64,000 bases of DNA. It comes from Monodelphis domestica. Lineage: Eukaryota; Chordata; Mammalia; Didelphimorphia; Didelphidae. Below the pieces are notes generated by a model that saw only the letters and a list, made by a program, of their open reading frames with translations, was not told the DNA's origin and made no database searches. The position numbers and the translations under genes are program-made. The stretch lies in NCBI RefSeq assembly GCF_027887165.1, contig NC_077235.1, positions 13,661,033 to 13,725,032 of the forward strand. Direction: 5' to 3'. Every line of letters begins with the position of its first letter. The first letter of the stretch is position 1. Below, one piece after another: positions 1 through 64,000 of the stretch.

Positions 1-837
1 TTAGAATACAGACCTAGTAGTAGTACTACAAAGTTCAAGGACATGTATGCACAGGTTTTTAGCCATTTAGGCATAGTTCCAGATTGTTTTCCAAAAATGT
101 TGGACTAGTTCACTGCTCCCTCAATTATTCATTAGTATACCTATATTTTCTTCCTTCCCTACAGCAAGTCATTTCTGATAGGTATGAACTGGTACCTCAG
201 CATATCTTTTGTTGACTTTGCTGCTCCAAAATTTGATTTGAAAAGTTATTTGAATTTGTTTGGAAGGGAATGTTGAGAGAGCTCAACTGGATAGCTGACT
301 CTAACTCACTGTCTTGGCTTTGAATCCTGCTTACTTCTTGCCTTCTACTGCCAGACCCTCAAAATCTACCCATATCTAAAGTTGCTTCTGCTTATATGCA
401 AGCTCCTAAGGGCATGACCAAGTCCCTCATTCAATCAGAAAAGACTTCCTGTTGTATCTAATTGAAATATTTTTTATTTAAGACGTCCAGGCCTTGCTCA
501 CACTTAGATTTGATTGACTGATTCAGTAAAGAAGTATTTTTGCCTAACAAAGATCATGAGAGGAGAAAATGTTTGAGGGGAAATGTTAGGTTAGAAAGCA
601 GCAAAAACAAACATTGCCTATTTTGCCATTTAGCTCTGGTCTCCAGCTTTATAAAGACAAATAACACAGGTGGGAAAGAAAGATACTTTGGGCCAAATGC
701 TTGAAAACATGTCCCTTTTGTAGATCTAGTAGATGAAAAATTGCTAATATATTGTGACTCTGAAACAAAAGTTTGAAATGCTCTTGTTCGTGGTGAAGAG
801 ATCATTTCAAAGTAGCTAAGAGAGTTCACATGCACAG
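1..837. other. No assigned feature
   Basis: I see no gene or clear repeat here. Short frames exist on both strands but none resembles a known protein. Confidence 0.5.
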
Positions 838-1092
838 CTAGATGGCACCATGGTGAATAGAGCACTGGGCTTGGAGTTAGAAAAACTCAAGGTAAATTTA
901 GACTCAGACATTTTATTAGTTGTGTGACCCTGGGCAAATAATTTAATCACTGTCTGCCTCAGTTTCCTCCTTTGTAAAAAGGGAATAATACTAGCATCTA
1001 CTTCCCAGGATTTTTATAAGGATCAAATAACATTTGTAAAACACTTAGCATAATGCTTATACATACTTGGCACTTAATTAATGCTTGTTTCA
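838..1092 (+). mobile_element. MIR/MAR1-type CORE-SINE
   Basis: The copy opens with a tRNA-like head (agctagatggcaccatgg), carries the central gtgtgaccctgggcaa block and cctcagtttcctcctttgta, and ends with an L2-like tail (gcacttaattaatgcttgtt). It is diverged and no target duplication is visible. Confidence 0.8.
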
Positions 1093-1129
1093 TTTCAGGA
1101 CCCCATTTTAGTAGAATACTAATTTTGTG

Positions 1130-1690
1130 GGGACTCGCACCAAGATCACTGAAGAGGCTTCAGAGTTGGTTTTGACCTTGACATCTGGCACAAGGGTGCA
1201 TCAAATAGCAAAAGGCATAGTGTCCAGTGAAAGGGAAGAAATAGTCTGTCCTTGTGATACTGTTCCTAAGGTATTGTGTTCAGCTCCAGGCCTCATATTT
1301 TAGGGAGGACATTAGTAAGTTAGAGAGTATCCAAAGGAGAGCAATTGGGATGGTGAAGGGCCTTGAGTTCATGCCAGACACAGAGGGGTAAGAGAAAGTG
1401 AAGATGCATAGTCTTTAACTATCTAAAGGGCTATCAGATAGAATACAGATTAGACTTATTCTCTTTGGCCCAGGAGACAAAACTAGGAGTAGTGGAAGGA
1501 AGTTGCAAAGAATGAAATTTAGACTTGATTTTAGGAAAAATCTGCTGATTAGTCATCTTGAAGAGGAATGGGCTTACTCTGAGGTAGTAGGTTCACTGTT
1601 ACAAGAGTTGTTCAAACAAAGGCTAGATGAACATCCAGCTTTCTTGATAGGTAAAATGGGGGCTGAGACTGTAAGTTGAGCTTCACAGCC
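1130..1690 (+). mobile_element. CR1/L3-family LINE 3' part
   Basis: Blocks such as tattgtgttcagctccagg, gagagcaattgggatggtga and gaatgggcttactctgaggt follow the order of the 3' end of mammalian CR1/L3 elements as I recall it. Strongly diverged and without an open frame. The left limit is uncertain. Confidence 0.65.
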
Positions 1691-1699
1691 TCTAGCCCA

Positions 1700-2490
1700 G
1701 ATATTTTATGTCTATCATGAGGGTGATGATATTTTATCAAGATTTTACTGGAATTATGGTACTTTGTTATTGGTTGACAGTTGTTTATCTATATATGTAA
1801 CAGAGATGACCCCATGGAGTATATACTGATTGGTTTGTCCATAACTTTGGATCAAACCAAATGTCATTAACTCTTTGGGCATGTATGATGTTGTGATCAG
1901 AGTAAATTCATATTTCTGGGTGGTCAATTTAACTCAAAGTTATAGTGAGAACAGGTTTTAGAATTTCTCGGCTGCTATATATCTAAAAACAGTCTGTAAC
2001 ATTTTGAGTACTTGGAGAAAATCAAAGCTTTTTGCAAATGTAATAAAATCACATATCTGTTTATTGGAAAAAGATTTTATTTTTCCCATATGATTTCTAA
2101 AATAGTTCATGCTTTGCTCTATCTTCATTAGCCAAATTGGCATATCTATTTTCTGATAATAATTTGTTAAGTTGAATCTCTCATACTTTCCTTATGGGCA
2201 TAATGTCAAGAAATAGTCTGGAAGCTAGCACACTTCAATAAATTAAGAACCAGGTGAAGGTCTAGACTCAAAGAAGAGTCAGAAAAGCATTCCTCTATAA
2301 CAGACAACCATAGTCAAGCAAAACAAATCAACTCCTTGACCATGTCTGTAAATGTAGACTTCTTGGTGCAGCTCTAGCCTACTCCTGTCCTAAGAGATGG
2401 GAAATGTGTTTCATCATTAGTCTTCAGACATCACAACTGGACTTTGTATTGATCAGAGTTCTGAAATGTTTTGCAGGAATTTTCCCTTAC
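1700..2490. other. No assigned feature
   Basis: AT-rich sequence with no recognised repeat or coding signal. Confidence 0.45.
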
Positions 2491-2499
2491 AATGTTGTA

Positions 2500-2810
2500 G
2501 TCGTTGTATAAATTGTTCTCCTTATTATGCTCAATGGTGTTATTGATAACTTGTATTTCTTCCTTTGAAAACTGCCTGTTCATATCTTTTGATCATTTGT
2601 CTATTAAGAAAGGCACTCATTCCTATGAATCTGAATCAGTTTCTTATATATCTTGGATATTAGACTTTTATCAGAGAAATCTGCTGCCAAGATCATTTCC
2701 CAGTTACATCTTTCCCGTCTCATTTTAACTACATTAGATTTGTTTGTAAAGGTTCCATAAAAATCAGTATTCCTCCATTATTGTTGTTGTATGACTATAT
2801 GTTATGGTAA
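2500..2810 (-). mobile_element. L1 ORF2 fragment, antisense
   Basis: The order gaaaactgcctgttcatatc, then cttggatattagac, then tcatttcccagttac matches the antisense of the ORF2 region just before the C-terminal third of mammalian L1. An old 5'-truncated and 3'-truncated piece. Confidence 0.65.
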
Positions 2811-2814
2811 TGGT

Positions 2815-3240
2815 GATCTCTCTGAAGAAATGAAAATGAGCATAACCTACAGGGAAATGAGAAAGTGCACGGTGGCCATGAATAAGCTGCAACACCTCTA
2901 AAACAAGGAATTATAAAGGATAGCAGACTGTTGCCCAAGAAATCTAAGAGTCAAAAAGAATATGGGTTGGTAATGGGGTAAGAAGAGCACAAATCAACTA
3001 ATGGGTGGCCCTTGTGATCCATTGGTATAGAAAACGTGAAGAAAGAATCAAGAAGGCTTCCATCATACTAACTGGATTCCCTCCAAAGAATGAACATGTT
3101 TGGAAGTGACATTAAAAAGAGTCCCACAGGAGGGATGGACATGGGTATATTGTAATTTGCGTCACTGCAATAATGCCCATTGATAAGGTCCCAGAGCCAC
3201 TGAGTGTTTGAACATAACTAATTTCCACATAAATAACTAC
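2815..3240. other. No assigned feature
   Basis: Nothing recognised; no open frame of note. Confidence 0.4.
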
Positions 3241-3242
3241 TT

Positions 3243-3448
3243 AAGCACCATGAATCTAGGATCATAGATTAAAAGCTGTCAAGTCCAGCCTCCTCATTTA
3301 ACAGGTGAGGAAACTGAGGCTGAAAGAGGTCAAGGGAATTATCTTTGGTCTATAGCAAACATGTATCTGAGGCAGGAGTCAAACTCTGTTCTTCTGACTC
3401 AAGTACTTCACTCTATTTACTGAGTCATCTAGCAGACTTTTTAGAGAG
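3243..3448 (-). mobile_element. MIR-like SINE fragment
   Basis: The plus strand reads taggatcatagatt, then ggtgaggaaactgaggctga, then a region like gaactctgttcttctgactc. This is the reverse of the MIR core (cctcagtttcctc), so the copy lies on the minus strand. Confidence 0.6.
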
Positions 3449-3559
3449 TGTCTGCTCTAGGTGTTTTTCCAAACTCCCCAAACTTTTTCCAGGTCCAGTA
3501 AAAGAGTGTGCTAAGTCAGAAATCAATGCTATTGGCATTAAACTTCATATCTATTGATT

Positions 3560-4460
3560 TTTATCAAGCAGGCACAAAAACTCTAATAAAAGAAGAGTCT
3601 GAAAAACCGTCCTCATGGACTGTGTTTCAGTAATTTTTGCTATTCGAGTCTTCTGGCTAATGTGAGCTAGGAAAGGTATATCCCTGGAGGAAGGGACAAG
3701 ATTATTTCCCAAACCTAGAAATCACTGAAACAGGTTTGTTTGTACATATTATAAAAAATAGAACAGGGCAGAAAGGGTGAGTTCAATTACAAGTTTTAAT
3801 TTTGGAATGTGGTTCTTTTTATGAAATATTGCTGTCTACATATTTTTTCATATAATGACTTGAATCAATACTTAGAGCAATAATAAAAGCAAAGAAATGA
3901 GGAAAAAGTTATTCACAAACAGATTGGTTGTTCTTTCTAAAACTCAGATGCTAAAATCCATCCAGTGCTTCAAGCCTGCAGTCCAACACACATCAATGAG
4001 GAAGCAGTGATTTTGTATGCAGAAGGCACAAGGAAGACAGCACAGCTACATAGCTTACTACCAACATTATAAATAGCTTTCAAAAAAGAGTGCAGGTTGA
4101 CATATTTCCAATACATCATTTTTTTCTGGGTTGTCAGACATGCCATAAAAGACATAACTGAAAATATGTATGGTCAGAAAAGGAGGGAAGTGAGTTTTGT
4201 AGTGAGGAAGAGATGACATGTGGTCAGTCTGAACCATATATTACCTTAGCACCTCTGAGATTCTAAAAGAATAATAAGGCAGCCTCTAGCATGTTTGGTA
4301 GGTCCTCTGGGGAGGATTAGTGACAATGATTATAGCAAGGAAGAGATGGAAAAAATATTGTTGACTATCAGGTCATGTCAACTTAACCACATTCCTTTAA
4401 AACAACAAGGTTGCTAGATATACTTTACCCATATGATAGTATTTGTACTCTTACTATTTG
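3560..4460. other. No assigned feature
   Basis: No repeat or gene recognised. A 61-codon minus frame at 3970-4155 has no familiar motif. Confidence 0.45.
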
Positions 4461-4464
4461 TTGA

Positions 4465-4590
4465 TTTAAAAATTGTAGTGGATAGAAGGTAGACCTTGGA
4501 ATCACAAAGAACTGGTTTCAAGTCTCATCTTCGTTACATACTAGCTTAATGACTCTAGGCTTAAGTCATATAACCTATCAATGTTATACA
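4465..4590 (+). mobile_element. MIR fragment
   Basis: A worn copy of the MIR core: ggatagaaggtagaccttgg, then ctagcttaatgactctaggc and cttaagtcatataacctatc. Confidence 0.5.
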
Positions 4591-4959
4591 CATGTCACAA
4601 GTTAGTGGTGTCCAAAAATTGGGGCTGGGGCTCCCTGCAAGGCCTTGGCCTGACTCCAAGTACTGTTTGATCTACTAATCAGAAGGAGGAAGATGGGTTA
4701 CATTCCACCATCCTCGCTAGAAATTGGGGAGGAGGCAAGGCTTATCTCCAAAACAATCATATTCAGTCATACCCCTCAAAATGCTCCCACTCTGACCTCT
4801 CCTACCCTTTTCCAAGCACCCAACCGTCTCTTCCTTTCTTAGCTACTATAACCTATTCCAGATACAACAAAAATAGCTGGGTAAATACCATTGGGAAAGT
4901 ACCTCCCTTCACTAGAATGACCATTCTTCCTCTTCCAGAACCCCTCTTGGCTGAGTAGT

Positions 4960-5650
4960 CACCACCATAGCTCAGACCTTTATCACTTTCATCATTGCAA
5001 TAACCTTTTTTGGGGGGAGAATTATAGAAAATTTTATTTAATTAATTAATTTATAATATTTTTCCATGGTTACAAGATTCGTGTTCTTTCCTTCCCATTC
5101 CTCCAACTCCCTCCTGTAGTCGACACACAATTCCACTGGGTTTTACATGTGCCATTGATCAAGACCTATTTCCATATTACTGATATTTGCACTAGGGTGA
5201 TCATTTAGAGTCTACATCCTCAATCATATCCCCATCAACCCATGTAATTAAGCAGTTGTTTTTCTTCTATGTTTCTATTCCCATAGTTCTTTCTCTGCAT
5301 GTGGATAGTGTTCTTTCTCATAAATCCCTCAGAATTGTCCTGGATCATTGCATTGCTGCTAGTAGAGAAGTCCATTACATTTGATTGTACCACAGTATAT
5401 TAGTCTCTGTGTATAATGTTCTCCTGGTTCTGCTCCTTTCAATCTGTATCAATTCCTGGAAGTCGTTCCAATATACAATAACCTTTTAATTAATTTTTCT
5501 GACTCATCCCTCTTCTCTCTGGTCCATCTTCTCCCCAGGTATCAAAGTGATTTTCTTAAAGTACATATCCAACTATGTCATTCTACCACTCAACAAATGC
5601 TATTGGCCCCCCACTGACTTTAGAATCAAATAGGATTTCATTTTTATTTC
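4960..5650 (+). mobile_element. L2-family LINE fragment split by an L1
   Basis: tttcatcattgcaataacc before and the run caaagtgattttcttaaag with ccactgactttagaatcaaa after the L1 insert follow the order of the L2 3' region. The two halves are 4960-5009 and 5476-5650. Confidence 0.6.
5010..5475 (-). mobile_element. 5'-truncated L1 with target duplication
   Basis: The plus strand is the antisense of a marsupial L1 3' end: the 3' UTR comes first, then ttagtctctgtgtataatg and ctcctggttctgctcc, the reverse of the ORF2 end motif. The 12-bp duplication caataacctttt flanks it at 4998-5009 and 5476-5487. It inserted into an L2 copy. Confidence 0.85.
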
Positions 5651-5654
5651 ATCC

Positions 5655-6095
5655 TTTAAAATTTTCCACAGTTTTGTGTAAGTTTTATAATAATAGTTAA
5701 TTGTTAGTATACTGTCACATGAATGTAATTTATAAATATGCATATTAGGTATTCATATTCAAACATGTTTTACTGATATTTCACATAATCAAAAATATAT
5801 AAATATCTGAGTTATAGTGGAGATGCAAATGTGTATTAGTGGAGAGAATTTCCATACTGAGAGATCCCTACACTGATTACATCATAGTTCTGGATGAGCA
5901 CTAAATTTGCAATTCCTCAGAAATTTGTAGTCCATAGTCTAAGAACCATTGTATGACATGCTACTGTCATATACTCAGTCTCCCCAAACAACAGCCTGAA
6001 AGAATGTAGTGAATCTTAAGATGGATTCTAGTCCTCTACTCTGAGACCAATTTTCATTTCTATTCTCTATCATTTATTTATGAAAGGTACATTCA
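5655..6095. other. No assigned feature
   Basis: AT-rich; nothing recognised. Confidence 0.4.
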
Positions 6096-6281
6096 TTATA
6101 ATGATAGCTAGCATTTATTGAAGCACTTGAGATTTACAAAGTGCACAAAAACTCAAGGAAGAAAATAACTTCCTAAAAATTAGAATCAAACAAATATAAG
6201 CTAATGAATTCATAAAACATCAAGAAACAATATGAGAAAACTTTAAAAATAGAAGAAAATCTAAAATACCTCACTGGAAAA

Positions 6282-6836
6282 ATGACTGACTTGGAAAATA
6301 GATTCAGGAGAGAGAAGCTAAGAATCATCAGAATACCTGAAATCCCCAATCAAAAAAAGAGCCTGAACACCATGTTACAAGAACTTATCAGGGAAAACTA
6401 TCCTGATAGCCTTGAACAGGAGGGGAAAATGGAAATTGAGAGAAGTCACCAATCACCCCCTGAAAGAGACCCTAAAATAAAATATCCCAAGACTATTATA
6501 GTCAAATTCTGGAACTCCCAAGCCAAGAAAAAAGTACTACAAGTATCCAGCAGCAAACAATTTAAATATCACAGAGCTAGTCAGGATTACATAGGTTCTT
6601 GCAGTTTCTACATTAAAGGACTAGAAGGCATGGAATATCATATTTTGAAAGGCAAAGGATCTAGGACAACCAAGAATTCTATATTCAGCAAAACTGAACA
6701 AAAAAAAAACTCTAGGGGGGGGGGATTGACATTTAATGAAATAGAGGAATTTCAGACTTTCCTGATCAGAAAACAAGGGCTGAAAAGAAAATTTGATGAG
6801 CAAATTCAAGAACTTAAGAGAAACATAAAAACATAA
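6282..6836 (+). pseudogene. L1-type ORF1 (RNA-binding protein) remnant
   Basis: ORF1 proteins bind element RNA and act as nucleic-acid chaperones in retrotransposition. The 184-residue frame keeps the start of the RRM-like domain (LRIIRIPEIPNQKKS), then ERSHQSPPERDPKIKYPKTI and IIVKFWNSQAKKKVLQ, all typical L1 ORF1p blocks. After about residue 95 the frame has shifted. The C-terminal domain (ancestral ITQDLA...STLKD-like order) reads in another frame until NEIEEFQTFLIRK, where the visible frame matches again. The N-terminal coiled coil lies mostly upstream and is not open. It belongs to the surrounding HAL1-like element and is not a host gene. Confidence 0.7.
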
Positions 6837-6857
6837 GGTGAAAAATTAAGGGTTTTT

Positions 6858-7055
6858 TTTAAACCCTTACCTTCCGTCTTGGAGTCAATACTGTGTATTG
6901 GCTCCAAGGCAGAAGAGTGGTAAGGGCTAGGCAATGGGGGTCAAGTGACTTGCCCAGGGTCACAAAGCTGGGAAGTGTCTGAAGCCAGATTTGAACCTAG
7001 GACCTCCCGTCTCTAGGCCTGACTCTCAATCCACTGAGCTACCCAGCTGCCCCCT
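6858..7055 (-). mobile_element. Marsupial tRNA-derived SINE (SINE1/WSINE1-like)
   Basis: Plus strand reads aaacccttaccttccgtctt to gagctacccagctgcccc, the reverse of a full SINE. A perfect 15-bp duplication, aaattaagggttttt, lies at 6843-6857 and 7056-7070. It sits inside the half-L1. The exact family name (SINE1_MD or WSINE1 type) cannot be settled by eye. Confidence 0.9.
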
Positions 7056-7470
7056 AAATTAAGGGTTTTTATAAGATTGAATTTAGTACATTTATACCTG
7101 GGAAGGTAATAATTGAAATAATTAAGATATCTATGATACTTGGGATTCATTAGGTACTTAAAGTATGCAAGATAACTGGTACTTAAGAATTTGGAGTGAT
7201 GAAAAATTGTATATATAGAAAGAAGGAAGGAAGCTTAATTACATGAGCTGATATCCCAGAACAAAACAAGGGATGGGAAAGAGAAACATATTGGAAGAAG
7301 AGAAAAAGACAAATAGAGGTAAACTACCTCTTATTAAAAGGCACATAAGAGATAAATACAGTAGAGGAGAAGATGGGGGTGGAATATGTTTGAATCTAAC
7401 TCTTATCAGAATCACTTCAAAGTAGGAATAGCATTTACAGTCAGTTATAGAAACCCACCTTACCCTGTAG

Positions 7471-7695
7471 CACTGTTGGCAAACCTTTTAGAGATCACAT
7501 GCCCAAACTGCACCTTCAAGCAGTCTGTGAACCTCTTTCATTACTCCAGACAGAGGAGGGAGGAAGTGCTCACAGTGGTAGGCTAGGCAGAAGGGTGGGG
7601 CATGTGAAAATTGTCCTCAGGTTTGGTGGAGAGGTAGAACAGAGCAACCCCCTCCAGCATGCTAGGGCATGTATGCCACGCCGTCATCAACATGG
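7471..7695. mobile_element. Short non-autonomous hAT-like element
   Basis: It begins cactgttggcaaacctttta and ends catcaacatgg, which suggests degenerate inverted ends. It is flanked by the 8-bp near-identical sites ccctgtag (7463-7470) and ccctatag (7696-7703), as hAT transposition gives. It resembles the longer element at 41959-42439 at its left end. Confidence 0.6.
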
Positions 7696-8408
7696 CCCTA
7701 TAGGGCAGTAAAAGGGTAGGGAGAATAAAAGGGAGGGGTAGATAGACAAAAAAGAGAGTAAATTGGAGGAGGCAGTTGTCAAAAGCAAAACAAATGTAAG
7801 CAGGAAAAGGCTAAATGGAGAGAGAAAGAATAAATGAGGGGAAAAGAAGATGGAAGGGAACATACAATTAGGAATCATAACTATAAATGTGAATGGAATG
7901 AACTGAGATATAAATCAGAAAAGGATAGCAAAATGTATTTAAAACCAAAATCCCACAATATTATATGATGATCAACTATGAAGGACTAAACCCATTATTA
8001 AAAAAATAAGTCTCTAAGATAACCACAAGAGACTCCAGATGAAAATTCTATCCATAACCAGTAAAGAAATTGTTGGAATTTGAGTGCAGATCAAAATTTG
8101 CTGTCTTCCACTTTATTTCCTTCATGAGATATTTTATTGTATGTGTGGTATGTGTCTTCTATCATGGTGTGAGCAATATAGAAATATGTAATGCATGAAA
8201 GGACAAGTATTACCTATATCAGACTATTTGCTGCCTTGATGGACGGAAGGAGGGTAAGGAAGGAGAAAATATGAATCATAAAATGTCAAAAATTGTTTCT
8301 ACATTTAATTGAAAAATAAAAAAGATTGTAAAGGGCTTTACAAATATTATCTCATCTTATCCTCACAGCAACCACAGGAAGTTAAGTGCTATTGTTATGC
8401 TTATAGAA

Positions 8409-8899
8409 CAGGGGTGCCCAAATTGCGGTCCCCTGAGGCCATTTATCCAGCCCCCACCACACTTCCAGAAGGGGCACCTCTTTCATTGGTGGTCAGTGAG
8501 AGGAGCACTGTATGTGGTGGCGCTGCAAAGCATGGCATCACTCACGTACAGTACTACTTCTGGTGACATAATCCTTTGCATGGCACCTTGTTCTGAGAGT
8601 AACTGAATGAGAACGAGGTGCTGTGCAAAGGATTATGTGGCTGTACAATGGAAGATGACAGCATGGTGAGTGGCGATCTGGGGGAGGGGATTCTGCACTG
8701 TGTATACTGCTGCCGAGTATAGTGGTGGCGGTGATGGGCCTGTGCAAGGTGTGGCAGGCTCATCCCAACCAGTGCTGCAGCCTCTGCTATCCCAGACAGC
8801 GCTATACACATTTGTTCATAGTTTTTTTAATAGTCCAGCCCTCCAAAGGTCTGAGGGACAGTGAACTGGCCCCCTGTGTAAAAAGTTTGGGGACCCTTG
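8409..8899. mobile_element. OC1 (OposCharlie1)-like hAT element, non-autonomous
   Basis: Ends are caggggtgcccaaa and the reverse of caagggtccccaaa, 12 of 14 matching. Internal blocks ggggcacctctttcattggt, ggtcagtgagaggagca and gacagtgaactggccccctg are those I recall for OC1, a hAT family known in opossum, Tasmanian devil and other tetrapods. It lies in an older SINE; flanks ttatagaa and agatagag match poorly. Confidence 0.75.
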
Positions 8900-9077
8900 A
8901 GATAGAGGAAGAAACTGAGACTTAAATGATTTAATTTTTTAATTAAATGATTTGCCCTGGGCCACACACCCAGCTAGGAACAGTCTCAGACAACATTTGA
9001 ACTTAAGTCTTCCTAACTATTTGTTCTGGGTTCTATCTTGCCACCTAGCTATCTGTAAATAAATGCTACCTAGCTAG

Positions 9078-9300
9078 CTAGTAGTAACTAACATTTATAT
9101 AATGTGCCTATATACTGTGTGCTAGGCACTATGCTAAGTTAAGTAGTAGTAGGAGTAGTAATATCCCTATTTTTCAAATAAGAGAAGTGAAACCCTGGGA
9201 GCCCAAGTGACCTGCCCATGGTCAAAATCCAGTAAATGTTAGAGGCAAAATTCAAATTCACATTCTCATGGCTTAAAGTCCAATGCTATCATCTATGCAT
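9078..9300 (-). mobile_element. MIR-like SINE
   Basis: Reads taactaacatttatataatg, then tgtgctaggcactatgcta, then caagtgacctgcccatggtc: the reverse order of a MIR/MAR1 copy. Confidence 0.55.
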
Positions 9301-9304
9301 ACTG

Positions 9305-10255
9305 AAAGAGCCCAGGTCTTGGATGTAGCATAACTGGATTTGAGTTCCCACTCTTGACACCCTCATTTTAAAAGACTTCTGTTCTTTAAGTAAATTAAAG
9401 AGGAAATAAGTTTTCTTACCTTTTTAAACCCTTTGATTCTCTACTCTGTATTTGAACTCAAGTTTCTAAGTTGGCCAGTTAAGTGATCCACAATAAAGTT
9501 CACAATTCATAATGGACTGATTAGCATTCAAAGAATCAAAATATGATTTGCCACATTTAAATCATAAACATACACAAAACACAAACATACACAACATCCT
9601 CCCTAAACTCTTAAGGAACAATTGTTGGCAAATGTTGACTTTATTTATTTATGTTTTCTAAGTCCATTGGTAGCTATAAATTTTACACTGAATCCAGAGA
9701 ATAGTTCCTTGGTTCTGGGAAGGAAAATTCTACATTCCTTCCTCACATTTCACATGCAAGTGTTCTGGGATGTTGCATTTTGAAATCCTCTAGAGGCTTT
9801 CACCCTTTTCATCAGCCACTTCATTCTGCTCTCAAATATTTGGTGCAAAACCAAGAATTTCTGTACAGAGCAGAGAGAAAACCTCTTCTTTAAATGGATT
9901 ATTTCCAACATTTTCTCCATGTATTGGTCTGGGAGAATAAAGGCATAGCAAAGGACTAAGTCAGATTTTTGGTGGGCTTGATTTGTCTGGAATTCATGGA
10001 GTTGCCATATTTTGGTGGGAGTAGTCACCATTATCCCAAAGGTCTTGTCCTCAGCTTTGCCAGTTCCTCAGTTCCCTTTTACCAGTTCATTTGGAGGATG
10101 GTGTAGTGACAGTGGTAAGTTCAGCTTCCTTGCCAGTCACCTTCACAAGAGTCTGAACAACAAGAAGCTCACAGCCTCAGAATCTCTGCATTTGATGGGT
10201 TCTTAGATGACATCTAGTCTAACCTGTACCCAAGAGGTGAGCCTTTATCCAGCCT
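9305..10255. other. No assigned feature
   Basis: No clear repeat and no recognised protein. The 93-codon minus frame at 9750-10031 is unfamiliar. Confidence 0.45.
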
Positions 10256-10257
10256 GT

Positions 10258-10405
10258 GCTTCCAATTCAGTCTAACACACATCTATTATGCACCTGCTAT
10301 GTAATAGGCACTGTGCAAAGTGCTGGAGATAGAATTAGTAAAAAGAGAGTCCCTGACCCCAAGGAACTTACCATCTAATGGAGGAAGACAACATACTAAA
10401 GGAGG
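10258..10405 (-). mobile_element. L2 3' end
   Basis: ctgctatgtaataggcact and gtgcaaagtgctggagata, then ccccaaggaacttaccatct are the antisense of the L2 terminal region. Confidence 0.7.
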
Positions 10406-10419
10406 CAGGAAAGGGGGAG

Positions 10420-11880
10420 GAATTGTTGGAAGATGGTGGAAATTACCTAGCTCTCCAAAATAACACCTTAGAGGAAATTTTTGAGTGGCACAAATAAATA
10501 AAAGTCAGGGTAAAACATTTAAACTTGGGGGGATTTTTGAAATGATCTGCCCGGGTTATGATCTGGCCGGATCCAAGCAGAGATCCTTTTTCAATGTCAA
10601 TAATCAACAAGCCCTGGGGCTAGCTGTGGTGGAGGAAGCAGGCAGTAATTTCCAGGACTTTCACCTGAAGCCTATTGGGTTTGGGAGTCCTAGACCCTGT
10701 CGGAGGTTGGGCAGCTGCTCTAGGGAATAATGGGGAGGTTCTAGGCCTGTGTAGGGCCCAGAGGATCTGACCAGAGAAGGCCCCAGGCTGTGGATGCAGG
10801 AAAGAAGCGAGGAGTACCTTTGGGTGAGTGTGAGACAGAGGGACAGGCCCTGCTGGCAGTGGTCACTTAGTGGAGAGCTGGCTCCTGGTTTTCATTCAGA
10901 GACAGAGGGGAGGATTGAGGCTTTCAACCACCTGAAGGACCTCAGGGAGTGAGATGTTTTGGGGAGAGTTGCTGTGCTTGGGGACCTAGCTGAGGCTTAG
11001 GGGTGGGGAGGGATACCTGAGGTCACTTATAGACCAAGGTGTGAGCCAGAGGAGCAGTGATGACACCTTGGAAAAACCAGGAGGTCAAAGGCACCCAGAG
11101 TTCATAAAATTGTAGCAGAAAATACCTGTTTCCTGAAGCATTATCTGCCACACTTCGGAGGTGAGGCAAAAGTGAAGCAGGGAATGGTGCAGAGACTGAC
11201 CCTAACATATTAATAGCTGTAACTAGATCAGTAAAAAATTAAAAGTGCAAACAACAAAGAAAGAACCTATAGGTAGCTATTAATGTTATAGAGAACCTCA
11301 AGGTTCAAACTCAGAAGAAAATGATGAAAAATCTACTTGTAAATCTTCAAAGAAAAATGTAAAATGGTCACAAGCCCAAAATGCGTTCTTGGAAAAGCTT
11401 AAAAAGGACTTTAAAAAAAGAGAGAATTTGAGTAAAAATTAGGAAAAGAAATGAGAAATTCAAGAAAATTATGAAAAGGAAGTCAGCCAATTGGAAAAAG
11501 AAATCCAAAACTTATAGCAGAAAATAACTCCTTAAAAAATTTGAATTGGGCAAGGGAAAGTTAATGACTTCATAAGACATCAAGAAATAATAAAATCAAA
11601 TCATAGGATGGAAAAAATAGAAGAGAACGTGAAACTCCCAAGATGATTCAGGGGAAAAGGACAGAATCTATATGTTCTAAAATATTTCTAGCAGCTCTCC
11701 TTGTGGTGTCAACGAATTGGAAATCGAACAGATGCCCATCAATTGGGGAATGGCTGAACAAGGTGGGGCTTATGATTGTGACGGAATCCTACCGTGATGT
11801 AAGAAATGATGAGCAAAAGGGTATCCTGTTCCAAGGAGTTGAAACCAGGCTGACCAGTAGATATAAAGTGGAGTGAAGCT
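10420..11880 (+). mobile_element. L1 with 5' UTR but internally deleted
   Basis: 10420-11250 is GC-richer and matches a marsupial L1 5' UTR in my memory (gttgggcagctgctctaggg, accccttttgg-like promoter words). 11250-11640 is rich in Lys/Glu codons, as the ORF1 coiled coil is, with frames broken. At about 11640-11665 it jumps to the ORF2 end: KIFLAALLVVSTNWKSNRCP followed by SIGEWLNK, the C-terminal L1 block. So the RRM, endonuclease and RT are missing between the two. No target duplication was found. Confidence 0.6.
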
Positions 11881-11899
11881 CTGTACTGATGTACTTATT

Positions 11900-12560
11900 C
11901 AGCTCTGGGACAGCTCTCATTATTAAGGAAATTTTCTCTAAATGTATCTCTCTACTATTTCCATTCATTGCTCCAAGTTGTGCCTTTTGTAGCCAAACAA
12001 ACCTAGTCTTTCAGATACTTGAAGGCAATTATCATTCCTTTCCTAAATCTTCTCTTTTCCAGACTAAACATTCTTATTTCCTTTAACTAACTCTCCTATG
12101 GCATGAACTTGCTAAATTAACCACTTCAATCCTTCTTTGGCTCTCCTTCTGAGGACACACTCCATTTTTGCCTATCCTTTCTGTGCCACTCTTATCCATG
12201 TCCTCCTGTAAATGTCACCAACACCCACCCAAAATACTAGAAGCCTTCTTCCAGTTCACTCGATATTATGTGGATTAGAATGTGAATTCCTTAAAAGTTG
12301 GAGCTGCTTGCTTTTCTATTTGTATCCCCCAGTTCTAAGCATGATAAGTGCTTAATAAATATGTTTTCTTCTATTCATACAATCATCCTTTGCTCTCACT
12401 ACATCACTGGCTTATCATTTCCCTCCTCCCAGTCATATATTTCTCTGATGAAATCCTCCATGCCATTCTTCCTAAAATGTGGCATGGAGAATAGAACCCA
12501 ATATCCCAGATATGGTCTGACCAGGAAGCCAATTTACTAATTGGATATACATTTCCTGTC
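11900..12560 (-). mobile_element. CR1/L3 LINE, antisense, split by L2
   Basis: cctaaatcttctcttttccagactaaacat-like text (12040-12070), tatggcatgaacttgc and, after the L2 insert, cctaaaatgtggcatggaga with gatatggtctgaccaggaag are antisense CR1/L3 blocks in order. The element continues on both sides of 12170-12375. Confidence 0.65.
12170..12375 (+). mobile_element. L2 3' end within CR1/L3
   Basis: ttagaatgtgaattccttaa, tttgtatcccccagttctaa and gataagtgcttaataaatat are the L2 terminal sequence on the plus strand. Confidence 0.6.
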
Positions 12561-12569
12561 ATGGCATAT

Positions 12570-13790
12570 TTAGGGCACCTCCTAAACACTAAGGTTCATG
12601 GAAAGAAAATGCCTTCTCAGCAGGTTGTTGAATGCACAGAGTTAAGTTTGTTTTGAGTAATCTTTCATCTGAGCAGTGGTACAGCATGATGAACTTAACC
12701 CGTATCTCCCCAAAAGGGCAACTTTAGTGATCAGTCTAGCCACAACTTTCTTTCCCACCCTTTATTAACTTTTGCCAATGTATTCTCCTGAATTCCAAGC
12801 ACTTCAGTCCTCTGCCCCCAAAGTACTTTGTATTTTTCTCAGATATACTTTGTAGTTCTCTGTGTACAAGTTCTTTTATTTGAGGACAGAAACTCCTTAC
12901 ATTCTCCTGGGATGGGGAGGGGGAGGTGAGAAGGGTAGGAGGAGTTGTTAATCTTCAAAATTCTATTCAGCTTTAAAATTCTATGCTTCTTTGCCACTTG
13001 GGCCTGCTTGGTAAACACTCTGGGGGATGGCTCACTTCTCCCAAGGACCTGAGAGGTGCTTAGTCAGGAAATCACAACAATTGTAAAAGTTGAAATCACT
13101 TTGAATTGTTTATAATATCCCTAGAAACTTTTGAACAAGTTATCACAAACATCAGCTGTATATAGGAGGGTTTTTTTTTCCATGGAGCTCTTTATGTAAA
13201 ACCTGCCCAGGTTTTCTTGAAACAGAATTTTCATCAATTGACAGCTTTTAGTGTTCTCACCCTTATCACTACCAGCTGTAAATTTCCTTGGAAATGCCAA
13301 GTGAGGATCACCAGGCTAATGGATTTATTCACCATAATATTCTAGGAAATGATGCCATCCAGCTTGCCAGAAGTAACTTCAAGGTCAACGATAGAAAGAT
13401 CTAAGGAGGCTATGAGGGGATTGGGAAGATTTTTTATACTGGGTCCAATTCCTTCTCCATCTGTGTATTATTAATCTCTTCTTGGCTTTCATGTTTCTCA
13501 TGGCCAATTGTGAATCTGTTTTCTCAATGTTTTTTTCTTCAATTTACCATGCTTATTTGGCCCATGATAACAGCTTTCCATTAAGCTGATTCTCCCTTGA
13601 GGGATATTTCTGAAAGTTTGACACTTAAGGCAATGCTACTTTACTTCTAAGAAGGAATGAATAGATTTAAGAAAATAAATTATAATAATAGTTCAATTAC
13701 AAATGCTGCTCTATCATTGGTAGTACCTAAGTCCACCTTACTTAAACAGGGATTCAAATATAACCAAGTCAAGCAACTGAACCAATAGTT
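12570..13790. other. No assigned feature
   Basis: No repeat or gene identified. Contains short A/T and G-rich runs only. Confidence 0.45.
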
Positions 13791-13807
13791 ATAAAGGTGA
13801 TGTAATT

Positions 13808-13936
13808 TTTTAAACCCTTACCTACCATCTTGTAATCAATACTGTGTATTGGTTCCAAGGTAGAAGAGCGGTAAGGTCTAGGCAATGGGGGTGAAGTGAC
13901 TTGCCCAGGGTCAGCAATGAGCTGCCTTGTTGCCCC
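13808..13936 (-). mobile_element. Marsupial SINE, internally shortened
   Basis: Reads aaacccttacctaccatctt to cttgcccagggtca, then jumps to the head remnant. A perfect 15-bp duplication, aaaggtgatgtaatt, lies at 13793-13807 and 13937-13951. Confidence 0.88.
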
Positions 13937-13951
13937 AAAGGTGATGTAATT

Positions 13952-14690
13952 AAGAGGTCTAATTTGACCACTCTTATTTTAAAAAGTTATTGGTGTCTCT
14001 TGTTTTTATTTTACTATCATTTCCATATATTTGCTACTGCTGGCTTCTCTGCCCTGGAGGCTCTGGTGTATCCATATTCTAGGACGAATTCCTGCAAAAG
14101 TAGGAAATTGTCAGAAGCTCCTGGATAGGTCAGCACTCTGCCTTAGAAGTGACATGCCCTTAACTGATGACCCTTTCATTGGTCTGCTTGACTTGTCCTT
14201 CCCTTGTAGGTGCCAGTGTTCTCTAGAATCTTGATTGCTTTTGAAGGGAAATGAGAACACTTTGGCCCACTACCTTGACTTGTCCTTCAGTAGCTAGTTT
14301 CTGACTACCTGCCCAGACTATAATCATCCTTCTTCCAATATGTGGGCATAATGGGTTCCTGCTTGTCTGTTCACCTGCTTTCAGGCCTACTGCCTTCACT
14401 ACCCCACTAGGATCAGCATATGCCTTGGCCCCTGTGGTTTCTGACTTGCTACTTTGCCCACACCTTTGATTTGTGTGTGCACCTGGATGTCAGGTGCCCT
14501 GCTTGGTGGGTGGTGGTCCCACTGCCTAGGTTAGGCTGGGCTTGCCACTTCCCCACCAGTTCTTGGTGCTCTCAGGCTCAGTTCCTCACCCTCTATCTGC
14601 AACTCCTGGTACCCCACATAGTACTGACAGCTACCATCTGCAAACCATGCGTTAACTGTGAGCAGCATTTCTGAATAGCTCTGACCTAGC
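13952..14690. other. Pyrimidine-rich, unassigned
   Basis: Overlapping 67-84-codon plus frames are open but share no motif with known families; the composition (CT-rich) explains them. Confidence 0.4.
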
Positions 14691-14694
14691 TGCT

Positions 14695-14860
14695 ATTCCT
14701 CATGTGGAATACTCCATCTTTGGCTTCTCTCCCTTTGTACTGAGTGTTATCCATACCTAGAATCTCTTCCCTCTTCACCTCTGCCTCTTTGACTCTCTTG
14801 CTTCCTTCAAAGCTCTGCTTTGAAGTCCCTCACATAAAGACTTTCCTTGTAAGTCATGGA
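14695..14860 (+). mobile_element. L2 fragment
   Basis: Order of catgtggaatactcc, ctcttcacctctgcctcttt and cttccttcaaagctctgct follows the L2 3' region. Confidence 0.55.
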
Positions 14861-14874
14861 TGTCTTTCATCTAA

Positions 14875-15050
14875 ATATTAGCCTAGTCGGAGAACCCAAG
14901 TTCAAATTCTGACTGTGCCACTTATTATTACCTATATGACCTTGAACAAGTTACTTCCTCTCTGGAGCCTCATTCTCCTCCTCTTTTACAATGGCAGGAT
15001 TGTCTAAAGTCTCTTTTTGTTCTCAATCTATAATCCTGTGATTGCCAGGA
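14875..15050 (+). mobile_element. MIR SINE
   Basis: aagttcaaattctgactgtg, tatgaccttgaacaagttac and ttctcaatctataatcctgt are the MIR core and tail. Confidence 0.75.
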
Positions 15051-15227
15051 GGTTGGCATATGGGTGATAATTTGTGTTTAGCCACTACAACTTAAGGAAA
15101 TGATCCTATTAAGGCAGAAAGGAGTGGGTTCTGTTTTAGTAGAAGGAATTCCCTCACTACTGAAATCACAAATCTTTTTAAATGATGGAGCTTTGTATTG
15201 AGAGAGGTATACAAATAAATGACCCAA

Positions 15228-15400
15228 TTTTTCAGACATTCATTAGACCCTTGGTGGGTGTTAGGCACCACAGTGGACGCTGGGGATAGAGTGATAAAAA
15301 TGAAGTAGCCTCTTCCTTCAAGGAGCTTATATTATACTGGGGGAGGGATGTCATGTATCAACAAATAAAAATATCTATACATGATCATTCGCTTTTCCAA
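15228..15400 (-). mobile_element. L2 3' end
   Basis: gttaggcaccacagtggacg, ctggggatagagtgataaaa and tcaaggagcttatattatac are the antisense L2 end. Confidence 0.65.
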
Positions 15401-15942
15401 GAGTTTCAAGCTAGAAAATAAGTTTTTCATAATGAGTAGCCTCTCTGACTCCTTAACAGAAGCAGCCCAAGGAAAGAGTAAAATACCTTATGGGGGGGGC
15501 GGGGAATGAGCCATCATGTCAGAGTAAAACCAGCAATAAAGGCCAAAAGCCCCCTTTCAAGATGGTAGACAGTTTGAATATCAACTAGCCATCAATTCCC
15601 AGGAGTCTTCCTTCCCCTCCATTAGCATGATTCAATACTAGTCTCCAAGTTTAGGCTCTATTCCCCCAGTGTCTTATTTGGCTGACCCCTGATAAAAAAA
15701 AGTCTAAAAAGCCAACAGATTTTATTGGTTATAGAGAAGATTCCCTATTTCTTTCAGGACCCCAGAGGCAAAGGTTAAGGTGCTCACTTTCACCTGTCAT
15801 TCTCCCTGTCTGCTCTTCATTTTCTGAGTATGTCCCCTCAATACATCTGGCCTGCTTTATAGTCTTCTTGTTAGTGTCACGTTTTCTTGTACTGACTTTA
15901 GTATTCTGAACCTTCTGAAGTCTGTATTAAAATTGCCTTGAA

Positions 15943-16480
15943 GGAAACTAGGGCTTCTAAGAGCTATAGGAGGAAGAACATTCCTAAAATGTGGGAACAG
16001 CAAGTGCTGAAGCATTTCTTGTTGTTGGCAACTAGGTGGCACAGTAGATAGAGCACTAGGCATGGAGTCAGGAAGATCTGAGTTCAAATTCCAGATCAGA
16101 CACTTACTAGCTGTGTGACCCTGTGCAAGTCACTTAATCCTGTTTACTTTGTCTGTAAAATGAGCTGGAGAAGGAAATTATAGATTGCTCCAATATCTCT
16201 GCCAAATAAGCCTCAAAAGAGGTCACAAAGAGTTGATATGATGGCAACAACTGAACAACAATATTTGTTTGAAGGAAACTTGGAATTGTAAGAGGTATGG
16301 GTTGGGAGGAATGGCCTTCCATAAATGAGGGACAGCAAGGGCTGAGGCATAGGTCCAAACGAATAACTTGGATAATTCCAAGAAATGGGGGAATGGAGAA
16401 AGCTTCTTAGAAGAGGAGAAACTGAAGTTGAGTCTTGAAGGATGGGTAGGATTTCAACAAAGTCTAGGGTAGGGAACACT
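15943..16480 (-). mobile_element. L2-type 3' sequence, two partial copies around a SINE
   Basis: ttgaaggaaactagggcttc ... gggaacagcaagtgctga (15943-16015) and ttgaaggaaacttggaattg ... gggacagcaagggctga (16266-16345) are two versions of the same antisense block. The SINE at 16024-16262 lies between them. Confidence 0.5.
16024..16262 (+). mobile_element. Marsupial tRNA-derived SINE (long-tail type)
   Basis: Head ggcaactaggtggcacagta, middle gctgtgtgaccctgtgcaag and tail gtcacaaagagttgatatga then gactgaacaac-like end. This is the second SINE type of the window, also at 28829, 41243 and 58001. Confidence 0.8.
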
Positions 16481-16514
16481 GAGTCACAAGAATGAGAAAG
16501 TGTGGTCTATGTTT

Positions 16515-16665
16515 ATACAATTATTTTTAAAATAAATCATTATTGATATCTTTTGTTTTTATATAATTTATATTTCCCAACATACCCTTTCCCTCTCCCC
16601 CTTCCCGAAAGCCATAACAAAGAAAAAAAGAGTTGTAAAAATAATTTAGCAAAACCTTCCCTAGA
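16515..16665 (-). mobile_element. L1 3' UTR fragment
   Basis: cattattgatatcttttgtt, then cctctcccccttcccgaaag and ccataacaaagaaaaaaag are an antisense L1 3' UTR; the same block recurs at 20085-20240. Confidence 0.5.
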
Positions 16666-16669
16666 TTCC

Positions 16670-17495
16670 AGAGTATTTGAAGAAGAATGTAAAAAATAAT
16701 ACTGTAAGGCAAGGTTAGCATTATGGTGGAGGGCTGTGAATGCCAGAAAAAGGAGTTTGCATTCAGGAGAGAAGTTAGAGAATGAATATTTTAAAATAAT
16801 TTTTGAAGCCCAAATCTCCTTCTTCTAAAAACCAAAGGTCCACCTCAAATCAGAAAGAAACTTATTTTCCTTCTTTTCATAAGAATCGGTTATGTGAGCC
16901 AATTTATTAAAACAAACTGTAAATGACCTTTGGGGGTGGTCATTAGCTTTCTTAGAGTGAATTCCCTTCTTTAGTTCTTATAATTCAGTGGCAGGCTTTC
17001 TTTTATCAGGAGGATTTTGTGATTTTGCATTGATCAAGAGACTGTTACTTATTTTCAAAGCTAGTGTATGCAAATTGTGATTAAATTCCTGGGTATTTAA
17101 TCTCTTGAATATCATTTTTAAAATAGAAATGATGGTACATTGAGATGATAATTAACTCATTATGAATAATTTATTTTATAGCTTGAAACTCTGGGAAAAG
17201 CAAATTTGATGGTGACGAAATTTTTAAGCAGATCCTAGTTGAAATATCAGGAGATACAAGTCCTATGCAGAGTATTTGCTATCATTGTGAAACCTCATTA
17301 TGAAATCCTCAAATTTAATGTCTTAGCATATAATATTCATGCTAAGGAGTCCCAGCTTGGGACTCCAAAGAATTATCATGCCCAAATAATATTTCCTCAA
17401 TTAAAATATTTTCTTTTTCTCTAGATTTCCTGAAGAAAAAAGGAATTTAAATCAACTATATGTTGCATTTATGTTTTTTAAATGAGCTTTAATAT
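16670..17495. other. No assigned feature
   Basis: AT-rich, with no recognised repeat or coding frame. Confidence 0.4.
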
Positions 17496-17499
17496 TGAT

Positions 17500-17625
17500 T
17501 AGCTAGAAGCAGTCTGGTATAGTGAGTAGAGGGCTGAATTTGGAGTTGGAAAAACTTGGGGTCACATCTTGCTTATGATATACTAGCTATGTGACCCAGG
17601 CAGGTCAATTAATCTTAGTGAATCC
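17500..17625 (+). mobile_element. MIR-like SINE fragment
   Basis: gcagtctggtatagtgagta, then ctagctatgtgacccaggca: tRNA head and box-B-derived core, diverged. Confidence 0.55.
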
Positions 17626-17829
17626 ACATTTTTATTGTTATTTTTTTGTTTCCATCTTCTACGTGCTTTTTGGAGGAGAAAGGGGTCACAAATAGGATTT
17701 CATAGCTGAAGGAAGGACTCAAGTCATATCACTGTATTGTAGGCTGTTCAGATGATAAAGGTTTCAGGTGAATAAGGTTATTTATTTAGTGTAAAGTAAT
17801 TTTGCCTTCTGGGGGCATCAAATGAAAAA

Positions 17830-18045
17830 TAATGAAGCTATTTGAAGCACCATGGCAGAGTGGATCGTGAGCTTTCCTTGGAATCAGAAGACTTACGTTC
17901 AAGTCCCATGGTACATATGTCTGTGTGACCCTGGGAAAGCCATTTAAGACAATCAGTTGCAGGGAAGATTGAGGCAGTTTCTTCCCCTGGGAGTTGCTTA
18001 TCTCAATGAAACCACAGGTCCAGACCCTTTCCCTATGTTTCCTGT
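17830..18045 (+). mobile_element. tRNA-derived SINE, distinct tail
   Basis: caccatggcagagtggatcg, tctgtgtgaccctgggaaag and a tail reading ctcaatgaaaccacaggtcc. The tail differs from the other SINEs here and points to a separate subfamily. Confidence 0.55.
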
Positions 18046-18469
18046 ATTTGTTCATTCATCTGTGAGTCTTTTATGTCCTTTGCATTAAAAAAATAACTTA
18101 TCACATACCCCATAGCCTCATTGTATATGCAAGAGTAGATATCCTGCCACCCACATTTGGAGAGACCTCAGCACAAGTAATGCCTAAGTGTCATATTACA
18201 CTTTTCCCTGGAGTTTTATTCTGGGTAAGGGGCAATGCCAGAGAGCAATATGGAACCTCTTGGTGAGAGGGGGGGAATGGAGAGTCCGGGCCCTAGCATC
18301 AAACCCAGATCTGTGTGATCCCAAAGTCCCTTGAGAGTCTCTGGGCCACATGTGATATTGGCATATATACCAGTGATAGATAATTGCAGTTGTCAAATGC
18401 CTATAGCACATAGTACTCAGTAACTGCTTAATATAATCACTGGTAATAGAGACTGTTCTGAATGTCTTA

Positions 18470-18760
18470 ATTGGATACTTATCAGAAACATGTTTTGTGT
18501 CTAGCACTGTTCTAGGCTCCACCAGGGATAGAAAAGAAGCATAAAAGATGGACCAAGGTCTTCTGACTCTAACAACCTTGTTAGAGGTCCAAGATATGAA
18601 ATAATATATTGTATGTAGTCATGTACTATAGGAGTTCAGAGAAGGGAGAGCTTAATGTGGGCCCCAATACTGAGGAAAAGGTAGTAGGGAGGAGGTAGGA
18701 TATGTAAGTGTTGAATGAAAGATACTATTTGGAGACACCAAGGAACGGGAAAATAATATT
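18470..18760 (-). mobile_element. L2 3' region
   Basis: gtctagcactgttctaggct then ccaccagggatagaaaag is the antisense L2 end; the rest is strongly diverged. Confidence 0.5.
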
Positions 18761-18799
18761 TGAATGAAAAGAGGTAGCAGTTGGATGAATTCTACCCTT

Positions 18800-18935
18800 T
18801 GAAATTCCAACTTTTTGCTTGAACATGGCCAAGTCTCAACTTTCTGGGCTTCTATTTCTTCTATAAAATGAAGGATTTGTATAAGATGAATTTTATGGTC
18901 CCTTCTGCCTCTAAATCTACTACCCTATGCGGCTG
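18800..18935 (+). mobile_element. MIR fragment
   Basis: ggcttctatttcttctataa, aatgaaggatttg and tatggtcccttctgcctcta are the 3' half of a MIR. Confidence 0.55.
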
Positions 18936-19044
18936 CTGAAAGAGGGTACTGGAGCAATCCATTTTCAAACCCTACCCCCTGTCCTCTTCTAAGTAAAACA
19001 ATAGCATAAAGTAAAAGTAAAAGAAACCTCCATTTGAAAAATAA

Positions 19045-19300
19045 AATTAATAGTTAGTATTCATAACACTTTCTATGGTTTGGGAAATGCTTTCCATACA
19101 TTAACTCATTTGATCTTCCTGACAACCTTGTGAGTCGAGTGCTGTAATTTTCCCATTATAAAGATGAGGAAACTGAGGCACAGAGAAGCTAAATGATTTG
19201 CACAGGGTCACACAGCTTATGTATGAGGCAAGATTTGAACTAAAGCCTTCCTGATTCCAAGTCCTACCCTTTATTCATGGTGCTACCCAGATGCTCCCTG
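19045..19300 (-). mobile_element. MIR/MAR1-type SINE, near full length
   Basis: gttagtattcataacacttt, actcatttgatcttcctgac, gatgaggaaactgaggcaca and tgcacagggtcacacagctt in reverse order, ending near gtgctacccagatgc, the reversed tRNA head. Confidence 0.8.
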
Positions 19301-19304
19301 CTTT

Positions 19305-20080
19305 TACACAATAAAAATTATCCATATAAATCATGAATGAGTGAGAGGAAAAGGATATGGATACTGCTCTATGAAAAGGAAGGTAGCCAGAGCAAGGAAT
19401 GCTGATTGTCTGTTAATAGAGATCATTGTAGAGATCACTAGAATTTGGAGTATGTTAAACGTGTCAGTTGCAGTTACAGAAATTTATGGCATATTTGGCT
19501 TACATAGAATTTTAAAAGGTCTACACATGTGCTTAGGGCTGAACACTGTACAGACAACACCAGGAATTCTGTTTCCAAACCCTTGGAAAACTAAGACCCT
19601 AGGTGTTTATCTTTTCTCTTAAGGACTCCTTCATTCATTCACTTATCTACTCAAGAAACATTTCAAAAGCACCTACTATTCATTCAGTTTTCATGACAAA
19701 CCTGAGCTAGAGAAGTTTAATCCAACAGTGTTTTGTTAGAAGCCAGGGCTAATTTACTGCTGCCATCTTGGCAACTTCTTGTTTTAGATCTTTTTACCCT
19801 GGAACTATAAAAATGATGTCAAGAACCAAGAATTGGAGATAATTGTAAGAATTCTTATTAGCAACGTGAAGCACTTTTTTATTGACTTACAGGAGGACTT
19901 AATATTTCCACATCTTCATGAGAAAGAAAAGACAAATTTCCCAATTCACCCATCTTAGAAAGCAGAATATTATTATTTTAAATTTTACCAAGGCTTTTGT
20001 ATTAATATCATAGTTATTTTTATATATAATTTTTGCATTTTTATGTTTTGTGGGCCTATTTGTTGCATATAGGCTCCCAT
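19305..20080. other. No assigned feature
   Basis: The 93-codon plus frame at 19341-19622 is unfamiliar. A short L2-like stretch may lie at 19640-19690. Confidence 0.4.
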
Positions 20081-20084
20081 GGCA

Positions 20085-20240
20085 CAATAATGATCCCTTC
20101 CTTATAACAAAGAAAAATCAATAAGCAAAACCAATTAACCCAGTGAACACATCTTATAGTGTATGCAGTATCATATACCCACAGTCCTCCACATCCTCAA
20201 GAAGGGAGTTTAATCTCCTTGAGACAAGAGTAGTCATTAA
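20085..20240 (-). mobile_element. L1 3' UTR fragment
   Basis: ccttcctta taacaaagaa, agcaaaaccaattaaccca and cccacagtcctccacatcct are antisense L1 3' UTR, the same block as at 16515-16665. Confidence 0.5.
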
Positions 20241-20244
20241 CAAT

Positions 20245-21380
20245 CTTAGGCTCAAGGTTATAGAAGGCAGACCCATAAGTCACTCTGGTCTTTTCCCTTC
20301 CCTAACAAAAAATTCCTTCAGTTTGTTTGCTTTTTTGGAGGGGTCTCCATCTCTTCACTGACCCACTCTGTGGTTGAAAACTAAACCACTAGACTCTGAC
20401 CTTGGCATAGGCCAGCCTTCTGATGCTACATTAAGTTGTTCCTTCCAGCTTTCCTTCTCTCTGGCATTTTATCATGGCAGACAAGTAAATGAGACAATCT
20501 TGAGAAAAGCTTTCAGAAGGTCCCAGAGGGCCACCTTTGAAAAAGCCAAATCTCCACTGAATTCAAGAAAGAAAGTAATTTCTGTCAGGCCTGAGTATTT
20601 GTTGACCACCTTAGGGATTTAAGGGTATTTGGGGAAAATTGGTCTCTACGGGGTATAATGTCTGTTTTGTTTGACACAATCTCTGTTAATGCAGCTGTAC
20701 GTTTAATAAGGAAGTTAACTAACATTTGTGGCTTATAAGGGTGATTTTTTTAAGAGGGCAGAGGAAAAAAATGAAAGCAGCAATATGATTTTTTTGTCTG
20801 TCAAGTCTATCTGAAGTTGGTGACATTACAAAGCTAACATTTATCTTGGGAATCCTGAATAATTTAGAAATGAGATTAAATGATTAAGCCTCCATGTGGT
20901 ATGTCACTCCTGCACCAACCTGCTCTTATATGAGATAATATTATTATACCTTGGGTTGTATCCTTCAGGATCCCAAAGCACTTTTCACACTTTCAAGTCA
21001 GCCCAAGTCTCCTGCTTGAATAATGGCTTGGGAACAATAAAAGTTAAATTCATATGACTGTGTAGGACTCAGAAACAAAGTAATTGGTTACAAAAACCCT
21101 TTGGCTGGCATTCAGCTTCCCCAGAAAGGAAAAATAACCCCTTAAAGTAGTAAGTTTGTAAAAGAAAAGGGGAGGGCATTGTAGCACTTACAGGGTCCAG
21201 GGTCCATTCTGTTCTCATCAGAATCAGAGCAGCCTAGTTTACTGAACTGTCCAAGGACACTGAAAAAAAACCAGTAAGTCTACAGAAAGCCAAGGATTTG
21301 GGTTACCTGGTTGATAGTCCACTATAGCAAGAGTCTGGACCTACCAGAAGACTATCAGATGAATGAGTTAGCTCTTTCAA
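20245..21380. other. No assigned feature
   Basis: No repeat or gene recognised; the 82-codon plus frame at 20374-20622 has no familiar motif. Confidence 0.4.
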
Positions 21381-21384
21381 ACCT

Positions 21385-21740
21385 TCAAACAACATGTTAT
21401 ATGTGCAAAGCACTTTGTTATATCATTGAGCTAAAAACAAAACAAAATGAAAATCAGTCCTTGTTCTCAAGGGGTTTCCATTCTAATGGGAGGGGGGTGA
21501 GATACAGCATATACACATAAGTAAATGCAGTATAATTTGAAGACAGAGACAGAGCAGGGTAAGAACTAATGAATTCATGAAAGCCTTCCTGTAGAAAGTG
21601 GTGCCTGAGTTGAGCCTGGAAGGAAACTAGAGAATATAAGGTGAGGAGAGAGCAGACTTCCAAGACAAGGAGGGCAGCATTGGCAAAAGCAAGGAAATAG
21701 GAGTGGGAATGTCTGGCTCAGGAAATGGCAAATAAGTCAA
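21385..21740 (-). mobile_element. L2 3' region, antisense
   Basis: gtgcaaagcactttgttata, ccttgttctcaaggggtttc, agccttcctgtagaaagtgg and gagttgagcctggaaggaaa follow the antisense L2 order over 350 bp. Confidence 0.6.
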
Positions 21741-22095
21741 TGGAAACTCCTCCTACTCTGCTGTTTCCCTAGGCCATGACTGGGACACTATGCTATATTT
21801 AAATCAGGATCCCGTTCTTCATTAGCTTTGGGTTCTCTTTTCAAACAGTGAGCTGGTTTCCATGGTCTGGTCCAAGGTCAGTCATTGCTTTGTCAATCAT
21901 TAGGGTTTTCCAACAGACTAGAAAGCACAGGCCGGCTATGTATTTATTCTGTTTCTGTTGGATAGTAGACGTTTTCAACATTCCTGATTGTCTCTTGATG
22001 ACACTCCAGGTGATTTCTCTTTTCCTCTTAAAGTGTCATCCCTTCTCTTTTTCCAAAAAAGACTTTGCCTGATATTATGTTAAGAAAATTCCCAG

Positions 22096-22253
22096 GTTCA
22101 AATCTGGCCTCAGCCACTTCCCAGCTGTGTGACCCTGGGCAAGTCACTTGATCCCTATTGCCTAGCCCTTACCACTCTTCTGCCTTGGAGTCAATACATA
22201 GTATTGACTCCAAGGCGGAAGGTAAGGGTTTATAAAAAAAAAGGAAGAAAAAA
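22096..22253 (+). mobile_element. 5'-truncated marsupial SINE
   Basis: Starts at gttcaaatctggcctcagcc and runs to ggcggaaggtaagggttt plus an A-rich tail. A perfect 14-bp duplication, aagaaaattcccag, lies at 22082-22095 and 22254-22267. Confidence 0.9.
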
Positions 22254-22289
22254 AAGAAAATTCCCAGAGAGCTCCCACTTCCCTCTATA

Positions 22290-23370
22290 TACTTCAAAAC
22301 CTCTTTTCATCAAACTCTACTTTCTCCTCCATTGTTCTAGGTCATGGCAAAGAGGTGTCTCTTGTCTTTGTCAAGGCTAGCTCCCCTCAAGCTCCCTCTT
22401 CAATATTCCCTGATTTTCTCATTGTCAATCTCCATCTTTTTTTCTGGCTCCTTCCTTGAGGCCTAGGTTCCCTCTATCTTTTCAAAAAAACAAAACAAAA
22501 CAAAACCCAAACACACCTTGGATAGGCCCGGACATCCCTAAAACAATCATCTAACTCTCTCTCCTTCCTTTCTCAAACTATTAGAAAGTGCTTTCAAAAT
22601 TTCTTGCATTTGCTTTCTCACCTCCAGCCTCTTCTTAGCTTATACAGTTTGGCTTCTAGACCTGCCAATCTAGTGAACTCTGTTCCCGCTCCTTGGTTAT
22701 TAGTGTTTTCTTCACAGTTAAATCCAAAAGCCTTTTCCCAGTTCTGATTCTCCTTGAACTTTAGGCAACTTTTGACACACTTTGATCACCACTCCCTCCT
22801 CTTTTTGGATACTCTACTCTTCTTTTGCTATCCTCTGCTTTTCCTCCTACCAGTCTGGCCATGCCTCAGTATTCTTTGCAGGAGCATCATCTTTGTCCTT
22901 GTCCCTAGTTGAACCTCTCCTCCCCTGTCCTGCCTCCAACCCCATGTCCTAGGCCCTTTCCTTTTCTGTCTGTACTTTTCTCTCTAGATTATCTCACTGG
23001 CTTCCACGGGCTCAATGATCACATCTCCAGTAGCTCTCCTCTGCTCCTAGAGTCAAGCAGGAACTCTTCTCTAGGGCTTTTAAAGTACAAGCTGACCTTA
23101 ACTTGTCTTTCCAATCTTGTTATATATGACTCCAATTCCTATACTGTATGAGTCAACCACACTGATATTCTCCGTTCAAGAGCCCCCTTCTTCAGGAATC
23201 CTTTCCATAATCTTGCCACCCCAAGTGGTAGTTCTCGCCCTTCCTTAAATTATCTCGGATTTTCATCATATATGCACACATTATATCCACCAGCACAATT
23301 TTCCTCAGTGCTTAGTGGTATCTTGTGTCTGCTTCAGATCATAGTCAATCTAGACCTGTCCATGGAATAT
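22290..23370 (+). mobile_element. L2 LINE body with RT region
   Basis: A kilobase of plus-strand L2 sequence. The stretch near 22750-22800 reads as a worn version of the RT motif with FDxxDH (cttttgacacactttgatca ...). The order then continues through ggccctttccttttctgtct to cacatctccagtagctctcc (23020). Frames are broken throughout. An A/C-rich run (caaaa repeats) sits at 22484-22510. Confidence 0.5.
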
Positions 23371-23670
23371 GTAATGAACTATTTGTTGAAATGAATTGAG
23401 TTCACAGGTGGAGCTGAGCTTTGACTTAGCTTTTTTTGTGGAATAGGGAGAATCCAGGATAACAGGAATTTGCAAAAATTATTTCAGGAGTTAGCTCTCT
23501 CAATTGAAAGAAGTTTTTGTTCACTACTATGGAACAACACTTTGTTAAATTCCTTTATTATGATTTGAAAAATTTTCCTACTGAGCACTGAACATTTTCC
23601 CCCAAAAAATATACCACTAAAGTAAGGGGGGCTCTTTCCCAGCTTAGGCCTCCTCTCCTTTCTTTTCCGT

Positions 23671-23736
23671 ATGTATGTATGTGTGTATATATATGTGTGT
23701 ATATATGTGTGTGTATATATATATATATATATATAC
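23671..23736. repeat. TATG/TG/TA microsatellite
   Basis: Alternating tatg, tgtg and a closing (ta) run over about 65 bp. Confidence 0.95.
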
Positions 23737-23739
23737 TCT

Positions 23740-24440
23740 TAGTACTCTGCTGTTCTTGGGGCCTGTACTAAAGAGTGCTAAGGAACCCAGTTCTAGAATC
23801 ACAGAGTATGCTGAAGAGAGAAATGTTACCAGGTGTTTTTCTCTGTGCCCTTTGCCATGATTTCTTTCTCTCTTGTGAACAAAGGAGATTTTCTTTCTCC
23901 TGAGAGTTCCTGCCAAGCATGCTGGCAGGCATACCAGATGTTATCTCATCTGGTAGACAGGCAGCAGTGTATACACACAATTCAAAGACATCCTGCCCAA
24001 TGGGTTGTTTGCTACCAGGTGGAAGAAGATCTGGAAGCAGTTTAGTTTGGCCTTCTACCCCCTAAGACAACAGAATGCTTTGTGCAAAGGTGACTTTAAC
24101 CATAAAAGAAAGTTGTTTGCCCTTCAAATTGTGGGAGAACAGTCATCTTATCAGCAGGTGGTAGGCTGTGCCAAGATTGGGGTTGAAATGGCAGCCATCC
24201 ACCTCTTTTCATATCACTGGCCACCACTTTTAGTTCACTTCCCCTAAGTGTCTTTTATGCCATGTAGGTTTGTGTCCTCAGGGGACAGCCCACGGTCTTT
24301 CCTGAGGATCATTTCCTGACTCTTCCTTGGCTTGGGGGTTGGTGGGATGGAAGAGGTAGGTTCTAGATCTGTAATTTCATTGGTGTAGGAAATTCTTAGT
24401 GAGAAAATTACCATGACAGATTACCAACTGCTACAACTAT
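23740..24440. other. No assigned feature
   Basis: Overlapping 60-80-codon frames have no recognisable product. No repeat identified. Confidence 0.4.
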
Positions 24441-24444
24441 TAGT

Positions 24445-24700
24445 TCAGAAAAGTGATCTGGGCACTGAGAGGTTAAATAACTTGCCCAGGATCACACAAA
24501 CAAAAAATGCCTGAGTTATACCTTAAATCCAGGTCCTCTTAATGCCATCTTTATCCATTATGCCACCTGACCTCATCTCTCAGGGATTCATACATCCTGA
24601 ATCATAGTATCAAAGGATCAGAGATTGAGTAGAGGGGAACTGAGCTCAAGCCCTCATTTTACTGAGGAGGAAACTAATGCTTACCCAAACCAACCAATGA
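24445..24700 (-). mobile_element. Two MIR fragments, antisense
   Basis: The first (24445-24575) has gagaggttaaataacttgcc and aggatcacac. The second (24598-24700) has aaaggatcagag then ctgaggaggaaactaatgct. Confidence 0.55.
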
Positions 24701-24769
24701 GATATGAGTGATTAAACTTAGAGATTAGAAATTACAGAAGAATTAATAGTTTGCCCTTATAGAGGGAGG

Positions 24770-24937
24770 GTTTGCTTTATATTATTTATTTATTTAAAAA
24801 TTATTTTTCCATGTTTCCATGATTCATTTTTCTCTACCTCCCCCCCTTCCCAGAGTTGACAAGCAATTCCACTAGGTTGTACAAATGTTGTCAATTGATA
24901 GCTATTTCCATATTATTTATTTTTGTAATAGAGCAAT
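24770..24937 (-). mobile_element. L1 3' UTR-only insertion with target duplication
   Basis: The plus strand reads a T-rich start (tattatttatttatttaaaa), then ttttccatgtttccatgatt and ccttcccagagttgacaagc, the antisense L1 3' UTR. A perfect 14-bp duplication, cttatagagggagg, lies at 24756-24769 and 24938-24951. A very short 5'-truncated copy. Confidence 0.9.
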
Positions 24938-24951
24938 CTTATAGAGGGAGG

Positions 24952-25975
24952 TTTTACACTAGGAGATCCCTACTTATAAAAATGAATGGACAACCCTGGG
25001 GTCCACGGAAACCCACATAGCGTCAAGAGAACTGGAGGAAGGCCCTGAGTACTTTGGGTCAGCACAGGTGGGTCTGGGTCTGCATTCTTGGAGGGAATTC
25101 CTACTTCAATGAGGTCATAATTGGAGTATCAGTACTCCTTAGGCAGAGTTATTGTTTAGAAGCAAGAATGAGGGAAGTCTACCTTTTCTGTGTACTTAAG
25201 AAATAACAAGTAATCTGGGAAGTAGCAATTTGAAAAATATGGCTTTTCATATTGTTTAACTATTGAAAGGTTGCACTCCAAGTGAACATTATAGTTGCAC
25301 CTGAGCAAATTTCATACCTTTCCTGTCACTGGTGCCACAAATAATGTCCTTTCCATCTTTCTGGTTAGTTTCCCCAACGGAGACCCAGAAATGTTGGGGT
25401 TTAATAAGTATTTTATTTTTCAAATTCTGTTCATAGCCTGCAATATAGTACATAATGCTTCTTGACACAGGGACCCTCTGGTGACTCTGGCTTGAGCCCA
25501 AGGATGCAGTGGGCAGAGAGAGGACTCTGGATGTCAGGGGTGAGGCAATCCCAAGTGAGTGTCTTATCAGGTTAAACCCCAGCAATACACAGAAAACCCT
25601 CAGCTTAGGCTTTGCCCCAACCACTGGGAGAGCATGTAGCTTTAGGCCCTTGAACATCTCATTAAGCACAACAAATTTCATATTCTGGGGATGCAATATT
25701 AATATTTTTTTCCTTCTAGAAATAGAAGAAATACTTACAGCAATATCACGAGCTTTCAAAATGTCATTAGGACAGGAATTATGCATGCATGATTTAGATG
25801 TTTGTTCCTTATTTTGCTGCTTCTCATTTTAATCTTTACCATTAACATGCACACTTATTCATGTAAATCTTGGAATTACCACGGAAGGCATGGACAGATG
25901 AAGGTAGAAAACTAGGGCCACGCTAAAGCCATTTTACTTATGTTTCAAGAAGCATTCAGTAACCCATTTTTCATC
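24952..25975. other. Unassigned; 165-codon minus frame
   Basis: A minus-strand frame at 25289-25786 is open for 165 residues but I recognise no domain or signal in it. It could be chance or an old repeat. Confidence 0.35.
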
Positions 25976-25979
25976 TTGA

Positions 25980-26080
25980 GAATAACAGAACTTTCAGAGA
26001 GAAAGGGAACTTTACAGACCATCTAGTCATCCCTCTCTTTTCCAGATGACAAAACTGAAGTCAACATAGGTTTGGGCATA
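25980..26080 (-). mobile_element. MIR fragment
   Basis: gggaactttacagaccatct, then agatgacaaaactgaagtca: the reversed MIR tail. Confidence 0.5.
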
Positions 26081-26117
26081 GCCTTTGAAAATTATAGCAC
26101 TACACTTACGACTTTTT

Positions 26118-26313
26118 TTAAACTCTTACCTTCCGTCTTGGAATCAATTCTGTGTATTAGTTCCAAGGCAGAAGAATGGTAAGGGCTAGGCAGTGGGGGT
26201 CAAGTGACTTGCCCAGGGTCACACAGCTGGGAAGTGTCTGAGGTCAGATTTGAACTAGGATCTTCCATCTCTAGGCCTGGCTCTCAATCCACTTAGCCAC
26301 CCAGCTGCTCCCT
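26118..26313 (-). mobile_element. Marsupial SINE, full length
   Basis: Reads ttaccttccgtcttggaatc to ccacccagctgctccct in reverse. The flanks acttacgacttttt (26104-26117) and acttaggacctttt (26314-26327) match at 12 of 14. Confidence 0.88.
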
Positions 26314-26343
26314 ACTTAGGACCTTTTAAAATGATTGAGCCCT

Positions 26344-27522
26344 ACATAGAAAGAATCACAAAATGTAAAATAAATAATTTTGACTACATCAAACTAAAAA
26401 GCTTTTGTACAAACAAAACCAATGTAACTAAAATCAGAAGGGAAACAACAAATTGGGAAAAAATCTTCATAGAAACCTCTGACAAAGGTTTACTTACTCA
26501 AATTTATAAAGAGCTAAATCAATTGTACAAAAAATCAAGCCATTCTCCAATTGATAAATGGGCAAGGGACATGGATAGGCAGTTCTCAGATAAAGAAATC
26601 AAAACTATTAATAAACACATGAAGAAATGTTCTAAATCTCTTATAATCAGAGAGATGCAAATAAAAACAACTCTGAGGTATCACCTCACACCTAGCAGAT
26701 TGGCTAACATAACAGCAAAGTAAAGTAATGAATGCTGGAGGGGATGTGGCAAAGTAGGGACATTAATTCATTGCTGGTGGAGTTGTGAACTGATCCAACC
26801 ATTCTGGAGGGCAATTTGGAACTATGCCCAAAAGGCGACAAAAGAATATCTACCCTTTGATCCAGCCATAGCACTGCTGGGCTTGTACCCCAAAGAGATA
26901 ATGGACAAAAAGACTTGTACAAAAATATTCATAGCTGCGCTCTTTGTGGTGGCCCAAAACTGGAAAACGAGGGGATGCCCATCAATTGGGGAATGGCTGA
27001 GCAAATTGTGGTATATGTTGGTGATGGAATACTATTGTGCTCAAAGGAATAATAAAGTGGAGGAATTCCATGGAGACTGGAACAACCTCCAGGAAGTGAT
27101 GCAGAGCGAGAGGAGCAGAACCAGGAGAACATTGTACACAGAGACTAATACACTGTGGTATAATCGAACGTAATGGACTTCTCCATTAGTGGCGGTGTAA
27201 TGTCCCTGAACAATTTGCAGGGATCTAGGAGAAAAAAACACTATTCATAAGCAAAGGATAAACTATGGGAGTGGAAACACCGAGGAAAAGCAACTGCCTG
27301 AATACAGCGGTTGAGGGGACATGACAGAGGAGAGACTCTAAATGAACACTCTAATGCAAATATTATCAACATGGCAATGGGTTCAAATCAAGAAAACATG
27401 TAATGCCCAGTGGATTTGCGCGTTGGCTATGGGGGGTGGGGGGGATGGGGGGGAGGAAAAGAAAATGATCTATGTCTTTAATGAATAATGCTTGGAAATG
27501 ATCAAATAAAATATAATTTAAA
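26344..27522 (+). mobile_element. 5'-truncated L1, C-terminal ORF2
   Basis: A perfect 16-bp duplication, aaaatgattgagccct, lies at 26328-26343 and 27523-27538. The insert holds the ORF2 C-terminal region: CSKSLIIREMQIKTTLRYHL near 26630-26690, then the Cys-rich ECWRGCG block, FDPAIALLGLYPKE, IFIAALFVVA and CPSIGEWLSKL. The frame is interrupted by a single TAA at 26721-26723, then stays open to 27173. A 3' UTR with a G-run (27421-27455) and an A-rich end follow. The intact duplication and near-open frame mark it as young. Confidence 0.93.
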
Positions 27523-27539
27523 AAAATGATTGAGCCCTC

Positions 27540-28000
27540 CTGATGAAAAATAGTATAGGATAGTAATAGGAAAAAATAAAATATTTTAAAAAGCAAAAAA
27601 TTAAAATAAAATAAAAATATGGAGTCCTTAGAATTGATAGCTTACCTCTCCAGCCAGGAGGGCAGCCTTACATGAATATCTGCATAGGTTCTTCATTCAC
27701 ATATGGAATGCCTTAGACTTCAGATTCTACTCTCATAATCGTCCAGAAAACAAATATGAAAACCAATGATAGCATCTCACTACTGTTACTTCCTGACAAG
27801 ATCACTGCCAGTTATTTTGGACCAGGTAGCTTCGGGAATTACAGTGTGGCAGAGCTTGTATGGGAGGAGGGCACAGAATAATACCAACATCCTCATGTGG
27901 TATTCATCAGTCTCTGTTGGCACCTTCAGTAGCAGTGTCCAAAAAAGTTTACAAGGTGTCTTAACTGATTTTTGGAGAAGTTGGTGATACTTTTGTCCAG
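27540..28000. other. No assigned feature
   Basis: A-rich start (27560-27625), then unassigned sequence with a 73-codon plus frame of unknown meaning. Confidence 0.35.
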
Positions 28001-28009
28001 ACTACTTAA

Positions 28010-28590
28010 TTGATCTCTCTGCTTCTACATTTTCCCCCTTGCATCCATCTTCCAATCTTCCAGAGGTTCAGATGTGACCATGTCACCCTCCACCTCTCCT
28101 GAAAACCTCTCAGGGCTTCCCAATTGCTATTAGGATAAAATACAAACTTCTTCATCCTAGAATTTAAGGCCCTCCATGATCTGACTTTATATTCCTCCTC
28201 TGCATGCACTCAGCATTATAGCTAAATTGTTCTGCTTGCTGTTTGTTGTAGTTAAAATTCCATTTCTTGCCTCCATTTATTTGCACAAGCCATTTCTCAT
28301 GCCTGGAAATCACTCTCTATTTGTTGGGAACCTTCAAAATATTTATCTTTCTTCTTGGTCCAGCTCAGGTCCTATTGCTTCATCATATTAAGCCTTGCCC
28401 AACTGTTTAGTTAATGCTCTCATCTACCACAAATTGCTTTGATTTTACTTATTTGGATATATGATATATCCTCTCAGGAGAATGGAAGCTCCTTGAAGGC
28501 AGGAACTGTTTCTGTTTTGTTCTTTGTATACCCAGTGCCTCACGCCGGGGCTTGCACACAACAGACCTTAATATCTGTTACTGAAATTTT
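28010..28590 (+). mobile_element. L2 3' region
   Basis: gatgtgaccatgtcaccctc, ctattaggataaaatacaaa, cctccatgatctgactttat, gctccttgaaggcaggaact and tacccagtgcctcacgc follow L2 order to its end. Confidence 0.8.
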
Positions 28591-28828
28591 TAAATGATAT
28601 GAACATCTTGCATATGAATCTAGAACCTTATACCTTTCAAAACATTTTTGCATACATTATCTTATTAGGTTGCATTTTGAGTTGAGAGAACCATGTTAGT
28701 GAAAAATTACTGTCAAAACATAATTTGGAGGGGTCTAAAATATTTCTACATGAACAGGCTGGTAATATTTTTTAAAGTTTTTGATATGGTTACCTAAGAG
28801 CTATTATATACTAAAGTATAGACTTCGA

Positions 28829-29078
28829 AGGGCACTTAGGTGGTACAATGGATAAAGTGCTGGCCTGGAGTCAGGAAGATTCATCTTCCCCAGTTTAAAT
28901 CTGGTGACAGATACTTCCAAATCTGTGACCATGGGTCAGTCATTTCTTCCTGTTTGCCTCAGTTTCCTCATCTGCGAAACTGGAGAAGGAAACAGCAAAC
29001 CACTCCAGTGTCTTTGCCAAGAAAACCCCACATGGGGTCACAGATTAGGACCGGACTGAAAATGACTGAATGAAGAAC
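28829..29078 (+). mobile_element. Marsupial tRNA-derived SINE (long-tail type)
   Basis: Head gggcacttaggtggtacaat, core ctgtttgcctcagtttcctc, tail ctccagtgtctttgccaaga then ccacatggggtcacagatta and actgaaaatgactgaat. Confidence 0.9.
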
Positions 29079-29134
29079 AATGGATTTTGAAAGTGTACAC
29101 CAAAACGGACAAAAGATCACAACAGAACTGAAAA

Positions 29135-29463
29135 GGATTCCTTAGTTTAGTTGCAGGAGAGGTAACAGAGACCCAAAGAGGAGGAGTAATGACCACTAAT
29201 GAATGACACAACCAGGTCTAGAACTAGAACCCAAGTTCTCCTGACCTCCATATCAGTGCCTTTTTCTTTATGAGAACAGAACTAGAATGTGAGAGTAGGA
29301 AGGGACTTTAGAGATCACCAAATTTAATCCCTACAATTTACAGGTAAGGAGACTGAGGCCAAAGAAAGGAAGTGACCTATCCAGAGTCACAGAGCTGACA
29401 GATCCAAGACTCAAACACAAGTCTTTAGTCTACCAGTCCAGGGCTCTTTCCAGTACCACCACA
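29135..29463 (-). mobile_element. Two MIR-like SINE fragments
   Basis: The first spans about 29135-29270, with cccaagttctcctgacctcc. The second spans 29275-29463, with gtaggaagggactttagaga, ggagactgaggccaaagaaa and ccagagtcacagagctgac. Confidence 0.65.
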
Positions 29464-29639
29464 GTGGCACATACATCAGGAATTATTTTGCTAAGTCTTA
29501 GTAAATTTTATAACCTGATAGCCAAAAGTACACCAGGGTTGTATTTCAATTTGAACCAGAACCTCCCATATAGCCAAAGATATCATTGGAAATTTATAAC
29601 ATGGTAAATTTACCCTGAATCCTGATGCACCATTGACAA

Positions 29640-29885
29640 ATGAGCTGATAAAAGAGAAGGAAGAAAATGGGTGAAGGAAGCTAATGTGTCCTTTAACAAA
29701 AGATTCTTTGAATTAGAGCAGTTCCAAAGTGAAATGGGCTGTCTTGGAAGACAGTAGGGCTCCCCTCATTTATGGTCTTCAGAAAGAGACTAGGTGACCC
29801 CTTCTCCCATTAGAGAGAAGATTATTGTTAATTTCTTTGATGGACTAGAGGGATGCTGCTGTGCCTTCCAACTCTTAAGAAGAGG
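29640..29885 (+). mobile_element. CR1/L3 3' end
   Basis: gtgaaatgggctgtcttgga, ggtcttcagaaagagactag and ttgatggactagagggatgc with ccttccaactctt match the CR1/L3 terminus in order. Confidence 0.65.
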
Positions 29886-30059
29886 CTTAAAGGTATGAGC
29901 AGTAGGCTAAATGAAAGCATGAGTAAAGGCACCTGAATGCCCATGCCTACTCAGGGATATCTTCTTATTTTGAATTTATAGTAAATATTGGCTATTATTG
30001 CTCACTTGGTAATTAATCATATCTTGTTTTATGATATCTTCTGGGTTATTGTAACTGTA

Positions 30060-30170
30060 CCTCAAGAAGCATTTATTAAGCACCCCACTCTGTGTAGAAC
30101 ACAGTCCTGGGTGTGTGGGTAAACAAATCTATTAACTAAGGTATGGTCTCTGCCCCCAGGAATCTCCTAG
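30060..30170 (-). mobile_element. L2 3' end
   Basis: agaagcatttattaagcacc, tgtgtagaacacagtcctgg and ggtctctgcccccaggaatc are the antisense L2 end. Confidence 0.65.
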
Positions 30171-30399
30171 TCTCGAAGTCGTTTCTGTAAAGTCATTTTG
30201 AGGATAATAAGGGCTTATGAGAATCTACCAACTTAACAAGAAACCCGGAAGCTCTGTGTTAGTTTCTCGTGGACTGTGCTTCTAGGATGATCAAAGAGGG
30301 ACTCCTGTCAGGTGCCCCACTCGTCAGAAAATTCTGTTTAAATGCCTATGAATTGGACAATCTTTACTGAATCTCTGGCTTCTCATTTGCTTTTTGCCA

Positions 30400-30515
30400 A
30401 CTAGATTAAGCCCTTTGCGGGTCAAGGTAGTGGCTTATGCTTCTTTGCATAACTCACAGTGCATTTAATACCTTGCACATAGTGGGCATGCAATACTTTG
30501 GTTGATAGATCGATC
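30400..30515 (+). mobile_element. L2 tail
   Basis: gtagtggcttatgcttcttt, taccttgcacatagtgggca and tgcaatactttggttg. Confidence 0.45.
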
Positions 30516-30519
30516 TTGT

Positions 30520-32100
30520 GGATCAAACTCTTCTACATCTTTGAATGAAGTAATTAATCTTATAACAACTTGGTAAGTTATAACCTGGTCCTAATACATT
30601 ACTGCATATTCTCCACAAATACCTAGTAATTATTTTTTAACAAAAGCGGAAGGCAATTTTAGCAGACTTAAGATCTTTATGGCATATTTCAATAAATGAT
30701 AAATTCATGAACGTTTCTTATCCCCTAGAACAGTTGTATATCTTAAAAACTCATCACCATAAGCATTCTCTGAATTTTCACCAAGAATTAATCTTGAATA
30801 ATTAATGAATAGAAAAGAGTTAGGCAAGAACTGTAGCATGCTAATCATTTGTTTCAATGTCAATTAGAAAGAAGCAGTTTGCCTGTTTTCTTGAAATATG
30901 CATTGTTTAGTTAATTTTGAATCCACAAATAAGAAATTGTGCTAATTACAGAAGGTACTATTGAGATATTATGGGCCAATGTTATGGGCAAAAGTCATCT
31001 AATACAGAATAGAAAGAAATGTGTTCATTAGGCAGAAATACTAACAACATTGGCATAAGCTTTACAAATAGTGTCTTCTCTCTAGATCCTTGTTGAGGTT
31101 GTCAAATCTTGAATAATGGCATAGTATTTTACATTATTTGATTTTGGGATTTTCTCACAAAAATAAGTCATTAAAAATAAAAAATGTGAGATAGCAGAAA
31201 TACTTAATACTAATAGAAATGGAAGGAACAGATTATATTCATTCATTTGCTGGACTCTCTAACACATGGCGTCCTTGATGATCCCTTTCAAAGCTCTGTG
31301 TCTCTTTGGGGATTTATTGGAACCTCTGGAGCTTTATCATCATAAATATAATAGTGGAAATGGAAGCAAAACTAAATGAAAATTTTAAAAAATATGTTGA
31401 TCAGCTGTATAATCAGCTGCACTAAGGAAAGTGCACAAGGGATGACGAGGAAAATATTCATTATTAGTTTAGCTGTGACTTTTTGAGAAACAACTCAACA
31501 GAAAAAACCCGAGCCCTACAACCAACAACCACTCATCTTCAGTGTTAGAAGTTGATATGATTAAACAGTTGAGATTAGTTTAGGAATTGATGACTGAATA
31601 GCTTCTCATTTGGATTACTGGGAAGGTGGTTCTGACCACAGTATGAACTGGCCCAGAGGACATATTTTAGACAGAATGATTCACAGAAGCTCATCTCTGC
31701 AACTTGGAAGTCATAAAGTTTGGTCCTACTGCTAACAAGGAATCACTGTGATGATTAATAATCTTAATAATAAGACTCAAAAATTAATCTCACTGATTTT
31801 CTTCATCCTGTGTCAATTGGACCACAGTTGAATAGACATCACCCTTTGTATTTTGACCTATTTCTAAAAATATTGAAACAATACTTACTTCCTTTCAAGG
31901 AAGTAGCAGTGAAGCACTTAGTTATTTTCAAAGAACTTCTTGTATTTTAGTTAAAATATGCTATTTATGTGTCAATAGTATTCATATGACAATAATGAGT
32001 TCATATTCAAGTTTATATTTTTTTACAAAACAAATGGTACATTTTTAATTCAACCACAAATCAAATAGAAAGAAGATGGTAGCGTATTTTACATAAACAA
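30520..32100. other. Repeat-poor stretch, no gene
   Basis: About 1.6 kb without a recognisable repeat, which is unusual in this window. It is AT-rich with many TAAT-type words between 30600 and 31000 (ttaatgaatag, gctaatcatttg, caattag). No open frame of note. Confidence 0.4.
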
Positions 32101-32109
32101 TAAAAAATA

Positions 32110-33455
32110 TAGGAAGAGAGAGGGAGAGAGAGAGAGAAAGGAAGGAGAAATGGAGGAAAGAAGAGAAGAAAGGAATGAGAGAGCTATGGAAAGTAATGAA
32201 TGTTGGAGGGGATGTGGCCAAGTAGGGACATTAATTCATTGCTGGTAGAGCTGTGAATTGATCCAACCATTCTGGAGGACAATTTGGAACTATGCCCAAA
32301 GGGCGATAAAAGACTGTCTGCCCTTTGATCCAGCCATAGCACTGCTGGGTTTGTACCCCAAAGAGATAATAAGGAAAAAGACTTGTACAAGAATATTCAT
32401 AGCTGCGCTCTTTGTGGTGGCAAAAAATTGGAACATGAGGGGATGCCCTTCAATTGGAGAATGGCTGAACAAATTGTGGAATATGTTGGTGATGGAATAC
32501 TATTGTGCTAAAAGGAATAATAAAGTAGAGGAATTCCATGGAGACTGGAACAACCTCCAGGAAGTGATGCAGAGTGAAAGGAGCAGAACCAGGAAAACAT
32601 TGTACACAGAGACTGATACACTGTGGTACAATCGAACGAATGGACTTCTCCATTGGTATCAATGCAGTGTCCCTGAACAATCTGCAGGGATCTAAAAAAC
32701 ACTATCCACAAGCAGAGGATAAACTGTGGGAGTAAAAACACCGATGAAAAGCAACTGATTTACTGCAGGGGTGGAGGGGATATGACTGAAGAGAGACTCC
32801 AAATGAACACTCTAATGCAGATACCAACAACATGGAAATGGGTTCGAATCAAGAACACATGTGATACCCAGGGAAATTGCACGTCAGCTATGGGGGGGGG
32901 AGGGAAGAAAAGAAAATGATCTTTGTTTCCAATGAATAATGTTTGGAAATGACCAAATAAAACAATGTTTAAAAAAAAGAAAAATAAATAAACATGTTCA
33001 TGCCATAAAAAAAAAAGGAATGAGAGAACAGAAAGTAAGACAGGAGGGGAGAGGAGGAAAGGAGAGAGGGAAGAGGAAAGACAAGGGAAAAAGGAAAGGA
33101 GAAAGTGATGGAGGAAGAGAAAGGAAGTGAAGGAAAGAGAAAAAAATGGAATGGAGAGAGGGAGGAAGGGAATGAAATAAGTATAAGGAGAAGGGACATA
33201 GAAAGTCAAGGAGAGAAAGAGAAAAGGAAGAAAGAAGGGAGGAAAAGCAGGAGGAGGGGGAAAGAAGGGAGGAAAGGAGAGAGGGAAGAGGAGAAAAAAG
33301 AAGAGAGGGAGGAAGGAAGGATAGAAGGGAGGAAGAAGGGTTTAGAAAGAGGAAGGAAAACAGAAAGACAGTAAGAGGGGAAGGGAAAGAGGATGAAAGG
33401 AAATGAGGAATAGATGGAAAGAGGGAGGAAGAAAAGAAGGAAGGTGAGAGGTAAT
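32110..33455. repeat. Polypurine (GGA/GAA) tract, split by an L1
   Basis: Plus-strand purine runs at 32110-32182 and 33014-33455 form one tract of about 500 bp once the L1 at 32183-33013 is set aside. Words are gaga, ggaa, aggaag and gagggaag with few pyrimidines. The 60-150-codon frames over it are a product of the composition. Confidence 0.9.
32183..33013 (+). mobile_element. 5'-truncated L1 in a purine tract
   Basis: Encodes only the ORF2 end (FDPAIALLGLYPKE, IFIAALFVVAKNW, CPSIGEWLNK), then the 3' UTR and a long A-rich end. A perfect 14-bp duplication, aaaggaatgagaga, lies at 32169-32182 and 33014-33027. The ORF2 piece is open from 32258 to 32695. Confidence 0.93.
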
Positions 33456-33856
33456 AAAGGTGGATTGTGGCCAGAATTCCTGAATTATAAGAATTATATT
33501 CTAATATATACTCATTGTCATATGAATTCTATTGACACATAAATGGCACATTTTTACTAAGATATACTAAAGACGCTAAAGATGCTAAAAACCATGACTT
33601 TGTGGTTTTTGTCATCCAATTTCTTATAAAGCAAAAATTTTTTTTAGTTAGGAACTTTCTTGGGGACTGTAAATCTTTTTCAGGAGTAGCAACATCAAGG
33701 GAGTGCTTCCTTTTTCCCTCAGTAAAATCCCCTTCCCTATATATCAAAGAGAGCAGCCCCATATATATTGAATACCTCTGGTCAGCTGTTTCCACAGGGA
33801 CTTGATGATTGTCAGAGGCCAAGGGAAGGTGGGGAATTTGGTGGCTCTACTTGAGA
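33456..33856. other. No assigned feature
   Basis: Overlapping 67-97-codon frames on both strands without familiar motifs. Confidence 0.35.
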
Positions 33857-33864
33857 CTCTAGAA

Positions 33865-34056
33865 CAGTGGTTCTCAACCTCTCAATTTGTAGCAATGAGA
33901 ATACATAATGCATATCAGGTATTTACATTCCAAATCATAACTGTAGCAAAATTACAGTTTTGAAGTAGCCACCAAAATAATTTTTTGGTTTTAGGTCACT
34001 GCAACATGAGGAACTGTACTGAGGGGTCACGGCATTAGAAAGGTTGAGAACCACTG
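33865..34056 (-). mobile_element. SPIN-like hAT element, non-autonomous
   Basis: The terminal inverted repeats are perfect over 16 bp: cagtggttctcaacct (33865-33880) and aggttgagaaccactg (34041-34056). Flanks ctctagaa (33857-33864) and ctctagag (34057-34064) are an 8-bp hAT target duplication with one mismatch. Internal text (gtagcaaaattacagtttt, aacatgaggaactgtact) is the reverse of the SPIN non-autonomous consensus as I recall it. Shorter than that consensus, so internally deleted. Confidence 0.88.
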
Positions 34057-34064
34057 CTCTAGAG

Positions 34065-36030
34065 TCACTGGTGGGTACTGACACTGATGAGAGACAGTTA
34101 GCTTAGATACTGGAGTAAAAAGGATATTAGACTTTGGAGTCACCCTGGGAGTTGTGAGAGGCAGTGTAAGCCTGACTGTTAGGCATGTTGAGCTTAAGCC
34201 TCTAAGATACAGCTGACTGAGATCTACAGGAATAAACTGATGCCATCTGCTAGAGAATTCTTGGTGGAATGATGTTAGCAGGACAGCAGAAGAACCATGA
34301 CGGGAATGGACCATTAGAGAGATTTCCAACCCTCCTATCTGGAGCATTGGAGACTTACCAAGAGAAATGAGGTACACTGTGAATCTGGGCAGAGGAATTG
34401 TTAAAAGGAACATCAACAAAAAGTAATCAAAAGACAATGAGTAGGAAAAAAAGCCCTGAGAAAACAGTTAGATGCAACACCTCCTGGGCATTACTCCACT
34501 TGAGCAAGGATTATGTCTGAGATCATAAAGCCTCTGAGGAGGGCTCTATATGGATGGCTGTCCATATTTTCCATGAGTTCCATTGTATGCTGTACTTTGC
34601 ATACAGTACTCTGCATATTTTCTTTGACCTGTAAATAAATCTATTCATTCTCTGAGCCTTGTGGATTTTGTGCTTCCAAGGGAAGTGGGTGACAATACAA
34701 TGAGTGGTGGTGGGTAGAGAGGTTTCCAGATTGCTTGGAGGAAGGTAATGATTCAGAGAAGTAAGAAATCTTTCAGAGTATACCTAGACCTTTTAATGCA
34801 CATGAAAATCTCTGAAAAAAGGATCACATACTTACAATTTCTTTGGTTAGTTTCGAACAAGAGTGAGCATAGAATGTGGATTTGTACACTATGCAAACCT
34901 ATGATTTTGAATCATTTGGAAAATTCTTATAGCAGGTTTGAGGAAGTTTATTGAGTCCTCAGTAGTTTGCTCTAGGCACACTTCATTCTTCTTTTTAAGG
35001 AATCAAGATTAATGAGTATGACTCTTTCTTTTAAGAAACTACTTAAAGATAATTTTATAACAAGATATTTTCCTCTACGATCATTCCCTAAGGAAGGCTA
35101 GGTGTGCAGAGTGCCACCTATTTTGTCACTGGCCATTTTGGATTTAGAAAACAGTCGTGCATCAAAGAATAAATGACTCTCTTACCAAAAAAGCCAATTA
35201 TATCATATTATCTTATGGATCAAAAATAATTAGACCAGATACCATCTGGTTACTTCAATCATTAAGATGACTAAATTTGACCAACTTACTCTAGTATCCT
35301 TCCCCTTAATGTACATGAAACTCTTCTTTGTGTTGAGAGAAGGTTGCAGTGTAGGTTGATGGCTAAGTATACAGCTAGTGGCCCATTGGTTCTCTTTCAT
35401 CTTTCATTTGCATGGTCCCCTCCTTTATAGTAAACATACTCTCAGATTGCAATTAAAATCATCTTATCTTTATCTAAAGACACAGCTCATTATAGAAATA
35501 TTCAAAGCAAACAGACAAAGTTTAAAGATAGCAGGAAACTCCTGAGAATGAGTGATACTTCTCCATGAAGTAATGAGGCAGGGATGGCAAGGAAGTGGGT
35601 AGAGGGATGAATTCAGTAGATTCCAGTAGCAATGACAGTCAGAGAAAACTTAAAAGTTCTTTTTAGGGAGATTATTCTTTAAGTGGTTCAATGCGACAGA
35701 CAAGGATCTAAATGCTCATGATTAGATTAAGTTTGTAATTGTATGGTCTGTGTATGTCCATGCCCCTAGACCTCTTTTCTCTCCAGGAGGAACAGAACTT
35801 TGTGGGCTTCCATATTACATGAGAGGCTTCCTGCCTTCCAGGATCCTTCAGGCCCTTCTACCAGCTGGGAAAAATTACACTTTCTGTCTATCACTTTGCT
35901 GACAAAAGGCTACATACAGTTGTCAGTGGCAGTGGTTGAAATGTAATGATTATGCCTATTCAAGTTTCTGTATTGATACATACTGTGGAGTCAAGAAGAT
36001 ATTGCTTTTAATGTTAAGGGTCTGGAAATC
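34065..36030. other. No assigned feature
   Basis: Nearly 2 kb without a recognised gene or repeat. The 136-codon minus frame at 34027-34437 overlaps the SPIN element and is not convincing. Confidence 0.4.
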
Positions 36031-36260
36031 TGATGAATGGAACAGATGAAATAGTCCTGGTTTTGGAGTCAATGGATTTGGGTTAAGATTTTGAAATGTA
36101 GCTCAAATATATATATATACACACACACACACATATGTATAATTTTTGCTGAATGACCTTATGCAAGTAACTTTTTTTTTTCAGGCCTTGGTTTCCTTAT
36201 ATGTAAAAGAAAGGAGTTGGACTAGATGACTTTTCAGGTTCTTTTAGCTCTAAGTCTATC
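36030..36260 (+). mobile_element. MIR-like SINE with TA/CA microsatellite
   Basis: ggttttggagtcaatggatt, the (ta)n(ca)n run at 36107-36134, tgaatgaccttatgcaagta and ggagttggactagatgactt. The microsatellite grew inside the SINE. Confidence 0.65.
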
Positions 36261-36264
36261 ATTT

Positions 36265-37335
36265 TAAGTTTCTTTTAGCCAGAACTCTAATAATTGGCTA
36301 TTAGCCTTCCTTCACTTTGTTATATGGAAAACAGATCCATTTTAATGTAACAAGTAACAGTTCAGAGATTAATGGATTTGCAGTCTCTTTCAATAATGAG
36401 ACAGACATATTCTGAATCATCCTAGTATATATCATCAGATTAAGAGAAGATGACAAGGAGGGTTGAACTCCATTTGGATGAACAGACATCTCTTCTTTGG
36501 CAACAAGGTCCATTCCCCACTTTTCTCTATTTCTTAATGTAACCAGAATAGCAAACAAAGCCTGACAATTAAAATCAGAGTGCTGAGGTTTCACTTCAGT
36601 CAAAGTCAGTGTGGTTACTATAGCAACTTAAAATTGTTGCATTACCTATAATAAAAATGGAGTGAAAAGATCACTTAAAGTGTAATATTAAACTTCTCAG
36701 GAAGCCAGGAGAAAGGCGGGAACCTGCTTACTATTTGTTGATGGTGTGCATGAGGCTGGCTTGCAAGTGGCCTATTTTGGGGGTTTCTCTTGTCCCTTTC
36801 CTCTTCTAGGGATAGTGGGAAACAGCTGATCAGGAGACTACTGCTCAGTTGATTTCCTCACAGCTCAATTTATCTAATTTCAGAAAGTAAGGGGGCAGGT
36901 CATAGAGATAATTAAGGTCTTAAAGGAAATAGAAAACTATATTCATACTTTGTTACCCCTTTTAAAGGATGAAGGTCTCAGATCAAATCTGTTAAAATTT
37001 GAGGGCAGCTAGCTGTTGGATTGCTGATGGCCCAGCAAGTCTTGATAGTCTTTTAAAATGGGGGACAAATCTCTAAGGAATAAAAAGAGGTGGGGGATAT
37101 CCCTGAGAAGTATGAGCTCTGTCCATGAGGAAGAGCCGTCTATGGCCAAAGAACCCAGATCTTGAGAGGGAATTCCTCTTCACCTCTTGGAGGGAACAGA
37201 AGATTTTTCTTTTCTCCTCCCCTTCATCCCATCAGCCTTGATATCTTAGGTTAGAGCTACTTGCTCAGTGGAAGACTCTGTGCCTAGAAAAGAATAGGGC
37301 CAGGAAACCTAGAAGCTTGATATGCACTCAGAGAA
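36265..37335. other. No assigned feature
   Basis: No recognised repeat or gene. The 100-codon minus frame at 36301-36603 has no familiar motif. Confidence 0.4.
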
Positions 37336-37339
37336 GCTA

Positions 37340-37910
37340 ACATTCAAGGGCTTTCCCAATCTAATTCCAATTTAACTTTCTGCCTTTACCACATTAATAC
37401 TGTGCTTCATATCCTCTACGTTGTAGCAAAACTGAACAACTCATTGTCCTCAGTATTCATCATGTCTTTTTCTATCTCAATGTCTTGTATATGTATTATC
37501 TCCAGTGCTTAGAACAGATTCCTTCCTTACCCTTTCCTTCAGTACCTAACTTAAGTGATCCCCCTCCATGAAGCCTTCTTGGATTCCCAGAGCTAAAAGA
37601 GGTTTCTCCTTGAAACTTCTTAAATCATTTGGTTTGACTTCTCCTTTTCACTCATGACATTCTGTATAAGGTTAGAAGATAGAGACAAGGAAAGGACCTT
37701 GGAGCCATCTGTTTCATTCTGCTAATTTTACAAATGAGGAAATTAAATCCTAGGAAAATGAATAGACTTGTAGTATAGTTATTTGTGTACCTGTCATGTC
37801 CTCTGTTAAATTATAAGTCTTTTGAGGACCAGAACTTGATTTATCTTTGAATCCCAGATACCTTGCACAATACCATAAATAATAAACACTTAATAAATAT
37901 GTTAAATTGA
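37340..37910 (+). mobile_element. L2, interrupted by a MIR fragment
   Basis: gggctttcccaatctaattc and atgaagccttcttggattcc are L2 3' text. 37670-37760 is antisense MIR-like (aaaggaccttggagccatct, aaatgaggaaattaaatcc). The L2 end then follows at 37800-37910 (agtcttttgaggaccagaac, aacacttaataaatatg). Confidence 0.55.
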
Positions 37911-38399
37911 AATGAATAATTGAAATCTGTGGGTGATCCAAAGATCTCAGTTCACCTATTAATTGTGGATTTGTGCTCTACCAAGTTTCTTAACAGTATG
38001 TTTAATAGACAGAATTAACCAATCAATCAATAAATATTTATTATATTTAGGCATTTATATTTCTTGGTTTGGCTCCAAGCATTTTATTTTAATAAATATG
38101 GTGACTGGCAAATATTTATCTTTGGATGTTTCAAGAGGAAATTGTATTTTTCATTAAAAAATGAATAATTTTGTGGAGCCATTGTCTTTGAATCATTAAA
38201 CTAAGCCAATGGAGAGTCTCTGATTGCATCATAAGACCATAACCAAGGCCCTGCTGTCTACCTAGTGGGAGCTCACTTTAATTGCAGATAAAGTACCCAG
38301 TGGAAAAGAAACATCCTCTGGAATTAACAGTGGCAATTAGCCTTGAAAATGTAAACTTATGTGATAGTAAGTACCATAAGTTCTCTGAACTCTCTTAGG

Positions 38400-38625
38400 C
38401 ACTACTGTGTAACCCAGACAAAGAGTATATACAATATCTTTATTGCCCAGATTCCTCATTTGATGTCCTTATTTGTTCTGTTCCTTGTACTGTTAATAAC
38501 TTTTCGTGTTGGTATATCTTAACCCCTCAACTAGTTTTTAAACTCCTTAAGGGCAGAGTGCTTTGTATACAGTAAGTGCTCAACAAATACTTGTTGAATA
38601 AATGCACACTTTGTCTCTGGTTTAT
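38400..38625 (+). mobile_element. L2 3' end
   Basis: ttttaaactccttaagggca then gtaagtgctcaacaaatact and tgttgaataaatgc. Confidence 0.65.
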
Positions 38626-38629
38626 CTCT

Positions 38630-39125
38630 ATTATCATTTAGAGTCTGACAGCATTGCAGGCATTATAGAGATTTAGCATTTTAAATGATTGTATTTATTG
38701 TAATGCTATGACAGTAATAAGAGAGAGCCTGGGTAACAGCCTTGCATGGACATCAGAATATTCTAAAATTAACATCAGGAAGGAAAGGTTAGTGACTAGT
38801 TTTATAGGCTCCTTTGGCACAGTTTCTTCTTTGGTATTTAATTTTGATAACAATGTGGTTTTTATGATCTTACAATGGAGAGGCTAAATATAAGGAACAT
38901 GTCTTCATATTTAAGTCTTTGTAGAATTTTTTTGCATCTGTTACCAAGGTTTCCATTTATAGTCTTTGAAATACTGCCAGATTTAAACTCCAACTGAAAA
39001 GAAAAGACACTTTACATTTTAATTTTTAAGCGATTTCTTTTATAAGTGGTTATTTTGGGTTTTTGACTACTGTTATCAAATAAATTGCACTTGATGGAGA
39101 ATTTTGTACTAACCCTAATTTATTT
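38630..39125. other. No assigned feature
   Basis: AT-rich, nothing recognised. Confidence 0.35.
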
Positions 39126-39129
39126 TCAT

Positions 39130-39270
39130 GGAGTTATAGACTCATAGATTTTAGGAGGTAGAAAGAACTTCAGCAGTCATTTAGTCCAATCCCTTTCTGA
39201 AAAAGAATGCCCACTATGGCCCCTATAACGTAGCTCCTCTGCTTGATGACTTTCCCTGAGGGAGAACTCA
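39130..39270 (-). mobile_element. CR1/L3 3' end, antisense
   Basis: agactcatagattttaggag, cagcagtcatttagtccaat, cctttctgaaaaagaatgcc and gagggagaactca match the reversed terminus. Confidence 0.65.
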
Positions 39271-39274
39271 GATG

Positions 39275-40090
39275 GGTCCATTTAAGGTCTCTTGGATCAG
39301 GAACAAAATTGATCAGAAAAATCAGGATATTTGACTGGGAGTGAAAGATGCATATTTTAATGTTAAAGAGCATATTAGCTTCAGTGAGAAAATCCTACAT
39401 CTGGCACATAAGCTCTTTATCTTTCACCGTTTTCCATTGGTCATTAATCTACCCCGTCTTCAGAGGTTCAGTTCTCACTTCATTTAAAGAAATATCATAG
39501 AGAGATGCAACTCAGTTTGCCTTTTGACCTGCTTACCTTCAACACCCTAAAAAAGCCTCTACCAGAGTTAACATAGCTGAATAATTCCACTTACAAATTT
39601 CCTTACATCCCAAGTATTAATGGACCAAAGACCCTGTACATTATATGAACATGCTCCCTCTTCTAATGATGCTAAATTGATTTTCCTTTGCAAAATACAT
39701 GCTGCTTTGGAGAATCACCAATTATGTTTTGGAGTCAAAGTGGGAAAACTCCCCAATTTGAAAAGTCTGTTTCAATATTTTAATAGATCTTTCATTTTAT
39801 TCCTCTGCCAAATGCTAACAGTGACCTATCCAAGACTTCTCATTCCATCCATTTTCTGTACATCCTCCAAAGATGATCTAGTCCAACCCCTAGCAGTCTT
39901 ATTATGATTTTTTTAATTAACAAATTTTACTTTCTCACACTTTTACCTCTTCTTCCATTCAAAAAAAAAAGGAAAAGGAAAGCCTGATTCTTTCACTATT
40001 TGGTAAGCATCTGTGTAACATCCATCTGTCATTCTTGACTTGTCCCTCCTCCTTTTCTGGTCATACATGTCCTTAACTAGGTATAGTGCC
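39275..40090. other. No assigned feature
   Basis: A 95-codon plus frame at 39620-39907 has no familiar motif; a gatctagtccaacccct block near 39875 is a scrap of CR1/L3 or MIR. Confidence 0.35.
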
Positions 40091-40097
40091 AAAGATC

Positions 40098-40262
40098 AAA
40101 AGTAGCACTGCATTTGGAGTCAGAGAACCTGAGTTCGAATTTTAGGAGACATTGGCAAGTCACTTTGCTTCTCTAGGCTGCATTTCCCTATCTGTAAAAC
40201 GAGGAGTATAGATACAATGACCTCTGAATTCCTTTCTAACTCTATCATCCTATAACACAATA
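40098..40262 (+). mobile_element. MIR SINE
   Basis: gcactgcatttggagtcaga, gagaacctgagttcgaattt, ggcaagtcactttgcttctc and ctctatcatcctataacac. Confidence 0.75.
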
Positions 40263-40617
40263 TCTTATATAACATTTCCACTTGGGTATTAGAAAAGATC
40301 ATTTGTATGTTATGGAGACATGAGCTTTGCCTCATGGCAAAAATGCTGAATAGGACATTGGCCCTTGCTTCTCCCCTTTCTCTATTTTGTTTCTAGTGTC
40401 TTCTTAGGGCTTACTGGGACTTCAAGGCTATTTTCATGGCCCAAAGCTGGTTAGGTGAGGGTGGAACATGATGGGAGCTGGACAGACAAGTGTAGAGAGA
40501 CTTAGTGGGAGGTACTGACAGTATGGGATGGGCACTGCTTATCCCTTAAGGCATAGTAGACTCAAGTGTAATTTAGTACTAACAGCCAGAAAGGCTACAT
40601 TGTCCCCTATGCCCTAG

Positions 40618-40895
40618 GGTGAGCTTCCTCTTCAAATCCCTAGTTTCCTTTAAAGCTCAGTTCAAAGACTTCTTTCCTATATGGGGCCTTACTTTATCCT
40701 CCCTGTTGCCAGTTCCACCTCCTCTTTTCAGATTATCTAATATTTGTTTATTTTGTACAAAAATGCATACAATTGGGCTTCCTGTCCACTCTACAATCTG
40801 TCTGAAGGAAAATTTTTGCCTTTGTGTCTTCAGTGCTTATCACAATGCCCTGACACACAGAAGTGCTTAATATATTCTTGATTAATTAACTAAGG
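40618..40895 (+). mobile_element. L2 3' region
   Basis: tttcctttaaagctcagttc, ctttgtgtcttcagtgctta and agaagtgcttaatatattct. Confidence 0.65.
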
Positions 40896-41242
40896 CAGAA
40901 GTCTTTCAACTGCTGATATCTCTGGAGTGTACACCTTCCCTCACATCCGGGTGGGGAGTGCAGAGAATGACTCTTGTTTGATATCTCACTCCTATTGACT
41001 TTGAGAGTCAATCCCAATGAAAAACTTTGTTATTTGATTTGACGGTTCCTGATTGGTCTGTCAGAGAGTAAGTACTATATGGGAGTTCAAACATTGAATC
41101 CAGTAAGCTATGGGAAACCTCAAAGTGAGTTAAATTCTTGTGTTACATGTATGCTTATTGTTCATAATTTAGAATGCATTATTGAGCTCATATTGTACCC
41201 TGTCCTTTCAGATTACTTCCAGTAAGCACCTACTTCGTACAG

Positions 41243-41412
41243 GACCTGGAGTTGGGAAGCTTCAAGTAGCTGTGTGACCTTGGGCAAATCACTTAACCCT
41301 GTTTGCCTCAGTTTCCATTTCTATAAAATGAGCTGGAGAAGGAAATATCAAATCATTACAGTGTCTTTGCCAAGAAAATCTCATACACTACTGAAATGAC
41401 TGAACAACAACA
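41243..41412 (+). mobile_element. Marsupial SINE (long-tail type), 5'-truncated
   Basis: gtagctgtgtgaccttgggc, ttgcctcagtttccatttct, cagtgtctttgccaagaaaa and ctgaaatgactgaacaac. Head missing. Confidence 0.8.
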
Positions 41413-41469
41413 AAGCACTTGTATGTAGAGTTGTTATGAGGATCAAATGAGTGACAAAGTATTTTCTGT

Positions 41470-41950
41470 AAGAACTTATACTCAGAGTGCCAAGAAGGGG
41501 CATATAACTATAGGAATATCTGAGCCACTCAAGATTTAGTTTATTTTCCCCCTTAATATTTTATTGTTGTTTGTTCTTCATGTCAGTTATTTCTTGAGAT
41601 GGCCTCCCCCTCTGAACCTTCCCCCAGGAGAATAAAACAAAAAACCCAACCCAGTTAAATAAATGTGGCAAGGTCCTATGTGTAGCAAGGGCTGTCCCCC
41701 TCCCTGTAGCTTGGGGGTATCATTCTGTGACTAGAAGAGAGGCAGAATATCTATTGATAAACACATGGATTGCTGTGGCATCCTCGTGCATTTAACAATA
41801 GATTCTTCTTTCCACACCTCTTATCTTAAGGGATATTTTAATTCCTGACAGGAGAAGTAGGAAGTTGGATCCAAAAGGCTACTAGGCTCTTCTCAGAGAG
41901 AGAAGGTACTAGGAAAGAAATATTTCTATCTAGTCCCTTAGATATTGTCA
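41470..41950. other. No assigned feature
   Basis: No clear repeat or gene. Confidence 0.35.
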
Positions 41951-41958
41951 GTTTAGGT

Positions 41959-42439
41959 TAGTGATGGAGAACCCTTTAGAGATGGGAGTGTCAGACCCCG
42001 CCCCACCCCCCAGACATAGTGCCATACCCCTCCCTTCTAAGTGTCAGGCACTCCCTGCCAGCCTCACTTACTCCACACAAGGGAGAGAGAAAGGACTCCC
42101 ATTGGGCTGCTGGGCAGAGGAGTGAGCGAAGTGAGGAATGTCCTCAGCAAGTGTATAGAGAGGGAAGTGGCCGTAGCCCTCTGCTCCCCTCAAGCTCTAA
42201 CACATGTGAGCCACCCACCATACCCCCTGTGCCCTCCCATTGGGCTGCTAGGCAGGGGAAGGGGATGTGAAAAAATTTCAGACATGGTGGGGAGGGTGAG
42301 AGAAACTGCTCTGCCAGGGTCCTTCTGCCTTTCTAGTAAGGAATTCTGGGGAAGGGGGGGGTTGCAGAGGGAGGGTGGCCAAGTGTCTACAGAAAGCACT
42401 TTTCCTGCCATCTTTGGCACCATAAGCTCATAATCACTG
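41959..42439. mobile_element. hAT-like non-autonomous element
   Basis: Left end tagtgatggagaacccttta and right end cataagctcataatcactg form degenerate inverted ends. Flanks gtttaggt (41951-41958) and gtgtaggg (42440-42447) match at 6 of 8. The GC-rich interior holds a direct repeat (ccattgggctgct at 42099 and 42238). The 130-codon frame over it is compositional. Confidence 0.6.
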
Positions 42440-42685
42440 GTGTAGGGGATGTTCTCAGGTTCAATCTACCTTCCAATGGCTGTTCATTAATGGTGAAAGA
42501 AGGACTCTAAGCTCTATATCTACAACTTGTCTCCTTTTCTACCAAATACCAGTTCTTTGATACATACTCATGGAGAATATCCAAGGAATCCATTTATTCA
42601 AATTTTGGTAAAACAGAAACCAGAGAAATATATGTAGGAGGATATATGCCAAACAATGCAAAATGAAGGAGCTCTTTCCTTAGAG

Positions 42686-42686
<1 letters not shown>

Positions 42687-42746
<60 letters not shown>
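42687..42746. repeat. (GA)n microsatellite
   Basis: About 30 uninterrupted ga units. Confidence 0.97.
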
Positions 42747-42749
<3 letters not shown>

Positions 42750-43285
42750 TGTCAGTACTAGATCTCACCCAAGGGAAAATTTCCTTAAGTCTCTACCATA
42801 GCTTACTGGAAATAAAGGCATGATGGGGACTTCTGCTCATCTCATGCCATTCCTGAGTCTTTTCCTCTAACAGCCTGAAGGAGGATTAGCCTTTTCCATC
42901 TTTCCTCTCAAATCTGGAAGTCAGAAGCACCTAGAGTGACTGGACTCAACACTTGAAGAGTAATGAGCAGGATTGATGAGAATGAAGCTTTCTCACTCTG
43001 GCCAACTCTCCCTGGCCCACTATGAAGGGCAGGATATTCATCTCCCCCAAGGAAGAGAGAATCCCATATCAATGGGTTTGGGGACAAGAGTTCCATAAAA
43101 TACCCTAATAAAACAGCCCCACTTGACAGCACATACACTGTATTCATTGTAAATACATCTCTCTTGAGAGGAGAAAAGTGCATCTTGGCATTTGTTCTTT
43201 GGGTCTGGGATTGTTCAGTTAAGGGAGGATACCATAGAAATCTGTCTTCTGTTTTACTGGGGCTCCAGCTTTAGTCAGCCAGTTT
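42750..43285. other. No assigned feature
   Basis: A 91-codon minus frame at 42908-43183 is open but unfamiliar. Confidence 0.35.
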
Positions 43286-43289
43286 CATC

Positions 43290-43670
43290 ACTTATATATT
43301 ACTCCCTTTTATGTACTCTATGGTTCAGCTAAACTGTCCTTGTTCTTCACATATACAACCCCATTTCCCATCTCTGTGTCTTTGCATGGACTATCCCCAT
43401 GACTAGAATGTATTCTTGCCCCACCTTTTTTTCTTAGAATTCCTAGTTTCCTTTAAAGCTCAACTCAGATACCGTGAAAGAGGCTTTTTCCATTACTCCA
43501 ATATTGGTCCCTCCCCTAATTACTTTTTATTTATGTTACATACATTTACATATATACACAGAATGTAAACTTCTTTGAGCCAAGGACCTGCATTTTTGTC
43601 TTTATATTTCTAGCACTTACCATAATGTCTGGCAAATAATAGGCACTTAATAAATGATTGAGGATTGAGA
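43290..43670 (+). mobile_element. L2 3' region
   Basis: ttcttcacatatacaacccc, gtctttgcatggactatccc, cctttaaagctcaactcaga and aataggcacttaataaatga. Confidence 0.75.
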
Positions 43671-43679
43671 AGGTAAAAG

Positions 43680-44375
43680 CAGCTTGCCCATACTACCTCC
43701 TGCTAAGTCCTCAAGGATTCTAATCAGCTCTGATTCTGATCAGACCCATTTAGGACGGAGTATTTTATCATCTAACCCTAACTGCACGGTGTCACTGGAA
43801 GAGAGGCCTGATCTATATTCTACAAATTCTTGTATATCTTTAAACATTTCAACAGACAGTCCTCCCTCCTCACCTTAGTTTAGAAACGTGGCTCTTTCCT
43901 GACAGTTGTATCCTTTGTACCCTTCTACACTGGTGGCTCATCCTTCTTGCAGGCTCCAGTTCTTTTCATTTAATGGGCATTGTAGGGAACAGGTTGGGAC
44001 AGTTAGGGTAGGACCAGATAGAAAGCAAACCCGAACAGAGACTCCCTGTGCTAAGTAAGTGCTTGGGATACAAAGAAAGGCAAGTCAGTCCTAGCTCTCC
44101 AGGAACACATAGTAAATGCTTATCAAATGACTGTTGATTGATTATTGATGACATAAAACAGATAAAATATGGTTTAAATGTTGTTAGTTGGTTTAAATGT
44201 TTGTTGCATTGTTCCTTTTTAACAGCCCACATTGCAGTTTTGTAGTTTACAAATGTTATAAAAATTATTCTCTGCAACTACATAAAAAAGAGACACCTAG
44301 TGACAACTAGACTAAACGGAGAGAATTACCAATAGGACAATGCTGCTCAAGGGAATGTGGTTTCAGTGGAAATTG
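43680..44375. other. Mostly unassigned; L2 scrap
   Basis: A short antisense L2 piece may lie at 44050-44110 (agtgcttgggatacaaagaa). Nothing else recognised. Confidence 0.35.
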
Positions 44376-44379
44376 TGCT

Positions 44380-44755
44380 GGGTTTAGTATGAGGACGTGG
44401 GGGTCATCCTAACTCTGCCACTGGCTATTTGTGGCATCTAGGTAGCAGTTTGGAATTAGAAAGATCTAAGTTCAACTATGGCATCAGATACTAGCTGTGT
44501 GACTCTAGACAAGTCACTTAGCCTTTCCTTCAACTCAAAAATGGGGATAATAAGAGCATCTACCACTCTGGGTTATTGTGTGGACCAAATGATATAATAT
44601 TTGGAAAGTTCTTGGCACATAGTACAAACTTAATAAATGCTTCCTTCCTTTCTTCATTCCTTCCTTCCTACGTGGCCGTAAGCAATTCATAGAGCCTCAG
44701 TTTCCTCAGTTATAAAATGAATCCCTTCCAATTTTAAATCTTTGATCCTTCAGAT
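44380..44755 (+). mobile_element. MIR SINE inserted in an older MIR
   Basis: Outer MIR: 44380-44425 (cctaactctgccactggcta) and 44675-44755 (gagcctcagtttcctcagtt). Inner copy 44428-44650 is a near-complete MIR/MAR1 with head gcatctaggtagcagtttgg and end taataaatgcttccttcc. Confidence 0.6.
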
Positions 44756-44759
44756 ACTT

Positions 44760-45270
44760 ATTCATTTGTATAAATTCATTCTATTTCTTATTCTATACTT
44801 ATATATAGTAGTTTCTAGTTCTTTTATATTTGCTAAATGTTGTCCCAGGTGCTATATTTTCATACAGATCTGTCTGCCATATGGATATGTAAATTACAGA
44901 AGAGGGTAATCCCTCAGCCCAGTACAGCCAATTAAATCTAAGTAGTCATAATTAAGTCCTCTCAAATCCCTCCCTCTGAAAACAATTTTGTTTTCTAAGT
45001 TGAGTTAAACTCCTAATTATAGGATTCTCTTTCATGGAGTACTGAAGTATTTCTACTGCTTTTTACAGGTTACATTAACTTACAAATTATACAAGGAGAT
45101 CCAAACTAATCTTGGCGCTCAAGACTCCTTGAATTTTCATATTTGTCCAAAGTGGATGTCCAAGAACAAAAGGAAGACCTTACAATTAGGTAGATAACCT
45201 ATGGAGGATTTATGAGAAAACATCACACCATTTGTGAAGGCCTGAAGAAGGTTTAATCTGTATTCATGGA
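44760..45270. other. No assigned feature
   Basis: AT-rich, nothing recognised. Confidence 0.35.
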
Positions 45271-45276
45271 GGGAGG

Positions 45277-45870
45277 TTACCCACTGATGTAATCACAATT
45301 TATCAACAGGTTTGGGCTGACTGGATCCATAAAACAAAACAAACTGTCAAGTGGTGCATCATATGCCTTCCATTTTTCTAGCTCATGTACCAGATTAACA
45401 CAAGAGCCTTGGTCAAATGTGTCACTAAAAGAGAGGTACCTATAAAATTCCCCTGAATGAACCCAAATGAACTCCATTCAAAAAGGATACTAGGTCAAAC
45501 TGCACAATGTGTTGTTCTTCATGAAGTCATGATGGCCCTATGAAATCACTGCTTCCTTTTTCAGATGTCCATCAACCACAATTTATTCTTGAATTTTGCC
45601 AGGAATTGAAGTCAAAATTATTGGACCAACAGTTTGGAGATTTGACTCTATTCCCCCTCTTTTTATTTTTAGAACAGGAATATTTGCTGTTTTCCAGTTA
45701 TGCCACATCTCTCACTTCCAACAGTTTTTCCAAACTCACAGATAATCTTATCTCCCTTTTAGGATTCAAGGATGGAGTTCAGCTGAGCCAGGTGACTTGC
45801 ACTCATCAAGGACTGTTAGCATATCTGCCAATTCGTATTGCTGTCTGACTAATAGAGATTTGGAAATGAG
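45277..45870 (-). mobile_element. CR1/L3 reverse-transcriptase remnant
   Basis: Read on the minus strand, two blocks of the CR1/L3 RT survive: an IPGKI-like region followed by KEAVIS-like codons (about 45500-45610), then LSFSDTFDQ and LVHELEKW (about 45360-45430). The second matches the LDFSKAFDxV ... HKLEKWG catalytic order. Diverged, with shifted frames. Confidence 0.55.
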
Positions 45871-45874
45871 GACA

Positions 45875-46505
45875 CATTTGCCAGACAGGGAGACAGTTTC
45901 TAATAATTTCCTTAATCAAAGAGGGCTCTAGGTGAGGAAATAAGATTTGGGTTGTGTTAATTCTTCCTGACACTAGGGTATACTCATAATTCACCACAGA
46001 AAAATTGTAGAAGATCTTTTGAGGGGATATAGGTTTCATTGTAACTAAATGGCATTTTTTCCTGAGTACAGAGGGTTGCAAGATATTGTTGGTACATTCT
46101 GGAAAACAGAATACAGGTTTCTTAGGGAATAACTATCAGCAAAATAATAACAATATTAACTCTGCCTGCTGCAGCAATTCGTTACCCATATGGCAACTCT
46201 GACACTCTGCTTGAAGAGGTCCTTAGTGTGTGCTGATGACCTGAGGTTCTTTGGAATTAGGTTTAGATATGAAGATGACTGATGCATTTGTGTGATAGAA
46301 AGGGGAGGATGAATATAGATAGCTGGCTGGACAGAAGACTTAAAAATCAATGTCAGCATACTTGCTGTGTCCCAGAGAGTTCACAGATGTGTATGGAACT
46401 GAAAAAGATCAGGAAATACTAAAATAATGATAATATTGCCCCCAATCAAATGTAAAATATTTATAGAGTTAAGAGAATTAAGCACTGGAACCATCTATAA
46501 TAATA
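45875..46505. other. No assigned feature
   Basis: May hold upstream parts of the same CR1/L3 copy, but I cannot confirm it. Confidence 0.3.
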
Positions 46506-46509
46506 AGAA

Positions 46510-46735
46510 TTCCCTGAGTGTCAGGGAAAATAAACTGGACTTCAAGTCAGGAAATCTAGGTCCGAGTCCTAATTTCCCAATGAAATGGCTATGTAACTGT
46601 GGGCAAATCATAAATTCCTTGGGCTTCAACTTCTCTCTGTAAAATGGGTATAATAATATTTGCACTACCTACATTATTTATTGTTATGAAGAAAATACTT
46701 TTTAAACCTGAAAGTGCTATATAAATGTGAGTTAT
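46510..46735 (+). mobile_element. MIR SINE
   Basis: ctggacttcaagtcaggaaa, gctatgtaactgtgggcaaa, tctctgtaaaatgggtataa and aagtgctatataaatgtgag. Confidence 0.75.
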
Positions 46736-46819
46736 ATTTTACAGCCCTCCCCCTGCCCTGACACACTTCACTTTAGCAACGTCCTTCCAAAAAAACAAAA
46801 ACAAACCAACAACAAAAAA

Positions 46820-47185
46820 ATACCAGGACTGAGTACAACACCCTAGAATTAACCTGACCAGCACCAAAAAAGAAAAAAAAATCAGAGTCTTGGTGTTCAT
46901 TATCAGAGATCATCTAATCTACCCAAATAGAAATCCTTTCTACATTATCTTTGGTAATTGGCTAGCTGGTGTTCCTTTGAAGACCTCTAGTGATGAACTC
47001 TTGCAGCATTCCATTACCCTTTAGTTTATTCTGTTTATCAGGAAGTTCTTCTTTGCATCCAGCAGAAATCTGCCTTTTTGTAACTTTTACTCATTGTTCT
47101 TTGTTCTGCCCTCTGGGGCCAAATAGAACAGAGTTCATTTTTCTGCTCCCTGAGACCTTTCAGATACTGGACAGTACTCTGCTTT
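46820..47185 (-). mobile_element. CR1/L3 LINE, antisense
   Basis: ggactgagtacaacacccta, caggaagttcttctttgcat, ctgccctctggggccaaata and acctttcagatactgga follow the antisense CR1/L3 order. Confidence 0.65.
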
Positions 47186-47189
47186 GGGA

Positions 47190-47498
47190 CTACTGTGGGA
47201 GTAATATCACTCACCCCACCTCTTTTCCTACTATACTTCTATTAATTCAATTTAAGATTAACTTGTCTCATAGGAAAGTTAGTCAATGCCGAGATAAGTC
47301 AAGCATTAGGAAATGGGAACTGACCATGAAAATCTCATACCAGGCTCAGGAGAAATGTACTTTTTATAGTGGAAGGAAATTGTGGAGACCAACTACATGA
47401 TGGGATAGAAAACAGGGCCCTGGAGTTTCTTGTATTAAGCCAAATTAAGTCAGTTATTGACTTTACTTTGTGTTATTTTGCCCCAAATCAATATCATA
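47190..47498. other. No assigned feature
   Basis: Nothing recognised. Confidence 0.3.
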
Positions 47499-47515
47499 TA
47501 AGACATATAAATCTT

Positions 47516-47715
47516 TTTTTTTAAACCCTCACCTTCTGTCTTGGAATCAATACTGTGTATTGATTCTAAGGCAGAAGAGTGGTAAGGGCTAGGCAATGGG
47601 GGTCAAGTGACTTGCCCAGGGTCACCCACCTGGGAAGTGTCTGAGGTCAGATTTGAATCTAGGACCTCCAGTCTCTAGGCCTGGCTCTCAATCCACTGAG
47701 CCACTCAGCTGCCCC
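47516..47715 (-). mobile_element. Marsupial SINE, full length
   Basis: Reads aaaccctcaccttctgtctt to gagccactcagctgcccc. A perfect 16-bp duplication, aagacatataaatctt, lies at 47500-47515 and 47716-47731. Confidence 0.94.
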
Positions 47716-47731
47716 AAGACATATAAATCTT

Positions 47732-48462
47732 AAATGATAAGTTTTACATTTAAATTTGACCTGAGTAGCTGTCAGAATAAAACTAAAGGGGAAAGCAGGG
47801 TGTGGGCTAGACATTTAGTTTCAAAAATAGGTGCTTACTATATTGTAGAAGTTTCTTGATCATGGAAAGGCCCTCTGAACTATTATGACAATAGAAGTGA
47901 TAATGAGGAAACACCTCACTTACAAAAGCAGCAAAATGATGAGTTTTAGCATGGCTGTCACTAGGCCATGAACTTGTGAGCTTTAGAATAAGAAATAGAA
48001 ATAGACTCTCTGTGAGTATCAAACCTTGGGTGTTCTCTTGGACATCAGGGCCTCTTTGGAAAATGTGATGTTATAATCTACCTAAATATATGTCCGTCGT
48101 GAACAGGTACATAAAGAACTTCATTCTCTACAAGAATTAAATCCATCCTTTTAAATTAACTGGTCCCTTGATTAGTGGCAGTATCTTTCTCAGAAGGCAG
48201 ATCATATTTAGTGAGCTGATGTATTGCAAATTTAATGGAAAGAAAAAGAAGGGCATGCTTTGCGGTGAATAGTGCTTCAGTCTAATTACTATTCAGAGGG
48301 CATCAGATGAATGGCAATGCCCAAGGCACAGCTAGTGATACTGAGCATCTCTTCATTCAATTCAACATGAAACCATTACATACACAAATACAAACAGATA
48401 TGCAAAGTTTTCCTACAGATCCAAATTAAAGCAAGGCCAAAGGGGTACAGTAGAAGGATCAA
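47732..48462. other. No assigned feature
   Basis: No recognised repeat or gene. Confidence 0.35.
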
Positions 48463-48464
48463 TT

Positions 48465-48640
48465 TTAACGAATATTGACTAAGTACCTGCTGTGTAGAAA
48501 ACACTATACTAGATTTTGAGGGAGATAGAAGGTTTAGGAAGTTTAGTATGTTTTATAATATATTAGTATATACTACATTTTGCCCTTATGGAACTAACTG
48601 TATAATGGGGGGAAACATCCATAGATCACTGCAGTATACA
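48465..48640 (-). mobile_element. L2 3' end
   Basis: gactaagtacctgctgtgta, gaaaacactatactagattt and cccttatggaactaactgta. Confidence 0.55.
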
Positions 48641-48980
48641 GTATTTCAACACTTTTTCAAGGATCTGTAATTTCATCAATATGGGCTGAGAGCAAATCAT
48701 AATAGTCTATGACTTAGGAGATATTCAAGAAATGTTGGGGTTGAAAAATTCGTCACTCTATAGTCATGCTAGCGATGAGCCTCTTTGAACTTTGGATAAG
48801 GACACCCATTTCCCTCTAAGCTCTTTCTTAAAGGTTTTCCACCTTAAAAGGACACTCTAGAACTTGCCTTCTGTTGCCATATTTTGAGAACCCACCTTAA
48901 CCCCACCCTGCCCCCCATGAAATGGTAACAGAGGACATGAAAAGAAGATCACAATGCACAATAAGATATCAAGAGTGCCT

Positions 48981-49385
48981 AGGGGCAGTTAGGGGGCTCA
49001 GTTGGATAGAGAGCCAGGCCTAGAGATGGGAGGTACTGGGTTCAAATATGACCACAGACATTTCCTGGCTACGTGACCCTGTCACTTAATATCAATTGCT
49101 CAGTCTTTACTACTCTTCTACCTTGGAACCCATTCTTAGTATTGATTCTAAGGCAAAAGGTAAAAGGTTTTTTTAAGTGTTTGAGAGGAAGCTAGGTGGC
49201 TTGGTGGACAGAGAGCCAGGTCTCAAGATAGGAAGTCTTAGAATCAAATCTGGCCTCAGACGCTTTCTAGCTGTGTGACCCTGGGCAAGTCAACTAACCC
49301 CAATTACCTAGACTTTACTGCTCTTCTGCCTTGGAACCAATACTTGTATCTTTTCTAAGACAGAAGGTAAGGATTTTTTTTCTTT
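48981..49385 (+). mobile_element. Two adjacent marsupial SINEs
   Basis: Copy 1 is 48981-49174 (ggggcagttagggggctcag to ggcaaaaggtaaaaggtttt). Copy 2 is 49188-49385 (aggaagctaggtggcttggt to cagaaggtaaggattttttt). The pair is bracketed by aagagtgcct (48971-48980) and aagaagtgcct (49386-49396), so one probably landed in or beside the tail of the other. Confidence 0.85.
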
Positions 49386-49396
49386 AAGAAGTGCCT

Positions 49397-50285
49397 TGGA
49401 GAGCTACAAATGCAAGTGTGATGATTTGGTTAGCTATGGTCTACCATGAAAAGAAGGGAGGTAAAGTGAATACTATCAGAATATTGGCCATCATTTAACA
49501 CATTCACTGCAGCAGGAAGCCATAAAATATTTCTTCTTTCTTGTCTGCTATAAATTCAAATTGCTCATGATCTCTACTACAAAGTATGTGGTGTATTCTC
49601 AAGTAATCAAAACTATTAATAAAAATAACAGAGAACATTTAAAATTCATGTATATCACTACCCTGGTAAGAATTGGCTATTTAAAAAAAACCTAAGATGC
49701 CTTCTGGGTTTTTCCTCAATAGAAGGTCATCAGGGAAGTGTTGGCTTTTTAAAAATTCTTTCACTATTTTTGTGTTTAGCTACTTCATGTAAAATGAACC
49801 CAGGAAAAGACATTTCAATTATTTCAACATAAGCAAATACAAAGGAAGACAATCCAGAAGAAAGCCCAAATTAGAGGAATCAACGTTGACTGTCAGCTTA
49901 GTTGCTTCAAGAATCTTACTAATTAAAATAGAAGAGAGTGTTTGGAGGAAGCAGTGATTCCAATGTATTGACTAATTATTGTATTTAAGGACAGAAATGA
50001 GGCTAGACCACAGGAAATAGTAGTTATGCTTAGAATTTAAAACACATAAAAAAAACATTTCTTAGTAAGATTTAAGTAGAGAAGTTGGTGATTTGACTTT
50101 TAAATGAAACTTTTCCAAAGTTGCTTCTGAATCTTTGTAGAGATGAAATGGTTGGTGTGAGTAGTAGAAAAGATGATAAAACATCATAAAATATGTTTAT
50201 CACAATAAAAAAATAAAACCTTCCACAATTACCCAGAACACTTAGGACCTACACAAGGACAAATATAAAACATTATGAACGTTTT
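49397..50285. other. No assigned feature
   Basis: AT-rich, no recognised gene or repeat. Confidence 0.35.
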
Positions 50286-50289
50286 TGGC

Positions 50290-50875
50290 CTTGACTCTCT
50301 CTCCATTTCAGTCTACCGTATACACACAGCTACCAAAGTCATTTGCTTTAAACTCACATCTGACCATATCATTCCCCATTTAATCAACTCTAGTGGCTAC
50401 GTTTTGCTTCATTGATAACAATATAAACTCTTCTGGCTGGAATTTAAAGTCCTTCAACACCTAGCTCCAACTATCTTCTCTAGCCTCATTACATATCCAC
50501 TCTTCTTTCTACACTCTATTATGCAGCCAAACTGGCCTTCCCTTTGTGCTTTACCCATGACACTCCATTTCCAATCTCTCTGCTTTTGCACTGGTTGTCT
50601 TTTATACTTAGAATGCAACCCCTACTTCTTACTGCTTTTTGGTAGACCTCTTCCTTCAAGATTTAGCTCAGCATGATCATACATGAGGCTTTTCCTGATT
50701 CTTCCAATTGCTAGTGCCCTAAATAACCTTGAATTTATTTTGTCTACTTATATATGTACATGTTGTCACTCCTGAAGAGAAGAATGTTTCATTTTTGTCC
50801 TTATATCCTAAGATCTAGTACAGTACCTAGCACATAGTAGGCATTTAAATATTTAGTAATTGAAGCCCTAAATGA
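50290..50875 (+). mobile_element. L2 3' region, long copy
   Basis: ccatttcagtctaccgtata, catctgaccatatcattccc, aagtccttcaacacctagct, ttgctagtgccctaaataac and gcacatagtaggcatttaaa in order to the L2 end. Confidence 0.82.
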
Positions 50876-50879
50876 CTGG

Positions 50880-52140
50880 AGGGAGAATTAGTATTTGTGA
50901 GTAGATCAAAATAAAATAATAAAAATGGCACTAGTCACCAAATTAAGCTATATTCTTAATGAAATGCCCATAAAATACCAAGGTATTTCTTTATATGACT
51001 GAATAATCATATTTATATGGAAAAATAAGGATCAAGAATATCATTGGGTGGGGCAGCTGGGTGGCTCAGTGGATTGAGAGACAAGCCTAGAGATGAGAGG
51101 TCCTAGATTAAAATCTGGTCTCAGACACTTTCTAGCTATATGACTTAACCCCCATTGCCTAGCCATTACCACTCTTTTGCCTTTGAACCAATACACAGTA
51201 TTGATTCTAAGACAGAAGGTAAGAGTTAAAAAAAAAAAAGAATATCAACAGGCATCTAAAAAACCCAGGCCAATGGTGTTTTTATACTTAGTCTTTAAAT
51301 CACTCTACAAAGGGGCTATCTACCTAGTAGTGAATTATTTTTAAAAAGAGGGAAAAAAAAGCAATGGAATATAATAAATAAGATGAGACATCTAACTAAT
51401 ACATGCAAAAGATTAGTGTTTAATAAATCAAAGGAAACTAAAAGCTGGGATTCCTAATTTTATAAATGTTTTTGGGGAAATTGGCAGTTGGGTGTAAAGA
51501 AATATGTTTCAAAAAAGCTAGCACAAAATTTTAATAATTACTGGAAAATGCTTAAACTTTCAAATAATTAAAGGGGATGCAAATTTCAAAAAAAAAACCC
51601 ACCTTTGAAGTAGTACCTCACACCTATGAAACTGGTAAAAATGGTTAATTCTAAGTTATCATCAAAAAATGATTCATGCTAATGAAACTAACTTCTAGTA
51701 GTAGTATAAAGAAACAAGTCTATCCATTGATGGTAGAACTGAAAACTGTTAGAGAATTTTTTTTGGAGATCAATCTAGCAGTTCCATGCAAGTTAGAAAA
51801 CGAATTACAACATTTGATCCAATAATTCCATTTCAAAATCTGAAAAGATTGTCAAAATCAAGCAAAAAAAAGATTTAAATTTTTTAAAGCAGCATTATTT
51901 ATAATAAAAAACCTACAAGCATTCTAAATATCTAAAAGAGGAGTAATAATTAAATTGTGATATAATTAATGTAACAGATATCATAATACAACCAACTTGG
52001 AAATGTATAAAGGATATTTTAAAAGCCTGGAAAATCTTCAAGAAATAATCCAAATGGCCAAAAGCAACCCAAAAAGTAGAGAACATGCACTATGACAACA
52101 TAAAAGGAAAGAGACGAGAAGAAATGGACAAAGACACTTG
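50880..52140 (+). mobile_element. Old L1 ORF2 segment and 3' end
   Basis: taccaaggtatttctttata and aggatcaagaatatcattgg before the SINE, then gtagtacctcacacctatga, gatccaataattccatttca and aatcttcaagaaataatcca after it, follow the L1 ORF2 3' order. Strongly diverged, with deletions. It ends just outside the retrogene's 3' flank. Confidence 0.6.
51044..51237 (+). mobile_element. Marsupial SINE
   Basis: ggggcagctgggtggctcag to aagacagaaggtaagagtta plus A tail. The 10-bp duplication aagaatatca lies at 51034-51043 and 51238-51247. It sits inside the old L1. Confidence 0.9.
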
Positions 52141-52159
52141 ATGGAGAGTGAAAAGTTGT

Positions 52160-52165
52160 TTTATT
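52160..52165 (-). terminator. Candidate poly(A) signal of the PTPN2-like gene
   Basis: TTTATT on the plus strand is AATAAA on the gene strand. I noticed no other AATAAA between here and the stop codon at 53529. Cleavage would fall near 52140, where the old L1 begins, giving a 3' UTR of about 1.4 kb. Position and motif are seen; use is inferred. Confidence 0.45.
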
Positions 52166-52199
52166 TTAATAATTTCAAATAAATATAAATGAACATTTG

Positions 52200-53300
52200 C
52201 TAAGCAAGTTTAATAATGATGTTGAATATTTCACTTATGGTAAATTATTAAAAAGCAGCCAATCTTTGAAGTTACTGAAATACATGTTAAAATGATGCAT
52301 ATCTTGAGTTAAACATTTTTTTTAGTTAAGAAAACATTTAATGCTGGCAAAATAATGTGAATAGTTACTAAATGCTTTAAACAGTTAAATAATTAAGTAT
52401 TTTCCCAGTAATGTAACAGATACTAAACAAGTTACTTATTTGTATTGCTAGTAAATACTGTTTACTATAAAATCAGTCCATCTTTGAAGATACTAAAATG
52501 CATGTTAAAATAATACATCTTAGTTGAAACTTTTTTTAGTTAAGAAAACATTTAATGCTAGTAAAATAAAGTAAATACTAAGTACTTTAAATAGTTAAAC
52601 CATTAAGTATATTTTCAGTAATGTAAACATGTACTAAACAAGTCACTTATTTGTAATGCTAGTAAATGCTGTTTACTATAAAATATATAAAATCAGTCCA
52701 TTTTTGAAGATACTAAAATGCATGTTAAAATAATACATCTTAGTTAAAACTTTTTTTAGTTAAGAAAACATTTAATGCTAGTAAAATAATGTAAATACTA
52801 AGTACTTTAAATAGTTAAACCATTAGGTATTTTTTCAGTAACATAAACAGATATTAAACAAGTCACTTATTTATATTGCTATTTAATATTAGGTTTACTA
52901 TAAATTTTTTTAAATCAGTCAATCTCTGAAGTTACTAAAATGCTTGTCAAAGATAAATATTATTTAAAGCTTTAATATTTTTTCCACCAAGAAAACATTT
53001 AATGTTGGCAAAGTAATGTAGTTATTTAGTAATTTAAGTAGTTAAGTGAATAAATATTTTCCAGTAATTAAACTGATATTAAGTTATTTACTTCTATTGC
53101 TACTCAATATATACTTAAATTTTTCAAAAGTCAAGGTGGAGGTCTTTGAGGAACTAATATACACTTTAAAATGATAAACATCTTAATATTTTTTAGTGTA
53201 AAGAACTTAATGCTGCCCAAAACATAAAATACTGAAATAATAATAGTATATAGTGTTTTCATCCATTTTGTTTTTCTACAATTCTTATAAACATTTAAAA
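52200..53300. repeat. Five-copy AT-rich tandem repeat, period about 220 bp
   Basis: The landmark tctttgaagatactaaaatg and its variants recurs at 52263, 52481, 52701, 52923 and 53143 (steps 218, 220, 222, 220). A second landmark, taagaaaacatttaatgct and variants, recurs in each unit. Copies 2 and 3 are nearly identical while the outer ones are worn, as expected if the centre was duplicated last. It lies in the likely 3' UTR of the phosphatase retrogene. I recognise no known repeat family in the unit. Confidence 0.9.
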
Positions 53301-53528
53301 ATACTCAACAACTAATGAAATTTACAGGTTTTGAAAGGTCTAATTTTTTTTAAAGCATCTCAAACATTTTACAAATTAAATGAAGTTTTTCTGGTGATGT
53401 TTCTTTAGTCTGGATGTATGCAGTTCGAATTATAAACAGGTATCTTTGAGGCATTTTCTCCTGCCTTTGAATATTTTAGAGAGAGGATTTTAGGTCTTAT
53501 TTTTGTATGCCTGAATTATTCAAATGTC

Positions 53529-53714
53529 TTACAGATTCAGTCTTTTTCTTTTAAATCTGGTCTTATTTGACCCCTCCACCTTTGGATTCTCATCACGACT
53601 GGTACCAGGTTTACATTCATCTAGACCTCGTTTACGGGTGCCACCTTCAGAGCTCTCTTCCCCAGAATCTGGCATTCTAGTGGCTAGATCTGAAAAATCT
53701 GACTCATCACCTAT

Positions 53715-53754
<40 letters not shown>

Positions 53755-55085
53755 AGGTTTAAAACCAGCCTGAACGCTTTGTGCTTTTTAGATATTATTC
53801 CACTTGGAGGTGGAGAACTATCAAAGCTGTAGCTACGAGCATGGTCCTCAGTGGTAAGTTGTTTCCACTTTTTCCTGACATTTTCATCTCCCATGAGGAA
53901 TTTTGCCCCTTCAATGACTGCCACGTATGAGAATCTTAGCTGTTCTGGGGTCTGAATAAGTCCCATCCGGTACTTTCTCAGGCTCACCAGTACTTTTCTG
54001 ATATTCAGGGAAAAGGGATGTTCTTTCTTCTCCATCAGGACCAAACAGGTATCAATCAGAGCAAAGGTGCCAGAACGCCCAATGCCAGCACTGCAATGAA
54101 CAACCGCAGGCCCCCGCTCATAGCTGAGGCAGCCAGACTCCCGCACCATGAAAAGGAAAGAGAGGAAAGAGGCTGGGGATTCAGGTACCCCAAAATCAGG
54201 CCAGTTGTTGTAGTGGAAGTGGGAGATGGCCCGGGCCTCTCCGGTCATTGTGTTCTGCAGACTCAAGTAACGGACTGTGTGGTAGGGCCCCACATCCTCC
54301 CCCATCATGTGGACGCTGATGCCCATCTCCTCAAAGAGGAGACTCTCACCTTGGCTGGATGGCCAGTACTGGGAGCACTTGATAGAATCCTTCTCCACCA
54401 ACCGGTTAAGCATTATCACGGCCTTGCTATCCTGCTGCCACACCATAAGCCAGAAGTGGCTACACGTATTGGGCAGGGGACCCTGGGTTAGAATATAGCT
54501 CCTCTGGGCTTCTTCTACCATGACGAAGTTGGCGTTGATGTAGTCGTTCTGCATGTCTCCGCTCCCGCCTTTGTCGCCGCTGGTTCCGCTCAAGGATCCG
54601 CATGACAAACCGGAATCCCCGGCCACGGCCAAGGCCAAGCCCAGCCCCGGGTGGAAGCCCCCCCCAGGGGCTCGGGTCGCTGCCCTCAGGCGAACCCTGC
54701 TGTGGTCGTAGGGGCTCACGTCTCGGTAGCGGTTGCGGGGCCTGTTCTCTGGTGCTCGAGCTACTCGGTATGGGTAGTCGTGACACTGGTTCCCCACCTC
54801 CAGGTAGGCCTGTGGCCACCCGTTGCTCCTGTCCAGCGCCTCCAGCTCTCGCTCCACGTGCATTGCGGTGCCCAAAACGGCGGCTCCGTACCCTGATACC
54901 AACATAGCCTCTTCCTCTTCTTCTACCAGGTCCTCGTCTGTGCCAACGGATGCCATGGAGACTAGGGACGTTGGCGTTGCCACCACCGAGGACGAGGAGG
55001 TTTTGGTGATGTTCGGCGTAGCGCTGCATGAGGTCATCTCGCATTCGCTGATCTCCATGTCTTTGGGGGACTCGGGGGTTGACAT
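53529..55085 (-). CDS. PTPN2-like protein tyrosine phosphatase, intronless retrogene
   Basis: Predicted to dephosphorylate phosphotyrosine, likely in the nucleus. Start chosen at ATG 55085-55083 (518 residues, G at -3); the frame is open 5' of it to a stop near 55409 but holds no other ATG. Residues 75-150 match the PTPN2 N-terminus: the pTyr loop [14 protein letters not shown] is at 117-130. Then come NDYINANF at 180-187, [10 protein letters not shown] at 199-208, FWLMVWQQ at 211-218, the WPD loop (W295, D297), the P-loop [10 protein letters not shown] with Cys331 and Arg337, and Q378/Q382 of the Q loop. All catalytic residues are present. Novelties are a 74-residue acidic, Ser/Thr-rich extension before the ancestral Met; about 42 extra Gly-rich residues at 137-179; Gly98 where PTP1B has Arg24 of the second pTyr pocket; 12 Asp at 445-456; and a basic tail (RKR at 484-486, FKRKR at 511-515) like nuclear TC45. 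No membrane tail. PTPN2 rather than PTPN1 from SPYDHSRV and LMVWQQ. Expression is unproven. Confidence 0.9.
53718..53753 (-). repeat. Coding (GAT)12 run, poly-Asp
   Basis: Twelve pure GAT codons give 12 Asp, followed by Glu, just after the catalytic domain. Purity makes length polymorphism likely. Confidence 0.97.
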
Positions 55086-55282
55086 CTCTGCGGGTCTGGT
55101 GACGGTGGCCCAGGATAGGGGAAGGCCTGCGGACTCGGCGGAGGCGGGGGATGATGCCAGGAGACGGTGGCCCCGATTTAGGCCGGGACCCAAAAGAGAC
55201 AACTGAGGCTCGGCCCCTGGCCTCGACTGTGGCACGGGAGGGTGGGGATGGGACGTGAGAGCAGCTGGAAGTAAATGGCCGC

Positions 55283-55390
55283 TGCTCAGGAGGAGGAGGT
55301 TTGGGCTATGGTGGCGGCGGAGGCAACGGAGGCAGTGGAAGCGGAGGAGGAGGAAGGAGGAGGAGAAGGAGAAGGAGGAGGCGGCGGAGG
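55283..55390. repeat. GGA/GGC-rich leader repeat
   Basis: Plus strand is ggaggaggaggt ... ggcggcggaggc ... gaggaggaggaagg; the gene strand is CCT/GCC-rich. The plus strand has several G-runs that could fold as G-quadruplexes. It lies in the ATG-free leader. Confidence 0.85.
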
Positions 55391-55602
55391 TGGAGGTTGA
55401 GGCAGTCTACAAGTGCAGGTGATGATAGAGGAGGCCTCGAGGGCAGTCGCCCAAGGCGGGGACCCCACTAGACCTGGCTAACCCCAGGGGAGAGGTCAGG
55501 GAGGGACACTCACTCAGTCTCTGTTACTGCGCACCTGACCGAAGACGACCAACTGAACTAACAAACCAAGGACCGAGAGGCCTTAGCAACAGTACCTGGA
55601 AA

Positions 55603-55610
55603 TGACGTCA
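55603..55610. promoter_or_regulatory. Perfect cAMP-response element
   Basis: The palindrome TGACGTCA lies about 520 bp 5' of the ATG, within the CpG island. CREB and the testis factor CREM bind this site; binding here is inferred. Confidence 0.6.
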
Positions 55611-55709
55611 CCAAGGGGAGATACCAACGAAGCGGCGGGGACGTTCGATGAAAGATGGTACTGTCCAGTCAGCGCAGGCCGCAGGTGGGGGAGGGGCGGG
55701 CGAAAGTTC

Positions 55710-56250
55710 TGAGGTGGAGAAAAGTCAATGGGGAAGAGAAAAGTCTCTGAGGCCGGAAAAGTCTCTTGAGGAGAAAGTTTTTGAGTAGAGGAAAAGTCCC
55801 GAGAGCTGATGGAAAATCAGCTGTGGAGAAGGTGAGGTGAAAAGTCTTTGAGGAGGCGAGGTGGAGAGGCAGAAAGTCTCCGGAAGAGCTGAAGGAAAAT
55901 CAGCTCCGGAGAAGGCGAAAAGTCTCTAGGGTGGCAAAACTGAAAAAAATCAAGGTGGGGAAAAGTCGCTGAGAACAAAAAAAATCTCTGAGGAGAAAAA
56001 GTCTTCTGGGAGATCAAAAAATCTCCGAGATCAGTCTCTGAAAAGGCCAACGGTCTCTGAGGAGAAAGTCTCCCAGGAGAATGGTCTCCTGGGAGACTTT
56101 CAAAAAGAACAAAAAAAGCCTTCGAAGATAACGGTCTCTGAGAACAAAAAACCTCCAAGGAGAACAAAAAGGTCCAAAAGGACAAAAAATTATTGAGGAA
56201 CAGAAAATCTCTGGGTAAGAGAGTCTCTGAGGAGGAAAGCGGTCCCTGAG
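55710..56250 (-). repeat. Degenerate array of splice-acceptor-like modules
   Basis: The plus strand repeats gtctctgaggagaaa and variants at about 55744, 55762, 55844, 55876, 55922, 55985, 56034, 56053, 56068, 56084, 56134, 56208 and 56223. On the gene strand the module reads TTTTCTCCTCAGAGAC: a pyrimidine tract followed by CAG, the form of a 3' splice site. Spacing is irregular. The unit is not one I recognise. A 146-codon frame without ATG spans 55817-56257 on the minus strand and is probably a by-product. Confidence 0.8.
56065..56100. repeat. Perfect inverted repeat, 16-bp arms
   Basis: aaagtctcccaggaga (56065-56080), a 4-bp spacer atgg, and tctcctgggagacttt (56085-56100) form a perfect hairpin or cruciform inside the array. 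A second, bulged hairpin lies at 55878-55912 (ctccgg/ccggag and agctga/tcagct). Confidence 0.95.
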
Positions 56251-56269
56251 TAAGCAATAGCTAGGCTCG

Positions 56270-56350
56270 AGGACAGCGGTAAAGGGACCTGGGCAGCAAG
56301 ATGGCTACTCAGTTTACCGCCTGGTCACGTTCCTGAGCATGCGCAATGCC
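56270..56350. promoter_or_regulatory. Promoter-like block (YY1-, NRF1-like)
   Basis: caagatggct (56297-56306) is a YY1-type core, and gagcatgcgca (56335-56345) differs from the NRF1 site GCGCATGCGCA at one base. A perfect 8-bp inverted pair, gcggtaaa / tttaccgc, lies at 56276-56283 and 56313-56320. On the gene strand GGCG|GTAAAC near 56315 could act as a splice donor. Such blocks are common at CpG promoters; the start site is inferred. Confidence 0.4.
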
Positions 56351-56389
56351 TCCCCTCCCCCTCCTACATTCTCACCTTCAAAATAAAAG

Positions 56390-56790
56390 TTGGCTGAGGA
56401 GAATTGAGCCCTGAGATTTCATACAATGGGGTGTAGTTCCTCACCCCCAGTCCCTTCAATAGAAACTCTACCAGTTCGAGGCAAGGGCAGCCACTCAGCC
56501 TTTTTAAAGATTTGACTACATATGAAGGGAGAAAACAATCCTTAAAGTTATAGAGTTCATTCAATAAGAGGAAGCCATAATTCATGAGGACCCTTGGGGA
56601 TAGGGGCCCTGAATGCGGTCCTAGATCCAGTCTCTTATTTTGTCTTCCCCTGACACAAAGTTGCTCAAGGTAAAGGGTTGTTATGACTCACTGGGCTGGG
56701 AGTCCTAGAAGAGAGAAAACCCTTTAGATGAAAAGTTTTAGGGAGAATTCTCATATACCCCAAAGAGTTCAAGATTAAGCAAAGGACAGT
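56390..56790. other. No assigned feature
   Basis: Nothing recognised. Confidence 0.35.

Positions 56791-56792
<2 letters not shown>

Positions 56793-56842
<50 letters not shown>
56793..56842. repeat. (GT)25 microsatellite
   Basis: About 50 bp of pure gt. Confidence 0.98.
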
Positions 56843-56844
<2 letters not shown>

Positions 56845-56999
56845 TAACGTTCTGGGCCCAGAACCCACCTCCAGCACTGTCTCTTGCTATTTTTTTGTGG
56901 GTTACCCACCTCAAATGTGAGAGGAGTAAGGACAAGAGCTCTATCCCTCTTCCCCAAATAGAGGTGGGTATCGAATCTCAGTTATCTCAAAATATATAA

Positions 57000-57150
57000 A
57001 GTGCCTTATAAGCTGTAAGGTTGAAGGCATTTTTCATACCTTATATTGGTTTATTCTCCGAACCACCTTGCAAGGGAAATGCTACCCTTATTATCCCCCT
57101 TTTGTACTGATGTACCGAGGCTCAGAAATAAGGTGACTTGCCTTTTTTGT
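57000..57150 (-). mobile_element. MIR-like SINE
   Basis: aagtgccttataagctgtaa, acccttattatccccctttt and gaggctcagaaataaggtga in reversed MIR order. Confidence 0.6.
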
Positions 57151-57154
57151 GTGT

Positions 57155-57995
57155 CCTGGACCCTTTTGGCCATCACCTGGTGAAGTCTCTAGACCCCGTC
57201 CCAGAGTGAGGTTTTTAAGTGTATAAAATAGCATTCCAACAGAAACCAATGATGTCAAAATAAAGGTATAATTTTTTTCTCATTCAAGGTCACTGGATTC
57301 CCCCAAATCTGTCCCTAGAACACAAGGTAAGAATCCCAATACTATACAAAGCAGCCTATCTAAAGTTGTCTCTCTTCTCACTTTCCTTCACACCCCTCCT
57401 ATTTCATCATAGGGAACTCCTAGTGTGGAGGCTACTTCCTTCAGTGTGGATAACCACCTCCTCAATCATTGTTTTAACTTGCCATCTCCACTACTTTAGT
57501 CTGCCCAAACTGTTTTTCCAGACTCCAAGGCTTACCTGTTAATTATATACAGTAGTTCTGCCTCTTATGAATGCCAGTGATGGCTATTATCTGTATCAAG
57601 TAGGATTCCAGTTTTCAGACAAAAGTCAGATTCTCTTTTTTTTTTCCACCCTTCATCCTAGCAAGTGTTGCTATTGTTTTTACAAGGTCTGGAAAGAAGT
57701 GTTTCTGCTTTTAAAATTGAGAGATCACAACCATTTCCAGGAAACTCTTGACTATAAATAAATCAACAAATAGGTAGATAAATACAAGGTCATAGATTAA
57801 AAAATACTTTTAACTGAATTTTAAGTGTAAAACTCTATAGTTACCAAACAATTGGAAAAAAGACAATGACCAATCTAAGACTTCTTGCTTCATTTAGAGG
57901 TCATTTGAATGAAATGCATTGGTACTTATTTGGGGAAGTGTTCTAAGTATAAAGTAAGTAATCTCTAACATTTTCTCCTTGGTGCTATTGTTGTT
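57155..57995. other. No assigned feature
   Basis: No recognised repeat or gene. A 64-codon plus frame at 57567-57761 is unfamiliar. Confidence 0.35.
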
Positions 57996-58000
57996 TACTA

Positions 58001-58237
58001 GGGCAGCTAGATGATACAGTGGGTAGAGAATCAGGCCTGGAGTCAGGAAGACCAAAGTTCAAATCCATCCTCAAGTACTTAATTAGCTGTATGACCCTGG
58101 ACATGTCACTTAACCTATTCACCTCAGTTTCCTAATTGGTCAGATGAGCTGGAGAAGGAAATGCCAATCCACTCCAGTATCTTTACCAAGAAAACCCCAA
58201 ATGAGGTGACCAAGAATTGAACAGGGCTGAAAAACAA
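58001..58237 (+). mobile_element. Marsupial SINE (long-tail type), full length
   Basis: Head gggcagctagatgatacagt, core gctgtatgaccctggacatg, tail ctccagtatctttaccaaga, ccccaaatgaggtgaccaag. Confidence 0.9.
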
Positions 58238-58239
58238 CA

Positions 58240-59870
58240 CTTTCATCTCCTAACATCATCTTAAAGCTGTCCTGAAATATTTGAATATGCAGCCAGCTGT
58301 GAAGGAGGCCCTTGCCTTCCCAATCTTTTCATTGCTTGCCTTTGGGTTGTTAGTACACTCATCAAAGTTCACTAGGGTAAGGCTCAAACAAGTCTGAAAA
58401 AAGGTCTAATTAAATTCCTCTCCCCCCCGCATCCATCCAGTGATTTCATGAAGGACAAATGTAAAATGGTTGTCTGCAATAGTATTGAAATGGTTTTGAA
58501 TTATGTTTTTCAGTCAGTCCTTGAGAATTTAGTACTGTTACCAATATTTATTTGGATGCTTGTTAATTAACTTGGTTAGAAGCCTCTTCAAACATAGCCA
58601 GAATGAAACTCAGAGAGGCCCTCATTGTACCCATTTATAAAAATCTTTCCATAGGGTGAGGCCTGCATTAACTTTTGCTCCAATGGTATAGTCTTGAGAA
58701 GCCAAGATGCCACTATGAACTATTGGAGTAGGACTTTTGTAGAAATTGCTAACCATTGTCACTTAATCATGAAATACAAATGCCACTGACTCTGTCCCCA
58801 AACCTTCAATGTTATTCCCTCTGGCACAAGAATTGGTGGTCTTTGCATCACAGTTCCTGGACTTCCCTTATGGTTATAGTTTATAGTACAAATAAATATC
58901 CTGCTTATGATCCAAGGTCACACGGGTAATAAAATGACAAGTGTTCATTGCTCAGCACCATATTGTCTCCAAATGGAATACTTCTGATCACAGCCTTAGC
59001 TTTTGCTTTAATCCACTGAAGAGGGTCTTACGTACCAATGAGTTTTGTTAAAAGCAGAGAAAGCATTGGAAGCCACTGGTGCATGGGAAAATTTGCTCCC
59101 CCAGAACATGTTACTCATGTTTCAAACACAACTGCACAAATTTGAACATCGAGTCCAAATTTTGAAAAAGCCTGTATAGATGCTGGAAAAACTTGGGTAC
59201 TCATATACCATCTGAAGTAGGCATTTTATATCCTTTTCAGGGCTACACAAGAAGTTGACAGTAAGAGACTGTCCTGAGGGGCTTGCTTCCTCATGGCTCA
59301 CATGAATAATAGGCCCATGCAATATTGTCACTGGGCACTGCTGGTGAAATACTTCATGCACCAGATGGGTTTATTTATTCATAAGCTGACAATACAAATC
59401 ACCACTTCTGGTATCATTATCAACAGTAAGCACAACAGTCTCTGGGGATTTCTTCAGGGGATTTTTAAGACTGTAGAAGTGAAGTGTAAGAATCTTTGCA
59501 CTCAGCAAATAGTTTACATGTTGTTCACTGACAAATATTTGCCTCTGTCTTGGTACCCACTGACATCTTGAGTTTATATGGGCCATGAAAAGACCCAAAG
59601 AGGGACATGTGGCTGGAAAGAATTGTTTTAGGAATGACCTTTACTCAGGCATCCCTTCTTAAGTTTGGAAGCACTTACGTCATTGTTGTCCAGTGAATGA
59701 ATACCTACAGGTTGTTTTACTGATATCCTTAAGGAAAAGGTGGGCCAGGATTTGACACCTTTGAAAGAAGACACCTCTTGTTCTTTATTGCCTTCTATTT
59801 TTGGAAGGCTTTTACTTGTTTTTAGAGAATGAGATTTTGCTTTCTAGGGTCTCTCAAAGTATTTTTGAAA
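58240..59870. other. Unassigned, with decayed coding-like stretch on the minus strand
   Basis: On the minus strand from about 59600 to 59120 one frame is open except for one stop, giving stretches of 75 and 79 residues (SLKNPLKKSPETVVLTVDND, then HGPIIHVSHEEASPSGQSLT). Further down it has many stops. The text looks protein-like but I do not recognise the family. It could be an old processed pseudogene or chance. Confidence 0.3.
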
Positions 59871-59872
59871 TA

Positions 59873-60020
59873 GACATGTGAATACTATCTAGGTTCCCAT
59901 TTATACCACTTACTAGCCAGGTGCCCTTGGACAGGTCACTTTACCACTCTAGGTCTCAGTCCCCTCTACTGAAAATGAAGGAGTTGAACAAAATGACCTC
60001 TAGTATTATTTCTTGCCCTA
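59873..60020 (+). mobile_element. MIR SINE
   Basis: ccacttactagccaggtgcc, cactctaggtctcagtcccc and aaatgaaggagttgaacaaa. Confidence 0.65.
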
Positions 60021-60109
60021 TAGGACCTGAAGATTGTCTGGTGTAAACCGTCCTCCCAGCCCAAAAGAATTCCCTCCACCATTGCAGACTATAATTTAAA
60101 GGAATAAAA

Positions 60110-60260
60110 AAGGCTTAGAGAGTTTCCAGAAATTTGTGCCAAGACATTAATAAGCTGTCTGGTGTCATACAACAAGTAAGTGACCTTAGTGGGATTTGAA
60201 CCAAAGTCTTCTTGACTTTAGATCTAGTGATCTCTCCATTGGATACATTGTACAGTCTCT
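60110..60260 (-). mobile_element. MIR-like SINE
   Basis: aaggcttagagagtttccag, tgtcatacaacaagtaagtg and gggatttgaaccaaagtctt in reversed order. Confidence 0.6.
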
Positions 60261-62695
60261 TTAATGGAGACATAAAAAGAAAGAGAGAATTCTTTCTAAA
60301 TCAGTCCCTTTCAATACAACACCTTTGCCCAGAGCTCCACATGACCAATGCTGGCAAGTTCACTCTTCAGTAGAACTTTCTAGCTTGTATCAATAATTCT
60401 TTTTTTTTTTTACAAATCACTTCTCTTTGTTCCCTTTTGGATTTGGCAAGTGTTCTCTGTTTTTTTAAATTGTTTATTTATTTTACCAACTCATTCAAAA
60501 AATTTTTAATTACATGTAGAGGGGCACAGAATAATTTACTTGTCATGCAATACACATTTTCCTATTCCTCATGTTGTGGAAAAAGACATATATTGCACAT
60601 GTGAGAAAAAACTCATGAAAGAAGGCAAGAAATGACATGGTTTCATCAGCATTTGTATACTGACATGTCTTTCTATGGTTGTGGAAAGCATTTTTTGTCA
60701 CAAGTCCCTTGGAGTTGTTTTGGTCCTTGCACAATATTTTTGTGACTATATATATTCTATTCTGCTGATCCTGCTCACTTTGCATCAGTTCATACAAGTC
60801 TTTCCAAGTTTTTCTGGAATCATTCCATTCATTGTTCTTATGGTTCAATAGCATTCCATTACAATCATATACGATATTTTGTCCAGTCATTCCACAATTG
60901 ATGAATATCCCTTCATTTTCCAATTTTTTGCTGCCACAAATAGAACTGCTATAAATATTTTTATACACACAAGTCCTTGTCCCTTCTCTATGATCTCTTT
61001 GGGATATAGATCTACTATTGAGTCGAAGGGTACATGCAGTTTTATAGCCTTTTGGGCACAGTTCCATATTGCTTTCCAGAATGGTTGTATCAGTTCACAG
61101 TTCCACCAAACAGTATATTAGTGTTACAATCTCCCTACATCTCCAGTATTTATCATTTTCCTTTTTTTGTCATATTAGCTATTCTGATAGATAAGAGGTA
61201 GCATCTCAGAGTTATTTTAATTTTCATTACTCTAATCAATAGTGATTTGGAGCATTTTTTCATATGACTGTAGATGTTTCTGATTTCTTCATCTGATAAC
61301 TAACTGCCTGTTTCCATCCTTTGACCAGTTATCAATTGGGGAATGATGTGTATTCTAAATTTTCCTTAGTTCTCTATGTGTTTGAGAAATGAGACTTTTG
61401 CCAAAGATACATGCTATAAAATTCTCCTCCCTTAAGTATTTGTTTCTTTTCTAATGTTGGTTGCATTGGTTTTCATTGTACAAAGTCTTTTTAAATTAAT
61501 ATAATCAAAATAATCCATTTTACCTCTTGTAATATTCCTTTCTATGTCTTGTTTGGTCATAAATGCAACCCTCATCCATAGATCTGACAGGTAAACTATT
61601 CTGTTTCCCTCTAATCTGTTTATGGTATCACCTTTTATTTTAAGATCTATTTTTATTTTATCTTGGTATATGGTGTAAAATGTTGGTCTATGCCTAGTTT
61701 CTGCTATACTGTTTTCCAATTTTTGCCAAATGATGAGTTCTTCTGCCAAAAATTATATTTTGGGGTTTATCAAATACTAGGTTACTATGGTCATTTACTA
61801 CAGTGTCTCAGAGATTTAATCTTTTCCATTCAGCCGTTACACAATTTCTTAACCAATTTCATGTTGTTTTGATAATTACTGCTTTATAATACAGTGTAAG
61901 ATCTGGTACAGCTGGACCTTTATCCTTGGTATTTTTTATCCCATTAAATCCCATGATATTCTTGACATTTTGTTGTTCCAGATGAATTCTCCTGTTATTT
62001 TTTCTAGCTCAAAGAAATAATTTCAGGGAAGTTTGATTGATGTGGCACTGAATAGGTAAATTAATTTAGTCAGAATTGCAATTTTTATTAACATTGGCTT
62101 GGCTTACTCATGAACAACTAATGTTTTTCTGGTTGTTTACCTCTGTCTTTATTTGTGTGTAAAATATTTTTAAATTGTGTTCATGTAGTTGCTGAGTTGG
62201 TTTTGGTAGACGCTCCCAGGTATTTTATATCGTCTTGATTTATTGTGAATAGAACTTCTCTTTCCATCTCTAGCTATTGGACTTTTCTTGTGATATATAG
62301 AAATGCTGATGATTTGTAAATATTTATTTTATATCCTATAAGTTTGCTGAAGTTGTTGATTGGTCCAGTTAGTTTTTTTAAATTGATTCTCTGAGATTCT
62401 CTAAGTATACCATCATGTCATCTCCAGAGAGTGAAAATTTTGTTTTCTCATTGCCTATTCTAATTACTTTAATTTCTTTTACTGCTCTTATTCCTATAGC
62501 AAGCTTTTCCAGTACAATACTGAATAATAGTAATGAAAACAGGCATTCTTACTTTGTCCCCGATCTTATTGGGAAGGCTTCTTCTAGCTTATCTTCATTA
62601 GAGATAATACTTGGATTTAAACTGATGATTTAAGACAGATGCCATGTATCACTTTATGGAAACTTCCATTCATTCTAATATTCTCTAATTTTTTT

Positions 62696-63622
62696 AAAAC
62701 CCTTACCTTCCACAATTTGGAGCTATGTCCAAAGAGTTTTAAAAGACTGTCTGCCCTTTGATCCAGCCATACCAATGCTGGGTTTATACCCTGAAGAGAT
62801 AATAAGGAAAAAGACTTGTACAAAAATATTAATAGCCACGCTTTTTGCGATGGCAAACAATTGGAAAATGAAGGGATGACCTTCGATTGGGGAGTGGCTG
62901 AACAAATTGTGGTATCTGATGGTGATGGAATACTATTGTGCTCAAAGGAATAATGAACTGGCGGAATTCCATGTGAACTGGAACAACCTCCAGGAATTGA
63001 TGCAGAATGAGATAGGCAGAACCAGGAGAACATTATACACAGGGATGGATACATGGTAACACAATCTAATATAATGAACTTCTCTACTAGCAGCAATGTA
63101 ATGATCCAGGACAATTCTGAGGGACTTATGAGACAGAACGCTATCAACATCCAGAGAAAGAACTGTGGGAGTAGAAACACAGGAGAAAAATAACTGCTTG
63201 ATCACATGATTCAACGGGGATATGATTGGGGATGTAGACTCTAAACCATTACCCTAGTGCAAATGTTAATAATATGGAAATAGGTCTGAATCAATGACAT
63301 ATGTAAAACTCAGTGGAATTGCTCATTGGCAATGGGAGGGGGGTAGAGGAGGGGACAGAAAAAACATGAATCATGTAATCATGGAAAAAAATATTCTAAA
63401 TTAAATAAATAAGCTTAAAAATAAAAATAAAACCCTTCCCTTCCGTCTTAGAATCAATACTATGTATTGGTTGCAAGGCAGAAGAGTGGTAAGGGCTAGG
63501 CAGTGAGGGTTAAATGACTTGTCCAAGATCACACAGCTAGGAAGTGTCTGAGACCAGATTTCTACCAGGGCCCTCCCCATCCCTGGGCTTGACTCTCAAT
63601 CTACTAAGCCACCTAACTGTCC
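62696..63622 (-). mobile_element. Marsupial SINE split by an L1
   Basis: 62696-62711 (aaaacccttaccttcc) and 63429-63622 (aaaacccttcccttcc to ccacctaactgtcc) are the two ends of one reversed SINE. Flanks ctctaattttttt and ctttagttttttt, at about 62683 and 63622, may be its own target duplication in the host L1. Confidence 0.8.
62712..63428 (+). mobile_element. 5'-truncated L1 inserted in a SINE
   Basis: Opposite strand to the host L1. Carries the ORF2 end (acaatttggagctatgtcca, gatccagccataccaatgct, gaatactattgtgctcaaag), the 3' UTR and an A-rich end. The 16-bp duplication aaaacccttaccttcc / aaaacccttcccttcc (62696-62711, 63429-63444) has one mismatch. Confidence 0.88.
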
Positions 63623-64000
63623 TTTAGTTTTTTTAATAGGCAATGGCTATTGTATTTTGTCAAAGGCTTTTTCTGCATCTATTGAAATAAGCATATGGTT
63701 TCTGTTGTTTTTGTTATTGATATGATCAATTATGCTAATAGTTTTCCTAATATTGAACCATCCCTGAATTCCTGGTATAAAATCCACCTGGGAGTAGTGT
63801 ATAATCCTTGCAATATAGTGTTCTGATCTCTTTGCTAATATTTTATTTTAAGATTTTTGCTTCAATATTCATTAGGGAGATTGGGATACAATTTTCTTTC
63901 TGCATTTCTTTCCCTGATTTAGGTATCAGCACCATATTTGTGTCATAAAAGGAATTTGGAAGAATTCCTTCACCTATTTTCCCAAATAGTTTATATAGTA

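Follow-up and report, generated by a model that had tools for sequence, protein, structure and literature searches.

The phosphatase frame and its surroundings

The window that we analysed, 64,000 nucleotides of the opossum genome (C9:13661033–13725032), carries on its reverse strand a frame, here called A, that runs from ATG to stop without any internal stop (Table 1). It stays open further upstream, to 55406; the start at 55085 is supported by comparison with a second frame, B, because gap phase and identity both shift at this ATG. A first-pass annotation of this DNA had claimed an uninterrupted frame with a whole class I phosphatase domain, and this is borne out: the 518 codons cover 234 of 234 profile positions of Pfam Y_phosphatase (PF00102; E 6.5e-74), a complete class I Cys-based PTP domain in which the HC(X)5R P-loop (Cys331, Arg337), the WPD acid (Asp297), the Q-loop Gln (Gln378, in QTPEQ) and the pTyr-loop Tyr (Tyr120) are all present. 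Homology to PTPN2 begins only at about residue 76, the residues before it forming an N-terminal extension; between the pTyr loop and the NDYINA strand lies an insert of some 43 residues. The Asp run in the tail is encoded by a (TCA)13 tandem repeat, and the basic end RFKRKRLNL is presumably a nuclear signal of the TC45 type. We also observed a step in GC3 within the frame (53532–55085), from 0.65–0.80 in the domain parts to 0.26 in the tail. The closest solved structures are human PTPN2 (451 bits) and then PTPN1 (426 bits), searches of viral and bacterial collections for relatives gave zero confirmed candidates, and tRNA and Rfam scans had no matches.

Table 1 Features at the locus of A, in window coordinates
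Feature	Position	Strand	Remarks
AT-rich tandem repeat	52241..52956		220-bp unit, 3.2 copies; just 3' of the A stop
Coding frame of retrogene A	53529..55085	-	518 aa; stop codon 53529–53531
C-terminal tail, residues 421–518	53532..53825	-	12-Asp run and basic end RFKRKRLNL; aligns with opossum PTPN2 tail
Remaining catalytic domain	53856..54554	-	E/K loop, WPD loop (Asp297), P-loop (Cys331, Arg337), Q loop (Gln378); Pfam, AF2, Foldseek
CpG island, candidate promoter	54251..56250		spans 5' half of A and upstream flank
Gly-rich insert, residues 135–177	54555..54683	-	common to A and B; falls within parental exon 3; model pLDDT about 25–30
Phosphatase domain start and pTyr loop NRYRDVSPY, residues 76–134	54684..54860	-	Pfam, structure matches
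N-terminal extension, residues 1–75	54861..55085	-	common to A and B; without counterpart in human PTPN2; unmatched in retrocopy L007
Palindromic CRE-like TGACGTCA	55603..55610		in A island

The assembly searched is the window's own genome (3.586 Gb, 13 contigs), in which contig C9 measures 89.4 Mb. HPRT1 is X-linked in therians, and C9 carries a multi-exon HPRT1 as five separate matches on one strand at 48.893–48.908 Mb, with up to 95% identity to the human protein; C9 is therefore very probably the X chromosome. A second multi-piece HPRT1 set of lower identity to human (58–85%) lies on C5. On C4 (350409672–350908468) we observed six intronless HPRT1-like open frames within 0.5 Mb, together with partial copies; these frames have 228 codons, match residues 1–216 at 71–73% identity to human HPRT1, and look like an expanded retrogene cluster.

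Inside the island at A, the observed/expected CpG ratio is 0.51–0.76 in seven 500-bp windows, versus 0.14 for the whole window. The B locus has its own island (0.51–0.85 over C9:17040001–17042000, versus 0.29 over a 19.8-kb stretch that includes the island and one other high window). Both would be candidate promoters, unmethylated in the germline. The palindrome TGACGTCA, which we take to be a CRE-like element, has one match versus 0.06 expected and occurs at least once in 5 of 100 shuffles, having been noticed before testing; at the matching place in B it is absent. We also observed a repeated GAGACTTTT, three copies upstream of A (55739–55926) and three upstream of B (L009, 8324–8388): the whole window holds four versus 1.4 expected, a count reached in 7 of 100 shuffles, and the whole of L009 holds five versus 0.2 expected (0 of 200 shuffles). 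A further motif, TGCGCATGC, assumed here to be NRF1-like, lies at 56337–56345 (one match versus 0.02 expected; 2 of 100 shuffles).

Descent from PTPN2 and the second frame

Opossum PTPN2 is represented on C3 (255277882–255352068) by eight coding exons beyond exon 1, which cover human residues 24–381. AG precedes all eight, and GT or GC follows all but the last. The seven introns between these exons are missing from A, which is an intronless copy of a multi-exon parent. The first-pass annotation had read the single exon against a many-intron parent as the sign of a retrocopy, a reading confirmed by the eight exons on C3; its own caveat, that PTPN2 might itself be intronless in this species, was examined and does not apply. 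Retention of an intron was considered as the source of the Gly-rich insert and rejected, because the insert falls inside parental exon 3. Inspection of the sequence by eye recognised neither a poly(A) tail nor a target-site duplication at A.

Within the group, A lies nearer to PTPN2 than to PTPN1, in bits as given above and in residues. It is identical to human PTPN2 in 199 of 295 domain columns and to human PTPN1 in 178 of 295; at the 89 sites where the two human proteins differ, A has the PTPN2-type residue at 34, the PTPN1-type at 13 and neither at 42. On these counts, together with the tree comparison, we reject PTPN1 as the parent. A is altered at 41 of the 206 sites at which PTPN1 and PTPN2 agree and at 55 of the 89 at which they differ, and 41 changes are unique to A, whereas human PTPN2 has 13 of its own. 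Opposite a gap in the human PTPN2 sequence, opossum PTPN2 reads DPFS and both A and B read HPFS. The best of three protein trees places A and B with opossum PTPN2 (RELL 0.805), and all three trees stand unrejected; since the two alternatives have AU values of 0.18 and 0.11, for which the program warned of few replicates, the copying of PTPN2 may predate the marsupial–eutherian split (the alternative with AU 0.18).

The genome was searched with a phosphatase family query, which gave 217 candidates (150 of them scored), and with the window protein, which gave 124 (83 of them scored). Among the scored candidates, B (C9:17039385–17040629, 3.3 Mb from A) is the one other long open relative with the remodelling of A. 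Like A it has the N-terminal extension, the loop insert, a CpG island, an open frame and similar upstream sequence. Since extension and insert are common to both, we conclude from the sequences that one retrocopy was remodelled first and duplicated second, and the description of A as a remodelled PTPN2 copy is strengthened by a second frame that bears the same two changes. B differs from A in Tyr46His, Asp48Tyr, Phe182Leu, Ser216Thr, Ala217Ser and Lys116Arg (PTP1B numbering for residues of this kind, here and below), and it stops early, without the C-terminal tail. The window-protein search counts two stops in B because the match extends beyond B's own stop codon; past that stop lies a weak KRKRLN-coding match (E 1.1 as protein, 0.007 as DNA), which could be either a vestige of the tail or a chance match.

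Other PTP-like frames were observed in the same genome. A 649-codon single open frame whose first listed start is GTG (L001, 1471–3420; C9:66798401–66802135) comprises a linker and a catalytic domain whose closest human counterpart is PTPN21 (648 bits); it is apparently another PTP retrocopy on C9. On C3, a single open PTP-like frame of 248 codons (L003, 1492–2238; C3:245343364–245347059) has an altered P-loop, YCSARVGQTG.

Selection on the two frames

Compared directly, A and B have an NG86 omega of 0.33 over 400 codons (bootstrap 0.25–0.42), with 0.30 in the domain (0.21–0.42), 0.30 in the N-terminal extension (0.13–0.52; 71 codons) and 0.54 in the Gly-rich insert (0.24–1.03). With an A–B omega below 0.5, neither copy can have been neutral throughout if the two are equally old. 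Relative to the parent, synonymous change has reached saturation (ps 0.88 and 0.94), because GC3 values lie far apart (0.26 in the parent, 0.67 in A and 0.76 in B). A clock codon model in which each sequence had its own composition and branch times were equal, applied to 258 shared codons, put omega at 0.143 in A and 0.307 in B; both are below 1 (p 1e-16 and 6e-9) and they differ from each other (p 0.0036), with the clock itself unrejected (p 0.42); its stem estimates sit at saturation and carry no meaning. In 100 bootstraps, A ranged over 0.078–0.213 and B over 0.209–0.440, A being the lower every time. The same composition-aware model with free times gave 0.25 for A and 0.22 for B, so that the tighter constraint on A depends on the clock, as does any branch value for A alone. 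When times were free and the model stationary, an omega of 1 was unrejected for A (2dlnL 0.01) and weakly rejected for B (4.25), because saturation of synonymous sites between the copies and the parent leaves the root free to slide; with a star-tree stationary codon model the A–B root could not be placed.

Unguided DNA alignments of A and B give a second line of evidence. Within the coding sequence 4 of 4 internal gaps are multiples of three, compared with 1 of 3 in roughly 300 nt of 5' flank; past the ATG the identity is 0.743, and in that flank 0.593. These values bear on the reading that the CpG island is what is conserved, as promoter of another or an antisense transcript, with the frame as its passenger. 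The islands at both loci and the similarity that extends upstream of the ATG would fit it, but both identity and gap phase shift right at the ATG and amino-acid conservation continues 3' of the island as far as the Q loop, and we regard a passenger frame as very unlikely.

What an unconstrained PTPN2 copy looks like can be seen in two retro-pseudogenes of the same genome, which like A are intronless and of the same parent and, unlike A, are young and broken: L007 on C1 differs from the parent at 43 of 1021 aligned bases (4.2%) and has five frame-shifting gaps and one stop, and L032 on C4 differs at 71 of 814 (8.7%) and has three frame-shifting gaps and five stops. That other PTPN2 retrocopies have decayed could be taken to favour the view that A is an old retropseudogene and its open frame a matter of chance. 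Yet when a frame of A's length was evolved neutrally in simulation, with indels uncounted, 3 of 400 replicates lacked stops at 0.10 substitutions per site and 0 of 400 at 0.12, and on this result, together with the broken state of such young copies, we reject a chance open frame; with the A–B dN/dS of 0.33, the in-frame gaps and the second open frame added, we consider that reading exceedingly improbable. The earlier claim of selection and not decay has held up on the same evidence, and we conclude that frame A has been kept by selection, the sequences indicating purifying selection between A and B, and on each branch if the two are of the same age.

Active site, proposed function and comparison with PTPN2 and PTPN1

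At 39 selected active-site positions, compared with human PTP1B, the residue is kept at 38 in the parent PTPN2, at 35 in A and at 30 in B. Both copies lack Arg24 of the second pTyr pocket (Gly in A, Ala in B) and keep Arg254, so that A lacks the Arg24–Arg254 pair for two-site pTyr recognition, which is a working mode of PTP1B and no mark of lineage. In PTP1B, Arg24 with Arg254 holds the second phosphate, and the PTPN2 counterpart of Arg254 is given as Tyr252 (PMC9266911), where our alignment has Arg instead. An AF2 model of the A domain, built on a 16-row alignment from the opossum genome in which some of the rows for short exons are wrongly placed near the insert, has a mean pLDDT of 68.5 and a pTM of 0.72; it is mostly confident from the NDYINA strand to the end and of low confidence in the insert and the preceding pTyr loop. 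Foldseek matches this model best to PTP1B and PTPN2. The full-length single-sequence model (pLDDT 33) is unusable.

From these residues we infer that A is an active tyrosine phosphatase. A rival reading holds that A is kept for its protein as a binder or scaffold and not as an enzyme, its catalytic residues being inherited and yet to be lost; the change of the WPD hinge from TT to NN, Arg24 to Gly, Tyr153 to His and the large insert beside the pTyr loop would suit such a role, as would B, which lacks Tyr46 and Asp48 and is still constrained in the clock model. We judge it unlikely, given that the equivalents of Cys215, Arg221, Asp181, Gln262, Tyr46, Lys120 and Glu115 are kept and that these catalytic residues have stayed while 41 of 206 otherwise conserved sites were altered. 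For A as an enzyme, the loss of Arg24 suggests that tandem-pTyr targets, for instance kinase activation loops, would be less strongly preferred; this would disfavour a simple JAK/STAT-dampening copy and make JAK/STAT dampening by A less likely. In B, pTyr-loop Tyr46 is replaced by His and Asp48 by Tyr; these losses and that of the tail suggest that B is probably a weak or non-catalytic binder.

Taken together, the data are best explained by a scenario in which reverse transcription of a spliced PTPN2 mRNA placed a copy on a chromosome that is very probably the X; this most likely happened in the marsupial lineage. The retrocopy, which sits in a CpG island, would then have acquired the N-terminal extension and the Gly-rich loop beside the pTyr loop, and its remodelled form would have been duplicated within the same chromosome into A and B. 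We are confident that A is an intact, remodelled, duplicated and selection-kept PTPN2 retrogene, whose product would be an active tyrosine phosphatase with standard Cys331/Arg337/Asp297/Gln378 chemistry, probably nuclear by virtue of its basic tail, and acting on substrates unlike those of PTPN2, owing to the loss of Arg24 from the second pocket and the added mobile loop, with B as its weak or non-catalytic relative. The opossum would then probably make extra, altered versions of PTPN2. It is tempting to go further and speculate that the marsupial X holds third and fourth members of the PTPN1/PTPN2 group, an active nuclear enzyme A retuned from tandem-pTyr substrates and a partner B, impaired in pTyr recognition, that shields or traps substrates, as a matched enzyme–decoy pair older than living marsupials, a proposal that we ourselves hold to be doubtful.

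PTPN1 and PTPN2 together hold insulin, JAK/STAT and growth-factor signalling in check and serve as a drug target; to our knowledge, mammals are usually described with just these two in the group. A lineage that keeps two rebuilt extra copies would be a natural experiment on which parts of a PTP domain tolerate change, the second pTyr pocket and the pTyr loop foremost, and the A/B pair offers a test case for retrogene insertion into the marsupial X. Among the literature titles and abstract openings listed, none dealt with a marsupial PTPN2 retrogene. A functional retrogene is a known kind of gene; what is new, as far as the literature found goes, is a PTPN2 pair that has been remodelled, duplicated and kept by selection, lies on the probable marsupial X and has diverging active sites. 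A predicted-gene annotation of A may already exist, and A may be among the 232 opossum retrogene candidates, of which 93–162 are estimated to be real, that are counted in PMC2657826.

Finally, we note how A compares with its two relatives. With PTPN2 it shares the whole class I domain, at 71.9% identity to the opossum and 68.5% to the human protein, and an alignable tail; it differs in its single exon, its probable location on the X, the N-terminal extension, the loop insert, the lost Arg24, the Asp run in the tail and a GC3 of 0.67 versus 0.26 over 258 shared codons. PTPN1 (PTP1B) has the same fold and is the top Foldseek match to the model of A, whereas its identity to A is 61.4%.
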